Below, in pieces: positions 1-64,000 of a stretch of DNA of 64,000 nucleotides. The first letter of the stretch is position 1. Each line of letters begins with the position of its first letter. The notes beneath the pieces were generated by a model. The model was not told where the DNA came from, did no database searches, and saw nothing but the letters and a program-made list of their open reading frames with translations. Origin of the DNA: Polynucleobacter sp. AP-Jannik-300A-C4 (GTDB lineage: Bacteria; Pseudomonadota; Gammaproteobacteria; Burkholderiales; Burkholderiaceae); NCBI RefSeq assembly GCF_018688335.1, contig NZ_CP061316.1, positions 1,364,001-1,428,000 on the forward strand, given 5' to 3'. A program made the position numbers and the translations under genes.

Positions 1-77
1 ACGACCAGAGCGATGTAAAACTTGAGAAGCTGTACTGGCGTCAATGCACAATTGCGCCGCATTTTCCAAGTTTTCAT
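1..77 (-). CDS. DUF2244 family membrane protein, N-terminal fragment
   Basis: Only the first 25 codons are visible; the rest lies beyond the window edge. The peptide starts MKTWKMRRNCALTPVQLLKF and runs into a hydrophobic stretch. The RRNCALTP-type motif before a first membrane segment is typical of DUF2244 proteins, which in Burkholderiales I recall near cytochrome c oxidase genes. The ATG lies 18 bases after the stop of the small gene upstream on the same strand, so the two are probably co-transcribed. The family call rests on this short motif and is moderately sure. No function is known from the sequence. Confidence 0.6.
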   Translation of the reverse strand, partial: MKTWKMRRNCALTPVQLLKFYIALV

Positions 78-95
78 ACTGATATAGGGTGTGGT

Positions 96-248
96 TTAGC
101 TGTTGGCTGCTTTAACTTTTTTAGCTTTCTCAAGCTGGTCAGCACTGCGCTGCTGAAAATCAACCATCGTGTGATAACCCATTTGATAGCAAGGACAATG
201 TTTACCAAGAATCCATCGCGCAAGCTTAACCCGTAATTTTTGCATCAT
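96..248 (-). CDS. Small basic protein of 50 aa, function unknown
   Basis: A 50-codon frame from ATG at 248 to TAA at 96. A good Shine-Dalgarno (AGAGGAG) sits about 7 bases upstream, and a second ATG follows directly as codon 2. The product is basic (KLRVKLARWILGKHCPCYQ) with a CPC motif at residues 18-20 and a charged, Lys/Ala-rich C-terminus. It directly precedes the DUF2244 gene and probably shares its transcript. I do not recognise a family. The ribosome binding site and the tight spacing are the main support for it being a real gene. Confidence 0.55.
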   Translation of the reverse strand: MMQKLRVKLARWILGKHCPCYQMGYHTMVDFQQRSADQLEKAKKVKAANS

Positions 249-296
249 GTTGATTCTCCTCTGAATTACGACAATTTAGCTGAAATCCGGAATTAC

Positions 297-329
297 TGCT
301 GAGAGTGACGCCTTTTTAAGCACTCAGCA
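297..329. repeat. Inverted repeat in divergent intergenic region
   Basis: TGCTGAGAGTG (297-307) and CACTCAGCA (321-329) form a 10-pair arm with one bulged base around a 13-base loop. It sits between the divergent small gene at 96-248 and the gene starting at 360. It could be an operator or a 5'-UTR hairpin. No U-tract follows, so it is not an obvious terminator. Confidence 0.4.
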
Positions 330-359
330 AACTTATTTGAAATCCTTTAAATTCAAAGC

Positions 360-1007
360 ATGAATAAGTCTTCACCAAATGCTTTCTGGATTCCACTTTT
401 CCCGCTGGGAACTACCTTATTTCCAGGCGGTATTATTGCCCTCAAAATATTTGAGACGCGTTATTTAGACATGATGAAGCGTTGCCTGCGAGAAGATGCT
501 TCTTTCGGCGTCGTCAGCATTCTTGATAGCAACCCCAGTGAAGCGGATGCTAATGCAGGAGCCCACTTTTCAAACGTTGGCACCTTAGCGAAATTAGAAG
601 AATTTGACGCAGTGCAGCCTGCCCTCTACATGACTAAGTCCTATGGGACGCAACGCTTTAAGTTAATCTCCGTAAAACAAGAGGCTGATGGCTTATGGAT
701 GGGTGAAGTTGAGCTCATAGACCCAGATCCTGAAATGCCCCTGCCTAAAGAGCATGAAAAGGTAGCTGCACTACTTCAAGAAATTATTTCTGTCATCAGA
801 AGTGAAGATCTGCTGGGAGATGATGCATTCAAAATGCCAGCAAACTTAGATGATTGTGGATGGGTTGCCAATCGATTGGCTGAACTCTTGCCGCTCCCTC
901 CAGCACAGAAGAACCATTTACTTGCTCAAAGTAACCCTAGAATCCGACTGGACTTAATCTCCGAAATTATTGAGGATGATGGCTTACGTAATATCGTGAT
1001 TCATTAA
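360..1007 (+). CDS. LON peptidase substrate-binding domain protein
   Basis: A stand-alone 215-residue protein with the LON substrate-binding (N-terminal) domain. It opens with the typical FPLGTTLFPGGIIALKIFE motif (residues 15-33) and the following RYLDMM helix. There is no AAA+ or protease domain, so it is not a Lon protease. Family members are thought to bind unfolded polypeptides, but the role of the single-domain version is not settled. It leads a run of closely spaced genes to 2598, with 4 bases separating it from the next frame. The start ATG at 360 follows an A/T-rich region without a strong Shine-Dalgarno. Confidence 0.85.
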   Translation: MNKSSPNAFWIPLFPLGTTLFPGGIIALKIFETRYLDMMKRCLREDASFGVVSILDSNPSEADANAGAHFSNVGTLAKLEEFDAVQPALYMTKSYGTQRFKLISVKQEADGLWMGEVELIDPDPEMPLPKEHEKVAALLQEIISVIRSEDLLGDDAFKMPANLDDCGWVANRLAELLPLPPAQKNHLLAQSNPRIRLDLISEIIEDDGLRNIVIH

Positions 1008-1011
1008 CGAT

Positions 1012-1881
1012 ATGATTGATGAGCTCATCCGTCGCTCAATTCGAGAAATGGTCGGCGGTGGCGGTCCCCCCGTTGCATTTTTAGAGCCGCCTGGCGATAG
1101 GGGTCTATTCGGTCCTGAATCAATAGCCTGGAAAGTCCACGCCGATTTTATTTCGATGATGATTGGTGGTATCAGCTCCCTGGTGCTTCAAGCCCTTCAC
1201 CCCAAGGCACTTGCTGGAGTATGGGACCACTCTAGCTTCAGGGAAGATCTCAAAGGAAGATTAGGAAGAACGGCATTCTTCATTGCCGCAACCACCTATG
1301 GCTCTCAAGAAATGGCTGCTAATGCTATTAGTCGGGTTAATCAAATTCACCAGAAAGTCACTGGTTTTGATGAATTTAACGAACCTTATAGAGCCAATGA
1401 CCCCAATTTGCTTGCATGGGTACACCTAACAGAAACTCGTAGCTTTATGCGTTCCTATGAGTCATACCGAAGCGAAGTTCTTCGAAGTCAACAGAAAGAT
1501 CAGTATTTCGCAGAAATGAAAATACTCGGCGAAAAATTAGGTGCCACTCATTTACCTGATACCTACCTAGCTACAGAGCAAGCCATTAAACAGTACATTC
1601 CCCAGCTTCACTATGGGGATAGAGCTAAGACCATCATCGCACTACTAGATCATTTCCCAAGCAATCTCAGTTCTAAGCCTTTTGTCAAAATGATTAGTCG
1701 CGCAGGCTTTCTGAATCTACCTGATTGGGTTTACCCCATCATTGGTCGCCCTATTCCTAGGCGAATTGAACGACTGGCAATGAGTTCGGCTATTCGGCTG
1801 ATGGCAATTCCAGTCAGAGAGGCGCTGAAAGATGGCGTAGCTGCTCATTCCCTTCGCAGAGTCTACGGATCACCTAAATGA
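1012..1881 (+). CDS. Oxygenase MpaB-like family protein (DUF2236)
   Basis: The 289-residue product matches the DUF2236/MpaB family. It has the N-terminal FGPESIAWKVHAD segment, SLVLQALHPKALAGVWDHS (about residues 56-74) and the QIHQKVTG motif (residues 111-118). Conserved histidines H43, H63, H73, H113 and H138 could bind haem, as proposed for the fungal oxidase MpaB. The substrate of bacterial members is unknown, so only a family-level name is supported. It starts 4 bases after the upstream stop and is followed 10 bases later by a DUF4149 gene, indicating one transcript. Confidence 0.8.
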   Translation: MIDELIRRSIREMVGGGGPPVAFLEPPGDRGLFGPESIAWKVHADFISMMIGGISSLVLQALHPKALAGVWDHSSFREDLKGRLGRTAFFIAATTYGSQEMAANAISRVNQIHQKVTGFDEFNEPYRANDPNLLAWVHLTETRSFMRSYESYRSEVLRSQQKDQYFAEMKILGEKLGATHLPDTYLATEQAIKQYIPQLHYGDRAKTIIALLDHFPSNLSSKPFVKMISRAGFLNLPDWVYPIIGRPIPRRIERLAMSSAIRLMAIPVREALKDGVAAHSLRRVYGSPK

Positions 1882-1891
1882 AAAGGCAAGC

Positions 1892-2266
1892 ATGATCACA
1901 AATTATCTTATTTCTGGCATGGTAGGAATCATGCTGTTTTTTACTGTTGTAGTCGCACCTACTGTATTTAAGGTACTCCCTGTGGAGTGGTCTAGTAAAT
2001 ATATCAGGAACTTCTTCCCAAAATACTATGCCAGCTTAGGGCTCGTCACTTTGGTATGTATATTCACTGAACCGGATTTTACTAACAGACCTTACCTAAT
2101 AGCATGTGCCGCGTTATTTGCTTTCACTCTATTTTTTCTAACAGGAAAAATCAATACTGCAAAAGATGAAGGCAAAAATAAGCAATTCCATCTTTTGCAC
2201 GGACTAAGCGTTGCTATCAATCTCACGCAGCTGTGTATTTTTATCTTTCTACTAGCGAAAACATAA
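1892..2266 (+). CDS. DUF4149 domain membrane protein
   Basis: A 124-residue integral membrane protein with four likely membrane segments (about residues 5-27, 48-65, 70-85 and 105-122). The first contains the MLFFTVVVAPTVFKVLP segment typical of DUF4149 proteins, and the second follows FFPKYYA. The function of this family is unknown. The stop codon overlaps the ATG of the next gene (TAATG), so the pair is translationally coupled. Confidence 0.8.
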   Translation: MITNYLISGMVGIMLFFTVVVAPTVFKVLPVEWSSKYIRNFFPKYYASLGLVTLVCIFTEPDFTNRPYLIACAALFAFTLFFLTGKINTAKDEGKNKQFHLLHGLSVAINLTQLCIFIFLLAKT

Positions 2267-2598
2267 TGAAACTAATGAAAACACTCATTCTTATCAGCCT
2301 ATTTGCAGGGATTACCGCAAGTGTCCATGCTCAAGAGTCAAATGCAGAGAAGTTTGCCAAGAGCTACAAAGAGTCGTGTGCAAAACAGCAAGCTCAAGTA
2401 CATGCAAAGTTGAAAGATATTTCAGCAGATTCATTTAGCGAGTACTGCGATTGCACTACGCGCCGAGTCATTACCAATCTCAGTTCAGATCAAATAAAAG
2501 AGCTGAATCAAAGTGGGGGTCGCCCCAGTTGGTTAAGATCAGCAGAACAATCAGCTAGTAAAGCCTGTATCAAAGAGGGTCCTGCGATTCGGACTTAG
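2266..2598 (+). CDS. Small secreted protein of unknown function
   Basis: 110 residues from the ATG at 2266 that overlaps the DUF4149 stop. A longer frame from 2233 exists, but the overlap start places a clean signal peptide (MKLMKTLILISLFAGITASV, cleavage near VHA-QE) at the N-terminus. The mature part is polar with four cysteines (KESCAKQ, EYCDC, SKACIKE), so disulfides in the periplasm are plausible. I do not recognise the family. Its 3' end overlaps the end of the convergent cysteine-rich gene by 29 bases. Confidence 0.65.
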   Translation: MKLMKTLILISLFAGITASVHAQESNAEKFAKSYKESCAKQQAQVHAKLKDISADSFSEYCDCTTRRVITNLSSDQIKELNQSGGRPSWLRSAEQSASKACIKEGPAIRT

Positions 2599-2767
2599 TT
2601 TTACTCAGACTCAGGTCTGGATCGCTGCTTTGGGTTTTGGCGGAGATGAGGGGTGGCGCGCTCATTTTCTCGCCATCCCAAACTTGACCACACCAACACT
2701 CACCAGCTTCATTAATGATGCAAACCCCTGAACCACAGCAACGTTTATCTGGCGCTTTCACAATCAA
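2570..2767 (-). CDS. Cysteine-rich small protein, function unknown
   Basis: A 65-residue protein whose first half is packed with cysteines: KRCCGSGVCIINEAGECWCG (residues 8-27), then QVWDGEKM. The six cysteines in paired spacing suggest a metal or Fe-S site, or disulfides. There is no signal peptide. The tail (residues 40-65) is polar and low complexity. It lies convergent to the gene at 2266-2598 with a 29-base overlap and divergent from the AlkB-like gene. No family name is claimed. Confidence 0.55.
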   Translation of the reverse strand: MIVKAPDKRCCGSGVCIINEAGECWCGQVWDGEKMSAPPLISAKTQSSDPDLSLSKTKSESQDPL

Positions 2768-2853
2768 CCCCTTAGTTCTAATCCATTCATAATGAAGTCT
2801 ATTCTAGAGTTTTTATTCAAATCGCGTACACAGAACATCTAGATTTACTGAGC

Positions 2854-3477
2854 ATGCAAAACGTTTTATTCGACCGTCTTAATTCGTCTGATCCAATCTG
2901 CCTTTTGGAGAAGAATGGGCGAGCTGAATATTTCCATCATTTTTATGCTTCGGATGAATCCGATCATCTTTATACAAACTTGCTAAGCTCAGTTTCCTGG
3001 TCAGCAGATGAGATCAAGATGTTTGGAAAACTAATCACAACCACGCGAAAAGTGGCTTGGGTGGGCGATCCCGATTGCCGGTATACCTATTCAGGTATGC
3101 AGAAGGAACCACAGGTCTGGACAAAGGAATTGCTTCACATGAAGCATCAACTTGAACGCACGACCGGCCATACCTACAATTCTTGCTTACTCAATCTGTA
3201 TCACAATGGTGATGAAGGGATGGGTTGGCATAGTGACGACGAGAAAGAGTTAGATGCTACAAGCCCTATTGCTTCAATTAGCTTGGGTGCACGGCGTAAA
3301 TTTGCATTCCGCCACAAGCTAGATAAAAAAACGGTATCGGTATTTCTTGAGCATGGCAGTCTGCTCATCATGCATCCACCTATTCAAGAGTATTGGCAAC
3401 ACAGTCTTCTCAAGACAAAGACTGTTACTAGCCCAAGAATCAATCTCACCTTTCGAAAAATAATTACAAGATTATGA
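2854..3477 (+). CDS. AlkB-like 2-oxoglutarate/Fe(II) dioxygenase
   Basis: 207 residues with the AlkB-type 2OG-Fe(II) oxygenase fold. The iron ligands are visible as H126-x-D128 in MGWHSDDE and H183 in WQHSLL. The 2-oxoglutarate arginine R195 and the second signature arginine R201 lie in SPRINLTFR. The NLYHNG segment (residues 114-119) is the usual strand before the HxD motif. These enzymes oxidatively remove alkyl groups from DNA or RNA bases. The class resembles ABH2/3-like bacterial proteins rather than E. coli AlkB; the substrate cannot be read from sequence. The stop overlaps the next start (ATGA), so it is coupled to the oxidoreductase downstream. Confidence 0.85.
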   Translation: MQNVLFDRLNSSDPICLLEKNGRAEYFHHFYASDESDHLYTNLLSSVSWSADEIKMFGKLITTTRKVAWVGDPDCRYTYSGMQKEPQVWTKELLHMKHQLERTTGHTYNSCLLNLYHNGDEGMGWHSDDEKELDATSPIASISLGARRKFAFRHKLDKKTVSVFLEHGSLLIMHPPIQEYWQHSLLKTKTVTSPRINLTFRKIITRL

Positions 3478-4469
3478 ATGGCAGTCAAGCAATCAAAAGG
3501 GTAGCAATTATTGGTGCAGGTATCGCGGGTCTCTCCTGTGCGCGTGAGCTTCAATCTCATGGATTACCTGCAGACATATATGAAAAGAGTCGCGGACCCA
3601 GTGGGCGAATGAGTACCCGCCGTACGCCAGATTGGTCAGCAGACCATGGTGCCCAGTACTTCACAGCCAGAGATCCCCGTTTTATTCAGGAAGTCCAAAA
3701 TTGGATCAAGACTGGCAGTGCTGCGATCTGGAAACCCAAACTCAAGGTCTACGAGGCTGGGGTATGGCGGGACAGTAACTCTGAAGAAATTCGCTATGTT
3801 GGCACCCCGAATATGAACTCACCAGGAAAGCATCTTGCCGAAGAGTTATCAATTCAATATGAAGCAACAATCTCTCAGATGCAGCGCAAATCTGGCAAGT
3901 GGCATCTTCAGTGCAATGAGATTGGCGATATCCCAACTCTGTATGAGTTTCTCGTTTTAGCGATACCCGCCCCTCAGGCGAGCATCTTAATTAAAGATCT
4001 TGATGACAAGGCCTCTAGGATCACTACTACCGCCGAAATGAAGGCATGCTGGACCATGATGGCGCATCTCCCCCATCAACTTACAAGAGACTTTGATGCT
4101 GCCTTTATCAACCAAGAAATCATAAGCTGGATTTGTCAGAATAGATCAAAGCCTATGCGTCAAAGTAATCTTTGGACCATTCATGGCAACCCTAACTGGA
4201 GTCAAGAGAATGTTGAAATCAGCAAAGAGGATGCCCAAGACCAGATGCTTAAGTGCTTAACAAGTCTTGGGTTTAACTGTAAAGATGCAGAAATCAGCAT
4301 GCACCGCTGGCGCTATGCAAGCGGTAGCCTACAAAATCCAATGAACTTCCTATTGCAACCCGATATTGGCTTAGGACTTTGTGGGGATTGGCTCAATGGC
4401 GGCAGAGTGGAAGGCGCTTGGTTAAGCGGACTCGAACTGGCTGTGGCGCTAAAACGGGTAGCGGACTAA
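3474..4469 (+). CDS. Renalase-like FAD/NAD(P)-dependent oxidoreductase
   Basis: 331 residues with an N-terminal Rossmann FAD-binding motif (VAIIGAGIAGLSCARELQ, about residues 11-28), a YEKSRGPSGRMSTRR segment and a DHGAQYFTARDPRF motif. These are characteristic of the renalase-like amine-oxidase group. A C-terminal flavin motif (GLCGDWLNGGRVEGAW) closes the fold. Bacterial renalases oxidise isomeric dihydronicotinamides, but the substrate here is not proven. The ATG overlaps the AlkB stop by 4 bases. It is convergent with moaE, with a single base between the stops. Confidence 0.8.
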   Translation: MNGSQAIKRVAIIGAGIAGLSCARELQSHGLPADIYEKSRGPSGRMSTRRTPDWSADHGAQYFTARDPRFIQEVQNWIKTGSAAIWKPKLKVYEAGVWRDSNSEEIRYVGTPNMNSPGKHLAEELSIQYEATISQMQRKSGKWHLQCNEIGDIPTLYEFLVLAIPAPQASILIKDLDDKASRITTTAEMKACWTMMAHLPHQLTRDFDAAFINQEIISWICQNRSKPMRQSNLWTIHGNPNWSQENVEISKEDAQDQMLKCLTSLGFNCKDAEISMHRWRYASGSLQNPMNFLLQPDIGLGLCGDWLNGGRVEGAWLSGLELAVALKRVAD

Positions 4470-4470
4470 A

Positions 4471-4929
4471 TTAATTCCAGCGTGCCATTGCAGCATCGTC
4501 TGTGACGCGGGCATCAACCCATTTACCACCTTCAGGAGTCTCTTCTTTTTTCCAAAATGGGGCTGCTGTTTTGAGGTAGTCCATGATGAACTCACAGGCA
4601 GCAAATGCCTCACCTCGGTGAGCGCTAGTGACGGCTACTAAAACAATCTGGTCTTCAGGAAACAATGGTCCTACTCGATGGATGACTAAGCTCTTATACA
4701 GATCCCAGCGACCTCTAGCTTGCCGAATGATTTCCTCTAGGGATTTTTCTGTCATACCAGGATAGTGCTCGAGCGTCATGCCTTTAACTTGACTGCCATC
4801 ATTCATATCTCGGACGGTGCCAACAAAAGTGACTACCGCACCTACGCGAGGATCATTCTTGCGCAGCGCTTGAACTTCAGTACCGAGGTCAAAGTCTTGC
4901 TCTTGAATGCGGATGAAATCGTTCTGCAT
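4471..4929 (-). CDS. moaE: Molybdopterin synthase catalytic subunit MoaE
   Basis: About 152 residues of the large subunit of molybdopterin synthase, which inserts two sulfurs into precursor Z (cPMP) to make molybdopterin. Family motifs visible are VVTFVGTVRD, HRVGPL, VTSAHRGEAFAAC and the active-site lysine region FWKKEETPEGGKWV. The ATG at 4929 (one base after the moaD stop) is preferred; a GTG at 4938 would overlap moaD. It is last in the moeA-moaD-moaE group. Confidence 0.93.
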   Translation of the reverse strand: MQNDFIRIQEQDFDLGTEVQALRKNDPRVGAVVTFVGTVRDMNDGSQVKGMTLEHYPGMTEKSLEEIIRQARGRWDLYKSLVIHRVGPLFPEDQIVLVAVTSAHRGEAFAACEFIMDYLKTAAPFWKKEETPEGGKWVDARVTDDAAMARWN

Positions 4930-4930
4930 C

Positions 4931-5188
4931 TTAGCCACCAGTAACCGGAGGGAAGAAAGCTACTTCAGCACCCTCCACAAGCATAGTGGAATCACTCACC
5001 ATCTCTTGATTTAAGGCGCAACGAATTATCCTGCTGCTTGCCAGCACCTCAGCCCAAGGGTTTCCTCGTTGAGCAAGATAAGCTCTTAAGTCTGCAATAG
5101 TTTTGACATCTACTGGAGCAGTAATACTCTCGCTAGAAAGTCCAAGGCCTTCTCGCAGAGAGGCAAAGAATCGTAATTCGAGTTTCAT
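4931..5188 (-). CDS. moaD: Molybdopterin synthase sulfur carrier MoaD
   Basis: An 85-residue ubiquitin-like protein ending in the diagnostic FFPPVTGG. The C-terminal Gly-Gly is adenylated and converted to a thiocarboxylate that donates sulfur to MoaE. The length and the N-terminal LRFFASLREGLGL are typical. It lies directly in front of moaE with the genes abutting, as expected for two subunits of one complex. Confidence 0.93.
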   Translation of the reverse strand: MKLELRFFASLREGLGLSSESITAPVDVKTIADLRAYLAQRGNPWAEVLASSRIIRCALNQEMVSDSTMLVEGAEVAFFPPVTGG

Positions 5189-5237
5189 ATAGAGATCGTA
5201 ATCTGATTTCTTCGGGCTTGCTGTGTATTAGATTAAC

Positions 5238-6479
5238 TTAGCTAAGCAGAGCGCTAAAGGGGATGTACTTCACCATATCGCCAGCATTAAATGTTGCCCC
5301 TGGCGGGCAATCCACTAAACCATCACCCCATGATGCGCTAGTGAGCACACCAGAGCTTTGGTTAGGAAATAGATCTAAACCACCCTGCGCATTGATTTTT
5401 ACGCGCAGGAACTCATTGCGACGATCTCCTTTAAGCCAATCAAAGTCAGCTCGCATTGGGTAAGACTGTGGCATACCCGCATCTCGTCCTTGTAGCTTCA
5501 GAATAAACGGGCGTACAAATAGGAGGAATGTCACAAAACTAGATACTGGGTTACCTGGCAGTCCAATAAACCAGGTTTCACCATCTTTGTTCTTGGTTGA
5601 CTTGCACACAGCACCAAAAGCCAAAGGCTTACCTGGCTTAATGCCAATCTGCCAAAGATCCAATCTACCTTCAGCAGTCACTGCCGGTTTGATGTGATCT
5701 TCTTCACCAACGGATACGCCACCAGAAGTAATTATCAGATCATGATCTTTGCTAGCCTTGCGCAGCGTTTCTTTCGTAGCCTCAAGACTGTCGGGAACGA
5801 TTCCAAAGTCTGTGGCATCGCAGCCCAAGGATTTAATGCATGCTAACAAAGTATCGCGATTGGAGTTGTAGATACCACCCGGTTTGAGCGGTTCACCTGG
5901 AAGAGAAAGCTCATCACCGGTAAAGAATGCAGCCACCCTGACCTTACGCTTCACATTTAAATGGGTTAGGCCAGCAGACGCTGCAACACCCAATTCTTGT
6001 GGACGCAGAAAAGTGCCTGCGCTGAGAGCCGTTTTGCCTGCAGTGAGGTCCTCACCTCTTCGGCGGATCCATTGACCTGATGTTGGTGCAATATTGACCT
6101 GCACTTGATCAGTTGAACCCTCTGGAATAGCGCAATCTTCTTGCATGACAACCGCGTCAGCACTTGGAGGAACTGGGGCACCAGTAAAGATTCTGGCAGC
6201 AGTGCCTGGCTCTAGCTGCGTACCCATAGATCCCGCCGGAATACGTTGCGCAATCTTGAGGGTGCTTCCAGGAGTTTGGGTATCTGCAGTACGCACCGCA
6301 TAACCATCCATGGAGGTGTTATCGAGTGGGGGCACATCTACCAAGCTGTTAACACTTTCAGCAAGTACGCGGCCGAGCGCAGCCTGCATAGCAACTGTCT
6401 CACTCTCACCTACAGCTTTTGCATTTGACAGCAAGTGATCTAAAGCCTGCTGAGCAGTCAACATCGGAGGCTTAGTCAT
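5238..6479 (-). CDS. moeA: Molybdopterin molybdotransferase MoeA (copy 1)
   Basis: 413 residues with MoeA hallmarks: PPLDNTSMDGYAVR (about residues 49-62), the GAPVPPSADAVVMQED loop, TSGGVSVGEEDH and GLPGNPVSSFVTF. It inserts molybdate into adenylated molybdopterin. It is 49 bases upstream of moaD and follows thrC closely. A second, divergent MoeA is encoded at 57408-58739 next to moaA and mobA, so cofactor genes are split over two clusters. Confidence 0.92.
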   Translation of the reverse strand: MTKPPMLTAQQALDHLLSNAKAVGESETVAMQAALGRVLAESVNSLVDVPPLDNTSMDGYAVRTADTQTPGSTLKIAQRIPAGSMGTQLEPGTAARIFTGAPVPPSADAVVMQEDCAIPEGSTDQVQVNIAPTSGQWIRRRGEDLTAGKTALSAGTFLRPQELGVAASAGLTHLNVKRKVRVAAFFTGDELSLPGEPLKPGGIYNSNRDTLLACIKSLGCDATDFGIVPDSLEATKETLRKASKDHDLIITSGGVSVGEEDHIKPAVTAEGRLDLWQIGIKPGKPLAFGAVCKSTKNKDGETWFIGLPGNPVSSFVTFLLFVRPFILKLQGRDAGMPQSYPMRADFDWLKGDRRNEFLRVKINAQGGLDLFPNQSSGVLTSASWGDGLVDCPPGATFNAGDMVKYIPFSALLS

Positions 6480-6496
6480 AGCGCTTGATTTCTGAG

Positions 6497-7939
6497 TTAA
6501 TTAAGGTGAGCAGTAATGAAGTTTTTCACTTGATTGACATCAGCATCGATATTTTCAACGCGCTGCGGCTTTGACTTGATATCTTTAAATGCCGGGGGGC
6601 ATTCTGCAGGACGCCCCAATGCCACTTCAATTGTTTCTTCAAATTTAATAGGTAAAGCAGTCTCGAGAACAATCATCGGAATGCCTGCTTGTAAGTGCTC
6701 ACGCGCAACCTTCACGCCATCAGCTGTATGTGTATCAATCATGACGCCATACTGTGAGTCAATATTACGAATTGTCTCAAGGCGGTTTTCATGAGTACTG
6801 CGGCCGGATTGGAAGCCGTACTTAGCAATATCTTTAAAGACGGTATCTTTAGAAATATCAAAGCCACCAGCTTCGTCCACTTGCTTAAACATGCCAGCGG
6901 TTGCCTGGCCATCTTTGCCCATCAGATCAAATACAAAGCGCTCAAAGTTACTCGCTTTAGAAATATCCATAGATGGGCTTGAGGTATGCAAAGTCTCAGC
7001 AGACTTACGCGCACGATACACGCCAGTGCGGAAGAACTCATCGAGAACATCATTCTCATTCGTAGCAGCGATCAAATGGGCGATTGGCAAGCCCATCATG
7101 CGGGCAATGTGGCCAGCGCAGATATTGCCAAAGTTACCAGACGGCACAGTGAAAGAGACTTTTTCGGAGCTTGATTTTGTAGCAAGTAAATAACCTTGAA
7201 AATAGTAAACAACCTGAGCAACTACTCGGCCCCAGTTAATGGAGTTCACAGTACCAATTTGGCGGCTTGCCTTATAGCTGTGATCATTACTCACTGCCTT
7301 CACAATATCTTGGCAATCATCGAAAACACCGGCAACCGCCAAGTTAAAAATATTTGGATCTTGCAAGGAATACATTTGTGCGGATTGGAAAGCACTCATC
7401 TTTCCGCGTGGTGAAAGCATAAAAACCTTCACACCTTCTTTACCACGCATAGCGTATTCAGCCGCACTGCCGGTATCACCAGAGGTCGCGCCCAGAATAT
7501 TGAGCTTCTGACCTTTTTTCTTTAGCGCGTATTCAAAGAGATTGCCGAGCAACTGCATCGCCATATCTTTAAATGCCAATGTTGGTCCGTTAGACAGACT
7601 CAGCAAGCCAATGCGTGTGCCCTGCTCTTCACCCAGCCAATGTAATGGCGTGATGTCTTTAGCATTATCTTCAGTCCGTCCATTGCAATAGACCTGCTCT
7701 GTATAGGTCTTACGTAATAAAGCGCGTAAATCCGCCTCAGGAATGTCATCACAATACAAACTCAAGACTTCATAAGCGAGATCGGCATAAGACAATCCAC
7801 GCCAAGAATCGAGCTGCTCTTTAGTGACTTGCGGATACTCAGTCGGCAGATACAAACCACCATCTGGCGCCAATCCACCAAGGAGGATTTCTAGAAAAGA
7901 TTGTTGCGGGCTATTGCCACGAGTAGATTGGTAACGCAT
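6497..7939 (-). CDS. thrC: Threonine synthase
   Basis: 480 residues; converts O-phosphohomoserine to threonine with pyridoxal phosphate. The cofactor lysine is K124 in TLAFKDMAMQLL, and ATSGDTGSAAEYA is the phosphate-binding loop. The N-terminal MRYQSTRG and the length match the long proteobacterial/fungal-type enzyme. It follows hom by 9 bases, so the last steps of threonine synthesis are co-transcribed; homoserine kinase (thrB) is not in this window. Confidence 0.95.
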   Translation of the reverse strand: MRYQSTRGNSPQQSFLEILLGGLAPDGGLYLPTEYPQVTKEQLDSWRGLSYADLAYEVLSLYCDDIPEADLRALLRKTYTEQVYCNGRTEDNAKDITPLHWLGEEQGTRIGLLSLSNGPTLAFKDMAMQLLGNLFEYALKKKGQKLNILGATSGDTGSAAEYAMRGKEGVKVFMLSPRGKMSAFQSAQMYSLQDPNIFNLAVAGVFDDCQDIVKAVSNDHSYKASRQIGTVNSINWGRVVAQVVYYFQGYLLATKSSSEKVSFTVPSGNFGNICAGHIARMMGLPIAHLIAATNENDVLDEFFRTGVYRARKSAETLHTSSPSMDISKASNFERFVFDLMGKDGQATAGMFKQVDEAGGFDISKDTVFKDIAKYGFQSGRSTHENRLETIRNIDSQYGVMIDTHTADGVKVAREHLQAGIPMIVLETALPIKFEETIEVALGRPAECPPAFKDIKSKPQRVENIDADVNQVKNFITAHLN

Positions 7940-7948
7940 GTATTTATA

Positions 7949-9259
7949 TTAGGACAGATTTTCTAAGCGGATCTTCACTACTTCGCCAGCAACAGTTTTT
8001 AGATTCTGGATTTCAGCAATCGCTGCTAGCATGTGCTTTTCTTTAGTTTCGTGAGTCAAAGCTACCAAATCAGTTTGGCTTTCACCCTCGTCCGCTTCTT
8101 TTTGCAAGAGCGCGTCAATCGAGATGCCGTGAGCTGCCAAAATTTTTGTGATGTCAGCTAAAACGCCGGCCTGATCTGCTACACGCAAGCGTAAATAGTA
8201 GCTGGTGGTGATTTCACCCATAGGCAATACAGTAATGTCGCGCACTGCATCTGGTTGGAAAGCAAGGTATGGGACACGGTTCTCAGGGCTCGCACCTAAT
8301 AATCGCGTGATATCTACTAAGTCGGCAATCACAGCAGAAGCAGTTGGCTCTGAACCCGCGCCTTTACCGTAGTACAGCGTGGTACCAACAGCATCGCCGA
8401 ATACCTGAACGGCATTCATAGCGCCTTCTACGTTAGCAATTAAACGCTTAGTCGGAATCAAAGTTGGGTGAACACGTAATTCGACACCACTAGATGTCTT
8501 CTTGGCGATACCAAGTAACTTGATGCGATAGCCCAACTGCTCAGCGTATTTAATATCGATGGCATCCAACTTGGTAATACCCTCAACGTGCGCTTTTTCA
8601 AATTGCATTGGAATACCAAATGCAATGGCACTCATGATGGTTGCCTTATGTGCAGCGTCTACACCTTCAATATCAAATGTCGGATCGGCCTCTGCGTAAC
8701 CTAAACGCTGCGCCTCTTTTAAGACGGTTGCAAAGTCTAAACCTTTGTCACGCATCTCAGAAAGAATGAAATTGGTTGTGCCATTGATGATGCCAGCGAT
8801 CCATTCGATACGGTTTGCAGTCAAACCTTCGCGCAAGGCCTTGATGATTGGAATACCACCCGCTACAGCCGCCTCAAATGCAACCATCACACCTTTTTCA
8901 TGGGCAGCCTGAAAAATTTCATTGCCATGAACGGCGATCAAGGCCTTGTTAGCCGTCACTACATGCTTGCCAGCTGCGATTGCCTCTAGCACCAAATCTT
9001 TAGCAATACCGTAACCACCAATCAACTCAACAACGATATCAATCTCAGGATTATTAATGACTGCACGAGCATCACTCACTACTTGAGCGCGATCTTTTAC
9101 TAATTCTTTGGCACGCTCTACATTGAGATCGGCAACTGTATTAATACGAATGCCACGGCCAGCGCGACGGGTAATTTCATCTTGGTTACGCTCGAGAACA
9201 GTAAATACTCCACCACCCACAGTGCCAATACCTAATAGACCAACTTGAATCGGTTTCAT
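7949..9259 (-). CDS. hom: Homoserine dehydrogenase
   Basis: 436 residues with three parts: an N-terminal NAD(P) Rossmann motif (GLLGIGTVGGGV, residues 8-19), the catalytic region with INGTTNFIL and YAEADPTFDIEG, and a C-terminal ACT domain from about residue 355 (LRLRVADQAGVLADITKIL). The ACT domain suggests feedback control by threonine. It is monofunctional, without an aspartokinase domain. Its ATG overlaps the alaA stop by 4 bases. Confidence 0.95.
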   Translation of the reverse strand: MKPIQVGLLGIGTVGGGVFTVLERNQDEITRRAGRGIRINTVADLNVERAKELVKDRAQVVSDARAVINNPEIDIVVELIGGYGIAKDLVLEAIAAGKHVVTANKALIAVHGNEIFQAAHEKGVMVAFEAAVAGGIPIIKALREGLTANRIEWIAGIINGTTNFILSEMRDKGLDFATVLKEAQRLGYAEADPTFDIEGVDAAHKATIMSAIAFGIPMQFEKAHVEGITKLDAIDIKYAEQLGYRIKLLGIAKKTSSGVELRVHPTLIPTKRLIANVEGAMNAVQVFGDAVGTTLYYGKGAGSEPTASAVIADLVDITRLLGASPENRVPYLAFQPDAVRDITVLPMGEITTSYYLRLRVADQAGVLADITKILAAHGISIDALLQKEADEGESQTDLVALTHETKEKHMLAAIAEIQNLKTVAGEVVKIRLENLS

Positions 9260-10515
9260 GATGCCTTTGTTGCTGTTGAATTAGCCGCTTTGCGACTATG
9301 TTTTTGACGATAACGCTCAAGAAAACGTGCAAGGCGACCAATCGCCTCATTAAGCACATCTTCATGAGGTAAGAACACTAAACGGAAATGATCTGGCTTG
9401 CCCCAGTTAAAACCAGAGCCTTGTACTAACAACACTTTTTCTTCTTTCAAAAGATCGGCAACAAATTGCTGATCATCCTCGATTGGATACATCTCAGGAT
9501 CAAGCTTTGGAAATAAATACAAAGCAGACTTTGGTTTCACGCATGTCACGCCTGGGATCTCAGTAATGAGCTTCCAAGCAAGCTCACGCTGCTTTGCTAA
9601 GCGACCACCCTCATTAACCAAATCATTGATACTTTGATAACCACCCAATGCCGTTTGAATTGCGTACTGGCCCGGTACGTTGGCACACAATCGCATTGAG
9701 GACAACATATTGAGACCCTCGATGTAATCGCGGATCATCTCTTTGTCACCAGAAACTATCATCCAGCCAGCTCGGTAGCCGCAAGAGCGGTAGTTCTTAG
9801 ATAAACCATTGAAGGTAATGGTGACCACATCAGTAGATAAAGATGCCAAGGAGATATGCTTTTCTTGGTCATACAACATCTTGTCGTAAATCTCATCGGC
9901 AAACAGAATCAATCCATGCTCACGGGCGATGGAGGTTAACTCAGTCAATACTTCTTTTGAGTAAATGGCGCCGGTTGGATTGTTGGGATTAATCACCACA
10001 ATCGCTTTAGTGCGCGGCGTGATCTTTTTACGCAAATCCGCCAAATCAGGAGCCCATTCTTTGGACTCATCACACAAGTAATGCACTGGGGTACCACCAG
10101 ACAGACTCACAGCAGCTGTCCACAATGGATAGTCAGGAGCTGGCACCAACACTTCATCGCCATTATTGAGAAGTGCGTTCATTGCCAAGACGATTAATTC
10201 TGAAACGCCATTGCCGGTGTAAATGTCATCCAAAGTAACCCCCTGGATGCCTTTTTCTTGGCAATACTGCATGATGGCCTTACGAGCCGCAAAAATTCCC
10301 TTGGAATCGGAGTACGCTGAGGCATTACCCAAATTACGGATCATGTCCAACTGAATCTCTTCTGGGGGATCAAAGCCAAAAACACCTACATTACCGATGT
10401 TTAATTTGATAATTTTGTGACCCTCCTCCTCCATGCGCTGAGCAAGCTCCAGCACGGGCCCACGAATGTCATAGCAGACGTGATTGAGTTTTTCGGACTT
10501 TAGGATCGGTTTCAC
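9256..10515 (-). CDS. alaA: Pyridoxal phosphate-dependent alanine aminotransferase, AlaA-like
   Basis: 419 residues of the class I/II aminotransferase fold, closely resembling E. coli AlaA. Shared features include KLNIGN, the VPAPDYPLWTAAVSLSGG segment, INPNNPTGA and the Schiff-base lysine K240 in FNGLSKNYRSCGYRAGW. It makes alanine from pyruvate and glutamate. It is first of the alaA-hom-thrC-moeA-moaD-moaE run. The last 15 or so residues (RKAANSTATKAS) are a low-complexity tail. Confidence 0.88.
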   Translation of the reverse strand: MKPILKSEKLNHVCYDIRGPVLELAQRMEEEGHKIIKLNIGNVGVFGFDPPEEIQLDMIRNLGNASAYSDSKGIFAARKAIMQYCQEKGIQGVTLDDIYTGNGVSELIVLAMNALLNNGDEVLVPAPDYPLWTAAVSLSGGTPVHYLCDESKEWAPDLADLRKKITPRTKAIVVINPNNPTGAIYSKEVLTELTSIAREHGLILFADEIYDKMLYDQEKHISLASLSTDVVTITFNGLSKNYRSCGYRAGWMIVSGDKEMIRDYIEGLNMLSSMRLCANVPGQYAIQTALGGYQSINDLVNEGGRLAKQRELAWKLITEIPGVTCVKPKSALYLFPKLDPEMYPIEDDQQFVADLLKEEKVLLVQGSGFNWGKPDHFRLVFLPHEDVLNEAIGRLARFLERYRQKHSRKAANSTATKAS

Positions 10516-10562
10516 AATAAATTAAAGGGTAAGTTCTTGAAAACTAGGAAAAAACAGCTAGC

Positions 10563-10568
10563 TATAAT
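10563..10568 (+). promoter_or_regulatory. Candidate -10 box of the Mth938/arn transcript
   Basis: A perfect TATAAT lies 27 bases before the GTG start at 10595, in the 79-base gap between divergent alaA and the Mth938-domain gene. A TTGAAA at 10537-10542 is 20 bases upstream, which is too far for a normal -35, so only the -10 is convincing. Confidence 0.4.
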
Positions 10569-10594
10569 CCTCATAATTATGACAGAGAGTCCAT

Positions 10595-10972
10595 GTGAAG
10601 CTTCAATCTGACCCCCATTCCGGAGCCAATACGATCACCGGTTACGGCGATGGCTACATCGAGATCAATAAGATCCCCTACAGTCACGCGGTTTTATTGA
10701 GCTCGGATGGTGAAATCCTTGAGTGGTCAGTGGGCTCCTTTGAGGAGCTAAGTCCTGCTGATTTCGCCAAAATGGCTTCTCTCAAGCCCGAATTAATCAT
10801 TATTGGTACTGGCAAACGCCAGCGCTTCCCGAAGCCTGAGCTTTTAAAAACCCTCATAGAGGCTAAGCTTGGCTTTGAAGTTATGGATTCTCAAGCGGCT
10901 TGTCGAACTTACAACATTCTTGTTGGCGAAGGTCGCCAGGTGTTACTTGCCCTCATTGTGGAACCTATCTAA
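10595..10972 (+). CDS. Mth938-like domain protein (DUF498)
   Basis: 125 residues of the Mth938-like family, recognisable by ITGYGDGYIEI, the central LIIIGTGKRQRFP motif and the DSQAACRTYNILVGEGR end. The start is a GTG at 10595 with GAGAG about 7 bases upstream. The nearby ATG at 10579 is in another frame and stops at once. The bacterial function is unknown; a mammalian relative (NDUFAF3) assists complex I assembly. The stop overlaps the arnT ATG (TAATG). Confidence 0.82.
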   Translation: MKLQSDPHSGANTITGYGDGYIEINKIPYSHAVLLSSDGEILEWSVGSFEELSPADFAKMASLKPELIIIGTGKRQRFPKPELLKTLIEAKLGFEVMDSQAACRTYNILVGEGRQVLLALIVEPI

Positions 10973-12666
10973 TGCAGTTTGGCCAAGTGCGGCAATCCAG
11001 CACCCTAAACCCAGCATCTATTTTGATACTGGTTCTTGTGTATGCCTTGCTATGGTTTGGAACCTTGAACTACCGTCATCTCATTCCATCTGACGAAGGG
11101 CGTTACGCCGAGATTGCTCGTGAGATGCTTGTCACTGGAGATTGGGTTACTCCTCGCTATAACGGCTACAAGTATTTTGAAAAACCCCCATTACAAATTT
11201 GGGCTACCGCTACCGCCTTTAATCTTTTTGGCATCGGTGATTGGCAGGCGCGCTTATGGACTGCGCTCACTGGTTTTCTAACGATTGTATTTATTGGATT
11301 TACGGGGGCACGGATCTATAGCGCACGAGCAGGTTGGTTAGCTGCTATCGCTTTAGCATCGAGCCCAATGTGGGTGATTGGTGGCCACATCAACTCGCTG
11401 GATATGGGATTGTCAGCATTTTTAGTTACTGCCCTCTGCAGTCTTTTATTGGCACAAACTTCTCATAACTCGAGTGGCACCAGGAGATGGATGTGGGCTT
11501 GCTGGGCCTTCATGGCTCTAGCAACCCTATCGAAAGGCGTGATTGGACTAGCTATACCAGGAATGGTTTTTATTGTTTATTCCATTACTGCATGGGACTG
11601 GAAAATCTGGAAGCGTCTTCACATTATTAGCGGCACCATTGTATTTTTAGCAATTACTGCGCCCTGGTTTGTTCTGGTAGCGCAACGCAATCCAGAGTTT
11701 CTGGAGTTCTTCTTTATTCATGAGCACCTGCAACGTTTTACGCAAACAGCCCATAGCAGAACCGGCCCGATTTATTACTTCATCCCACTGCTACTACTAG
11801 GCTTTTTGCCATGGATTGCACAAACCCCTGGTGCTATTACTCAAGCTTGGCGAGAGCGTAATCGCGAGTTCTCCAGCGGCTGGTTACTGACCTGTTGGTT
11901 TGCCGTGATCATGGGCTTCTTTAGCGTCTCTCAATCGAAGTTACCTGGCTATATCATCCCAGTCTTTCCGGCACTCGCAATACTTGTTGGGCATTGCTTA
12001 GATCGCAAATTAGACTCTAGCAATTCACTGGGATTGTCTTGGAAGTTACAAACCCTCTTCTTTGCAATTTTGGGTGGAGTTGGATTTTTCTTTTTGGATC
12101 AGGTTGGAAAACAAGCCCGGCCTGATGAGATTGAATCCTATGCGCAATATGTCTATTGGATCATCGCAGCACTGATTGCATTGATTTCATTTAGCCTCTT
12201 AGCATTTATTCAAAGCAAGCGCTATGGATTAAAGAGCATCACGAGTTTTGCTAGTGGGTTTTTTCTCTGCGCAATCATCGCCGGTACGGGACATGAAACT
12301 CTCGGTCGCGCAGTCTCTGGCATTGACCTGGTGGAAAAGGTGAAGGCCGGCATTCCAGAGAAAGTGAACTTTTATTCCATAAGAATCCTAGACCATACGG
12401 TGCCCTTCTATTTAGGAAGAACCATGATCATGGTGGAGTCTCCGGATGAGTTGGAGTTTGGTGTGAAACAAGAACCCCAATTGTGGCTTCCCACCTTTGA
12501 TGCCTTTATCGAGCGCTGGAAGGAAGATCAAACCGCGTATGCCTTAATGGTCCCCGAGCAATACATTGAGTTACAAAAATTAAATATCCCAATGCAAGAA
12601 GTGGGGAGAGATTCTCGGCGCGTCATTGTTAAACACCCAGAATTACTAAGTAACTCTGCACAATAA
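10972..12666 (+). CDS. arnT: Lipid A aminoarabinose transferase, ArnT-like (GT83)
   Basis: A 564-residue polytopic membrane glycosyltransferase. The motif IPSDEGRYAEIAREMLVTGDW after the first membrane helix and NGYKYFEKPPLQIW are hallmarks of ArnT/GT83, with about a dozen hydrophobic segments following. ArnT moves 4-amino-4-deoxy-L-arabinose from undecaprenyl phosphate to lipid A at the periplasmic face. I chose ATG 10972, which overlaps the previous stop; a longer frame from 10900 would overlap the upstream gene by 73 bases. The arnB-C-A-A-D genes that follow supply its substrate, which strengthens the call. Confidence 0.88.
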   Translation: MQFGQVRQSSTLNPASILILVLVYALLWFGTLNYRHLIPSDEGRYAEIAREMLVTGDWVTPRYNGYKYFEKPPLQIWATATAFNLFGIGDWQARLWTALTGFLTIVFIGFTGARIYSARAGWLAAIALASSPMWVIGGHINSLDMGLSAFLVTALCSLLLAQTSHNSSGTRRWMWACWAFMALATLSKGVIGLAIPGMVFIVYSITAWDWKIWKRLHIISGTIVFLAITAPWFVLVAQRNPEFLEFFFIHEHLQRFTQTAHSRTGPIYYFIPLLLLGFLPWIAQTPGAITQAWRERNREFSSGWLLTCWFAVIMGFFSVSQSKLPGYIIPVFPALAILVGHCLDRKLDSSNSLGLSWKLQTLFFAILGGVGFFFLDQVGKQARPDEIESYAQYVYWIIAALIALISFSLLAFIQSKRYGLKSITSFASGFFLCAIIAGTGHETLGRAVSGIDLVEKVKAGIPEKVNFYSIRILDHTVPFYLGRTMIMVESPDELEFGVKQEPQLWLPTFDAFIERWKEDQTAYALMVPEQYIELQKLNIPMQEVGRDSRRVIVKHPELLSNSAQ

Positions 12667-12681
12667 ATTCTTAAGGCCACC

Positions 12682-13854
12682 ATGTCAGCCAATTCAAATT
12701 CTCTGCCATTTATTCCGTTTACGCGCCCGCACTTTAATCAAGAAACAATTGATGCAGTTGCAGAAGTATTGCGCTCTGGTTGGGTAACCTCAGGACCGAA
12801 GTTGGCAGAATTTGAAGCCACCTTGAGCGAATACTTTGGCGGACGCCCAGTGCGGTGTTTTGCCAATGGCACTGCCACCATGAAAATCGCTCTGCAGGTT
12901 GCTGGTATTGGTCCAGGCGATGAAGTAATTACTACCCCGATTTCTTGGGTAGCTACCTCCAATGTCATTCTGAGTGTTGGTGCAAAACCCGTGTTTGTCG
13001 ATATCGATCCCGTGAGCCACAACATCGACTTAAATAAAGTGGTGGCAGCCATAACACCAAAGACGCGCGCCATCATGCCAGTCTATTTAGCTGGTTTACC
13101 TGTCAACATGGATCAACTCTATGACTTGGCCAAGCAATACAAACTGCGGGTGATTGAAGATGCTGCACAAGCATTTGGATCGCAGTGGAAGGGTCAAAAG
13201 ATTGGCAGTATTGGTGATCTCGTGAGTTTTAGTTTTCAGGCAAATAAAAATTTATCCACTGTTGAGGGTGGCTGCCTTGTTCTTAATAATGCAGATGAAG
13301 CAAAGCTTGCGGAGAAGTTTCGTCTGCAAGGCCTTACCCGCCAAGGCATAGATGGTATGGACGTTGATGTCCTTGGTGGTAAGGATAATTTGACAGATGT
13401 AAATGCTGTGATTGGTTTACATCAACTCAAACAGTTACCAACATTTCAGGCACGTAGAAGTACTTTAGCAAGAATGTACTTCGATGCAATTCGCACTGAA
13501 ATAAATTCCGCCGGCTTAGGTGATCTCAATCTAGAACTTCCTGTAGCAAACTTTAGCGATAGCAACTGGCATATGTTCCAGGTCGTACTACCTCTCGAAC
13601 AACTGAATGTGGATCGCGCGCAGGTAATGACTGAACTCAAAGATCTAGGTATTGGTACAGGCGTTCATTACCCCATCATTACTGGATTTATGCTTTACCA
13701 AAAGCTAGGTTACCAAGTTGATGCCACCCCTAATGCGCAGCGTATTGGTCGCTCGATTTTGACCCTTCCCCTCTTCCCGGGAATGGCCGATGAAGATATT
13801 GGCCGTATAGCTAGCGCTTTAGTGGGAATTTTGAAAAAACATCGCAAAAACTAA
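12682..13854 (+). CDS. arnB: UDP-4-amino-4-deoxy-L-arabinose aminotransferase
   Basis: 390 residues of the DegT/DnrJ/EryC1 sugar aminotransferase family. The pyridoxal phosphate lysine is K189 in SFQANKNLSTVEGG, EDAAQAFGS carries the cofactor-contacting Asp, and the N-terminal motif is RSGWVTSGPKLAEFE. ArnB transaminates UDP-4-keto-arabinose to UDP-Ara4N. Family membership is certain; the specific substrate follows from the operon. Confidence 0.9.
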   Translation: MSANSNSLPFIPFTRPHFNQETIDAVAEVLRSGWVTSGPKLAEFEATLSEYFGGRPVRCFANGTATMKIALQVAGIGPGDEVITTPISWVATSNVILSVGAKPVFVDIDPVSHNIDLNKVVAAITPKTRAIMPVYLAGLPVNMDQLYDLAKQYKLRVIEDAAQAFGSQWKGQKIGSIGDLVSFSFQANKNLSTVEGGCLVLNNADEAKLAEKFRLQGLTRQGIDGMDVDVLGGKDNLTDVNAVIGLHQLKQLPTFQARRSTLARMYFDAIRTEINSAGLGDLNLELPVANFSDSNWHMFQVVLPLEQLNVDRAQVMTELKDLGIGTGVHYPIITGFMLYQKLGYQVDATPNAQRIGRSILTLPLFPGMADEDIGRIASALVGILKKHRKN

Positions 13855-13885
13855 TATCGAGAACGGAATCAGGCAAAATTGCAGC

Positions 13886-14857
13886 ATGACTGCTAATTTA
13901 GCTACCCAAGCCTGCAATCCCTCGCTCAGCGTTGTTATTCCCGTCTACAACGAGGAAGACGGTCTTCAAGCACTCTTTGATCGTTTATACCCCGCACTAG
14001 ATGCGATGGCTAGCAAGCGCAACATTGCTTATGAAATAGTGTTTGTAAATGATGGCAGCAAAGATCGCTCCGCCGGCATCCTGGCCAAGCAAGTTGAATT
14101 GCGCTCTGATGTCACGCGGGCGGTTTTATTTCATAGCAACTTTGGTCAACACATGGCCATCATGGCTGGCTTTGAATACTCCCGCGGTGAATACATCATC
14201 ACGCTAGATGCAGATTTACAGAATCCCCCCGAAGAAATTGATGCCTTAGTAAATGAATTATTCAAGGGTCATGACTACGTTGGCACGATTCGTACGAATC
14301 GTCGAGATAGCTTCTTTAGAAAATTTGCTTCCCGGGCCATGAATCATTTGCGGGAAAAAATTACTCGCATCACGATGACCGACCAAGGCTGCATGCTGCG
14401 CGGCTATAGCCGTCGTATTGTTGATCTTGTTCGTCAGTGTGACGAGAGCAATACATTTATTCCAGCGCTGGCCTATACCTTCGCCTCCAATCCAACTGAA
14501 ATCAGCGTTAAACACGAAGAGCGTTTTGCTGGTGAATCTAAATATAGCCTCTATCAGCTTATTCGCTTGAACTTTGATTTGGTCACCGGCTTCTCCGTAA
14601 TGCCTTTGCAGATTTTCTCGATCCTGGGAATGCTCTTGGCAATGGCTGCGGGTAGCCTGTTTATATACCTACTGATCCGCCGCTTTGTTCTGGGCGCTGA
14701 AGTTGAAGGAGTCTTTACACTATTTGCGCTCACCTTCTTCTTGATTGGCGTAATGCTGTTTGGTCTTGGTTTGCTCGGTGAATATATTGGCCGCATCTAC
14801 CAACAGGTACGTGAGCGTCCGCGCTATGTTGTGCAAACTGTTTTAGAGAAAAAATAA
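13886..14857 (+). CDS. arnC: Undecaprenyl-phosphate Ara4FN transferase
   Basis: 323 residues: a GT2-family catalytic domain (SVVIPVYNEEDGLQ, then TLDADLQNPPEE as the DXD region near residue 110) and two C-terminal membrane helices (about residues 235-258 and 272-295). ArnC links formylated aminoarabinose to undecaprenyl phosphate on the cytoplasmic side. It sits between arnB and the arnA formyltransferase, with zero bases to the latter. Confidence 0.9.
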   Translation: MTANLATQACNPSLSVVIPVYNEEDGLQALFDRLYPALDAMASKRNIAYEIVFVNDGSKDRSAGILAKQVELRSDVTRAVLFHSNFGQHMAIMAGFEYSRGEYIITLDADLQNPPEEIDALVNELFKGHDYVGTIRTNRRDSFFRKFASRAMNHLREKITRITMTDQGCMLRGYSRRIVDLVRQCDESNTFIPALAYTFASNPTEISVKHEERFAGESKYSLYQLIRLNFDLVTGFSVMPLQIFSILGMLLAMAAGSLFIYLLIRRFVLGAEVEGVFTLFALTFFLIGVMLFGLGLLGEYIGRIYQQVRERPRYVVQTVLEKK

Positions 14858-15727
14858 TTGCACGCAGTCGTCTTTGCATATCACGATGTTGGTGTTAATT
14901 GCCTCAAGGCATTAATCGCTGCGGGTATCCAGATTGATTTGGTACTTACCCATCAAGATGATCCCAACGAGAATGTCTGGTTTGGTAGTGTTGCGAAGCT
15001 TTGTGAGGCGCAGCAGATTCCTTACATCACACCAAACGCAAACGAGTTAATGGATCTCGTGCCCCAGATTCAAAAACTGGCCCCTGACTATCTTTTCTCT
15101 TTTTACTATCGCCACATGATTCCGGCCGAGCTTTTGGCCTGCGCCAAAATTGCTGCGCTGAATATGCATGGCTCACTCCTACCAAAATATCGTGGCCGCG
15201 CTCCAGTGAATTGGGCCATTCTCCATGGTGAAACTGAAACGGGCGCCACATTGCACATCATGGAAGTTAAACCAGATGCAGGCGATATCGTGGGGCAATC
15301 AGCCGTCTCTATTGGTCCAGATGAAACCGCGACAGAAGTCTTTGGAAAAGTCAGCCAAGCAGCCGTAGCTGTCATGAATCAAGTCCTACCTCAGCTTGTT
15401 CAGGGCAAAGTCCCCAGAAAATCCAATAATCTGGCTCAAGGAAGCTATTTTGGAGGTCGCAAGCCCGCTGATGGCCAAATTCTGTGGCAACAGACGGCTC
15501 AGCAGGTCCATAACCTCGTGAGAGCCGTTGCACCCCCTTATCCTGGAGCCTTTACTGACTGGGAGGGTCAACGCAGGATTGTGGCCCGCACAAGCCTTAT
15601 AGGCCCATTCCCAGAGGAACTAGATCTTCAGGCTCCCGGTATCCAAGTGGTTGATAATCAGGTATTCGGTGTTTGTGGCGACCAGAGAGCGGTAGCGATA
15701 CTGGACTGGTTCCCAGCAGACAGCTAA
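14858..15727 (+). CDS. arnA: UDP-Ara4N formyltransferase (ArnA N-terminal domain as separate protein)
   Basis: 289 residues equivalent to the N-terminal half of E. coli ArnA. The catalytic triad Asn102, His104 and Asp140 falls at the same positions as in ArnA, in ALNMHGSLLPKYRGRAPVN and EVKPDAGDIVG. It formylates UDP-Ara4N with 10-formyl-tetrahydrofolate. The frame opens with a TTG immediately after the arnC TAA and has no in-frame ATG nearby, so the rare TTG start is likely. The decarboxylase half is a separate gene 45 bases downstream. Confidence 0.9.
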   Translation: MHAVVFAYHDVGVNCLKALIAAGIQIDLVLTHQDDPNENVWFGSVAKLCEAQQIPYITPNANELMDLVPQIQKLAPDYLFSFYYRHMIPAELLACAKIAALNMHGSLLPKYRGRAPVNWAILHGETETGATLHIMEVKPDAGDIVGQSAVSIGPDETATEVFGKVSQAAVAVMNQVLPQLVQGKVPRKSNNLAQGSYFGGRKPADGQILWQQTAQQVHNLVRAVAPPYPGAFTDWEGQRRIVARTSLIGPFPEELDLQAPGIQVVDNQVFGVCGDQRAVAILDWFPADS

Positions 15728-15772
15728 TAAATTAAAAGCAGCACTCTTTAGATTAAAAACGAGGCAGTAAAG

Positions 15773-16819
15773 ATGAAAAAAGTACTCATTCTTGGCGTAA
15801 ACGGCTTTATTGGTCATCACCTCTCAAAACGCATCCTGGAGACAACCGATTGGGATGTCTATGGCATGGATATGCAAAACGATCGCCTAGGTGATTTAGT
15901 GAACCACCCCCGCATGCATTTCTTTGAAGGTGACATCACCATCAACAAAGAATGGGTTGAGTATCACATCCGCAAATGCGACGTCATCCTACCTTTAGTA
16001 GCCATCGCGACACCGGCCACTTATGTTCAGCAACCGCTCAAAGTGTTTGAGCTCGACTTCGAAGCTAACTTACCAATCGTACGTTCAGCTGTTAAATATA
16101 AAAAGCATTTGGTATTCCCATCTACATCCGAAGTCTATGGCATGTGTGAAGATGGTGAATTTGATCCCGCTAAATCCAATATGGTTTACGGTCCAATCAA
16201 TAAGCCACGGTGGATCTATGCTTGCTCTAAGCAATTGATGGATCGCGTGATCTGGGGTTACGGCATGGAAGGTCTACGCTTCACTCTCTTCCGCCCATTT
16301 AACTGGATTGGCCCAGGTCTAGATAGTATCTACACACCAAAAGAAGGCTCCTCCCGTGTAGTGACGCAATTCTTAGGTCATATTGTTCGCGGTGAATCCA
16401 TCAACGTGGTTGATGGTGGTGCGCAGAAACGTGCCTTTACTTATGTTGACGATGGCATTGATGCCTTGATGCGCATCATCGATAACAAAGATGGTGTTGC
16501 AAACGGCAAGATCTACAACATCGGCAATCCCAAGAACAATCACTCTATTCGTGAACTCGCCAATCAGATGCTAGAGATTGCTCGTAGCATTCCAGAGTAT
16601 GCGAAGACAGCGAATGAAGTGAAGATTGTAGAAACCACTTCTGGCGCTTACTACGGTGAAGGCTATCAAGACGTTCAAAACCGTGTACCCGCTATTGACA
16701 ACACCATGAGTGAATTAGGTTGGAAGCCGACTACCAATATGAGCGACGCGCTGAAGAATATTTTCGAGGCCTATCGTGAAGATGTGGAAAAAGCACGTCA
16801 CTTGGTTGATAACGAATAA
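15773..16819 (+). CDS. arnA: UDP-glucuronate decarboxylase (ArnA C-terminal domain as separate protein)
   Basis: 348 residues equivalent to the dehydrogenase/decarboxylase half of ArnA. It shows a Rossmann motif (LILGVNGFIGHHL, residues 5-17), S119-E120 in FPSTSEVYG and the Y149-x3-K153 pair in WIYACSKQL, matching Ser433/Glu434/Tyr463/Lys467 of the E. coli fusion. It oxidises UDP-glucuronate to UDP-4-keto-pentose, the substrate of ArnB. A Shine-Dalgarno (GAGGCAG) precedes the ATG. Confidence 0.9.
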   Translation: MKKVLILGVNGFIGHHLSKRILETTDWDVYGMDMQNDRLGDLVNHPRMHFFEGDITINKEWVEYHIRKCDVILPLVAIATPATYVQQPLKVFELDFEANLPIVRSAVKYKKHLVFPSTSEVYGMCEDGEFDPAKSNMVYGPINKPRWIYACSKQLMDRVIWGYGMEGLRFTLFRPFNWIGPGLDSIYTPKEGSSRVVTQFLGHIVRGESINVVDGGAQKRAFTYVDDGIDALMRIIDNKDGVANGKIYNIGNPKNNHSIRELANQMLEIARSIPEYAKTANEVKIVETTSGAYYGEGYQDVQNRVPAIDNTMSELGWKPTTNMSDALKNIFEAYREDVEKARHLVDNE

Positions 16820-16831
16820 GTACAGAGGTTC

Positions 16832-17749
16832 ATGGCTAAGATTGCACTCAAAGTAGATGTTGACACCCTACGCGGCACTAAAGAAGGCGTCCCCAATCTA
16901 GCGCGCACACTTGAACGCTTTGGCCTTAAAGCCACTTTTTTATTTAGCCTAGGTCCAGACCATACAGGTTGGGCGCTGAAGCGTGTCTTTAGACCAGGCT
17001 TTCTAAAGAAGGTGAGTCGCACTTCTGTTGTTGAACACTACGGTATTAAGACTTTGCTCTACGGCGTCCTCCTTCCTGGGCCAGATATTGGCAAACAAGC
17101 TGCTGCTGAAATGCGTGCGATTGATGCAGCTGGTCATGAAACTGGAATTCACACCTGGGACCATGTGGCCTGGCAAGACGCAGTGCGTAATCGTGATGCC
17201 CAATGGACTAAAGCGCAGATGCAAAAGAGCTGGGATCGCTTTGTAGAAATCTTCAGACATACACCAGTCACCTATGGTGCTGCTGGCTGGCAAATGAATG
17301 AAGCTGCTTTTGAGCAACTTGATCAATGGGGTATCAAATACTCTTCCGACGGTAGAGCCGAACCGAATTTGATGCCATATCGCTTTGACCTGCCCTCCGG
17401 TAAAGCGAAACATGTGCAATACCCAACTACCCTACCCACCTTTGATGAGTTGATTGGCATTGATGATGCAGACGAGTTTGGCGCCGTCAAAAGACTTCTT
17501 GAGATCACCCAAAGCAATCCCAATGATCAGGTATTTACTTTGCATGCGGAGCTAGAAGGTCAAAAGCTGCTACCCGCCTTTGAGCAATTGCTCGCCGGAT
17601 GGTTAAACCAAGGTCACGATCTAGTAACCATGGGCGAATTGCATCAATCTTGGGAAGCAACTAAACAACTCGATAAAATAGCTGTACAACCCGTCACTTG
17701 GGGAGAAATTCCCAACCGAAGTGGCGAACTCATTTTGCAATCAAGTTAA
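16832..17749 (+). CDS. arnD: Ara4FN-phosphoundecaprenol deformylase
   Basis: 305 residues of the polysaccharide deacetylase (NodB) fold. KVDVDTLRGT (residues 7-16) carries the catalytic and metal aspartates, and HETGIHTWDHVAWQD carries the metal histidines. ArnD removes the formyl group from the lipid-linked sugar before flipping. It is the last pathway gene here; no arnE/arnF flippase genes or ugd follow. Confidence 0.9.
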   Translation: MAKIALKVDVDTLRGTKEGVPNLARTLERFGLKATFLFSLGPDHTGWALKRVFRPGFLKKVSRTSVVEHYGIKTLLYGVLLPGPDIGKQAAAEMRAIDAAGHETGIHTWDHVAWQDAVRNRDAQWTKAQMQKSWDRFVEIFRHTPVTYGAAGWQMNEAAFEQLDQWGIKYSSDGRAEPNLMPYRFDLPSGKAKHVQYPTTLPTFDELIGIDDADEFGAVKRLLEITQSNPNDQVFTLHAELEGQKLLPAFEQLLAGWLNQGHDLVTMGELHQSWEATKQLDKIAVQPVTWGEIPNRSGELILQSS

Positions 17750-17786
17750 CTGGCATTACGTAATACATAAAATTAGAGAGGCCATC

Positions 17787-18254
17787 ATGACAGTAGAAAT
17801 TGGTAAGCCAATGCCCCAGTGTGCAATCCCAGCAACATCAGGATTGACGTTTACTCCAGACTCAGCCAAAGGCAAAAAGCTGGTTATCTACTTTTACCCA
17901 AAAGATATGACTCCTGGCTGCACAGCAGAGTCTGGTGAATTCCGGGATAACATTGACGCCTTCACTAAAGCCAATACCTTAATCGTTGGCGTATCTCGGG
18001 ATAGCATCAAATCTCACGATAACTTCCGTAGCAAACTTGGGCTGCCATTCGAGCTAGTGGCTGATACCGAAGAAACCCTCTGTCAACTCTTTGGTGTGAT
18101 GAAGTTGAAAAACATGTATGGCAAACAAGTTCGTGGTGTTGAGCGTAGCACCTTCCTTTTTGACTCTTCAGGTAAGCTTACAAAAGAGTGGCGCGGCCTT
18201 AAGGTTCCTGGACATGTGACAGAGGTATTACAAGCAGCCCAAGATACTAAATAA
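17787..18254 (+). CDS. bcp: Thioredoxin-dependent peroxiredoxin Bcp
   Basis: 155 residues of the BCP/PrxQ subfamily. The peroxidatic cysteine is C45 in PKDMTPGCTAESGEFRD. The resolving cysteine found five residues later in E. coli Bcp is absent (Gly50 here); C99 in ETLCQLF is the only other candidate. It reduces hydroperoxides. The ATG at 17787 has a GAGAGG upstream; an in-frame extension to 17721 would overlap arnD and is unlikely. Confidence 0.92.
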   Translation: MTVEIGKPMPQCAIPATSGLTFTPDSAKGKKLVIYFYPKDMTPGCTAESGEFRDNIDAFTKANTLIVGVSRDSIKSHDNFRSKLGLPFELVADTEETLCQLFGVMKLKNMYGKQVRGVERSTFLFDSSGKLTKEWRGLKVPGHVTEVLQAAQDTK

Positions 18255-18281
18255 TTTTTTAATTAATTTAATCTGGGGTAC

Positions 18282-18309
18282 TTGCAAAGCCCAAAATTTG
18301 GGGTAAAGT
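18282..18309 (+). promoter_or_regulatory. Candidate sigma-70 promoter of the phoH leader
   Basis: TTGCAA (18282-18287) and TAAAGT (18304-18309) are separated by 16 bases. A start near 18316 would give a leader of about 170 nt before phoH. Confidence 0.4.
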
Positions 18310-18315
18310 TGTTCA

Positions 18316-18478
18316 TATGCACCGTAAACGACGGGAAAGTCTAACAGTCAGTTTGACTCATCAGCCTGATTACTTCAGAACAGGCTTGGTAAGCATCCCC
18401 CGCCGTTTTTCAGATCGTTTTACACCCAGTTTCGTTATAGACCGTCAATGCAATCCGCTTGGCGGTTTTTTCTTTTAG
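18316..18478 (+). ncRNA. Candidate structured leader RNA upstream of phoH
   Basis: This gene-free stretch can fold into several helices. P1 pairs 18326-18335 with 18399-18408 (9 of 10 pairs). P2 pairs AGTCA 18346-18350 with TGACT 18354-18358. P3 pairs AGCCTG 18363-18368 with CAGGCT 18381-18386. A different pairing, 18330-18333 and 18339-18345 with 18434-18446, would exclude P1. A short terminator-like hairpin with a U-tract closes the region just before the phoH ribosome binding site. I do not recognise a known riboswitch class. It may be a phoH attenuator or a separate small RNA. Confidence 0.4.
18454..18475 (+). terminator. Terminator-like hairpin just before phoH
   Basis: CCGC-TTG-GCGG at 18455-18465, flanked by A/T pairs, is followed by TTTTTTCTTTT. 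The stem is short, so termination may be partial. It lies 13 bases before the phoH ATG and immediately before its AGGAGA ribosome binding site. Confidence 0.45.
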
Positions 18479-18488
18479 GAGAGTCTGC

Positions 18489-20165
18489 ATGCCATTGCCC
18501 CCAATCCCAACTCAAATTGCTGGCCAAGTAAAAATTAGTAGCAAAGACACTCCAAATTTAAAGAAGCGTCCTGCACCAGCAAAAACTGTTGTGATGGAAA
18601 GTCATGCTCCAGATTGGGCAACAGATGCAGAAGAGGACTTATCTGCCGCTGAAGTCGCCCTCGAGAAAATCAAAAGTGATCGCAGTCCAGTTGCGCCACG
18701 TCATGAGCGTGATGACAGGAAAATGGCAAGCGTCCCAGAAAAACCAAAGCGCATTGTTCGCACTGGTCCACCTAGCCTATTTGTTTTAGATACCAATGTA
18801 CTGATGCATGACCCGAGCTCTCTGTTCCGTTTCTCCGAACACGACCTCTTCCTTCCAATGACCACACTTGAGGAGTTGGATAACCACAAGAAAGGGATGA
18901 CTGAGGTTGCCCGTAATGCCCGTACCGTCAGCCGCTCATTAGATCAATTGGTTGCCGGCACCAGCGGTACATTAGATGAAGGTATTCCACTCAATAAATT
19001 AGGTAATCAGGACGTATCTGGTCGCCTCTTTTTCCAGACTAAGCTAACCACTGAATCATTACCTGAGGGACTACCTGAGGGTAAAGGTGACAACCTCATC
19101 CTCGCTGTTGTGAGCGAACTCCAAAAGACACGCAAAGGTCAAGAGGTAGTTTTGGTATCTAAAGATATCAATATGCGTATTAAGGCGCGTGCTCTAGGAT
19201 TGCCTGCTGAAGACTACTTCAACGATCAAGTGCTAGAGGATCGAGATTTAATGTATTCCGGTGTCATGTCTTTGCCAGCAGACTTCTGGCCCAAGCATGG
19301 CAAAGACATGGAAAGCTGGGCTGATGGCAAATCTGGCACGATGTTTTATCGCGTCACCGGCCCTTCAGTTCCAAACATGCTGGTCAATGAGTTTGTCTAT
19401 CAAGAAAATCCTGATGGCTCGACACCTTTCTATGCCCAAGTCAAAGAGATCAACGGCAAAACCGCCCTCCTTCAAACTTTGCGAGATTTTTCTCATCAAA
19501 AGAATAATGTTTGGGGCGTAACAGCACGCAACCGCGAACAAAACTTTGCCATGAATCTGCTCATGAACCCGGATGTGGATTTCATTACATTACTGGGCCA
19601 AGCGGGTACCGGAAAAACCCTGCTGGCCTTAGCTGCTGGACTGGAACAGGTCCTAGATAGTAAGCGCTATAACGAAATTATCATTACCCGCGCTACCGTT
19701 CCTGTTGGCGAAGATATTGGCTTTTTGCCAGGTACCGAAGAGGAAAAAATGCAGCCTTGGATGGGTGCTTTTGATGACAACCTTGAGGTCTTGCAACGCA
19801 ATGAAGATGGTGGTGCTGGTGAGTGGGGTCGTGCTGCTACACAAGAATTGATTCGTTCACGCATCAAAGTAAAGAGTATGAACTTCATGCGTGGCAGAAC
19901 TTTTGTGAGTAAGTTTGTGATTATTGATGAAGCGCAAAACTTAACTCCGAAGCAAATGAAGACTTTAGTGACTCGTGCCGGACCAGGAACTAAGATTGTT
20001 TGCTTGGGCAACATTGCCCAAATCGACACACCTTACCTAACTGAAGGTTCTTCAGGGTTAACTTATGTGGTTGATCGCTTCAAAGGCTGGCGTCATGGCG
20101 GGCATGTGACTCTGGCTCGTGGCGAACGTTCACGTCTTGCGGATCATGCTGCTGACGCACTCTAA
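18489..20165 (+). CDS. PhoH family protein, PIN-PhoH fusion
   Basis: 558 residues. After a variable N-terminal stretch comes a PIN nuclease domain (LFVLDTNVLMHDPSS, catalytic Asp101 and neighbours, to about residue 250). A PhoH ATPase domain follows, with Walker A GQAGTGKT (residues 370-377) and Walker B FVIIDEAQNL. PIN-PhoH (PhoH2) proteins are RNA helicase/ribonucleases in the few cases studied. The start ATG 18489 has AGGAGA 7 bases upstream; the frame is open to 18459. A strong terminator follows the stop. Confidence 0.9.
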   Translation: MPLPPIPTQIAGQVKISSKDTPNLKKRPAPAKTVVMESHAPDWATDAEEDLSAAEVALEKIKSDRSPVAPRHERDDRKMASVPEKPKRIVRTGPPSLFVLDTNVLMHDPSSLFRFSEHDLFLPMTTLEELDNHKKGMTEVARNARTVSRSLDQLVAGTSGTLDEGIPLNKLGNQDVSGRLFFQTKLTTESLPEGLPEGKGDNLILAVVSELQKTRKGQEVVLVSKDINMRIKARALGLPAEDYFNDQVLEDRDLMYSGVMSLPADFWPKHGKDMESWADGKSGTMFYRVTGPSVPNMLVNEFVYQENPDGSTPFYAQVKEINGKTALLQTLRDFSHQKNNVWGVTARNREQNFAMNLLMNPDVDFITLLGQAGTGKTLLALAAGLEQVLDSKRYNEIIITRATVPVGEDIGFLPGTEEEKMQPWMGAFDDNLEVLQRNEDGGAGEWGRAATQELIRSRIKVKSMNFMRGRTFVSKFVIIDEAQNLTPKQMKTLVTRAGPGTKIVCLGNIAQIDTPYLTEGSSGLTYVVDRFKGWRHGGHVTLARGERSRLADHAADAL

Positions 20166-20685
20166 GCAACTTCCCTCATGCCGCACTCTCATTGGGTGCG
20201 GCATTTTTATTTGCGCCCTCCTCTCATTGTCGGGGTGCAGCAGCTTTGGAGCAAAAAATAATGCTGCTAAGGTTGCGCAATTTAAGCAAGATACCAGCGT
20301 AGGCACTGAAGACATTTCGATCGCTGCAGTAGGTTTGGTGGGTGTGCCTTATCGCTATGGCGGCAATAATCCTAAGGGTGGATTTGATTGCAGTGGGCTG
20401 ATTGCTTACGTCTACCAAAAGTCAGCCAACATTAAACTGCCACGGACCATTCAAGAAATGAGCTCTAAGGGTAAAAGCGTTGAAAATCAACCGCCCGCAC
20501 CAGGGGACCTAGTCTTTTTCAACACTACTGGTGCCAAGTATTCACACGCAGGAATTTATGTTGGGCAAGGTAGATTTGTACATGCCCCAAGCGCTGGAGG
20601 AACTGTGCGCCTGGAGTACATCACTACACCCTATTGGGCAGCTAGATTTACTGAGGCCAGAAGACTAAGCTCGGCATCTCAATAG
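20146..20685 (+). CDS. NlpC/P60 family lipoprotein (cell-wall endopeptidase)
   Basis: About 179 residues. A lipoprotein signal (FICALLSLSGC) precedes an NlpC/P60 domain with the catalytic Cys in KGGFDCSGLIAYVY, His in YSHAGIYVG and third residue His in FVHAPSAGG. Such enzymes cut peptidoglycan stem peptides in the periplasm. The start is uncertain: ATG 20146 overlaps phoH by 20 bases, and ATG 20119 is also in frame. The signal-peptide codons coincide with the phoH terminator. Confidence 0.85.
   Translation: MLLTHSKQLPSCRTLIGCGIFICALLSLSGCSSFGAKNNAAKVAQFKQDTSVGTEDISIAAVGLVGVPYRYGGNNPKGGFDCSGLIAYVYQKSANIKLPRTIQEMSSKGKSVENQPPAPGDLVFFNTTGAKYSHAGIYVGQGRFVHAPSAGGTVRLEYITTPYWAARFTEARRLSSASQ
20178..20208 (+). 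terminator. Strong intrinsic terminator of phoH, inside the next coding region
   Basis: ATGCCGCAC (20178-20186) pairs perfectly with GTGCGGCAT (20196-20204) around a 9-base loop, followed by a run of five T. It begins 13 bases after the phoH stop. It lies within the signal-peptide codons of the NlpC/P60 lipoprotein, whose only in-frame starts are upstream. Confidence 0.75.
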
Positions 20686-20780
20686 TCTGTGGGGCTAATA
20701 CATAGATGGTGATTTTTCATCAATAATCCCATGAAGATACATTTTAGGATTTTGAATTTAAACAATATGGGCAAGAAATA

Positions 20781-21602
20781 ATGAAAGAAATGGATATAGA
20801 CCGTATTCAAGAAATAGTCGTAACAGCGGCAACTGATATCGGCATCAAGATCTTGACTGCTATTGCCTTTTGGGTCATTGGGCGCTGGTTGATTCGCTTT
20901 GCTATCAGTATTCTGAGTAAAGGCTTGGAGCAACAAAAATTAGACGCAACCATTCTTCGCTATATCAGATCGGTTATTTCAGTCACCCTCAATATTCTTC
21001 TAGTCATTGGTATTCTGGGCTATTTTGGCATTCAGACAACTAGCTTTGCTGCCTTGATTGCCACCGCTGGCGTTGCAATTGGCGCAGCCTGGGCAGGCCT
21101 TCTATCGAACTTTGCTGCCGGGGTGTTCATTATTGTTCTGCGCCCATTCAAGGTGGGAGACTTTATTGCCGCAGGGGGAATCACCGGTACAGTAAAGGAA
21201 ATTGGTCTATTTTCCTCAACGATTAACACGCCTGACAATATTGCCACCATGATTGGTAATAACAAAATTTTGGGCGATACCATTCAAAACTTTAGCAACA
21301 CACCCTACCGCAGAGTGGATCTTAAGTGTCAACTCTCCGGGGCTGCCGACCAAATCGCTGCGATGCAACTTTTACGAGAAAAAATTTCTGCGATCCCAAA
21401 CGTATTAAAAGACCCAGCTGTTGAAGTCAATATATTAGAGTTCAATCTCGTGGGCCCAGTACTAGCAGTGCGTCCTTATTGCAATAACAATTATTACTGG
21501 CAAGTCTATTTTGATAGTAATCGCGTCATGAGTGAGGCATTAACTTCAGCTGGATTCCCGGCACCTATTGCCTCACAAAACATGATCATGAAGCAAAACT
21601 AG
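20781..21602 (+). CDS. Small-conductance mechanosensitive channel (MscS family)
   Basis: 273 residues with the three-helix MscS core. There are hydrophobic segments at about residues 25-45, 60-80 and 85-105. The pore helix contains ALIATAGVAIGAAWAGLLSN, and the beta domain starts RPFKVGDFI. The length is that of E. coli MscS. It opens under membrane tension to release solutes during hypo-osmotic shock. It stands alone and is convergent with dnaB. Confidence 0.92.
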   Translation: MKEMDIDRIQEIVVTAATDIGIKILTAIAFWVIGRWLIRFAISILSKGLEQQKLDATILRYIRSVISVTLNILLVIGILGYFGIQTTSFAALIATAGVAIGAAWAGLLSNFAAGVFIIVLRPFKVGDFIAAGGITGTVKEIGLFSSTINTPDNIATMIGNNKILGDTIQNFSNTPYRRVDLKCQLSGAADQIAAMQLLREKISAIPNVLKDPAVEVNILEFNLVGPVLAVRPYCNNNYYWQVYFDSNRVMSEALTSAGFPAPIASQNMIMKQN

Positions 21603-21649
21603 AGAATGTTAAATCTACCGAATCTCAACCTTTGGATTGAAGTAATTTC

Positions 21650-24145
21650 TTAGAAGGGCTCGTACCCACCAGAAGAGTAGCCAACTGATCCCATCGCCAA
21701 GTTATCAAACTTGGTATAAGGGCCCTGCCAACTTAAGCGCACAGTACCAATTGGTCCATTACGCTGCTTACCAATAATGATCTCTGCCATACCTTTATCT
21801 GTCGTCGTGTCTGGGTGATAGACCTCATCACGATAGATAAACATAATTAAGTCGGCATCTTGCTCGATCGCGCCTGACTCTCGTAAGTCTGACATGATTG
21901 GACGCTTGTTCGGGCGTTGCTCAAGACCACGGTTGAGCTGTGATAAAGCAACTACTGGGCACTGTAATTCCTTGGCGAGCGACTTAAGAGAACGAGAGAT
22001 TTCTGAAATCTCTGTTGCACGGTTCTCAGATCCGGATCCACTCATCAACTGTAAGTAATCAATCACCACAAGACCAAGCGTTCCGCCAAAGTTACGAGCA
22101 ATACGACGTGCACGTGCACGCAACTCTAAGCTAGAAAGAGCGCCAGTCTCATCAATCAAAATTTGGGTATTACTTAAACGGGCAATCGCGTCGGTCACAC
22201 GTGGCCACTCATCATCCTGTAATTTACCGGTACGCATACGACCTTGATCTACGCGCCCAACTGAACCCAGCAAACGAGCCGCTAATTGCTCACCCGACAT
22301 CTCCATTGAGAACACCACAACAGGCAAGCCTTCAGCTAATGCAACGTTCTCAGCAATATTGAGCGCAAAAGCGGTGTTATGTGTCACTACGTAATCATTA
22401 GTGACATAGGTTCTATCTGGATGACTAACTGAGATACATTGCGCCTCGGACACTCTAGATGGCTCGATACTCTTAAAGGTAAGTCTGCGCCGGCGATCCC
22501 AAGTTGATCTGAGTCTTTCTTTCTTTTCAGGCAAAGTGAATGCTTGAAATCCAGGGCCAAAACTCATATTTAGCACATAAGATAGGCGCCCCCGCTTCTT
22601 CTCACCTTTATAGGTATAGCTTGTTTGCTTATGAGCGATTGAGCAAAAACCACCCAATGATCTAGCCAAGGATGCAACATCCTCTGACAATTGCTGACTA
22701 GCTGTACAAAAACGAATAGAGCCCCACTTCTCAATCCAGCCATCAGTGTCCATCAGACCTTGAAAGAGTGCGAGGCGAGAGGTCTTATTTGCCTCAAGGT
22801 AAGTAGCGGGGATATATTTATCAAAACTTCTGCAACCAAGAACACCTAAGTCTTGTAGTGCAGCACGGAAATAGTTTGTTGGCACAGATTGACGCTGGCC
22901 ATTGGCAGCAATTCTGGTTTTAGAGACTAATCTCCAGTCATATGCATTTGCATGGACTAACTCCATCTCATAACCGGCTAGTGCATTCATACGCTCAATC
23001 AACTCAGGAGATTTAGTCGAGAACATCACGCTACCGTGAGACAAAGCTAAAGTCCCATCACCGAGTAATGCACCCAAAACCCAAGGATTAATTGGCAGTG
23101 CATTTGAGTGACCAAAATCACCGGAGACAGGATCGATCCACAGACGATTCTTGTATCGCACACAAGAAAGCATTTCCATCAAACGCGCAGTATTAATGAC
23201 TTTAGGCGCATCCCAATCGCGATACATAACACGCCACAGATGCTCATCGCAGCACTCAGCTTCACGACCGTCAGAAAAAGTGACTTTGTAGATCTGTTTA
23301 ATGCCTTGAGGATAAATGCCAGTAACCATCGAATGCTGACCATCCACCGAAGCTAGGCGATCACCGAAACGCAAATCGCCCATCAACTTCCAACCCTCAA
23401 GCGTTTTTACTTTTGCATCTAGCGGCTGCGCCTTACCCATCGACGGTCTGCCAGCAACAATGACTAAGTCACCTTTTTGAAGGCCGCTGGTTTGCTTGTC
23501 TAAATCAATAAAGCCAGTTGCAATACCAGTGATGTCGCTACCGCCTTGACGGTTGTAGAGCTCATCAATACGAGCAACAACAGTTTTGAGTAATGGTTCG
23601 ATTTCGAGGTAATCAGCTTTACGACTACCCTCTTCACCAATTTGTAGAATGCGTGACTCCGCTTCATCCAAAAGCGTTCTTACTGAACGACCTTCTGGAA
23701 CAAATGCAGAGTTCACAATGTTGTCAGAAACTTCAATTAAGCGACGCAGAATACTGCGGTCACGAACAATGTCGGCATAGCCTTTAATGTTCGCTGCACT
23801 TGGAGTGCTTTGCGCTAATGAATTGAGGTAATCAATTCCGACCAAATCACCACCCTGCTCAGACTTAACAGCTTCATGAACAGTGATGACGTCAGCAGGA
23901 TGATTGTCGCCAACTAAACGCTGAATGACCTTATAGATCAGAGCATGTTCAGGACGATAGAAATCTTTATCAGTTAACACGCCACCTAGGCGATCCCAGG
24001 CTGTGTTATCGATCAGTAGACCGCCGAGCAAAGATTGCTCGGCTTCTACAGAATGCGGCGGTACTTTTAAGGCCTGCAAGGCTGCATCCCCAGAACCCAT
24101 CATGCCAGGATTGGACATCAGGGAGCGTGAGCGGGATTCAGCCAT
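21650..24145 (-). CDS. dnaB: Replicative DNA helicase DnaB, interrupted by an intein
   Basis: 831 residues. Without the 352-residue insert the protein would be 479 residues, a normal DnaB. The N-terminal domain (LKVPPHSVEAEQSLLGGLL, from residue 26) and the RecA-like motor are intact. Motor motifs include the Walker A GRPSMGK split at residues 232-238/591, Walker B LGLVVIDYLQLM, and LSQLNRGLEQRPNKRP. The intein (residues 239-590) separates Lys238 from Thr591 of the P-loop, so ATP binding requires splicing. It unwinds DNA at the replication fork. It is the distal gene of the rpsF-priB-rpsR-rplI-dnaB group, 24 bases after rplI. Confidence 0.96.
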   Translation of the reverse strand: MAESRSRSLMSNPGMMGSGDAALQALKVPPHSVEAEQSLLGGLLIDNTAWDRLGGVLTDKDFYRPEHALIYKVIQRLVGDNHPADVITVHEAVKSEQGGDLVGIDYLNSLAQSTPSAANIKGYADIVRDRSILRRLIEVSDNIVNSAFVPEGRSVRTLLDEAESRILQIGEEGSRKADYLEIEPLLKTVVARIDELYNRQGGSDITGIATGFIDLDKQTSGLQKGDLVIVAGRPSMGKAQPLDAKVKTLEGWKLMGDLRFGDRLASVDGQHSMVTGIYPQGIKQIYKVTFSDGREAECCDEHLWRVMYRDWDAPKVINTARLMEMLSCVRYKNRLWIDPVSGDFGHSNALPINPWVLGALLGDGTLALSHGSVMFSTKSPELIERMNALAGYEMELVHANAYDWRLVSKTRIAANGQRQSVPTNYFRAALQDLGVLGCRSFDKYIPATYLEANKTSRLALFQGLMDTDGWIEKWGSIRFCTASQQLSEDVASLARSLGGFCSIAHKQTSYTYKGEKKRGRLSYVLNMSFGPGFQAFTLPEKKERLRSTWDRRRRLTFKSIEPSRVSEAQCISVSHPDRTYVTNDYVVTHNTAFALNIAENVALAEGLPVVVFSMEMSGEQLAARLLGSVGRVDQGRMRTGKLQDDEWPRVTDAIARLSNTQILIDETGALSSLELRARARRIARNFGGTLGLVVIDYLQLMSGSGSENRATEISEISRSLKSLAKELQCPVVALSQLNRGLEQRPNKRPIMSDLRESGAIEQDADLIMFIYRDEVYHPDTTTDKGMAEIIIGKQRNGPIGTVRLSWQGPYTKFDNLAMGSVGYSSGGYEPF
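22376..23431 (-). mobile_element. Class 3 intein with LAGLIDADG homing endonuclease in DnaB
   Basis: Residues 239-590 of the precursor. The first residue is Ala239 rather than Cys/Ser, so class 1 splicing is excluded. The W-C-T signature of class 3 inteins is present: Trp304 in block B (CCDEHLWRV), Cys570 in block F (AQCISVSHPDRTYV) and Thr588 in block G (YVVTHN), with terminal Asn590 and Thr591 as the +1 residue. Between the splicing blocks lie two dodecapeptide motifs, WVLGALLGDGTL (Asp363) and LFQGLMDTDGWI (Asp468), of a two-motif LAGLIDADG endonuclease. The key acidic residues are intact, so homing may still be possible. Confidence 0.9.
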
Positions 24146-24169
24146 GAGGCTAACTTACAGATCTAAAAC

Positions 24170-24622
24170 TTACGCTTGCTCGCCAACTACACGGATAGTG
24201 ATGTCAGCCACTACATCGGTATGAACAGCTACCGCTACAGGGTGATCACCAACCATCTTCAACGGACCAGTAGGCATGCGTACAGAAGCTTTTTCAATTG
24301 CAAAGCCTTTGGCTTTCAATGCATCAGCGATGTCATGGTTGGTTACAGAACCAAACAAGCGACCGTCAACACCAGCTTTTTGACCGATTTCGAGAACCAA
24401 ATCTTTGAGCTTTGCGCCAACTGCTTCAGCAGCAGCCAATTTCTCGGCAGCTAATTTTTCCAACTCAGCACGACGTACTGCAAAGTCAGCAATTGCTGTT
24501 TCAGTCGCGCGACGAGCTTTGCGTTGAGGGATCAGGAAATTACGAGCGTAACCGTCTTTAACACGAACGATGTCACCGAGGTTGCCCAGGTTAATTACTT
24601 TTTCTAAAAGAATGATTTGCAT
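24170..24622 (-). CDS. rplI: 50S ribosomal protein L9
   Basis: 150 residues starting [17 protein letters not shown], the conserved L9 N-terminus, followed by [12 protein letters not shown]. The long connecting helix and the C-terminal domain ([12 protein letters not shown]) are complete. The frame stays open to 24685, but ATG 24622 is fixed by the conserved N-terminus and a GGGAGC upstream. It lies in the rpsF-priB-rpsR-rplI order usual for this group. Confidence 0.97.
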
Positions 24623-24635
24623 TGAGGGCTCCCAA

Positions 24636-24908
24636 TTATTTCTTGTGTTGATCGGAGAATGGCAACAAAGCCAAATAACGAGCACGCTTGATAGCAGTGT
24701 CTAACTGACGCTGATATTTCGCTTTTGTGCCTGTCAAACGTGCAGGAGTGATCTTGGCGTTTTCGCCAATGAAGTCCTTCAATGTGTCTACATCTTTGTA
24801 GTCAATCTGCTCTACGCCGGCAACAGTGAAACGGCAATAACGCTTACGCTTGAACAATGGGTTCTGAGCTGGTTTCTTTTTGAAATCGGGTTTCTTTCCA
24901 AACGCCAT
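24636..24908 (-). CDS. rpsR: 30S ribosomal protein S18
   Basis: 90 residues with the S18 core [20 protein letters not shown] and [21 protein letters not shown]18 binds 16S rRNA together with S6, encoded at the start of the same operon. The N-terminal [17 protein letters not shown] extension is typical of betaproteobacteria. Confidence 0.97.
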
Positions 24909-24921
24909 GATGATTTCCTCT

Positions 24922-25215
24922 TTAATTTTTCAATTGAATATGGGTAATGTGGAAAACAAGTCTTTGATTACGTAGAGTCTTGGGTGCTAAGAATCCCTCA
25001 AACACTGCCTCGGCTCCTAAATCCATTTGCTCTAAGCCCTTTTGTATCGGACCAATTGCGATGGCTTCAACACTCATCTGAATTTTCCTTGCATTTCCTA
25101 CCTCGCTTACTTCGCCGCTATGTTCTAGCTGGCAATGCATCACCGGTATTCCTGCTGGTGTAAATCGAATTGCGTCTTTAGATACCAAGAATGCAGTTAG
25201 GGTGAAATGATTCAA
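24922..25215 (-). CDS. priB: Primosomal replication protein N (PriB)
   Basis: A 97-residue OB-fold protein. [31 protein letters not shown] and the position between rpsF and rpsR identify PriB. It is a single-strand DNA-binding component of the PriA restart primosome. The family is poorly conserved, so genome position weighs as much as sequence. Confidence 0.88.
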
Positions 25216-25274
25216 CGCCGCTCCGTCACTCTGATACGTTTTCTAGTCTGTGTATTCCTCTTCAAATTTCTAAC

Positions 25275-25649
25275 TTAAACCGCTGCTACAGGAGCGTCGG
25301 ATTGAGCTGATTTGCGCGCTTCTTCACGCTGCACTTCTTTCATCATGATGGAAGGCTCAGTTTCAGCTTTCTTAGTCTTGATGATGAGGTGACGCAAAAC
25401 AGCATCGTTAAATTTGAATGCGTGCTCGAGCTCGTCCAGAGTTTTCTGGTCGCACTCAATGTTCATACAAACGTAATGGGCTTTAGCAAGTTTGTCGATC
25501 ATGTAAGCCATCTGACGACGACCCCAATCTTCCATGCGATGAATTTTGCCGCCAGCAGCAGCTAAAGTCGCTTTGTAGCGATCGATCATCGCAGGCACTT
25601 GCTCGCTTTGGTCCGGATGGACGATAAAGACGATTTCATAATGACGCAT
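25275..25649 (-). CDS. rpsF: 30S ribosomal protein S6
   Basis: 124 residues starting [20 protein letters not shown], the S6 signature, with the [20 protein letters not shown] segment. The C-terminal ~25 residues are an acidic/Ala-rich extension. A strong GGAGTG Shine-Dalgarno precedes the ATG. It is first gene of the operon. Confidence 0.97.
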
Positions 25650-25678
25650 CTAACACTCCTTAAGGATAAAGTCACCTG

Positions 25679-25717
25679 GGCGTCTTGCTAACTTCCGATG
25701 GTTTTAAAGTTAGCGCC
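25679..25717 (-). promoter_or_regulatory. Hairpin in the rpsF leader, possible S6:S18 autoregulatory site
   Basis: A perfect 8-base inverted repeat (GCTAACTT 25687-25694 and AAGTTAGC 25707-25714) lies 38-65 bases before rpsF. Three further outer pairs (GGC/GCC) are separated by an asymmetric 5-base bulge. Many bacterial rpsF leaders bind the S6:S18 complex. The known motif's CCG loop is not clearly present on this strand, so this remains a candidate. Confidence 0.35.
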
Positions 25718-25782
25718 AGTGTGACAAGGTAGTAACAAATTGTAGGTAAAACTAACTACGGGTATTTACAGCTTTTTGGTCC

Positions 25783-26859
25783 TTACCTAATCTCAGGTAA
25801 GTCCGCTATTCTAGCAAAAAAATCCTGCCAAGTCAGGGGTTTACCGGCTTTATTTGCCTGCTTTGCCGCATTTAAAGCTAATTGAAGGCCAATTCTGGCT
25901 CTGGGTGCAGTCAGAGAGCCTGAGGGTCTGCATCCAAGGGGATCTATTTCAGGAATATTGGGCAAAGTAGCACCAGCACCCGTCCTAGTTGTTCTCACCA
26001 AGGCAATGCCTTGAGCCATAGCCTGATCCAAAGGCTTCAACCAGTCATCATGAAAGCCACCATGCCCCGTACCAGCAATTACAAAGCCCTGAACAGAGCT
26101 ACTCAACCACTGGGTGATCGTTTCAGGGCGTGCACCTGCATGACTAGTCAAGATTTCAACCCAAGGCCACTCGCCCTCTTGCGGAATTGGTAAATCTTCA
26201 TTCCAAGCCGCCTGGACTGCTTTGACACCAGATAACCAGGATGGATTAATCAATCCTACTGAGCTTGATGGCGCATTTTGCAAAGGGGCATTCAGGGCAG
26301 TAGCGTGGCGCTTAGCCAAATCGATGGCCATGCATCCACGCCCATCCATCACCGCGTAGATGCCACCAGGGCAGTTATCAATCGATGTTGAGGCCCAGCG
26401 CAAGGCGTCAAGCAAATTGGAAGGGCCATCGGCTCCAGGCGCATTACTTGGGAGCATTGCCCCTGTCAGAATAACCCTCTTAGACTGAGTATGAGCTAAC
26501 TTTCCACAGGTCGCCTGCAAAAATAAGCCCGTTTCCTCCATCGTATCGGTGCCATGGGTAATCACAACCCCCTGCACAGCAGCATCAAGTAAAGCATTCT
26601 TGACAGCAAGTCCGAGGCTAGTGAGGTGGGCGTCAGTCAAATTACGACTATTGATATTGGCTACCTGACGCGATACCAGCTTGACACCCTCAGGCACTAC
26701 CGACTGAACATGAGCCACCAATGCATCCACCCCCACTTGGCCCGCTTGATATTGAAGAGGGTTTTCTTCGGGGTTCGGTGCAAGACCTGCAATAGTGCCA
26801 CCCATACCCAAGATCAGGAGATGGGGTGTATTTTCAGAAACGTTCGAAATTGAGCTCAT
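25783..26859 (-). CDS. Asparaginase
   Basis: About 358 residues of the bacterial L-asparaginase family. The nucleophile loop GMGGTIAG lies near residue 20, and VVITHGTDTMEET carries the second Thr-Asp pair. It hydrolyses asparagine to aspartate and ammonia. No signal peptide is seen, so it is probably cytoplasmic. ATG 26859 is chosen because the frame's 37-residue extension to 26970 would run through lexA. Confidence 0.85.
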   Translation of the reverse strand: MSSISNVSENTPHLLILGMGGTIAGLAPNPEENPLQYQAGQVGVDALVAHVQSVVPEGVKLVSRQVANINSRNLTDAHLTSLGLAVKNALLDAAVQGVVITHGTDTMEETGLFLQATCGKLAHTQSKRVILTGAMLPSNAPGADGPSNLLDALRWASTSIDNCPGGIYAVMDGRGCMAIDLAKRHATALNAPLQNAPSSSVGLINPSWLSGVKAVQAAWNEDLPIPQEGEWPWVEILTSHAGARPETITQWLSSSVQGFVIAGTGHGGFHDDWLKPLDQAMAQGIALVRTTRTGAGATLPNIPEIDPLGCRPSGSLTAPRARIGLQLALNAAKQANKAGKPLTWQDFFARIADLPEIR

Positions 26860-26885
26860 TTCTCCATTATCCGCCTCAAAATAGC

Positions 26886-26920
26886 TTGAATATTCAAATA
26901 GTGCTGTATACAATCCCAGT
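26886..26920 (+). promoter_or_regulatory. lexA promoter with overlapping LexA box
   Basis: TTGAAT (26886-26891), 17 bases, TACAAT (26909-26914) forms a good sigma-70 promoter. CTGT-N8-CCAG at 26904-26919 differs from the CTGT-N8-ACAG SOS box by one base and overlaps the -10. Transcription would begin at or next to the lexA ATG (26921). Confidence 0.55.
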
Positions 26921-27640
26921 ATGGACATAAATACAGTCGATTTTCCGGAGGAGCTGACTGCCCTCCCCAAACTTACCTCACGTCAAAGTGAGATTTTGGA
27001 ATTGATTACCAAGGCCATCGATGAAAGTGGCTCGCCACCAACTCGTGCGGAAATTGCAGCGCAACTCGGCTTTGCTTCTGCCAATGCAGCCGAAGAGCAC
27101 TTACGCGCATTAGCAAAAAAAGGATATATCGAACTGACGCCAGGAACTTCGCGCGGCATTCGTATTGCACAACGCTTTAACCAGACTCACAATCCAAATA
27201 AATATCGTCAGATGTCTTTGCCTTCTGGCGCACTTCAGCAACTCACACTGCCACTTATTGGTCGCGTTGCCGCAGGCTCTCCAATCACCGCTATCGAGCA
27301 CATTGAAAAACAAGTGCCGATTGATCCAAGCTTATTTAGCAAGGGTGCTGATTACCTATTGAAAGTAGTTGGCATGAGTATGCGCGATGCTGGCATTTTG
27401 GATGGCGACTATCTTGCCGTACGAAAAACTTCTGAAGTTCGCAATGGCGATATCGTGGTAGCTCGCCTAGATGATGAGGTTACTGTGAAGCGTTGGAATC
27501 AAAAGAAAACCGCAGATGGCATGGTGATCGAATTACAAGCCGAGAACCCAGACTTCAAAAATATTTTGGTAGATCGACGTCAACCGAACTTCGCTGTAGA
27601 AGGCCAGGCTGTTGGCCTCATTAGGGCTGGCGGACTCTAA
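26921..27640 (+). CDS. lexA: LexA repressor
   Basis: 239 residues. The N-terminal winged helix ([26 protein letters not shown] split over residues 39-64) binds SOS boxes. The C-terminal peptidase has the self-cleavage site Ala118-Gly119 (RVAAGSP), Ser153 (VGMSMRD) and Lys190 (VTVKRW). RecA filaments trigger cleavage. The N-terminus is about 12 residues longer than in many LexA proteins and has no Shine-Dalgarno in front. Confidence 0.96.
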
Positions 27641-27657
27641 TCCCAGACCAATAAAGC

Positions 27658-27683
27658 AAAAGGCCTCGTATAGAGGCCTTTTT
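27658..27683 (+). terminator. Intrinsic terminator after lexA
   Basis: AAAAGGCCTC (27658-27667), loop GTATA, GAGGCCTTTTT (27673-27683). The perfect stem with T-runs on both sides can act bidirectionally between convergent lexA and the lipoprotein gene. Confidence 0.85.
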
Positions 27684-27734
27684 CAATTGCAGCAGTGACA
27701 GGTCACCACCTGCTGTTTACTTCTTTTTTATTCT

Positions 27735-28196
27735 TTACTTTTTACTTGGCGCGACTACATTAGCATTCTTGGGTGATGCGGTAATAGTAATGATGGTCTT
27801 TGGACCGGTGAATGGGCCTTCATTTAATTCTACGGTGGAGGTGCGGTCACCTTTAGTAAAAACCAAAATACTGGTTTTTGATTTCACGGCACTCACAGTG
27901 GTCCAACCAGCTCTTGGATATTCAGCCTGAAAGAAAGCATAAATATCAGTTGGAGTTTGTACTCCAGATAAAACGACTCGCCCCACCCAATTATCACCAC
28001 GACCAATGATTAAAGAATCTGAGCCAATAATTTTTGATGCCGCAGGCAATGGCATATCACCCAAGAGTTGCGACTGAATTTCTTGTACTTCGCTAGGCGT
28101 GCCTGTTGGAGAATCTCCTGAAGAGGCACAGGCCGCCAAGAGCGCAGTTAGCACTAATGCTGAGGTGATTTTTGAGAATCGTTTCAGTTGGATCAT
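27735..28196 (-). CDS. Lipoprotein of unknown function
   Basis: 153 residues. A lipoprotein signal peptide ends in the lipobox ALLAACASS (Cys23 lipidated). The mature domain (VQEIQSQLLGDMPLPAASKI, then YAFFQAEYPRAGWTTVS) looks like a small periplasmic alpha/beta domain, with a Thr/Ile-rich end. I do not recognise a named family. It lies downstream of tRNA-Cys on the same strand. Confidence 0.7.
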   Translation of the reverse strand: MIQLKRFSKITSALVLTALLAACASSGDSPTGTPSEVQEIQSQLLGDMPLPAASKIIGSDSLIIGRGDNWVGRVVLSGVQTPTDIYAFFQAEYPRAGWTTVSAVKSKTSILVFTKGDRTSTVELNEGPFTGPKTIITITASPKNANVVAPSKK

Positions 28197-28226
28197 GTTC
28201 TTGCCCTGGTAATCAATCTACATTAC

Positions 28227-28300
28227 TGGAGGCGCGTGAGGGAATCGAACCCCCGTACGAAGCTTTGCAGGCTCCTGCCTAACCACTCGGCCAACGCGCC
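28227..28300 (-). tRNA. tRNA-Cys (anticodon GCA)
   Basis: A full cloverleaf of 71 bases plus encoded CCA. The acceptor is GGCGCG.../...CGCGCC with discriminator U, the D arm is GCCGAGTGGTTAGGC, the anticodon loop contains GCA in CTGCAAA, and the T arm carries GGTTCGATTCC. The U discriminator is a cysteine-tRNA identity base. Confidence 0.97.
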
Positions 28301-28313
28301 ATATGCTTGAATC

Positions 28314-28342
28314 AAAAATGGGAAGCTTTTGAGGGCTTCCCA
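28314..28342 (-). terminator. Terminator between tRNA-Gly and tRNA-Cys
   Basis: On the minus strand TGGGAAGC and GCTTCCCA (8 perfect pairs, 28319-28342) enclose an 8-base loop and are followed by TTTTTG. It separates the tRNA-Gly transcript from tRNA-Cys only about 14 bases further on. Confidence 0.7.
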
Positions 28343-28349
28343 TCGAACT

Positions 28350-28425
28350 TGGAGCGGGAAAGGAGGTTCGAACTCCCGACCTATACCTTGGCAAGGTATC
28401 GCTCTACCAGCTGAGCTATTCCCGC
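28350..28425 (-). tRNA. tRNA-Gly (anticodon GCC)
   Basis: A 76-base cloverleaf including encoded CCA. The acceptor is GCGGGAA.../...TTCCCGC, the D arm is GCTCAGCTGGTAGAGC, the anticodon loop contains GCC in CTTGCCAAG, and the T arm is GGGAGTTCGAACCTCC. Confidence 0.97.
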
Positions 28426-28542
28426 ATAACAGGGCAGTAGTTTAACAAACAATTTGGGGGAACGCATTATTTCTGAGTTAGACCAAAAACTGACAGTCAT
28501 TCTGTTTGCACCAAACCCTTATCAGCATTGGGTTTGTGGACT

Positions 28543-29118
28543 TTATTTGACCTTCTCTACCAATTGAGGCAACGCTTTTTTCATGTAATAGAACATCGAC
28601 CAAAGCGTTAAAAAGGATGCGATCCAAATTAACCATGTACCTACTTGTGCGCAATTGAGCCACCCAAACAAAGTGTCGTTTAGCAATAAAAATGGAATAG
28701 CTACAAGTTGAGCTGTTGTTTTTAACTTGCCGACCATGTGTACAGCAACACTTTTTCCAGCACCCAGAAGTGCCATCCACTCTCTAAGTGCAGAGATAGT
28801 AATTTCGCGACCAATAATGATTAATGCTACCCAAACTTGGACGCGATCCATATTCAGCAAAACGAGTAATGAGGCGGCAACAATTAATTTATCCGCTACC
28901 GGGTCTAAGAATTGACCAAATGCCGACTCTTGTTTCATCTTGCGAGCCAAGAAACCGTCTAGCCAATCAGTCACTGCCGCAAACACAAAAATAATGGTGG
29001 CAGTCAGATTCTGCTCAAAGGGAGTAAGCCAGTTACTGGGCAAATAAAACACTGCAACCACAAGTGGAATTGCGGCTACGCGCAACCAGGTCAGAGCAAT
29101 AGGCAGATTAAATGGCAT
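28543..29118 (-). CDS. pgsA: CDP-diacylglycerol-glycerol-3-phosphate 3-phosphatidyltransferase
   Basis: 191 residues, polytopic. The CDP-alcohol phosphatidyltransferase signature D-G-x2-A-R-x8-G-x3-D-x3-D is present in TDWLDGFLARKM...FGQFLDPVADK (residues 50-73). It makes phosphatidylglycerophosphate for phosphatidylglycerol and cardiolipin. It follows uvrC by 36 bases, a common order in proteobacteria. Confidence 0.94.
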   Translation of the reverse strand: MPFNLPIALTWLRVAAIPLVVAVFYLPSNWLTPFEQNLTATIIFVFAAVTDWLDGFLARKMKQESAFGQFLDPVADKLIVAASLLVLLNMDRVQVWVALIIIGREITISALREWMALLGAGKSVAVHMVGKLKTTAQLVAIPFLLLNDTLFGWLNCAQVGTWLIWIASFLTLWSMFYYMKKALPQLVEKVK

Positions 29119-29154
29119 GACTCAAGCATAAACCAATGTGGATGCGCTGGGCAA

Positions 29155-31095
29155 TCAATGGAGCTGCCTGTAAATTTGCTCAGCCAATGCTGTAGATATT
29201 CCCTCAACACTGGAAAGCTCTTCAATAGAGGCGTTTGAGACGCCGCGTAGTCCACCGAATCGAGCCAGTAATTTTTGACGGCGTTTTGCGCCAATTCCTT
29301 CAATCTCTTCTAGCTGAGAAACCGTTCTGGCTTTCGCCCGTTTTGCACGCATACCCGTAATCGCAAAGCGATGCGCCTCATCCCGGATTTGCGCTACCAA
29401 CAATAAGGCTGCGCTATCAATACCAAGTTCGAGCGATTTACGTCCATCTGCAAAGATCAGAGTCTCAAGACCCACCTTACGCCCCTCACCTTTAGCGACA
29501 CCAACAATCAATCCAATATCCATGCCGAATTCAGAGAGAACTTGCCTTGCCATCTCAACCTGCCCCTTACCACCATCAATCAAAATGACTTGCGGCATTT
29601 TCTCAACAGGGAGCTCTTGGAAGTTCGCATAACGGCGTTGCAAGACTTGGCGCATCGCTGCATAGTCATCACCCGGAGTAATGTCATTGATATTAAAGCG
29701 GCGGTATTCACTAGGCTGCATTGCATTTTTGGAATACACGACACAAGAAGCTTGCGTAGCCTCACCAGAAGTGTGGCTAATATCAAAACACTCAATGCGA
29801 AGTTGCTCAAGACTTTCTAATTCCAATGCCAATACATCAGCCAATGCTCGCGCTCTTGCTAGTTGTCCACCAGTCTCTACCAAACGCTTCGCTATTGCAA
29901 TCTTGGCATTGCCTTCGGCCATAGCCAACCAATGCCGTCTCTGACCCTGCGGCTGATGTAGGAAAGTAATACGCTTACCAGCTTGTGCATTGAGTAAATC
30001 GTGCAAACCTTCCGGAGCCGTTTGCTCGGAAACATCTTCAGTACTCTCTTCCGGAGCCGCAATATCATCAACCAGTTTTCTCAAGGGATGATTCAGAATC
30101 AGTACGGGCGGAATTAAATTAGTTGTCGCTTCACCATCACCAGACTTCTCCTCCAGATAATGCTGAGCAATAAAGGCCTCGAGAATTTCAGCTGGTGGTG
30201 GCAACTCTCCAGACGTTGAGCGTAATCCTTTGGGGAAGTAGGCGCGATCACCTAAATGGCGCCCACCCCGAATCATTGCTAAATTGACGCAGACCACCCC
30301 TTCCATTTGAGCAACAGCAATCACATCCACATCACCCTCGCCATCAGCAACGGTATCCATAGATTGTTGTTGTAAGACGCTGGACAGATCTGCAATACGA
30401 TCCCTTAGCACAGCGGCCATTTCAAATTCCATGGCATCGCTATAGGCATGCATTTTCTTCTCTAACTCAGAAAGTACGCGACTATGATCGCCCTCTAAAA
30501 AACGGGTTGCCTGAGCTACGTCCTGCCCATATTGCTCAACATTAAGCCGACCTACACAAGGTGCGCTACAGCGATGAATTTGATGCAGTAAACAAGGGCG
30601 ACTACGGTTTTTAAATACAGAGTCTTCACAAGTCCTAAGACGAAATACTTTCTGCAAAATCTGTACGCTGTTGCGCACAGCCCATGAATTAGGGAATGGT
30701 CCGAAATAGTGATTCCGCTTATCCGTTTTACCGCGATAGGAGGCTAAACGTGGAAACTGGTGCCCAGTCAACATCACATAGGGATAGGACTTATCATCTC
30801 GGAAGAGAATATTGAATGGAGGAGCGAGCTCCTTAATCAGATTGTTCTCTAGAATGAGGGCTTCGGTTTCTGAGCGTGTTACTGTAGTTTCGTAGCGGGC
30901 AATTTTCCCAACCATCAGCTCTATGCGTGGTGAAAGTTGAGTGCGCTGGAAGTAACTAGATACACGCTTTTTGAGGTTGCGCGCTTTTCCGACATACAGA
31001 ATATGTCCCGCCTCATCAAAAAAGCGATACACCCCCGGCAATCCGGGTAGCCGTTTAACATCCTGCTGAAGGGTTTCAAAAAGCGAATTGCTCAT
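29155..31095 (-). CDS. uvrC: Excinuclease ABC subunit C
   Basis: 646 residues. An N-terminal GIY-YIG nuclease ([20 protein letters not shown], residues 20-39), a four-cysteine linker region, a UVR motif near 205-240, an RNase H-like UvrC domain ([20 protein letters not shown]) and C-terminal helix-hairpin-helix motifs ([20 protein letters not shown]) are all present. It makes both incisions of nucleotide excision repair. Its start codon shares CATG with the divergent earP. Confidence 0.96.
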
Positions 31096-32173
31096 GCGTT
31101 GGGATATTTTCTGTCAAATCGTAGACAACTATGGTGATGCCGGTGTTTGCTGGCGCCTAGCAAGAAGCTTAACAAGCCTTCACGGCCAAGACGTGCGCAT
31201 TTTCTGTGACGATCTACCAACCCTTAATTTACTCGCTTCTGGGGTTGATCCTGAAATCAAGCGCCTGATCGATGTTCAGCCTTGGGAAGCAAGTCATAAC
31301 AACAGCCGCCATCCAGTAGATCCTCCTGATGTAGTGATTGAGGCATTTGGATGTGATCTACCTGAGCGCTACCTTGCGGGCCTATTGATTGCCCCAAAAA
31401 AACCTATCATCCTCAATCTAGAGTATCTAAGCGCAGAGCCCTGGATCATGGACTTTCACCAGAAGGCATCTCCACAGGCGCACGGCATTCCGAAATACTT
31501 CTTCTTCCCAGGCTTTCAGGAGAATGTAGGTGGCATTTTGATTGATCCAATACCCAAGGAGCCATCTCTCACAAAGCAATTAATCCCCGAGAGTCTTACG
31601 CCCAGTTGGAAGCTCTTGCGACCCGATACAAAACGCATCAGTGTTTTTTGCTATCCAGGTGCACCACTACTGAAATGGTTAGAGGATCTGGCAACTCTGG
31701 ATGAAAACTTCGATATCGTGTTGACACATGGTCAACGTGAGCAATTGCAGTTCAGCTCTCCAAACCCTAGCCAGCCACTTACTTCGCCCGACTCTATTCA
31801 GTTGATCTCCATACCGTTTGTTTCTCAAGATGAATATGACTGGGTACTCTCACAATGTGACTTCAATATTGTTCGGGGCGAAGATTCTTTTGTCCGAGCG
31901 CAGTTAGCTGGCAAGCCCTTCATTTGGCATATTTACCCCCAGGAAGATCGCGCTCACGAAACCAAATTGGCTGCATTTTTAGACCTCTATCTTGAAGATG
32001 CATCACAAGAACTCAAACACGCGGTCATTGCCGCGATGACTTGGGCAATGCCAAGTGATTGGGATCAATCAATTGATGAGTGGAATGCCCATTCCAAGGC
32101 TTGGCGAGCAGATTTACTGGAAAAACAAGCTGATGGTGGCTTAGCTGCCCGTCTAATGGGCTTTGTAGCCTGA
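31094..32173 (+). CDS. earP: EF-P arginine rhamnosyltransferase EarP
   Basis: 359 residues of the EarP family, which adds rhamnose from dTDP-L-rhamnose to an arginine of EF-P. Diagnostic parts are the N-terminal [19 protein letters not shown] (with catalytic Asp11/Asp15) and the C-terminal [19 protein letters not shown] nucleotide-sugar site. It is followed 87 bases later by efp, whose product has the matching Arg32. ATG 31094 is preferred to the upstream TTG at 31088. Confidence 0.93.
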
Positions 32174-32260
32174 TCTTGGGCGTAATAAGGCTGCGGGCGG
32201 TTACAATCTTGTTTTTGATAAAAACCGCAGAAAATCAGCTCTGCACCCAGGAATAGCAAG

Positions 32261-32821
32261 ATGAAAACAGCACAAGAACTCCGCGTTGGTAACGTAGTAA
32301 TGATCGGCACTGATGCCATGGTCGTTTTAAAAGCAGAATACAGCCGCTCAGGCCGCAACTCTTCTGTTGTGAAAATGAAATTTAAGAACTTGTTAACCGG
32401 CGCACCTAACGAAGGTGTTTACAAAGCTGATGACAAATTCGATGTAGTCATCCTAGACAAGAAAGACTGCACCTACTCTTACTTCGCAGATCCAATGTAT
32501 GTATTTATGGATGGTGACTACAACCAGTACGAAGTTGAAGCGGAGTTCATGGGCGATGCATTGAACTACCTTGAAGAGAGCATGCCTTGCGAAGTAGTAT
32601 TTTACGAAGGTAAAGCCCTCTCAGTAGCCATGCCAAACTCTTTGGTTCGTGAAATCATTTATACAGAGCCAGCAGTTAAAGGTGATACCAGCTCAGGCAA
32701 AGTATTGAAGACTGCAAAACTAGCTACTGGCTATGAATTGCAAGTTCCATTGTTCTGCAACACTGGTGACAAGATCGAGATTGATACTCGTACTGGTGAA
32801 TATCGTAGCCGTGCTAACTAA
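32261..32821 (+). CDS. efp: Elongation factor P (arginine type)
   Basis: 186 residues with the three OB-like EF-P domains. The loop that reaches the peptidyl-transferase centre is [11 protein letters not shown] with Arg32 at the tip, the modification site in EarP-type bacteria (Lys34 in E. coli). EF-P relieves ribosome stalling at polyproline. A strong terminator follows. Confidence 0.97.
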
Positions 32822-32838
32822 TTAGCTCACTCGATAGC

Positions 32839-32865
32839 AAAAAGCCCGGTTCGCCGGGCTTTTTT
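32839..32865. terminator. Bidirectional terminator between efp and nagZ
   Basis: AAAAAGCCCGG (32839-32849), loop TTCG, CCGGGCTTTTTT (32854-32865). The perfect stem with a stable tetraloop and T-tracts on both strands sits between convergent genes. Confidence 0.9.
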
Positions 32866-32903
32866 ATTTGATTGAGTTTTTACTCGCAAGCAAGCTCTAT
32901 CAC

Positions 32904-33980
32904 CTAGGCAATGAGCTTCAATTGCTGGAGTAAACCTTTAGCGTGTTGATATTGCGCTTCACCCTGTAGCTCATCCCAAGCAGGAGTAGTGGTAGTTGGC
33001 ATCAAACGATTTAATCGAATAGCAGACTCCGCTTGTTTCGCTTTTGAGACTTTCAACTGACTGAGCAATTGATCCGCTAGGTCTGGACGATTACAAATCA
33101 GCACTGCATCGCATCCCGCCTCAAGCGCCATATCAGCACCCTTCACAACAGAGCCAGCAACGCTTGCCCCTTCCATCGAAAGGTCATCGCTAAAGATGAC
33201 GCCTTGAAAACCCAACTCTTGACGCAAAATGGAATGAAGCCATATCTTAGAAAAGCCCGCTGGATTTTTATCAACCTTTGGATAGATTACATGGGCTGGC
33301 ATTACCGCTGTCAAGCTGAGATCCAACCATTCATAAGGCTTAGCATCATCATTCAGAATTTGCTTCAAGGAACGCTCATCCACCGGAATAGCTACATGAG
33401 AATCTGCTTCTGCCCAGCCATGCCCCGGGAAGTGTTTACCGCAGTTCGCCATACCAGCAAGGCGTAAGCCTTCGTTTAGACTCTTCGCCAACGCAAAGGT
33501 AATTTGCGGATCACGACTAAATCCACGATCTCCAATGACACCGCTGCGACCAAAATCGAGATCCAGGACTGGGGTAAAACTAAAGTCGACACCACAAGCT
33601 CGCAACTCAGCAGCTAGAACATACCCACAGGCAGTCGCTGCCGCCATCGCAATCGCAGCAGATTCGGCGGTGTGTTTTGATTTATTCTTAGACCCCCAAA
33701 GTTCACCAAGCTTACGCATGGCCGGCAAATGGGTAAAACCATCAGTTCTGCAGCGCTGAACGCGTCCACCCTCATGATCAATCGAGATCAACACGTCAGA
33801 ACGGAGTTTTTTAATTTCTGCAGTGAGTTTGGTGAGTTGTTTGCGATTGGCGAAGTTTCTGCCAAATAGAATTACTCCACCAGTTAGAGGATGCATGATG
33901 CGACGGCGATCTTCTGCGTTTAACTCAAGACCAAGCACATCTAAAGTAATTGGGCCTGGTTTCATGGTCGACTTACTCAT
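32904..33980 (-). CDS. nagZ: Beta-N-acetylhexosaminidase
   Basis: 358 residues of glycoside hydrolase family 3. NagZ motifs are GVILFGRNFANRKQL, ISIDHEGGRVQRCR, the catalytic loop GKHFPGHGWAEADSH and IFSDDLSMEGA with the nucleophile Asp. It removes GlcNAc from anhydro-muropeptides during cell-wall recycling. A second in-frame ATG is at codon 6. Confidence 0.94.
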   Translation of the reverse strand: MSKSTMKPGPITLDVLGLELNAEDRRRIMHPLTGGVILFGRNFANRKQLTKLTAEIKKLRSDVLISIDHEGGRVQRCRTDGFTHLPAMRKLGELWGSKNKSKHTAESAAIAMAAATACGYVLAAELRACGVDFSFTPVLDLDFGRSGVIGDRGFSRDPQITFALAKSLNEGLRLAGMANCGKHFPGHGWAEADSHVAIPVDERSLKQILNDDAKPYEWLDLSLTAVMPAHVIYPKVDKNPAGFSKIWLHSILRQELGFQGVIFSDDLSMEGASVAGSVVKGADMALEAGCDAVLICNRPDLADQLLSQLKVSKAKQAESAIRLNRLMPTTTTPAWDELQGEAQYQHAKGLLQQLKLIA

Positions 33981-34029
33981 GGATTCCTCGTAATTTTTTG
34001 ATGTTATTTGCTGTTATTTATTACTGTGT

Positions 34030-34422
34030 TTATCTTTGCGTAACAATGATATGGGCAATTGCCATGTCTTGCTCATCACTTACCGTAACTTGAGCTTCCC
34101 AGTTTTTATCCTGCATAAATTGCGCAAGCGCTCCTAAATAGGAGGTAACCGGTTTACCGCTGGGCTCGTTGAGTGTTTGTAAAGAGCGCCACGTCATTGG
34201 CATTCTCATGCCCAAGCCAATTGCTTTAGAGAATGCCTCTTTTGCCGCAAAGCGCGTTGCCAAAAAAGCAATGCCCCGCTTGTGATTTCTGGCTAAGCGA
34301 TGTTTAAAAACCAACATCTCATCAGGCCCCAGTATTTTTTCAGCAAGACGTCCATTGGTACGATCGTAAGCAGCTTGAAGCCGCTCGATCTGCAAAATGT
34401 CTGTGCCTATACCAATGATCAT
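34030..34422 (-). CDS. acpS: Holo-[acyl-carrier-protein] synthase
   Basis: 130 residues with the AcpS signature [12 protein letters not shown] (residues 3-14) and [13 protein letters not shown], which hold the Mg-binding residues. It transfers phosphopantetheine to AcpP, encoded at 43233-43472. It follows pdxJ by 16 bases, the conserved order. Confidence 0.95.
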
Positions 34423-34438
34423 TTTTATACCGCCAGGT

Positions 34439-35194
34439 TCATTCCGCTTTGGAAGTGTTTGCTCTACCCTGAACCATCAGAGCCTTCATATCAGTAATTG
34501 CTTTTTGCCAACCCTTAAAAAGTGCCTCAGCAACAATCGCGTGACCAATATTGAGTTCTGAGAGCTCCGCAATGGCAGCTACCGGCATCACATTTCCCTC
34601 ATGCAAGCCATGCCCAGCATTAACTCTCAGACCAATACTTCTACCAAACTGGGCAGCTTTTCTGATGCGCTCAAGCTCTTGCATTTGTTGGTCACCAGAC
34701 AGATCTGCGTAACGCCCAGTATGCAACTCCACTACTGTTGCTCCAACATCCTTAGCAGCTTGAATTTGCTTTTCTTCTGGATCAATAAACAGGGATACCC
34801 GAATGCCTGCACCTTTTAATTGCGTAGTAGCTGCTTGAACAGCTTGAAAGTGTCCCAACACATCCAAGCCACCCTCAGTTGTGACCTCTTCACGCTTTTC
34901 AGGAACTAGGCACACATCATGTGGCTGCACTCGGCAAGCAATATTGATCATCTCCGGAGTAACGGCGCACTCTAAGTTCATACGTGTCTGTATTAAGGGG
35001 CGCAAGGCCATCAAATCGGCGTCTTTAATATGGCGACGATCCTCACGTAAATGTAGGGTGATTAAATCAGCACCCGCCTCTTCAGCTAAACGGGCAGCCT
35101 TTAATGGATCAGGGTAAATCGTGCCACGCGCATTACGCAAGGTAGCAACGTGATCGATATTGATGCCAAGTTCTAGCTTTGGTTGGGTATTCAT
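34439..35194 (-). CDS. pdxJ: Pyridoxine 5'-phosphate synthase
   Basis: 251-residue TIM barrel with [15 protein letters not shown] (residues 9-23), [12 protein letters not shown] and [10 protein letters not shown]. PdxJ condenses 1-deoxyxylulose 5-phosphate with 3-amino-2-oxopropyl phosphate in vitamin B6 synthesis. It lies between recO and acpS as in many proteobacteria. Confidence 0.96.
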
Positions 35195-35206
35195 TGGCTT
35201 AGATTA

Positions 35207-35941
35207 CTAGATTTTCTTCAGATCAATCAAAATCTGACGGGTAGTCAACACTTGATCCTGAAGATGCAATCCCAATAGGAAGCGCATTAACTGCTTACTC
35301 TCAGAAAGCGTCTCTTGATCAGAAAAGTCACCTGCTGCAATGGCTAGCAGAGATTTGCCGCTCAAGACCGGCCAGTGGCCTGGATCATCCCCTTGAGCAG
35401 GCCTCACGCCTCGCTCTGGCTGATAAACATATTGCTCATTGGAGATCGGAGCACTATTCGTTTCCACGCAGCGATCTAGCGCTGCTGCATAACCTGTTTC
35501 CTGTAAGAGCGTTAATTCAAAAGGACGTAGAATTTCTTCTAGACCTTTGGATTCCAGCTCAAGATTAGATAAAGCAGAAATCGTATCGGTGTAATGGTCA
35601 TAGAGCTTTTCATAGTCATCCTCGCGCGCGAGAAACTTGACTAATAACTCATTGAGATAAAAACCGCATAAGAGAGCATCCCCAACTAGAGATGGCGTGC
35701 CGCCAACCCACTCTGACTTCGTTAATGTCCGTAGCTCAGACTTACCACTCCAAGAAACCAATAGAGGTTGAAAGCGTTGCAATACTGGACGAAGGCTTGA
35801 GTGCGGACGCTTAGCGCCCTTAGCAATCAAGGCCATACGGCCATATTGACGCGTAAAGACATCCAGAATTAAGCTAGTTTCCTTATAAGGGATGCTGTGT
35901 AATACAAAAGCAGGTTCGTCAGCAACACGAATAGAAGCCAT
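35207..35941 (-). CDS. recO: DNA repair protein RecO
   Basis: 244 residues. An N-terminal OB fold (AFVLHSIPYKETSLILDVFT, then GRMALIAKGAKRP) and a helical domain with FYLNELLVKFLAREDD match RecO, which loads RecA onto SSB-coated DNA with RecR. The usual C-terminal zinc cysteines of some RecO proteins are not apparent. It lies 6 bases after era. Confidence 0.92.
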   Translation of the reverse strand: MASIRVADEPAFVLHSIPYKETSLILDVFTRQYGRMALIAKGAKRPHSSLRPVLQRFQPLLVSWSGKSELRTLTKSEWVGGTPSLVGDALLCGFYLNELLVKFLAREDDYEKLYDHYTDTISALSNLELESKGLEEILRPFELTLLQETGYAAALDRCVETNSAPISNEQYVYQPERGVRPAQGDDPGHWPVLSGKSLLAIAAGDFSDQETLSESKQLMRFLLGLHLQDQVLTTRQILIDLKKI

Positions 35942-35947
35942 GAATAA

Positions 35948-36883
35948 TTACTCTAGCCCTTGCGCCCGTAATTCAGCACGATCATCTGCCCAGCCACGTT
36001 TAACCTTGACCCAAGTCTCCAGGAATACCTTTCCATCAAAGAGCTTTTCCATGTCAATACGGGCATCAGTTGAGATCTTCTTCAGTCGCTCGCCCTTAGC
36101 ACCAATAATCATCGCCTTATGGCTGTCGCGATCTACCAAAATAGTGGCAGCGATACGGCGCATCTTGCCATCCATCTTGAACTGATCAATGACTACTGTG
36201 CTGGTGTAAGGCAATTCCTCGCCAGTAAAACGAAAGACCTTCTCACGCAAGATCTCAGCAGCCAAGAAGCGCTCACTACGATCGGTGATGGTGTCGCCAT
36301 CGTAGACTGCTGGTGCCTCAGGCAAGTAGCCCTCGAGCACGTCTAATAATCTTTCAACATCTCCAGGACTCTTGGCACTCATCGGGACGATTTCAGCGAA
36401 CTCGCACTTTTGATCTTCATGGCCACCCAATTCGCACCAAGGACGGGCCATCTCTTTAATAAAGTTGAGTAGCGCCTGATCACGCTCAGAAGGAGTCTGG
36501 AAGCGGCTATTAAATAAATCTAATTTATTCAAAACTAAGACAACGGGCAGGTCATCTGGAAGTAGTTTCAGGACCTTCTTGTCATCCTCACCAAAGTAAC
36601 CTGCTTCAACTACAAAGCAAGCCACATTCACATCTTGCAAGGCAGTGGTTACCGTACGATTCAAGGCCTTGTTCAGGGTATTCATTAAACGAGTCTGAAA
36701 GCCTGGTGTATCAATGAAGATGAACTGCGCCTCTTCACGATTCTGAATACCTAAAATCCGATGACGTGTAGTCTGAGCTTTGCGCGACGTGATACTAATC
36801 TTCTGACCAACTAAAGCATTCAAGAGAGTCGATTTGCCCATATTCGGACGGCCAACAATGGCGATAGTGCCGCATCTAAACAC
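35948..36883 (-). CDS. era: GTPase Era
   Basis: 311 residues. G1 [16 protein letters not shown] (residues 11-26), G3 DTPGF, G4 NKLD, and a C-terminal KH domain ([13 protein letters not shown]). Era helps mature the 30S subunit by binding the 3' end of 16S rRNA. It is 2 bases from rnc, the classic rnc-era pair. Confidence 0.96.
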
Positions 36884-36885
36884 AA

Positions 36886-37677
36886 TTAGCCCTTCAGCTT
36901 AAGATTTAACTGTTCTTCGGTTGCTACTTTTTTTGCCGCCTTCTTTTTAGCCGACCGCGTCTTTTTGGGTTTACCCAGTGCTTGTGGCAAGGCTTTCAGC
37001 GCAGAGACTAAAGCCAACTTAGCTGCCGCTTGTTCTGCTGCACGTCTAGAGGCGCCCTCACCTTTAACGGCAACCTTGAGATTGGGTATTAAGCACTCAA
37101 CCTCAAATTGCTGGTTATGGGCTGCACCACTAGTACCGGTTACGTTGTAAGCAGGTAGTGGCAACTGATAACTCTGTAAACACTCTTGCAACAAAGTCTT
37201 ATCGTCTTTACCCAAAGTCTTGGGATCAACGTTAGTCAAAATGATGGAATATAACTTACGTAAACACGTCTTAGCCGCATCAAATCCACCATCCAAAAAG
37301 ATTGCGCCAGTGACCGCCTCAAGTGTGTCAGCCAGAATGGATGGGCGACGGAAACCACCGCTCTTTAACTCCCCCTCACCTAAACGCAGGTAGTCTGATA
37401 GCGATAGCGTTTGAGCGATCTCATAGAGCGCTTGCTGCTTGACTAAGTTTGCTCGAACACGAGAAAGATCACCTTCATCTAAATCGGAATAACGCTCATA
37501 GAGCATTTCTGCAACAACGCAATTCAGAATCGAGTCGCCTAAAAACTCAAGGCGCTCATTATTTTTCTTGCTATGACTACGGTGTGTAAGGGCTTGATTG
37601 AGCAGCTCTAGTTTTTTAAACGTGTAGCCCAGTTGCGCTTGCAGCGGTGCAGTTTCGATAACGGCGCGGGCATTCAT
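36886..37677 (-). CDS. rnc: Ribonuclease III
   Basis: About 263 residues: a nuclease domain with the signature [13 protein letters not shown] and a double-stranded RNA-binding domain near residues 155-225, followed by a Lys-rich tail ([16 protein letters not shown]). It processes rRNA precursors and double-stranded mRNA. ATG 37677, four bases after the lepB stop, is preferred over an in-frame TTG at 37698. Confidence 0.96.
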
Positions 37678-37681
37678 GGTC

Positions 37682-38488
37682 TTATTCGAATCCGCCAATG
37701 CGACCTAGATCTCCGAGGTTCAGCCAAACAAAGAATGCTCTTCCCACGATATTTTTATCCGGCACAAATCCCCAGTAACGAGAATCAGCACTATTGTCAC
37801 GGTTATCGCCCATCGCAAAGTAATGACCCGCAGGCACCTTGCAAGTAAGTCCAGCATTAATGTATTGGCAGTTTTCAAATCCAGGAAAACGCTCTGCAGG
37901 GAACATGCCAACAGGCCTATCAGGATGATTCAATATCTCATGCTTGTTGCCACCCAGGTCAGCAGGAAATGATTCTGAAAACCGCTTGGCATAGCGCATA
38001 TTTTCTGGATCAAGGTAAGGCTCGCCGCCGCTATATTGCAAAGGTTGATCATTTACCGTTAAGCGCTTGTCTTGATAAGTAATAGTGTCGCCAGGTATAG
38101 CGACTACACGCTTAATGTAATCAATGGATTCATCACGTGGATAGCGGAACACCACAACATCACCACGTTTTGGAGATCCTAGATCAACTACCTTCTGATT
38201 AATCACTGGCAAACGAATGCCATAGGTAAATTTATTCACCAGAATAAAGTCGCCAATCTGTAGGGTTGGGATCATGGATCCCGATGGAATTTTGAATGGC
38301 TCTACAAGAAATGAGCGCAGCACAAAGACCGCGCAAATTACCGGGAAGAAACCAGCTGTATATTCCAACCACAATGGCATGCGATCGATACCAGCCACAC
38401 GTCTTTGCGGGGCAAAGTAGTAACGGTCAGCAATCCAAGCAATGCCTGAGACCACTACCAAGATAAAAAGGATGAGAGCAAAATTCAT
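37682..38488 (-). CDS. lepB: Signal peptidase I
   Basis: 268 residues. Two N-terminal membrane segments precede the catalytic Ser motif [13 protein letters not shown] and the Lys motif [12 protein letters not shown], with the C-terminal box [16 protein letters not shown]. It cleaves signal peptides of exported proteins. It overlaps lepA by one base. Confidence 0.96.
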
Positions 38489-40293
38489 TAATCGTCCACC
38501 TGCAAAATGGCTAAGAAGGCTTCTTGTGGAATCTCCACATTACCTACTTGCTTCATGCGCTTCTTACCTTCTTTTTGCTTCTCTAGTAATTTGCGTTTAC
38601 GAGAAATATCCCCGCCATAACACTTAGCCAATACGTTTTTACGTAAGGCCTTCACGTTTTCACGAGCAACAATATTGCTACCGATCGCCGCCTGAATGGC
38701 GACATCAAACATCTGACGCGGAATAATGCCGCGCATCTTGGCAACCACTTCGCGCCCGCGATGCTGACTGTTGCTACGATGGACAATTACCGAGAGTGCA
38801 TCAACGCGCTCGCTATTAATGAGAATGTCGACTTTAACCACATCAGCCGGACGATATTCTTTGAACTCGTAATCCATGGATGCATAGCCACGCGAGATGG
38901 ATTTCATCTTGTCGAAGAAATCTAAAACAATTTCAGCCATAGGCAACTCATAGGTGAGCTTCACTTGACGACCAAGATAGTTCATATCCATCTGAATACC
39001 GCGCTTACCAACACATAGCGTAATAATCGAACCGACATACTCTTGCGGCATGTACAAATTGACCGTCACGATAGGCTCAAGAATCGTATTGATTTTGCTA
39101 GCCTCGGGCATCTTTGACGGGTTATCTACCGACAAGATAGTGCCGTCTGACTGCTCAACTTGGTAAACCACCGTTGGAGCAGTGGTGATGAGGTTCATAC
39201 CGTATTGACGCTCTAAACGCTCTTGCACAATCTCCATATGGAGAAGACCCAAGAAGCCGCAGCGGAATCCAAAACCGAGTGCTTGTGAAACCTCAGGCTC
39301 ATACAAGAGTGAAGCATCATTTAATTGCAGCTTCTCTAAAGACTCTCGGAGTTGATCGTATTCACTGGACTCTACTGGGTACAGACCTGCAAAGACCTGT
39401 GGCTTCACTTCTTTAAATCCAGGAAGCGGTTCCGTAGCAGGAACTCGACCTTGTTGTCCGGGTGTATGGGTAACGGTATCGCCCACCTTGGCAGCTTTCA
39501 GCTCTTTGATGCCAGCAATCACGAAGCCTACCTGGCCAGCAGATAACTCTGGGCGATCTACGGACTTCGGGCTAAACACGCCAACATGCTCGACCAAATG
39601 ACTTGAGCCATTTGCCATCAAGGTGATTTTTTCTTTTGGCTTTAAGGTGCCGTTCACAACGCGCACTAGCATCACTACGCCAACGTAGTTATCAAACCAA
39701 GAGTCAATAATTAAAGCCTGCAAAGGATCTGCTGCATTACCCTTGGGTGGGGGTACGAGCGCAATCATTTCTTCAATGACATCCTGTACACCCAATCCAG
39801 TCTTAGCTGAACAGGTTACTGCGTCTGATGCATCGATCCCGATAACATCTTCAATTTCTTTTTTGGCTCGCTCCGGATCTGCCTGCGGCAAATCAATCTT
39901 ATTGAGAACTGGTACAACCTCAACACCCAACTCCAGCGCCATATAGCAATTAGCAACTGTTTGAGCCTCAACGCCTTGACTTGCATCCACCACCAAAAGC
40001 GCACCTTCACATGCAGACAGCGAGCGACTTACTTCATATGAAAAATCGACATGTCCTGGCGTATCAATCAAATTGATGTTGTAGGTTTTACCGTCTTTGG
40101 ATTTATAAGTAAGCGCAGCTGTTTGCGCCTTAATGGTGATACCACGCTCACGCTCGATATCCATCGAGTCGAGAACTTGTGCTTCCATTTCACGATCAGA
40201 GAGACCGCCGCAAAGTTGAATGATGCGATCAGCAAGCGTGGATTTGCCGTGATCAATGTGAGCGATGATAGAAAAATTGCGGATTAAATCCAT
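38488..40293 (-). CDS. lepA: Elongation factor 4 (LepA)
   Basis: 601-residue translational GTPase with [14 protein letters not shown] (G1), RERGITI (G2), DTPGHVDF (G3), NKIDLP (G4) and the LepA-specific C-terminal domain ([20 protein letters not shown]). It acts on ribosomes in initiation or back-translocation. It is in the lepA-lepB pair found across proteobacteria. Confidence 0.97.
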
Positions 40294-40379
40294 AGCGTCT
40301 TATGTGGTCTTCAAAAAACGCCTTGTCAGAACGCACCACGATGATGCGCTGCAAAAAGCCGTCTTAAAGTGATTGTAAT

Positions 40380-40406
40380 GGGTGGCGCCAAAATAGCGCC
40401 AAACCC
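40380..40406. repeat. Hairpin in the degQ-lepA gap
   Basis: GGGT-GGCGC (40380-40388) pairs with GCGCC-AA-ACCC (40396-40406), nine pairs with a two-base bulge around a 7-base loop. No T-run follows on either strand, so it may be an mRNA structure between degQ and lepA rather than a terminator. Confidence 0.4.
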
Positions 40407-40437
40407 GTTTATTTCACCCAAAAACCTCGGTTTTGGC

Positions 40438-41886
40438 TTATTTTGGCCTTACTGGAATAATCATGGTGCTATCGGCTCTGCGGACAAAAACCGGGACAGC
40501 CTTAGTGGAGTCCAAGCCCTTTACCAGGCCTTCAAACTGCTTAATCCCAGTAATATCCACATCTGCAATCCGAATGATGACATCCCCAGGACGAACGCCT
40601 GCACGTACCAAAGGACCATCTCCTAGGCCAGTAACCTCAACGCCACCACGGATATTGAGCTCTTTCTTCTTGCTGTCTGAAAGCTCAGAAACTGCCACCC
40701 CAAGAGAATTAGTATTTCCGCCAGCTGAACCGGAGTTATCCGACTTCTTGACGGCAGCCTGGCCTGCTTCAGTATCCACAACAGAAACCACTAAGTCTTT
40801 GGTGGATCCTTTGCGCCAAACTTGTACGCTGGCACTAGTACCCGGCCTAGTCTCACCAACCACCCTAGGAAGATCCGTGGATTTACCGATATCACGACCG
40901 TTGAAGCTGAGAATCACATCCCCAGACTCAATCCCACCTGCAGCTGCCGGACCACCTGGCTCAACGTTACGAACATAAGCACCACGTGGTTTACCTAAGC
41001 CTAAACTTTCAGCAATCTCTTTAGTCATCTCACCTAAAGCAACACCAATACGGCCGCGTGTCATTTTTCCATTGGTACGCAATTGGTCCGCAACGCGCAT
41101 CGCTTCATCAATTGGAATGGCAAAGGAAATTCCCATATATCCGCCAGAGCGGCTAAAGATTTGCGAGTTGATACCAATTACCTGGCCAGCGGTATTTAGC
41201 AAGGGGCCGCCAGAGTTGCCAGGATTAACCGCTACGTCTGTCTGAATAAAGGGCAAGTAATCACCAGTATCACGACTCTTGGCGGAAACGATGCCTGCTG
41301 TCACCGTATTTTCTAAGCCAAATGGGGAGCCAATCGCCAATACCCACTCACCTACCCTCACGCGAGAAGAGTCGCCGAGTGGCAACTTCGGTAAGTCACG
41401 TGCATCAATTTTGACCACCGCCACATCGGTACGCTTATCCATACCCAATAGCTTGGCCTTGTACTCACGCTTATCAGTCAAAGTAACGTAAATGGTATTT
41501 GCGCCCTCAACCACGTGGGCATTCGTCAAAATCAAGCCGTTGGATTCAATAATGAAACCCGAGCCTACGCCACGATCCGCCTCTTGCGGTTTGCCAGAGT
41601 TTGGTTGAGCTTGCTTAGGTCCGCTAGGCAACCCTGGAATAGGCACACCAAAGAAACGACGAAAGAACTCAGCCTGCTCCTCTGGCATTCCTGGAATACC
41701 ACCCTGAGCTTGCTGCTGCATCACTTTTTCAGTGGTGCGAATATTCACCACAGCAGGGCTAGCTCTCTCAACCAGATCAGCAAAATCGGGAATGGAAACC
41801 CGTGGACTCTGGGCGGAGACCTGAGAAATCAATGCGAATTGCCCTAAGCTAAAGATAGCCAAGAGCGTAATAAGGTACTTTTTCAT
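40438..41886 (-). CDS. Periplasmic serine protease of the DegP/MucD (HtrA) family
   Basis: About 482 residues. A signal peptide (MKKYLITLLAIFSLGQFALI, cleaved after VSA) leads a trypsin-like domain with His (LTNAHVVEGA), Asp (RTDVAVVKID) and Ser (NPGNSGGPLLN), then two PDZ domains from about residues 270 and 390. It degrades or refolds misfolded envelope proteins. A longer frame to 41916 would begin with a TTG and mask the signal peptide. The usual rpoE/rseA/rseB neighbours are missing. Confidence 0.94.
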   Translation of the reverse strand: MKKYLITLLAIFSLGQFALISQVSAQSPRVSIPDFADLVERASPAVVNIRTTEKVMQQQAQGGIPGMPEEQAEFFRRFFGVPIPGLPSGPKQAQPNSGKPQEADRGVGSGFIIESNGLILTNAHVVEGANTIYVTLTDKREYKAKLLGMDKRTDVAVVKIDARDLPKLPLGDSSRVRVGEWVLAIGSPFGLENTVTAGIVSAKSRDTGDYLPFIQTDVAVNPGNSGGPLLNTAGQVIGINSQIFSRSGGYMGISFAIPIDEAMRVADQLRTNGKMTRGRIGVALGEMTKEIAESLGLGKPRGAYVRNVEPGGPAAAGGIESGDVILSFNGRDIGKSTDLPRVVGETRPGTSASVQVWRKGSTKDLVVSVVDTEAGQAAVKKSDNSGSAGGNTNSLGVAVSELSDSKKKELNIRGGVEVTGLGDGPLVRAGVRPGDVIIRIADVDITGIKQFEGLVKGLDSTKAVPVFVRRADSTMIIPVRPK

Positions 41887-41956
41887 AATGCTATAGACCT
41901 GCTTGGTAAAAACCAATAATTGAAGAAACGAAGAAAGGAAAAGCCTAATCTGTATA

Positions 41957-43204
41957 TTAGGTCAGTTTGCCAAAAATCAAGGTACCGTTAGTACCCCCAA
42001 AGCCAAAGTTGTTTTTGACGGCATAGTCAATCTTCACATCGCGAGCTGTATTAGCGCAGTAGTCCAAATCACACTCGGGATCTTGATTGAAGATATTGAT
42101 TGTTGGTGGAGACTTTTGATTATGTAAAGCCAGAATAGTAAAGACAGACTCCAAGCCGCCAGCACCGCCTAAAAGGTGGCCAGTCATCGACTTGGTAGAG
42201 TTAATTAAAACCTTCTTAGCATGATCGCCAAGAGCCGCTTTAATGGCACCGGTTTCGTTCTTGTCACCTAAAGGTGTTGAAGTGCCGTGTGCATTGATAT
42301 ATTGAATCTGATCGGGATTTAAGCCGGCATCACGCATAGCGTTCACCATACAACGACGTGGACCATCCATATTTGGAGCAGTCATGTGATACGCGTCGCC
42401 ACTCATACCAAAGCCCAAAAGCTCACAGTAGATTTTTGCACCACGTGCTTTAGCGTGCTCATACTCTTCCAGAACAACAACACCAGCACCTTCGCCCAGA
42501 ACAAAACCATCACGGTCTTTATCCCAGGGACGTGAAGCTGTTGCCGGATCATCATTGCGAGTAGATAGCGCCCTTGCTGAAGCAAAGCCACCAACACCCA
42601 ATGCAGAAATAGTGGATTCAGCACCGCCGGCAACCATCACATCTGCATCGCCGTACTGAATTAAGCGTGCTGCCAAGCCAATACTATGCAGGCCGGTAGT
42701 GCAAGCTGTTACTGCAGCAACGTTTGGACCTTTGAGACCAAACAAGATGCTGAGATGGCCAGAAATCATATTGATGATTGAGCCCGGCACAAAGAACGGG
42801 GAGATGCGACGAGGACCACGAGCCAGCAACTCAGCGCCAGTTTCTTCAATCATCGGCAAGCCGCCAATGCCTGAACCAACCATCACGCCAACGCGCTCTG
42901 CGTTATCTTCTGTTATCTGTAAACCGCTGTCACGAATTGCTTGCGTACCAGCAGCGATGCCGTAATGGATAAAGGTATCCATATGACGCGCTTCTTTGGC
43001 AGAAACATATTCTTCGACATTGAAATCTTTCACCTCGCCGGCGAAATGCACGCTCAGCGGAGTATGGTCAAACTTCGTGATGGTAGCTATGCCTGATTTG
43101 CCCGCAAGCAAATTAGACCAAGCTACATCAACCGAATTACCAACTGGTGAAATAAGGCCTAAGCCGGTAATAACAACCCGGCGACGGCCATTTGATGCTG
43201 ACAC
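41957..43204 (-). CDS. fabF: 3-oxoacyl-[ACP] synthase II
   Basis: 415 residues of the KAS II type. The active-site Cys lies in [11 protein letters not shown], the two His in [12 protein letters not shown] and [11 protein letters not shown], and [11 protein letters not shown] closes the fold. It elongates acyl-ACP chains in fatty-acid synthesis. It follows acpP by 28 bases in the conserved acpP-fabF order. Confidence 0.96.
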
Positions 43205-43232
43205 AGTAGTAGCTTTTAACTAAGCTAGGGAA

Positions 43233-43472
43233 TTAACCCTGAGCTTTTGACTGAGCAAAATCGATAGCGAGCTGAACAGTAGTAATTTTTTCAGCTTCTT
43301 CATCCGGAATTTCAATCCCGAATTCATCTTCCAAAGCCATTACCAATTCAACAGTGTCAAGAGAGTCTGCGCCTAAGTCATTCACAAAAGAAGATTCATT
43401 CTTGATCTCTGCTTCTGCGACGCCCAATTGCTCAGCGACGATCTTCTTAACGCGTTGTTCGATGTTATCCAT
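43233..43472 (-). CDS. acpP: Acyl carrier protein
   Basis: 79 residues starting [17 protein letters not shown], with the phosphopantetheine serine in [20 protein letters not shown]. The frame extends upstream to 43550, but the conserved N-terminus and a GGGGAA upstream fix ATG 43472. Confidence 0.97.
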
Positions 43473-43575
43473 TAATTCCCCCAAGGGTTGTAAAAAAACG
43501 ATGAAAAGGATTTTATCAGCTTGGCGAGCTAAATTAGTAAATCCGCCCAAAAATGATCAAATTTCTGCCTTATTT

Positions 43576-44319
43576 TTAGGCTAAATAGAGGCCACCATTG
43601 ACATGTAAGGTGTTACCCGTAATGTATCCAGCTGCTGGAGAGGCTAAAAACGCCACTGCCTGAGCCACATCCTCTGGGCTGCCTAGGCGAGCTAAAGGAA
43701 TGTTCGCTTTTAGCGAATTTTGTTGCTCTTCGCTCAATGCACGAGTCATATCAGTATCAATAAATCCAGGCGCCACACAGTTCACTGTGATATTTCGACT
43801 ACCAATTTCACGGGCCAGGGCACGAGTCATTCCAGACACACCTGATTTAGCTGCGGCGTAATTGGCCTGTCCAGGGTTACCCATGTGACCAACAATCGAG
43901 GTAATGTTAATAATGCGACCACCACGGGCTTTCATCATTGGGCGCATTACCGCCTGTGATAAACGAAAAACAGCACTTAAGTTGGTATCGATCACATCAG
44001 TCCACTCGTCTGTTTTCATACGCATGGCTAGGTTATCGCGGGTGATGCCAGCGTTATTCACCAAAATGTTGATACCGCCAAAATCTTTGACAATCAAATC
44101 AATGATGTCCTCACATGCTTTTGGGTCAGTCACATTCAATACTTCACCACGACCACCGCTCGCTTGTAAACGCGCATTAATTGCTTTGGCGCCATCTTCG
44201 GACGTGGCAGTACCAATTACTTTGGCGCCACATTTCACCAACTCATCTGCAATGGCCTGACCAATTCCGCGCGATGCACCTGTCACCAATGCAATTTGTC
44301 CGCTTAAATCGAGATTCAT
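43576..44319 (-). CDS. fabG: 3-oxoacyl-[ACP] reductase
   Basis: 247-residue short-chain dehydrogenase. It shows the cofactor motif TGASRGIGQAIAD (residues 14-26), NNAGITRDN and the catalytic Ser/Tyr/Lys in NITSIVGHMGNPGQANYAAAK (split motif, Tyr and Lys at YAAAK). It reduces beta-ketoacyl-ACP with NADPH. Confidence 0.96.
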   Translation of the reverse strand: MNLDLSGQIALVTGASRGIGQAIADELVKCGAKVIGTATSEDGAKAINARLQASGGRGEVLNVTDPKACEDIIDLIVKDFGGINILVNNAGITRDNLAMRMKTDEWTDVIDTNLSAVFRLSQAVMRPMMKARGGRIINITSIVGHMGNPGQANYAAAKSGVSGMTRALAREIGSRNITVNCVAPGFIDTDMTRALSEEQQNSLKANIPLARLGSPEDVAQAVAFLASPAAGYITGNTLHVNGGLYLA

Positions 44320-44361
44320 AGTTATCTTCCGCTGTTTCTTTATTGTTTCTAGAGTGTATTT

Positions 44362-45297
44362 TTACTTTACCGCAGCCAATGCCTCATTGAGACTGACTTC
44401 ATCAAAAATAGGTAGCCCAATAACTTTCTCGTTGATGCGCTTAGTCAGCCCAGCTAATACCTTGCCTGGACCACACTCAATCACTTGAGTAATACCTTGT
44501 TGCGCCATGGCATTGATTGTCTCTTGCCAGCGAACTGGCTTAGCAGCTTGACGCACTAAGGCATCCTTAATCGCCGCTGGATCATTGAGAACATTCACAT
44601 CAACGTTATTGACTACTGAAATAGTGGGGACCTTAAATTCAATGTCAGCCAAGTAGCCTTTGAGTTTTTCAGAGGCAGGCTGTAGCAATGATGAATGAAA
44701 TGGTGCGGAAACTGGTAATGGCAAAGCGCGTTTCGCGCCTGCCGCCTTGAGCAATTCACGGGCCTTAGTCACCGCATCAGTTCCACCAGCAATCACTACC
44801 TGACCTGGGGCATTGAAGTTCACCGCTTCGACTACGCCACCGGATGCTGTAGCAGCTTCAGCACAAACCGTCTTCACAATTGCATCATCCAAACCCAAGA
44901 TCGCAGCCATGCCACCAGTACCAACTGGTACCGCTGTTTGCATTGCTTCAGCACGAAAGCGCACCAAAGGCACAGCATCCTTGAAAGAGATTACGCCAGC
45001 AGCAACCAAAGCGGAGTACTCACCCAAGCTATGACCAGCCATCATCTGAGGAACAGCGCCACCAGAGGCTAACCATGCGCGATAAAAAGCGATCGCTGCA
45101 GTCAACATCACAGGCTGTGTATTGGTTGTTAAAGATAATGCTTCTGCAGGGCCTTCAGCAATCAGCTTTGCAACATCCTCACCCAGAGCTTCTGAAGCCT
45201 CCTGAAGGGTCGCACGAACTTCAGGGCGATCAGCAATCGTGTTGAGCATCCCAACTGATTGGGAACCTTGGCCTGGAAATACAAATGCAAATGTCAT
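44362..45297 (-). CDS. fabD: Malonyl-CoA-ACP transacylase
   Basis: 311 residues. FVFPGQGSQSVGML at the N-terminus and the nucleophile elbow AGHSLGEYSALVA (Ser about 92) identify FabD, with the conserved His in VSAPFHSSLL. It loads malonyl groups onto ACP. Confidence 0.96.
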   Translation of the reverse strand: MTFAFVFPGQGSQSVGMLNTIADRPEVRATLQEASEALGEDVAKLIAEGPAEALSLTTNTQPVMLTAAIAFYRAWLASGGAVPQMMAGHSLGEYSALVAAGVISFKDAVPLVRFRAEAMQTAVPVGTGGMAAILGLDDAIVKTVCAEAATASGGVVEAVNFNAPGQVVIAGGTDAVTKARELLKAAGAKRALPLPVSAPFHSSLLQPASEKLKGYLADIEFKVPTISVVNNVDVNVLNDPAAIKDALVRQAAKPVRWQETINAMAQQGITQVIECGPGKVLAGLTKRINEKVIGLPIFDEVSLNEALAAVK

Positions 45298-45336
45298 ATG
45301 AATAGTCGCTGAATAATAGTTGTGAATATATTTTTA

Positions 45337-45388
45337 GCTTTAGCGCTTTGCTTTGATATTTTGCTTTAGCGCTTCGCTTTAGTATTTA
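45337..45388. repeat. 26-bp direct repeat, two tandem copies, at the fabH 3' end
   Basis: Copy 1 (45337-45362) and copy 2 (45363-45388) share 22 of 26 bases, both beginning GCTTTAGCGCTT. Copy 2 overlaps the fabH stop codon (45379-45381). The repeat fills most of the fabH-fabD gap and looks like a recent tandem duplication. Confidence 0.6.
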
Positions 45389-46365
45389 ATGACTGCGGCA
45401 CCCCAAGCAAAGCCGCCGCCCACACCCTCCAGTAGAAGGTGTTGACCACGTTGAATTTGACCAGAGCGAACTCCAACATCCAATGCAAGCGGTATGGATG
45501 CAGCGGAGGTATTACCGTGCTCATGGACTGTCACAATGACATTGTCCATCGACATACCCATCTTGCGAGCCGTGCTCTCCATGATGCGAATATTGGCTTG
45601 GTGTGGCACCAACCAATCAACTTGTTCTGGCTTGAGATTGGCTTTTTCTAGCGCCTCATGCGCAACTTGCTCAAGCACCTTAACCGCCAGCTTAAATACC
45701 GCAGGACCATCCATAGTTAAGTAAGCGGAACCATCTACACCACCCTGCTTAGCACGCCCTGGTACGCACAGGATATCGCGCTGACTACCATCAGCATGTA
45801 AGGCTGTTGCCAAAATACCTGGTTCTTTTGAAGCTTCGAGAATCACTGCCCCAGCACCATCACCAAACAACACAGAAGTGGTGCGATCTTGAAAATCCAA
45901 AATACGGGAGAATGTTTCTGCGCCAAGAACCAATACTTTTTTGTAAGTCCCTGTACGAATAAATGCATCTGCAATCGCGAGGGCATAAGTAAAGCCAGCG
46001 CATACTGCCTGGACATCAAATGCCGCACAATTAGTATGGGCGCCCAACTTATCTTGCACTACGCAAGCGGTACTGGGGAAGCCACCTAAATGATCCGGCG
46101 TAGATGTCGCCAAAATAATTAAATCAAGATCTTCTGAGGTACAGCCAGCAGTCTCTAATGCTGCTTGAGCAGCTTTGACCGCTAAGTCACTGGTCAGTTG
46201 ATTGTCTGCAGCAAAGTGACGCGCAGAAATTCCGCTACGAGTCACAATCCATTCGTCACTGGTCTCGAGACCAATCTTAGCTAAACGCTCAACGAGATCC
46301 TGATTAGTTAATCGCTGCTCTGGCAGATAACTTCCAGTTCCCGCTATCCGTGAAAAAGTACTCAT
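45379..46365 (-). CDS. fabH: 3-oxoacyl-[ACP] synthase III
   Basis: 328 residues of KAS III. The active-site Cys lies in [17 protein letters not shown], the His in [10 protein letters not shown] and the Asn in [14 protein letters not shown]. It starts fatty-acid synthesis from acetyl-CoA and malonyl-ACP. It follows plsX by 2 bases. Confidence 0.96.
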
Positions 46366-46367
46366 GA

Positions 46368-47378
46368 TTATTTTGTCTCCGCCACAAAAGCTTGAGCGAT
46401 GCGCTCCACCATGCGATTCTTTGCCGCTTCATAAGCACGATCAAGCGCAAAACCAAATGCAAAACGATCTGCGGAGCCGTGACTCTTAATCACGCAACCG
46501 CGCAAACCTAAGAGTACCGCACCGTTGTAGCGACGATGATCTACACGCTTGCGTACACGCAAGAGCGGTACCATGGCGCAGATCGCCATTAACTTCGTAA
46601 GCCATGATCGATTAAATTCTTGTTTGATTAAACCACTCATCATCTTCGCCAAGCCTTCGCTTGCCTTGAGGACCACATTCCCAACAAAACCGTCGCACAC
46701 CACAATATCCGTAGTGCCTTTAAAAATATCATTACCTTCTACGTTGCCATAAAAGTTTAAGTTAGTTTGGCGTAGCAACTCACTCGTCTGCTTCACCACT
46801 TCATTCCCTTTAATCACTTCTTCTCCAATATTGAGAAGGCCGATTGAAGGGTTTTGCGTGCCATCAACTACCTGAACCATAACGTTAGCCATTTGCGCAA
46901 ACTGCACCAAATGCATGGGCTCGCAATCTGCATTAGCACCTAAATCCAGCATAGTGGTGCCGCGCCCTTTTTCGTTGGGGATCGCCGTAGCAATCGCAGG
47001 ACGATCAACACCATCTAAAGTTTTGAGAATGTAACGAGAGATAGCCATTAAGGCTCCCGTATTGCCAGAAGAGATGATCGCGTCAGCTAGACCCTCTTTA
47101 ACTTGCTCGATCGCTACGCGCATCGAAGAATCTTTTTTACGACGTAGTGCCACCTCAATGGGATCATCCATCAAGACAACCTCACTGGCGGAAATAATTT
47201 GAATGCGCTCCATTGGCGCTTTTGGAAATTGGCTCAAGGCTTGCTTGAGCGCTTCCGGATTACCAACTAAGGCAATCTTCACATCAGCATGTTTTTCGAG
47301 AAAATCACAGCAGGCAGGGACCGTAACAACTACCCCGTGATCGCCGCCCATGGCATCGATAGCAAGAGTGACACTCAT
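46368..47378 (-). CDS. plsX: Phosphate acyltransferase PlsX
   Basis: 336 residues beginning [18 protein letters not shown], the PlsX signature, with [15 protein letters not shown] and [14 protein letters not shown]. It makes acyl-phosphate from acyl-ACP for phospholipid synthesis. It stands between rpmF and fabH. Confidence 0.96.
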
Positions 47379-47411
47379 AAAATCAGGTATTGCTGCAAGT
47401 GGTTTTATCCA

Positions 47412-47441
47412 AGAAAAAAGCGGCTTTTATGTGAGCCGCTT
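47412..47441 (-). terminator. Terminator/attenuator between rpmF and plsX
   Basis: On the minus strand AAGCGGCT and AGCCGCTT form eight perfect pairs around an 8-base loop, followed by TTTTTTC. It lies 22 bases after the rpmF stop and 34 bases before plsX, so it could separate ribosomal-protein expression from the fab genes. In E. coli rpmF is co-transcribed with plsX-fab. Confidence 0.75.
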
Positions 47442-47462
47442 CTATCTTTTTAGACTAAAAAA

Positions 47463-47642
47463 TTAGTCGTTTTTGGTTTTAACAACTTTACGGCCACGGT
47501 AGTAGCCGTTTGGTGAGATGTGGTGGCGCAAATGAGCCTCACCAGTTGTGGCTTCAACAGCCGTAGCAGGTGCGGTCAAAAAGTCGTGCGCACGGTGCAT
47601 GCCACGTTTGGATGGGGATTTTTTATTCTGTTGGACGGCCAT
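47463..47642 (-). CDS. rpmF: 50S ribosomal protein L32
   Basis: 59 residues: [20 protein letters not shown] at the start and [13 protein letters not shown] near the end are conserved in L32. There is a GGAG upstream of the ATG. The zinc cysteines of some L32 proteins are absent, as in most proteobacteria. It leads the plsX-fab operon. Confidence 0.96.
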
Positions 47643-47747
47643 ATTGAACTCCTAAGCAAGGCGACATTCTAGCATGTAAATTGAGCTAAATGCTTGATTA
47701 ATTGATAAAACGTGTTTGAAATGTAAGCCCTGAAATATCGGGGCAAA

Positions 47748-48326
47748 TCAATTTTTCTTCATATTTTTCAATATGTTAAAGGGATTCTGCGGCTTTTCAG
47801 AAGCATCATCAACGTCGGCGCCCACTCCAAATGAGGAGGCATGCGGCTGACAGGCGCCCGCTGGGTGCTTTGGAATTAAAGGAAGCGAGAGGAGGATTTC
47901 ATCCTCAATTAAGCCCAAAAGGTCAAAGTGCTGGCTAGCTACCAATGGCTCCTGTTGATCATCTTCTATCGGAAAGGTATCCGCTTCCTCCTCGGTGGTC
48001 ACCAGAACAAATCGACTATCTTGAGCCAAATCGAGGCCACAATCCTGCAAACAGCTCTGACAGACCAGATGAATACGGCCTTTTATGACCAATTCCAGAA
48101 TTTGCTGGGGTTCAGAGCCTGGAGAATGAGCAAAATGGGTCTTTACCTGCCAATGAAAGCCATCCCCAGGCTCAATACTAGAGGCCTCCTCAGCCACCCT
48201 GGGTAATACTGAAATTTCTAGAAACCCTGCGCCTTGATAGGACTGAGGGGCGCAAAAATCGATCCGGCTTAGAGCCTTGGGATCGGTTGATAGCTCAACT
48301 TGAGGTAAAACTTGATTACGATTCAT
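47748..48326 (-). CDS. YceD family protein (DUF177)
   Basis: 192 residues of the YceD/DUF177 family, found upstream of rpmF in most bacteria. It has CQSCLQDC (a possible metal motif, residues 93-100) and an acidic centre (DTFPIEDDQQE, then IEDEILLSLPLIP). In plants and E. coli the family is linked to 23S rRNA accumulation. It is divergent from the maf gene. Confidence 0.85.
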   Translation of the reverse strand: MNRNQVLPQVELSTDPKALSRIDFCAPQSYQGAGFLEISVLPRVAEEASSIEPGDGFHWQVKTHFAHSPGSEPQQILELVIKGRIHLVCQSCLQDCGLDLAQDSRFVLVTTEEEADTFPIEDDQQEPLVASQHFDLLGLIEDEILLSLPLIPKHPAGACQPHASSFGVGADVDDASEKPQNPFNILKNMKKN

Positions 48327-48369
48327 GACATCAGTCTAAATGAAGGCTTTAGCGAAAGTACAAGTAGTG

Positions 48370-48963
48370 ATGAGTAATTCTGCAAAAAAACTAATTCTGG
48401 CATCCACCTCGGTCTATCGTCGCGAGCTGTTAGACCGCCTTCGGATCCCCTTTGATGTGATCTCGCCCAAGGTGGATGAAACCCCACTCCCCGGTGAAAG
48501 CACCGTGGATTTAGCTTTACGCTTAGCTAAGGCTAAAGCTGCCGCAGTGGCTAAAGATCACCCTGAGGCTTGGGTCATTGGCTCCGATCAGGTAGCCGAC
48601 CTCTGTGGCGCGGCAATTGGTAAACCAGGAAACTTTGAACGTGCCATGGCACAACTCCAACTGATGCGTGGTGCAACGGTGACTTTTCAAACGGCACTAT
48701 GTCTGATGCATGGCGATGTCGAAACAACGCTCAATATTCCTACGCAAGTGACCTTTCGCAAACTGGGTGATGATGTTCTTGAGGCCTACCTTCATGCCGA
48801 AGAGCCCTACGACTGCGCTGGTAGCGCCAAGTCCGAAGGCTTGGGAATCTCACTCCTAGAATCCATCAAGAGCGAAGATCCCACTGCATTAATTGGCTTG
48901 CCCTTGATAGCACTAAGCGGCCTCTTGCGTGATGCCGGTTTTGTCATCCCAGCAAAAAAATAA
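48370..48963 (+). CDS. Maf-like nucleotide pyrophosphatase (YceF type)
   Basis: About 197 residues. The Maf motif LILASTSVYRRELLDRL opens the protein, and WVIGSDQVADL and SAKSEGLGISLL follow. This matches the YceF group that hydrolyses 7-methyl-GTP. ATG 48370 is preferred because it lies next to the conserved motif; an in-frame ATG at 48340 would add ten residues. Confidence 0.9.
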   Translation: MSNSAKKLILASTSVYRRELLDRLRIPFDVISPKVDETPLPGESTVDLALRLAKAKAAAVAKDHPEAWVIGSDQVADLCGAAIGKPGNFERAMAQLQLMRGATVTFQTALCLMHGDVETTLNIPTQVTFRKLGDDVLEAYLHAEEPYDCAGSAKSEGLGISLLESIKSEDPTALIGLPLIALSGLLRDAGFVIPAKK

Positions 48964-49010
48964 ACAAGCTTAATTAAAAAGTAATTTAGCAAAGAGAAAA
49001 GAATTAAATA

Positions 49011-49784
49011 ATGAGTTCAACACTAGGCACCCTCTTTTTAGTTCCCAATACTTTGGGGGATGATTCTCGCGCTGAACAATTACCGTGGGTGCTACCAACT
49101 GAAACTATTGCTCAAGCTGCCAAGCTCACTCACTGGATTGTTGAGGATGCCAAAACTGCGCGGGCTTTTTTAAAAGCAGTGGATGGCGTTGCACCTTTAG
49201 CTTGCACCATTCAAGAAATGCAAATGAGTGAATGGCGTGGCGTGGCGCGTAATGCCAAATATGGTGATGCAGTCAAACCAATCGATTTACTTAAGCCACT
49301 GATTGCCGGTAAAGACATGGGCCTCATGTCAGAGGCTGGCGTTCCGGGGGTTGCAGACCCAGGTGCAGAGCTTGTGCTGGCAGCACATAAGTTAGGCGCC
49401 AAAGTAAAACCCTTAGTTGGTCCAAGTTCAATTTTGTTGGGTCTCATGGCTAGCGGTTTAAATGGTCAGCGCTTTGCATTTCAAGGCTATGTTCCACATG
49501 ATGTGCAAGACCGCATTACACGACTCAAGCAACTAGAAGTGGAGTCAAGAAAATTGCAGCAGACACAAATCTGGATTGAGACGCCTTATCGCAATACAGC
49601 GATGCTCATGGCTTGTCTTAATACACTCTCACCACAATCGATGCTTTGTATGGGAATGGATCTCAGTTTGCCGAACGAGATGATCACCACGCTCTCGATT
49701 GCAGACTGGCGTAAGCGCTTCCCAAATGAAGCTGCCTGTTCCTCACTACAAAATAGGCCAGCAATATTTCTATTGCTGGCCTAG
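49011..49784 (+). CDS. SAM-dependent methyltransferase, RsmI-related (tetrapyrrole methylase fold)
   Basis: 257 residues. The motif MGLMSEAGVPGVADPGAELV and the following VGPSSILLGLMASGL are those of RsmI, the 2'-O-methyltransferase of 16S rRNA C1402. The rest, including a longer N-terminus and an IETPYRNTAML loop, differs from true RsmI. It is a paralogue whose substrate is unknown. Confidence 0.8.
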   Translation: MSSTLGTLFLVPNTLGDDSRAEQLPWVLPTETIAQAAKLTHWIVEDAKTARAFLKAVDGVAPLACTIQEMQMSEWRGVARNAKYGDAVKPIDLLKPLIAGKDMGLMSEAGVPGVADPGAELVLAAHKLGAKVKPLVGPSSILLGLMASGLNGQRFAFQGYVPHDVQDRITRLKQLEVESRKLQQTQIWIETPYRNTAMLMACLNTLSPQSMLCMGMDLSLPNEMITTLSIADWRKRFPNEAACSSLQNRPAIFLLLA

Positions 49785-49818
49785 GCATTGATTTTGCTAC
49801 CTGGTTGATCTATCGTTT

Positions 49819-50778
49819 TTACTTTAAATCAGGCGTCTTAATTAAAGCCTTACCTGCTGCAGCGCCAACCTCAGCACCAAAACGTTTAGCAACGCGCTCT
49901 GCGAAATTCTCTTTCATGGTGTAGTCGAGAATATCTGGTGCTTTAAAAATATCGCGCGCTACAGTCTCCACCGTGCCATAGCCATCAACCAAACCAATTT
50001 TGATTGCTTGCTCGCCATTCCAAACTCGACCCGAGAACATTTCCGGAGTTTCTTTTAGACGATCACCACGACCCGCTTTGACTACCGCAATAAATTGCTG
50101 ATGAATCTCATCGATCATGGTTTTAATCATCTCCACTTGCTGTGGGTTTTCTTTAGAGAACGGATCCATCATTCCCTTATTCGAGCCAGCAGTAATCATG
50201 CGACGAGTGACACCCAACTTATCCATCAGACCAGTAAATCCAAAGCCTTCCATGATCACGCCGATAGAGCCAACCAAACTCGCCTTATCAACCAGAATTT
50301 GATCTCCCGCAACAGCCACGTAGTAACCACCTGATGCGCAGATATCTTCCACGACGACATACAGCGGTTTAGCTGGATAGAGCTTACGTAAGCGCTGAAT
50401 CTCATCATTCATCATGCCGGCCTGAACTGGAGAACCACCAGGACTATTAATACGCAAAACAACACCTACGCTACTCTCATTTTCAAATGCAGAAGTGAGT
50501 GATGAGTTGATGTCTAAAGCATTAGCCAGCGAGCTTGAGGAAATCTCTCCTTCTATCGTTACTAAAGCGGTGTGCTTCTCTGTTCCCATGCCGCGACCAG
50601 GTAAATTGAAATCAAACACCGCCAGCACTACGCCAATAAAGATGAAGAGAGTAAGAATGCGAAAGACTGCTCTCCAGCGACGCGCCTTACGAGTCTCTTT
50701 TAAATTCTCTAGCAATAAATGCTCTAGGGCTTGACGCTCCCAATTTTGATTCACATTCTCGGATTGATTTTGATCCAT
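49819..50778 (-). CDS. sppA: S49 family signal peptide peptidase (SppA-like)
   Basis: 319 residues. One N-terminal membrane anchor (about residues 40-60) and an S49 domain with RINSPGGSPVQAG, VEDICASGGYYVAVAGDQI (nucleophile Ser) and the general-base Lys downstream (SLVGSIGVI, then ITAGSNKG). It degrades cleaved signal peptides in the membrane. The short form is half the length of E. coli SppA. Confidence 0.92.
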   Translation of the reverse strand: MDQNQSENVNQNWERQALEHLLLENLKETRKARRWRAVFRILTLFIFIGVVLAVFDFNLPGRGMGTEKHTALVTIEGEISSSSLANALDINSSLTSAFENESSVGVVLRINSPGGSPVQAGMMNDEIQRLRKLYPAKPLYVVVEDICASGGYYVAVAGDQILVDKASLVGSIGVIMEGFGFTGLMDKLGVTRRMITAGSNKGMMDPFSKENPQQVEMIKTMIDEIHQQFIAVVKAGRGDRLKETPEMFSGRVWNGEQAIKIGLVDGYGTVETVARDIFKAPDILDYTMKENFAERVAKRFGAEVGAAAGKALIKTPDLK

Positions 50779-50782
50779 CTTT

Positions 50783-51487
50783 TTAATCCTTCTTTACTAA
50801 CTCGTTTTTAATAGTGAGATTGTCGCTAAGCCATTGACTTAGCTGTGAGACATCATCCACATGAATTAATGATGGCGCTTCTTTTAGAGTGCTCGGAGGG
50901 TGTGCGCCATAAGTTACCGCTACCGCATCAACCCCTGCATTAGCCGCCATATCTAAATCATGGGTGGTGTCACCAATCATTAACATCCGACGCATCGGCA
51001 CTTGCATGACGTCAGAAAGCTCCAAGAGCATTCCGGGATGGGGTTTAGAAAAGGATTCATCTGCAGTGCGTGTCTCATGGAACATCTGCTCAAGCTGGTG
51101 ATGCTGTAGAGATCGATCTAATCCCACACGAGATTTACCTGTGGCAACGCCCAATAAGTAACCATCCTCGCGCAAGCGATGTAGTAGCTCACGAATACCT
51201 GGGAATAAATCCAACTCGTGATCTTTAGCGAGGTAGTGATACCGAAAACGTTCAGTCAGCTTGGGAAAGTGCGCCGGTTCAATCCATGGCACCGCCCTTC
51301 TCAGTGAATCCTGAATACCCAAACCAATGACTGAACTGGCCAGAGTGTCATCTGGCTCTTTGAAACCTAAGTCACGGCAAGCTTGCTGAATACAGTTCAC
51401 GATCGTCGGCGTGGAGTCCATGATGGTTCCATCCCAATCCCAGACAATCAGGTCGTAACGTCTATCGCGTTTTTGCTCTTCAAGCAT
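50783..51487 (-). CDS. HAD-family phosphatase (phosphoglycolate phosphatase-like)
   Basis: About 234 residues. The HAD motif I is VWDWDGTIMDST, motif II/III VATGKSR and motif IV MLMIGDTTHDLDMA. The closest type is Gph-like HAD-IA. It overlaps the end of rluC (ATGCTTGA), an arrangement common in Burkholderiaceae; a TTG at 51502 would also be in frame. The substrate is not certain. Confidence 0.88.
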   Translation of the reverse strand: MLEEQKRDRRYDLIVWDWDGTIMDSTPTIVNCIQQACRDLGFKEPDDTLASSVIGLGIQDSLRRAVPWIEPAHFPKLTERFRYHYLAKDHELDLFPGIRELLHRLREDGYLLGVATGKSRVGLDRSLQHHQLEQMFHETRTADESFSKPHPGMLLELSDVMQVPMRRMLMIGDTTHDLDMAANAGVDAVAVTYGAHPPSTLKEAPSLIHVDDVSQLSQWLSDNLTIKNELVKKD

Positions 51488-52499
51488 TTTGGGGTACTTC
51501 AAAGTTTTTCATCATGGCAGTAAATTCAGCAGGTAATGGTGATTCGATACGCATTTTCTCGCCAGTACGGGGATGGGTAAAGCCAGCTAAGTGAGCATGC
51601 AAATACAAGCGTTTGGATTTCACAATCTTGTCTTGGTCTTCAAAGCCGTACTTATCATCACCCAAAATGGAATGACCTAATTTCTGGAGGTGTACGCGGA
51701 TTTGGTGAGTACGCCCGGTTTTTAACTGAGCCTCTGCCAAGGTAATAGCATCCTCTCCCCGCTTCATTACTTTGGTAACACGCAAAGCGGTATGACTTGG
51801 TAGCCCATCTGGATCAACGCGCACTCGGCGCTCGCCATTGGCCAGCAGGTATTTATGTAATGCAAATTTCAGTTGCATGGTGCCTGCACCTTGAGCAATC
51901 TCGCCATGGGCTAGCAAGTAGTAACGCTTGTCTGTTTGACCTTCGCGAATCTGGCGATGCAGTTCCACCAAGGCACTGCGCTTTTTAGCCAAGAGTAGGA
52001 CGCCGGAGGTATCTCGATCCAAACGGTGTACCAATTCCAAAAATTTGAGCTCAGGCCGTGTAATACGTAAGGTCTCTATCACGCCCAGGGCAATGCCTGA
52101 ACCACCATGAACCGCCAAACCTGCTGGTTTGTTTACTATTAATAAAGCTTCATCCTCAAACAAAATCGGCATTTTGTCGGAATAGCCCTGTGCCCGATTC
52201 TTAGTTTGGGCGGTATTGACTGCCGCCATTTGAGCAGGTTCGGCTATCCGAACCGGAGGAACTCTGACTATATCCCCCTCTACCAATCGCGTAGTCGGCT
52301 CAGCCCTTTTCTTATTCACCCGAACCTCGCCAGAGCGAATAATTCGATAAACGTGGCTTTTAGGAACCCCTTTTGCCCAACGCAAGAGGTAATTATCCAA
52401 ACGCTGACCAGCCTCTTCTGGACCAATGGTCTGAAGATGAACGGCGGCCGGAGCACTGGTTTTTACCTGCAAAGGCTTGGAAATGGGTTTGGATTTCAT
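51480..52499 (-). CDS. rluC: 23S rRNA pseudouridine synthase RluC-type
   Basis: 339 residues: an N-terminal S4 RNA-binding domain (GQRLDNYLLRWAKGVPKSHV) and a catalytic RluA-family domain with HRLDRDTSGVLLLAK (Asp nucleophile). RluC modifies U955, U2504 and U2580 in E. coli. It is divergent from rne, as in many proteobacteria. Confidence 0.92.
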   Translation of the reverse strand: MKSKPISKPLQVKTSAPAAVHLQTIGPEEAGQRLDNYLLRWAKGVPKSHVYRIIRSGEVRVNKKRAEPTTRLVEGDIVRVPPVRIAEPAQMAAVNTAQTKNRAQGYSDKMPILFEDEALLIVNKPAGLAVHGGSGIALGVIETLRITRPELKFLELVHRLDRDTSGVLLLAKKRSALVELHRQIREGQTDKRYYLLAHGEIAQGAGTMQLKFALHKYLLANGERRVRVDPDGLPSHTALRVTKVMKRGEDAITLAEAQLKTGRTHQIRVHLQKLGHSILGDDKYGFEDQDKIVKSKRLYLHAHLAGFTHPRTGEKMRIESPLPAEFTAMMKNFEVPQNA

Positions 52500-52575
52500 G
52501 ATTTATCTCTCTTGCCACCCCGACGGGGGTCGACAAGGGACTTAACAATACCCCATTGTCCTTCAACTTGTGCCG

Positions 52576-52581
52576 TATAAT
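52576..52581 (+). promoter_or_regulatory. Candidate -10 box of rne
   Basis: A perfect TATAAT. A TTGTCC at 52556-52561 is only 14 bases upstream, so the -35 is unclear. Initiation near 52588 would give an rne leader of about 370 nt. Confidence 0.45.
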
Positions 52582-52587
52582 CAACGC

Positions 52588-52959
52588 TCTAGCCAATTTA
52601 TTGGCCCGAGACAAGCCTGATTCAGGCGTGAATCGTGGAGCTTGGAGTCGCCCTTAATAGACTCCCGGGGTTGCCCCTCCCCCGTTGTAATGAGGCGCAG
52701 GGTTGGTGTGCCGTATGCCGCGACCCGCGATTAGAAGACAGTTTTCAGGCGCGCGCCTGCATTGATGACCTAAAGGAGGTCTCTGCGGCGATCGTCAAGT
52801 GTGGCACCGGTTTAACAACATTGAACTTGGTGTACCAGGCAGTAAATGCTTGGATTGGCTTGATCCACACTCCAAAGCCGCGAATGGGCTATGCCCCAAG
52901 CGGTATCTAACCTGTCCCTAGCGCAGCGCGCAACGATGCACTCCCAATAGGAGAGTGTT
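52588..52959 (+). promoter_or_regulatory. Long structured 5' leader of rne
   Basis: The 460-base gap between rluC and rne holds no convincing gene. It contains several perfect hairpins: GCCTG/CAGGC (52615-52627), GGAGTC/GACTCC (52644-52665), GGGG/CCCC (52667-52677), a 14-base palindrome (52746-52759), GACCT/AGGTC (52767-52781), and CACTC/GAGTG (52939-52957) enclosing the GGAGAG ribosome binding site. E. coli rne has a 361-nt leader by which RNase E controls its own mRNA; this one is similar in length but is not obviously the same motif. Confidence 0.55.
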
Positions 52960-55611
52960 ATGAAACGCATGTTATTTAATGCAACTCAACAAGAAGAGTT
53001 GCGAGTTGCCATCGTCGATGGTCAAAAACTCATCGATATTGATATCGAAGCTGCCGGTCGTGAACAACGCAAAGGCAATATTTACAAAGGTGTTATTACC
53101 CGCATTGAGCCTTCGCTCGAGGCTTGCTTTGTAAATTACGGCGAAGAACGCCATGGCTTCCTGCCATTTAAAGAAGTTGCCCGCACCTACTTTAAAGAGG
53201 GTATTGATGTCCGTAATGCCTCTATTAAGGATGCATTGCGTGAAGGCCAAGAAATCATTGTCCAGGTGGAAAAAGAAGAGCGTGGCCAAAAAGGTGCCGC
53301 ACTCACTTCTTTTGTCTCACTAGCAGGCCGCTATTTGGTATTAATGCCAAATAACCCACGTGGAGGCGGTGTTTCTCGTCGCATCGAAGGCGAAGATCGT
53401 CAAGAACTCCGTGAAGCAATGTCCCAATTACAAGTACCAGATGGTATGAGCATCATTGCTCGTACAGCCGGTATTGGCCGTGACGCCACTGAATTGCAGT
53501 GGGATTTAAGCTATCTCATGCAGTTGTGGACCGCGATTGATGAAGCCGCTAAAGGCAATTCAGCGCCGCTATTGATTTACCTCGAATCCAGCTTAGTGAT
53601 TCGTGCGATTCGTGATTACTTCCAACCAGATATTGGTGAGATTCTCATCGATACGGATGACATCTACGAGCAAGCTGCAGCCTTTATGTCTGTAGTAATG
53701 CCGGATAACTTGCCTAGAGTGAAGCGTTACCAAGACGATGTTCCATTGTTCTCCCGCTTCCAAATCGAGCATCAGATTGAAACTGCGTACTCACGTACCG
53801 TGCCATTACCATCCGGTGGCGCAATCGTGATTGACCATACTGAAGCTTTAGTTTCAGTAGACGTCAACTCTGCACGTGCAACCCGCGGCTCTGATATTGA
53901 AGAGACTGCAACCCGCACCAACTTAGAAGCTGCCGATGAAATCGCTCGTCAAGCACGTTTACGTGACTTGGGTGGCTTGATCGTGATCGACTTCATTGAT
54001 ATGGAATCGAGCAAGGCACAAAAGGATGTTGAGAATCGTTTGCGCGATGCTCTGCGCCATGACCGCGCTCGTGTCCAGATGGGTAAGATTTCCAAGTTTG
54101 GTTTGATGGAAATGTCACGCCAGCGTTTACGCCCTGCTCTGTCTGAGGGCAGCCATGTAACTTGCCCACGTTGTAACGGTACAGGCCATATCCGCGATAC
54201 CGAATCATCTGCATTGCAAGTCTTGCGCATCATCCAAGAAGAGGCAATGAAAGAAAACACTGCTGCTATTCATTCACAAGTTCCAGTCGAAGTGGCTGCA
54301 TTCTTGCTCAATGAGAAGCGCGCTGAAGTCATCAAGATTGAGACACGCTTCAAAGTCAATGTCTTAATGATTCCAAACAAGCATTTAGAAACTCCACATT
54401 ACAAGCTTGAGCGTTTACGCCATGACGATCCGCGTCTTGACGATCAGAAGGCTAGCTATGTGATGGCTGAAGAAGCTGCTGCTGAACTCGAAACAGATAC
54501 TGCAGTAAGTCGCAAAGATGCAGATGTCAAAGTTCGCCCAGAAGCTGCTGTTAAAGGTATTACGCCAAATGCACCAGCACCTGTAAGCCAGCCACGTCCT
54601 GCGCGCACTGAAAAAGCTAGCACTGAAACTGCTAGCTCCGGTGGATTCTTTGGATTTATTAAGAGCCTATTCTCTTCAACGCCTGCGCCAGAAGTGAAGC
54701 CTGCTCCAAGCGCACCCCGTGGTCGCAATCAAAACAATCGCAACGGCAATAACCGCAACCGTGGTCGTCGTGGCGAACGTAGTGATCGCGGTGAGCGCCC
54801 AGTTGAAGGTGCAGCAAGCGCCGAAGGTACAAATGCTCCACGCGAAGCGGGTTCAAGTAGAGGTCGTCAAGATGGTCGCAACCGCAATGGCAATAACGGC
54901 AATCGCAATCAAAATCCAAGACCAGAAAATCCAGCTGCGGTAACTCCAGCTACTGAGGCTGCTCCAGGTACTGATACAGCACCAAGTGCGGATGGTGAAG
55001 AGCGTCGTGGTCGTGGTCGCAACCGTCGTGGTCGTGGTCGTGGTCAACGTGGTGAGCGCACCGAGTCTACTGGTGATGCAGCGATTGCTTCTGTTGTTGC
55101 AGTAGCCACTTCATTCTCAGGTCCTCCAGTTGGAATGGCTGGGGCATCTGCTTCCATGCCGATTCAGAATATCGCTCAAAGCTTTGGAAACAGTGTTGCG
55201 CCAGCAGCTTCGAATGATGTGAAAGAGCGTGCACCTCGCGCGCCTAGAGAGCCAAGAGAGCAGCGTGCACCGCGTCAAAGCAATCGCCCTGATAACACTG
55301 CAACAGCCCCTACCGCACAGGCAGTGGTCACATCAGTAACAGCAGCTGCAATTGAAGTCATTGCTAAGCCAGTACCTGAGCTTCCTAAGGTTGCCTTCCA
55401 AGCACTCGAAGAGACTCCATTGCATAGCGTGGTTCAGTCTGCTGGTATGGTCTGGGTGGCCACAGACTCTAGCAAGCATCAAGAAGCACAATCACAAATC
55501 AAAGCTGAGCCAGAAGTTTTGCCTATGGGTAGAACTCCAAAGGCTCCTGTTAACTTGCAAACTGGTCCAATGGTTTTAGTTGAAACCGGCGGCCAAGAAA
55601 AAACGGTTTAA
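52960..55611 (+). CDS. rne: Ribonuclease E
   Basis: 883 residues. The N-terminal catalytic half has an S1 domain (about residues 35-120), the DNase I-like region with magnesium residues Asp344 and Asp347 ([13 protein letters not shown]) and the zinc-link C402PRC405. From about residue 580 the protein is low complexity, rich in Arg, Asn and Gly ([18 protein letters not shown]), typical of the RNA-binding degradosome scaffold. It cuts AU-rich single-stranded RNA in mRNA decay and rRNA/tRNA maturation. A GGAGAG lies 5 bases before the ATG. Confidence 0.97.
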
Positions 55612-55693
55612 TCCAATTTCTCCAGACTGCTATTTATCCCACAAGGATATTTGGCAGTTTGGCAGAAACACCGTTTCACAGCCATAATGAGAC

Positions 55694-56806
55694 ATGGTTG
55701 AAAAAGTCATTCCCATACGTGTAGATGAAGGCAAAGGCCTTACGCCGTCCATTCCTGGGCAGCTTGTTGCCGCCAATACTTCAAGCAAAGATACTCGCGG
55801 GCGCCCTCTTCGTGATTTACGAATCTCCGTAACTGATCGATGTAATTTCCGCTGCACCTATTGCATGCCTAAGGAAATCTTCGACAAAGACTATCCATAT
55901 CTCTCTCATAGTGATTTACTGAGTTTTGAAGAGATCACTCGCTTAACAACTATCTTTGCTTCTCTGGGTGTAGAAAAAATTCGCCTCACTGGTGGCGAGC
56001 CTTTGCTGCGTAAAAATCTCGAAGTACTTGTTGAAATGCTCGCCAAGATTCGCACTACGACAAATCAAGCACTTGATCTAACACTCACTACCAATGGCAG
56101 CATATTACGCAAGAAGGCTGCCGCATTGAAAGCAGCAGGCTTGCAGCGCTTGACGATTAGTCTTGATGGATTGAATGACGACATCTTCAAAAAAATGAAT
56201 GATGTCGACTTTCCGGTCACAGATGTACTTGATGGAATTGCTGCAGCTCAAGAAGCAGGCTTCACTAATCTCAAAGTCAATATGGTTGTGAAGAAGGGTA
56301 CAAACGATCAAGAGATTATTGGCATGGCCAAGCACTTCAAAGGCAGTGGTGTGACGCTACGCTTTATTGAATTCATGGACGTAGGTAGCTCTAACGGCTG
56401 GGATATGTCACAAGTGCTTCCCTCTCAAGAAGTTGCCAATCGTATCAACGCAATCTTTCCGATTGAACCTATTGAGGCTAATTATCCTGGTGAAGTAGCT
56501 CAGCGCTGGCGTTATCTAGATGGCTCTGGTGAGATTGGCTTTATTTCCAGTGTCACACAAACTTTCTGCCATGAATGCACGCGAGCTCGCATTTCTACCG
56601 ATGGTCAACTCTATCTTTGCTTATTTGCAAATGAAGGTTTTGACTTCAAAACGCTCTTGCGTTCTGGTAGAAGCGATTTAGAAATTGCCAACGCCATCAT
56701 GTCTACATGGTCTGGGCGCAATGATCACTACTCCGAAATTCGGGGATCCAATACCGCTGAATTGAAATCTGCTCGCAAGGTAGAAATGTCTTACATCGGC
56801 GGCTAA
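55694..56806 (+). CDS. moaA: GTP 3',8-cyclase MoaA
   Basis: 370-residue radical SAM enzyme. The N-terminal cluster cysteines are in [13 protein letters not shown]. The C-terminal cluster is in [20 protein letters not shown], and the protein ends in Gly-Gly, needed for activity. It starts molybdenum cofactor synthesis from GTP with MoaC (not in the window). The mobA ATG shares its last base. Confidence 0.96.
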
Positions 56807-57420
56807 TGATTACCTCTGAACACATTACTGGACTCATTTTGGCGGGAGGTCGCGCCCAAAGAATGGGTGGCATCGATAAGGGTTTAATTCCCTTTCATGG
56901 CAAGCCTCTAATTGAATCTGCCATTAGTCGACTCAAACCTCAAGTTAGCACCATTCTGATTAATGCCAACCGCAGCATTACCAAGTATGCACACTATAGT
57001 TACCCGGTATTCATGGATGAAACCCCTGACTTCTCCGGCCCCTTAGCTGGTTTTTCAGTGGGTCTCAAGCACTGCAAAACACCTTACCTACTTACATCAC
57101 CCTGCGACTCCCCTTTATTGCCGGACGATCTTGCCCAAAAAATGGCAGACGAACTGGAGAGCAATAATTTAGAGCTCGTCTTTGCTTCTTCAAAGGAAGA
57201 CGATGGCAAGATTTGGTCTCAGCCTGTCTTCTGCTTAATGAAAAGTAGTTTGAAAGACTCTTTAGATTCCTTTTTAAGTAAAGGCGATTTAAAAATTGAT
57301 CGCTGGTTTAAAGAGTTGCAATCTGGCACGGTGGTTTTTGAAAATCCACAAGCGTTTGCCAATGTGAACACACCAGAAGAGTTAGCAGTTTTAGAAAAAA
57401 TATCTTCATGTCAAACTTAA
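56806..57420 (+). CDS. mobA: Molybdenum cofactor guanylyltransferase
   Basis: 204 residues with the nucleotide-binding start GLILAGGRAQRMGGIDKGLI (residues 9-28) and LTSPCDSPLLPDDL. It attaches GMP to Mo-molybdopterin for DMSO-reductase-type enzymes. It overlaps moeA2 by 13 bases. Confidence 0.93.
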   Translation: MITSEHITGLILAGGRAQRMGGIDKGLIPFHGKPLIESAISRLKPQVSTILINANRSITKYAHYSYPVFMDETPDFSGPLAGFSVGLKHCKTPYLLTSPCDSPLLPDDLAQKMADELESNNLELVFASSKEDDGKIWSQPVFCLMKSSLKDSLDSFLSKGDLKIDRWFKELQSGTVVFENPQAFANVNTPEELAVLEKISSCQT

Positions 57421-58739
57421 AGCACATACCCCCAAGCGATCCGATTTATATCAGTGGCTCACTACATGTAGACCAAGCTCGCATAGCGATCTCCGATTTA
57501 GTAAAAGACTTAATCGCAGAATCGCATGAAGGCGCTGAGTCTGGCGCCATTGAATGCATCACATTAGATCAAGCAATCAATCGCATCCTGGCGAAAGATT
57601 TACTTTCACCGATTGATGTTCCAGTTGCAGATAACTCAGCAATGGATGGCTTTGCATTTCATGGGGATTGCTTAGGTCAAAGCGAAGACCTTATTAGCCT
57701 CAAAGTGATCGGTACTGCCTTTGCTGGCAAGCCCTATGAGGACAGTATCGCTCCAGGTGAATGCATCAAGATCATGACAGGCGCCTTAATGCCAGGCGAC
57801 TGCGATACCGTGATTCCCCAGGAGTTTATAGAACCCCACAGTCCTATTGATGACTCGATCGTGTCATTCAAAGCCAATCGAGTGAAGCGTGGTGAAAACC
57901 GACGCTTACGTGGAGAAGACTTACAACAAGGCAAGCCAGCAATTACTGCAGGGCGTTTATTGCGCCCCTCTGATCTCGGTCTTGCTGCCTCTCTTGGCAT
58001 CTCCGAACTTGCAGTTCATAGAAAGTTAAGAGTAGCCATACTCTCTTCAGGCGATGAATTACGTCCATTGGGGCATGCTTTAGAGGCTGGCAATATTTAC
58101 GACAGCAATCGTTATAGCTTGATCGGACTCCTCAAGCGTCTTGACTTAGAAATCATCGATTGCGGAATTGTGCGCGATGATCCTGCCTCACTAAAAGCCG
58201 CCTTCATAGATGCCGCCTCAAAAGCAGATGTCCTCATCTCTTCTGGCGGGGTCTCAGCTGGGGAAGCAGATTTCACCAAGCAGATCATGCAAGAACTCGG
58301 TGATGTAGGTTTTTGGAAAATCGCTATGCGTCCAGGCCGCCCTATGGCTTTTGGGATGCTGAGGCCAGTGGATGGATCTAGCCGTAAAACCCTCTTCTTT
58401 GGTTTACCCGGAAATCCAGTAGCAGTGATGGTGACTTTCTACCAATTTGTCCGTTCCGCTTTATTGCAACTCAATGGCGCAAGCCAGACTGAGCCGCCAA
58501 TCATGCAGGCGATTGCCGAAGCGCCCATTCGTAAGCGCCCGGGCCGAACAGAGTTTCAACGCGCCATTGTGGTGCGTGGCCCAGACGGAAAGCCTACAGT
58601 CACACTAACTGGTAGCCAAGGCGCTGGAATTTTGCGATCCATGAGTGAGGCAAATTGCTTTGTGATTCTGTCTCACGAGCAGGGAAATGTGGCTGCTGGT
58701 GACTGGGTAGATGTGGCGCTTTTCGATGGACTGCTTTAA
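57408..58739 (+). CDS. moeA: Molybdopterin molybdotransferase MoeA (copy 2)
   Basis: 443 residues with VPVADNSAMDGFAF, TGALMPGDCDTVIPQE, SSGGVSAGEADF and FGLPGNPVAVMVTF. It is clearly divergent from the copy at 5238-6479 and about 30 residues longer at the N-terminus. Its overlap with mobA suggests the two act together, perhaps for the bis-MGD form of the cofactor. Confidence 0.93.
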   Translation: MSNLKHIPPSDPIYISGSLHVDQARIAISDLVKDLIAESHEGAESGAIECITLDQAINRILAKDLLSPIDVPVADNSAMDGFAFHGDCLGQSEDLISLKVIGTAFAGKPYEDSIAPGECIKIMTGALMPGDCDTVIPQEFIEPHSPIDDSIVSFKANRVKRGENRRLRGEDLQQGKPAITAGRLLRPSDLGLAASLGISELAVHRKLRVAILSSGDELRPLGHALEAGNIYDSNRYSLIGLLKRLDLEIIDCGIVRDDPASLKAAFIDAASKADVLISSGGVSAGEADFTKQIMQELGDVGFWKIAMRPGRPMAFGMLRPVDGSSRKTLFFGLPGNPVAVMVTFYQFVRSALLQLNGASQTEPPIMQAIAEAPIRKRPGRTEFQRAIVVRGPDGKPTVTLTGSQGAGILRSMSEANCFVILSHEQGNVAAGDWVDVALFDGLL

Positions 58740-58750
58740 GATTGCACCTC

Positions 58751-59044
58751 ATGAAACTCACCAAAAAAGAAATTGTCTTCCTAGACCCAATGCATACCGC
58801 CAAAACTCTGGTTTTGGTTTACCTCTGCTTCTCTGTTCCAATTGTGCTGTTAGCCTTATTTGTGGCATTCATTCGTGATGGTGCGATACCTGGATTTACA
58901 GTGCTATCAGCACTGATACTCAATGCCTTACTTGGCTTTGCCCTGCTATGGATTGCCTGCAAGGTCTACAACTGGGTGGCAGGAAAATTTGGTGGTATCG
59001 AACTAGCTCTTCGTGAGCTTCCAGAAGAAATTGAAGCCGACTAA
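58751..59044 (+). CDS. Small two-helix membrane protein
   Basis: 97 residues with two hydrophobic helices (about residues 18-40 and 48-70) and a C-terminal YNWVAGKFGGIELALRELP. A loop-GGIE motif after the second helix recurs in small membrane proteins such as DUF3566, but the family is not certain. An upstream TTG at 58742 is also in frame. It is last gene of the moaA-mobA-moeA2 run. Confidence 0.65.
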   Translation: MKLTKKEIVFLDPMHTAKTLVLVYLCFSVPIVLLALFVAFIRDGAIPGFTVLSALILNALLGFALLWIACKVYNWVAGKFGGIELALRELPEEIEAD

Positions 59045-59067
59045 TTTCTTAGTCGACTTCAATTTTT
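59033..59067 (+). terminator. Intrinsic terminator overlapping the stop of the small membrane protein
   Basis: GAAG-C-CGACTAA (59033-59044) pairs with TTAGTCG-A-CTTC (59049-59060), 11 pairs with one mismatch, followed by AATTTTTC. The stop codon lies in the left arm. It ends the moaA-mobA-moeA2 transcript. Confidence 0.8.
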
Positions 59068-59090
59068 CAGCTTATTTGATTGTCTCTTAC

Positions 59091-60104
59091 TTAAGCACTC
59101 AATACTTCAGTATTAATTAAGCTTGGTGGTTTTTTTCCATCAAGTGCTGCTCGTAAATTTTGCACTGCGAGATCAACCATCGCTCTACGTGTTTTTTCTG
59201 TAGCGCTAGCAATGTGTGGGGCTAACACAATATTGCTGCACTTGAGTAACTCCGGATGCACTTGAGGCTCACCTTCAAAAACATCTAAGCCTGCCGCAAA
59301 TATTTTTCCACTTTGTAACGCTTGCGCTAAAGCTGCATCATCCACAATACCGCCGCGAGCAATATTAACCAGGGTTGCAGATGGTTTCATCATGGCGATT
59401 TCTGCAGCGCCAATCGTGTGATGATTTTGAGCGGTAAACGGAAGAACTAGTACAACATGGTCAGCAGTACGGAGCAATTCTTCTTTCGACACATAAGTAG
59501 CGCCGCAGGCTTTTTCATCAGCTTCAGATAAAGGCTTGCGATTGTGATAAATCACCTTCATCCCAAAACCCAAGGCACGCTTAGCAATACCTTGACCAAT
59601 ACGGCCCATACCGATAATTCCAAGAGTGCTGTGATGCAAATCCATTCCTAATGGGTTAGTCACAATCGACCATTGCCCCCACTTACCAGCTCGCACCCAA
59701 TGTTCCGATTCCGTAATCCGCCTTGCAGTTGCCATCAACAAAGCAAAGCCAAAATCAGCCGTTGTATCCGTAAGAACATCAGGGGTATTAGTGGCCATGA
59801 CACCAGCAGCAGTAATCGCTGGGACATCAAAATTGTTATACCCGACAGAAATATTGGCGACCACCTTCAAATTTTTAGCATCTGAAAGGGCGGAGGCATC
59901 AATCCGCTCACTACCTGTTACCAAAGCCCCCTCAACCTCTGAAAGCGCTTTTTTTAGCTCCTCAGGGGTCATTACTTTATCGATCTGGTTAGAGATAACC
60001 TCATAGGACTCCTCCAATTTGGCTAGCGCCTCAGGAAATATCGCCCTAGCGACCAAAATCTTGGGTTTGGAGGAAGTTGTGGAGTGATTTGCTGGAGTGT
60101 TCAT
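59091..60104 (-). CDS. 2-hydroxyacid dehydrogenase (glyoxylate/hydroxypyruvate reductase type)
   Basis: 337 residues of the D-isomer-specific dehydrogenase family. It has the NAD motif LGIIGMGRIGQGIAKRA and the catalytic Arg (NIARGGIVDD), Glu (DVFEGEPQVHPEL) and His (APHIASATEKTR). The pattern fits glyoxylate reductase/D-glycerate dehydrogenase (GhrB/GyaR-like). The exact substrate is inferred. Confidence 0.88.
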   Translation of the reverse strand: MNTPANHSTTSSKPKILVARAIFPEALAKLEESYEVISNQIDKVMTPEELKKALSEVEGALVTGSERIDASALSDAKNLKVVANISVGYNNFDVPAITAAGVMATNTPDVLTDTTADFGFALLMATARRITESEHWVRAGKWGQWSIVTNPLGMDLHHSTLGIIGMGRIGQGIAKRALGFGMKVIYHNRKPLSEADEKACGATYVSKEELLRTADHVVLVLPFTAQNHHTIGAAEIAMMKPSATLVNIARGGIVDDAALAQALQSGKIFAAGLDVFEGEPQVHPELLKCSNIVLAPHIASATEKTRRAMVDLAVQNLRAALDGKKPPSLINTEVLSA

Positions 60105-60187
60105 AGCGTAACTTTACCTCATCTAAATTGCGGATTCTGCCTGAAAGATGGGATGATTCAGCTAAAATTATGTTTTTATAACTTGGC

Positions 60188-60205
60188 AGTCCATTGGTAT
60201 GGACT
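60188..60205 (+). promoter_or_regulatory. Hairpin in the fdxA leader
   Basis: AGTCCAT-TGGT-ATGGACT, seven perfect pairs around a 4-base loop, ending 18 bases before the fdxA ATG. There is no T-run after it. It may stabilise the mRNA or form an operator. Confidence 0.5.
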
Positions 60206-60223
60206 CCTTACAAGTAAACCATC

Positions 60224-60547
60224 ATGACTTACGTTGTTACCGAAGCTTGTATCCGCTGCAAATACACTGATTGCGTTGATGTCTGCCCAGTCGATTGCTT
60301 TCGTGAAGGCCCTAACTTTTTAGTAATCGATCCTGATGAGTGTATCGATTGCGCGGTGTGCGTACCTGAGTGCCCAGTCAATGCAATTTATGCAGAAGAT
60401 GATGTGCCAGGAGATCAACAGGCGTTCATCAAGCTCAATGCTGAATTGTCACCTGCTTGGACATCAATTACCAAATCTAAAGCTGCACTGCCAGAGGCAG
60501 AAGAGTGGAAAGACGTTAAAAATAAACTTGACCAACTGGTAAAGTAA
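60224..60547 (+). CDS. fdxA: 7Fe-8S ferredoxin FdxA
   Basis: 107 residues. The nine cysteines at 9, 12, 17, 21, 25, 40, 43, 46 and 50 have the spacing of Azotobacter vinelandii ferredoxin I. Cys9, 17 and 50 would bind the [3Fe-4S] cluster and Cys21, 40, 43 and 46 the [4Fe-4S] cluster. It is a low-potential electron carrier, co-transcribed with the flavoprotein reductase that follows directly. Confidence 0.95.
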
Positions 60548-60548
60548 A

Positions 60549-61592
60549 TTGCACTCCCCCATTGAAACCGATGCAGTCATTATTGGCGCCGGTCCGGTGG
60601 GGCTCTTCCAAGTCTTTGAGCTTGGACTTCTAGAAATTAAAGCGCATGTTATTGACTCCCTTCCTGAAGTAGGCGGTCAGTGTATTGAGCTCTATCCAGA
60701 TAAACCAATCTATGACATTCCGGCAATTCCGGTTTGCACTGGTCGTGAACTGATTGGTAATCTACTCAAACAAATTGAGCCATTCAAGCCACAATTTCAT
60801 TTAAATCAAGAGGTCTCCACCCTAGATAAGCAAGCTGATGGCCGCTTTCTGATTCGTACAAGCCAAGATCAGCAATTTTTAACTAAGGCTATTTTTATAG
60901 CTGCTGGTGTTGGCGCATTTCAACCGCGCACACTCAACTTGGATGGGATTGAGGCTTTTGTAGATAAACAAGTCTTCTATCGCGTCACAAATCCTGAACA
61001 ATTTGCAGGCAAGCGCATGGTCATTTGTGGTGGCGGAGATTCCGCGCTAGATTGGGCCTTACATTTTGTTGATCATGCTGCAAGCGTCACACTTATTCAT
61101 CGAAGAGATGAATTTAAAGCAGCACCTCAGTCAGTAGCGAAGATGCGCGCGCTTTGCGCCGCCGGCAAGCTGCAACTCATCATCGGGCAAATTACCGGTC
61201 TTGAAACCTCTCATGACAAGCTTACTGAAATTGCTATCACCAATATTGATGGTGAAATTCAAAAAATTGGCCTAGATGCACTCTTATTGTTTTATGGTCT
61301 CTCGCCTAAGTTGGGCCCTATTGCTGACTGGGGTCTCGATATCGATCGCAAGCAAATTGCTGTAGATACAGCCTGCTTTCAAACTAGCACCCCTGGCATT
61401 TACGCTGTTGGAGACATCAATATCTACCCCGGCAAGAAAAAATTGATTCTGTCTGGCTTTCATGAGGCGGCATTGGCTGCCTTTGCTGCAGCAGCCTATC
61501 TGGCTCCAGAAAAGCAGATTCAGCTTCAGTACACCACCACCTCCCCAAAGCTCCATAAAGCGCTTGGGGTAAGCCCACCGACATTCGAGTAA
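60549..61592 (+). CDS. Ferredoxin/flavodoxin-NADP+ reductase (thioredoxin reductase-like)
   Basis: 347 residues with two Rossmann motifs: [18 protein letters not shown] near residue 10 for FAD and [16 protein letters not shown] near residue 160 for NAD(P)H. There is a C-terminal [15 protein letters not shown] segment. There is no redox-active CxxC pair, which fits the ferredoxin-NADP reductase type 2 group rather than TrxB. The start is a TTG one base after the fdxA stop. The neighbour is a likely redox partner. Confidence 0.88.
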
Positions 61593-61630
61593 GCTCTTAA
61601 TATCACTGAATCATTTAGCTGAATAAACCT

Positions 61631-62425
61631 ATGCGTCAATATCACAACCTCATGAAGGAAGTCCTCGAAAAGGGCGTTCAAAAGTCCGATAGAACAGGGA
61701 CTGGAACGATCTCTATCTTCGGCCACCAGATGCGATTTAATCTGGCTGAAGGCTTTCCGATGGTTACCACCAAGAAACTCCATCTCAAGTCCATCATTCT
61801 CGAATTACTCTGGTTTCTGAAGGGCAGCACTGACAACAACTGGCTCAAAGAGCGTGGTGTTTCTATCTGGAATGAATGGGCAGCTCCTGACGGTGACCTA
61901 GGCCCAATTTACGGCTACCAGTGGCGTTCATGGCCCGCGCCCAATGGTCAGCACATCGATCAGATTGCTGAAGTAGTTGAGACACTCAAAAAGAATCCAG
62001 ACTCCCGTCGCATTATTGTTTCCGCATGGAACGTGGCGGATATTCCTCGTATGGCTTTAGCGCCTTGCCATGCCTTCTTTCAGTTCTATGTTGCTGATGG
62101 CAAGCTTTCTTGCCAGCTCTACCAGCGCAGTGCCGATATCTTCTTAGGCGTGCCTTTCAATATTGCTAGCTATGCCCTATTGACCCACATGATGGCGCAG
62201 CAGTGCAATCTAGAAGTGGGTGATTTTGTCTGGACTGGTGGCGACTGCCATCTCTATAGCAACCATTTAGAGCAAGTAGATCTTCAACTATCGAGAGACT
62301 TCTTTCCATTACCCAAGCTCAATATTTTGCGCAAGCCAGACTCTATTTTCGATTATGAATTCGAAGATTTTGAAATTGCTGGCTATGAGTCCCATCCCGC
62401 CATTAAAGCCCCAGTAGCTGTTTAA
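61631..62425 (+). CDS. thyA: Thymidylate synthase
   Basis: 264 residues, the same length as E. coli ThyA, with the nucleophile Cys146 in [11 protein letters not shown], the folate loop [16 protein letters not shown] and [11 protein letters not shown]. It makes dTMP from dUMP with methylene-tetrahydrofolate. It is followed by folA, which recycles the dihydrofolate it produces. Confidence 0.97.
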
Positions 62426-62439
62426 GAAATGAGAATCGC

Positions 62440-62937
62440 ATGACTGTAGCTAAACACCCCGCTATCTCGATGATTGTTGCCCGCTCACGTAATCACGTGA
62501 TTGGTCGTGACAACCAAATGCCTTGGAAGATTTCTGCTGATCTGCAGTTCTTTAAAAAAGTAACTATGGGTCATCCAGTCATCATGGGTCGCAAGACTTG
62601 GGAATCTATTGGTCGTCCACTTCCTGGACGTCGCAATATTGTGGTGAGTCGCAACACTGACTTACAGCTCACAGGCGCAGAAGTTGTCCACTCACTCGAT
62701 GCAGCCCTCGCTACTTTGAATGAATTCCCACGCGTATTTGTGATTGGCGGGGAACAACTCTTCACCCAAGCATTCCCTCAAGCTGATCGTCTTTACATCA
62801 CAGAAATCGATATGGATGTTGACGGCGGAGATACCTTCTTTAAGGTACCCGATCCAGAGCAATGGAAAGAGATTGAGCGCACCCCTGCATCTGAGGGGGA
62901 GATTACTTTTAATTTCATTACGCTTGAGCGTAAATAG
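62440..62937 (+). CDS. folA: Dihydrofolate reductase
   Basis: 165 residues with ISMIVARSRNHVIGRDNQMP, the catalytic acid Asp34 in WKISADLQFFKK, GRKTWESIGRPLPGRRNIV and VIGGEQLFTQAF. It is 14 bases after thyA in one transcript. Confidence 0.97.
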   Translation: MTVAKHPAISMIVARSRNHVIGRDNQMPWKISADLQFFKKVTMGHPVIMGRKTWESIGRPLPGRRNIVVSRNTDLQLTGAEVVHSLDAALATLNEFPRVFVIGGEQLFTQAFPQADRLYITEIDMDVDGGDTFFKVPDPEQWKEIERTPASEGEITFNFITLERK

Positions 62938-62996
62938 AAAAAACACCCCATTAAAAGCTGTTTTTATTGAATTACCTTCAAAATCAAGGCTAGCAA

Positions 62997-64000
62997 ATGC
63001 ACCTCTTAAGCCGCATTACTTTTGCATCAATCTGTTTACTTTCCGCCAGCCAAATAGCCAATGCTGCCGGGAATGCCGACACCATTTTCTATGGTGGCGA
63101 TATTGTCACAATGAATAGATCGCAGCCTGCAGCTGAGGCTGTAGCAGTTCAAAGTGGAAAAATTATGAAGGTCGGCTCCTTGTCTAGCCTCAAAGGCTTG
63201 CAAGGAAAAGATACCAAATTAATTAACTTAAATGGCCAAACATTAATGCCGGGCTTAGTTGAGCCCCATGTGCATATTATAGGAACGGCATTCTCAGAAG
63301 AGATTTTTCTAAACCTCTCTAATTTCACGATGCCGCATGACACTATAGATGGCTTAGTTGCAAAACTAACTGCGTATAGCAAAAACTTTAAAGATGGTGA
63401 GTGGGTCAATGCATTTGGAGTTGATCCATCCAGAACTGATCCTTTTATGTCTGAGCTAACGGCGGATATCTTAGATAGAGTTTCGACAACAAAACCTGTA
63501 TTTGTATTAAATCAAAGCTTACATATTGCCTATGCTAATCACAAAGCATTGGAAATGGCTGGACTCAATGATTCAAGCCCCAACCCCAAGGGCGGGACGC
63601 TTTTAAAAGATGGTAAGGGACGCCTAACGGGTGTGGTCTATGAAGTTCCAGCTTTCGAATTATTTCTAAGCAAGATGCCCTTGCCTACTCAAGAAGTTAT
63701 TGAGCAAGCTGTGGCTAAGGTTGGTCAAAGATTAGTTAGCAAGGGTGTTACCACTTCAGCAGAAATTACTGTTGGCGGTTATCTTGGAGTTGATAAAGAA
63801 TATGCTCTATTCAACACCATGACGCGCAATGGTAAGTTGCCTGTCAGGGTTAGGGGTTATATGTACTCAAGCGCATACCCAACCTCGAATAAGAGCTATA
63901 AGCCAGGGCAAGGTGATGACACCTTTAAATTAATCGGCGTCAAAATTGTTGCTGATGGCTCTAATCAAGGCTTGACTGGTGCGATGATCAAACCATACGA
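62997..64000 (+). CDS. Secreted amidohydrolase (amidohydrolase_3/YtcJ type), N-terminal part
   Basis: An open frame of about 334 codons running off the window. A signal peptide (LLSRITFASICLLSASQIAN, then A-A) leads a metallo-hydrolase fold: a small beta domain (TIFYGGDIVTMN), the metal-binding LMPGLVEPHVHII and the YtcJ-type KIVADGSNQGLTGAM. The usual Asp of the DxHxH motif is Glu here (EPHVH). It is a predicted periplasmic hydrolase of unknown substrate. Confidence 0.8.
   Translation, partial: MHLLSRITFASICLLSASQIANAAGNADTIFYGGDIVTMNRSQPAAEAVAVQSGKIMKVGSLSSLKGLQGKDTKLINLNGQTLMPGLVEPHVHIIGTAFSEEIFLNLSNFTMPHDTIDGLVAKLTAYSKNFKDGEWVNAFGVDPSRTDPFMSELTADILDRVSTTKPVFVLNQSLHIAYANHKALEMAGLNDSSPNPKGGTLLKDGKGRLTGVVYEVPAFELFLSKMPLPTQEVIEQAVAKVGQRLVSKGVTTSAEITVGGYLGVDKEYALFNTMTRNGKLPVRVRGYMYSSAYPTSNKSYKPGQGDDTFKLIGVKIVADGSNQGLTGAMIKPY

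Follow-up and report, generated by a model that had tools for sequence, protein, structure and literature searches.

A Full-Length and Probably Still Mobile Class 3 Intein at the Walker A Motif of Polynucleobacter DnaB, with an Apparent Homing Footprint

Results

The dnaB gene and its intein

The window, a 64-kb stretch of Polynucleobacter DNA, carries dnaB on the reverse strand (24145..21650), as it does every feature described below unless a strand is given. The open reading frame translates into 831 residues, and its product was assigned as the replicative helicase by NCBIfam TIGR00665 together with the Pfam DnaB N-terminal domain and DnaB_C. This is the chromosomal replicative helicase gene, and a search of the host genome returned a single dnaB match. 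Directly upstream lie genes that we named by eye from their open reading frames as rplI, rpsR, priB, and rpsF, the usual neighbors of chromosomal dnaB. Two MoeA-like open reading frames, likewise named by eye, lie elsewhere in the window, at 5238-6479 on the reverse strand and at 57408-58739 on the forward strand.

The helicase is encoded in two separated parts. The N-extein (23432..24145; residues 1-238; Pfam DnaB N-terminal domain and TIGR00665) ends in GRPSMGK, the 5′ part of the Walker A motif (23432..23452), and the motif is completed by Thr591 (22373-22375), the +1 residue with which the C-extein (21650..22375 including the stop codon; residues 591-831; DnaB_C) begins. Between them is an insert of 352 residues (22376..23431; DnaB residues 239-590) with the junctions GRPSMGK/A..N/TAFALN, where a slash marks the insertion point. 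The original prediction had described an insert of this length that parts Lys238 from Thr591 in the Walker A motif and had expected a spliced product of 479 residues; every position it named is correct, and the arithmetic (831 - 352) agrees. Separation of the P-loop Lys from the Thr identifies the position as DnaB site b, a name that follows passages of PMC6195587.

The insert was predicted to be a class 3 intein, and every class 3 mark that was checked is present in it. Its first residue is Ala and its last are VVTHN. Splicing block B (ECCDEHLW, 23234..23257) contains His B:10 (H64 of the intein) and Trp B:12 (Trp304, or W66), with a Cys in place of Thr or Asp three residues ahead of the His. 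Block F (CISVSHPDRTYVTND, 22394..22438) supplies Cys F:4 (Cys570, or C332), and block G (YVVTHN, 22376..22393) supplies Thr G:5 (Thr588, or T350), the penultimate His (H351), and the terminal Asn590 (N352), which is followed by Thr591 at +1. W66, C332, and T350 make up the W-C-T signature by which class 3 inteins are defined in PMC5222942. Class 3 inteins need no Ser, Thr, or Cys at position 1, and Ala occupies that position here and in all 128 intein records (98 distinct). Among 44 aligned relatives C332 and T350 are invariant and W66 is at least 90% conserved. An AlphaFold2 model of the intein (pLDDT 91.5) has the Hint fold and matches both the M. smegmatis class 3 DnaB intein and PI-SceI. 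The intein tree that the prediction had proposed separates 56 class 3 rows from 30 class 1 site-a rows by one change with an SH-aLRT of 100, in a quick search over only 131 columns, and it rules out placement of our intein in class 1. A chance open frame is also ruled out, both by the empty dnaB genes of the genus (frames of about 480 residues) and by the intein's relatives, of which at least 4652 were found at E ≤ 1e-5 among 7997 candidates scored.

A conserved homing endonuclease

Within the intein lies a LAGLIDADG homing endonuclease domain at intein residues about 101-300 (22532..23131; boundaries approximate). The prediction that its motifs are intact holds: the first, WVLGALLGDG (intein 117-126; 23054..23083), contains the acid D125, and the second, LFQGLMDTDG (intein 222-231; 22739..22768), contains D228 and D230. 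The fold agrees with this identification, and PF14528 scores above its cutoff. The insert is, in sum, a DnaB site b class 3 intein with a LAGLIDADG endonuclease, of a type already described.

Over 29 one-to-one intein pairs drawn from inteins of equal length, pooled dN/dS was 0.051 for the N-terminal splicing part, 0.069 for the endonuclease, and 0.063 for the C-terminal splicing part; the endonuclease motifs gave lower values (block C, 0.028; block E, 0.010), and the two exteins gave 0.027 and 0.012. These ratios indicate selection on both the splicing and the endonuclease function, the endonuclease being under purifying selection. Both catalytic acids are retained in 63 of the 68 inteins read in the genus (62 by pattern, plus L218 with the harmless variant FLGDG). 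The L173 intein has Asn for Asp in block E, and four inteins (L222-L225) have lost both LAGLIDADG motifs, yet retain Ala1, CC.EHLW, the block F Cys, and THN. DnaB in these four also carries a class 1 mini-intein at site a. Three of the decayed inteins, compared with one another, gave dN/dS of 0.122 (N-terminal part), 0.237 (middle), and 0.171 (C-terminal part). L222-L225 thereby provide a natural control, in which the endonuclease decays and the splicing residues persist. They come from larger genomes (G042, G161, G147, and G021; 2.6-3.2 Mb) filed in the same genus.

Distribution within and beyond the genus

A dnaB match was found in 172 of 186 genomes of the genus, and at least 75 of the 172 contain the intein: 67 have the full 831-residue form, four a partial or shorter form, and four the decayed form. 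Many of the other genomes have the frames of about 480 residues that represent empty dnaB. We read the loci of 68 of the 75 intein-bearing genomes (G027, G139, G178, G122, G118, G056, and G149 were left out) and 60 empty loci, chosen from those listed with a preference for good assemblies. Repeated loci L226 and L227 were removed, and 17 of 77 intein loci found on genome contigs, unparsed because of a narrow pattern or an incomplete gene, fall outside the 128 intein records. The sporadic presence that the original prediction had suggested looking for in dnaB of related strains is thus found. Of 299 genomes sampled across the wider family, 31 match the intein at E ≤ 1e-20, and they represent 5 of the 25 genera sampled; 17 of the 31 belong to the host genus and 14 to four other genera. 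The prediction had called class 3 inteins uncommon, which these frequencies do not support; the element is widespread rather than rare.

On a tree of the dnaB exteins (128 loci; 68 occupied, 60 empty) the presence of the intein requires at least 35 changes, gain and loss being indistinguishable in such counts, and this equals the lowest value in 200 label shuffles (mean, 42.8; minimum, 35). On a tree of the 1.5 kb upstream (120 loci) it requires 38, against a shuffled mean of 40.2 and range of 33-48. Occupied loci cluster weakly on the extein tree and do not cluster on the upstream tree, and ancestry and intein presence are only weakly linked. In AU tests on 58 loci, run with 2000 resamplings (flagged by the program as too few), the extein topology costs the intein data 1023 log-likelihood units and the upstream topology 1057, and both are rejected; the extein and the upstream data likewise each reject the topology of the other, at losses of 527 and 343. 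For the same loci the intein tree shares 15 of 55 splits with the extein tree and 15 of 55 with the upstream tree, and the latter two share 21 of 55. Since the two host trees also disagree, general recombination explains part of the conflict between intein and host, and the incongruence is weak proof of intein transfer.

Pairwise distances between inteins follow those between the exteins of their hosts (r = 0.76; 58 loci), and vertical inheritance or joint transfer must therefore be common. Pooled dS among the 29 intein pairs is about 0.6, and the pairs differ at 1.7% to 28% of their bases. The nearest relative of the window's intein is 98% identical to it, and the closest inteins are mostly on record from Polynucleobacter. 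A close phage or plasmid donor was considered and rejected: among the best 80 of 110 viral loci (a pattern-based set) none exceeds 42% identity, and 515 phage and 38 plasmid records are all below 60%, the best among the matches listed being 39% and 37%, respectively. A donor outside the viral, phage, and plasmid collections examined is possible. No paper on an intein in Polynucleobacter was found among the open-licence PMC papers searched. The prediction had offered recent transfer or retention as explanations. Recent transfer is not borne out by the correlation with host distance, the level of dS, and viral, phage, and plasmid identities that reach at most 42% among the matches listed; a long-standing association in which the intein was gained and lost repeatedly accounts for these data better than a single recent arrival. 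The element is long-term mobile rather than clearly newly arrived.

Divergence at the insertion point

Statistics at the insertion site were computed for 102 loci (58 occupied, 44 empty) in which DnaB is ungapped and more than 90% identical; 26 loci of the genus were excluded. Fst between occupied and empty alleles was 0.056 and 0.047 in two scan windows at -54 to +66, as compared with -0.006 to 0.032 in the other 22, so that elsewhere along dnaB and upstream the two classes are little differentiated. A 36-bp scan of net divergence peaked at -6 to +30 with a value of 0.031, the gene median being 0.0009 and the best value more than 100 bp from the insertion point being 0.0097. In the window this peak corresponds to the 6 bases before the insertion point on the N-extein side (23432..23437) and the 30 bases after it on the C-extein side (22346..22375). 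Its gene-wide permutation p was 0.001, and again 0.001 with label swaps confined to 44 matched pairs. In 85 loci with identical local protein sequence its place is unchanged.

Five single sites pass Bonferroni correction over 491 sites: +2 is the strongest (p 1.1e-8), +635 is second (6.5e-6), and +5, +6, and +8 follow. Sites -27 and +65 are close to passing (p 1.3e-4). Taken together, the differences between occupied and empty alleles lie for the most part no further than about 30 bp from the insertion point and are largely synonymous, which looks like a homing footprint. We also note a second, weaker zone of differentiation in the C-extein at +606 to +666 (Fst 0.032, p 0.01), which contains site +635, and a scan window at +186 to +246 with p 0.01 and an Fst of 0.013.

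Discussion

We consider it very probable, from sequence comparison, that dnaB in this window contains a full-length class 3 intein at site b that would splice and is probably still mobile. Going by the residues that are conserved and by what has been published on class 3 chemistry, the precursor would be made as a single 831-residue chain, in which the block F residue Cys570 would attack the Lys238-Ala239 bond directly to form a branched thioester. The N-extein would then be transferred to Thr591, Asn590 would cyclize, and the DnaB released would have 479 residues and a Walker A motif that is complete. It is a sound inference that unspliced DnaB would be unable to use ATP; PMC6195587 cites the same for a P-loop intein in RadA. 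The fold, the conservation of the motifs, the purifying selection, and the site footprint suggest that the LAGLIDADG domain would cut empty dnaB at the insertion point and that repair would copy the intein in. The distribution of the intein, in turn, points to an unsynchronized homing cycle in the genus, through which the intein would be gained repeatedly, kept while its endonuclease works, left now and then with a decayed endonuclease, and lost precisely. Several observations fit this account less comfortably. The conflict between intein and host trees is in part general recombination (15 of 55 splits shared with a host tree, against 21 of 55 between the host trees), and intein distance tracks host distance with the r of 0.76 given above. 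The distant site +635 is the second most strongly associated, and two further scan windows, one at +186 to +246 and one at +606 to +666, have p 0.01. Finally, position 1 in the wider family is at times a residue other than Ala (Cys in P0031, Ser in P0033).

Two processes could have left the footprint, and both fit it. It may chiefly reflect resistance of the target site, in that the endonuclease prefers codons around GGT AA./ACT GCA TTT; alleles with the preferred codons would be invaded, and those with other, mostly synonymous, codons would stay empty. We think this a credible reading that falls somewhat short of probable. The codon at Thr+1 is ACT in 43 of 58 occupied alleles and in 6 of 44 empty ones, as compared with an ACT use of 0.37 (occupied) and 0.41 (empty) in the rest of the same genes, and this favors resistance because the empty alleles have less ACT here than their genes have elsewhere. 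At six positions, chosen once the data had been inspected so that the contrast is descriptive, an occupied-type score of 5 or 6 is reached by 31 of 58 occupied and by none of 44 empty alleles; the site in the window itself reaches 4 of 6. None of the 44 empty alleles has the -15..+21 sequence of any occupied allele. Their mean least mismatch to occupied alleles is 4.3, against 1.9 for the occupied alleles left out one at a time; at six control positions the corresponding values are 1.6-2.6 and 1.2-2.2. Diversity of the occupied alleles at the site, moreover, is without clear reduction, the occupied/empty ratio being 0.88 and 0.93 there and 0.80-1.12 in other scan windows.

Resistance does not explain everything, however. 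At Ala+2 (GCA) and Gly237 (GGT) the deviation from the gene's codon use is on the side of the occupied alleles. The occupied alleles also vary among themselves (66 distinct 48-bp contexts in 68 alleles), and 12 of the 44 empty core alleles differ in protein as well, with Met for Phe at +3, making the difference partly non-synonymous. Moreover, in the haloarchaeal MCM inteins described in PMC10643990, a target bearing several, mostly synonymous, changes was cut by the endonuclease, and a downstream proline is given there as the cause of resistance in most empty sites. Because that endonuclease tolerates such changes, resistance by synonymous codons would be a departure.

The alternative is that the footprint is mainly one of co-conversion, in which the repair that follows cutting would carry over a short piece of donor flank together with the intein, and loss by recombination would import a flank of the empty type. 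Here, too, we would stop a little below an even chance. The deviation of occupied alleles from gene-wide codon use at Ala+2 and Gly237 favors co-conversion. Matched pairs of unlike state show an excess of differences at the site relative to the rest (ratio 1.87 in 44 pairs) over pairs that are both occupied (1.14; 29 pairs) or both empty (1.29; 22 pairs), the difference between unlike-state and same-state pairs having a p of 1e-7. In a partial Mantel test, flank distance at -24..+24 and intein distance remain weakly correlated (0.19, p 0.005), but the insertion site does not stand out, since larger values occur in other scan windows (0.31 at -498 and 0.22 at +222). Also against co-conversion, the signal is short, with little at +30 to +60.

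More tentatively, we raise the possibility, which we hold doubtful, that dnaB exists in this genus as two classes of allele at the DNA level, distinguished at the Walker A codons, the intein occupying those whose codons can be cut and the empty ones being immune to homing by way of largely synonymous codons. If this were true, a selfish element would be shaping codon choice in an essential active site, and an old endonuclease would stay active because immunity blocks its fixation. The intein itself is one more example of a described class, and the footprint is the part worth following. The value of the setting is that a single genus offers many complete genomes, loci that (among those read) are split almost evenly between occupied and empty, endonucleases that range from conserved to decayed, and a 36-bp divergence peak at the target site. 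Gogarten and Hilario asked, in PMC1654191, for more detailed population studies that would set an asynchronous homing cycle against balancing selection, and the Polynucleobacter data are a place for such a study.

It is very unlikely, in our estimation, that the intein is a relic with a dead endonuclease, kept only since clean loss is impossible. Decay does occur in the genus, as L173 and the four inteins lacking both motifs attest; however, both catalytic motifs are intact in the window's intein, dN/dS is 0.069 over the domain and 0.010 in block E as against 0.237 in the middle part of the three decayed relatives, and empty dnaB alleles are numerous. That the insert is instead an intein of class 1 or 2, or a Hint domain that does not splice, has next to no probability, since nothing beyond the common Hint fold favors it and it is opposed by the lack of a position-1 nucleophile, the presence of all three class 3 residues, and a tree position apart from class 1.

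The class 3 intein described here has several known counterparts. PI-SceI, the yeast VMA intein, has the same two-domain plan of Hint splicing domain and two-motif LAGLIDADG endonuclease, although it resides in another host protein and is 20% identical to our intein. It uses class 1 chemistry. Class 3 DnaB-b inteins of Limnobacter, Burkholderia, Trinickia, and Polaromonas share the site, the motifs, the endonuclease, and mostly a similar length, and the Burkholderiales and other DnaB-b inteins outside the genus-level cluster are about 48-72% identical to the window's intein. DnaBi1 of M. smegmatis (class 3, DnaB site b, PDB 6bs8; PMC6195587) has the same host protein, P-loop position, Ala1, W-C-T residues, and Hint fold; it is a mini-intein without an endonuclease, whereas ours has one, and its block B reads DxxH where ours reads CxxH. 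Class 3 inteins also occur in phage P-loop ATPases, where those of IMG/VR loci have the W-C-T residues and, in most of the loci parsed, likewise separate the Walker A Lys from the Thr; a mycobacteriophage TerL intein is also class 3 according to PMC5050341. The phage inteins differ from ours in their host proteins and are at most 42% identical to it among the matches listed.

Relatives of the intein at L076-L157 (mostly IMG/VR contigs) sit at GK/T of many P-loop NTPases, mostly viral, by a loose parse, and it looks as if the family specializes in Walker A codons. One protein of 1452 residues (P0030), a Clp-type ATPase with Pfam Clp_N and AAA domains, has a class 3 intein in each of its two Walker A motifs (GVGK/A..THN/T, 367 residues; GTGK/A..THN/T, 348 residues), with LAGLIDADG motifs apparently intact in both. 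Many DnaB relatives, among them P0027, P0031, P0033, and similar proteins of about 1220-1260 residues, have a class 3 intein at site b and a class 1 intein at site a, and in P0031 and P0033 the site-b intein still keeps the class 3 residues.

The cysteines of block B also deserve mention. CxxH is found in all 128 intein records and was parsed in 94 of 119 wider loci, themselves drawn from 125 by a loose pattern that visibly misparsed some rows. The position that is Cys here is Thr in class 1 inteins and Asp in DnaBi1 (PMC6195587). The same paper describes a redox switch in DnaBi1 between Cys48, which sits outside the splicing blocks, and Cys118, in which a disulfide to the catalytic Cys inhibits; because of that inhibition, whether the Polynucleobacter intein responds to redox conditions is a fair question. 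The adjacent cysteines C60 and C61 of block B (window 23249-23254), both retained in all 128 intein records, are possible redox partners of the catalytic Cys332.
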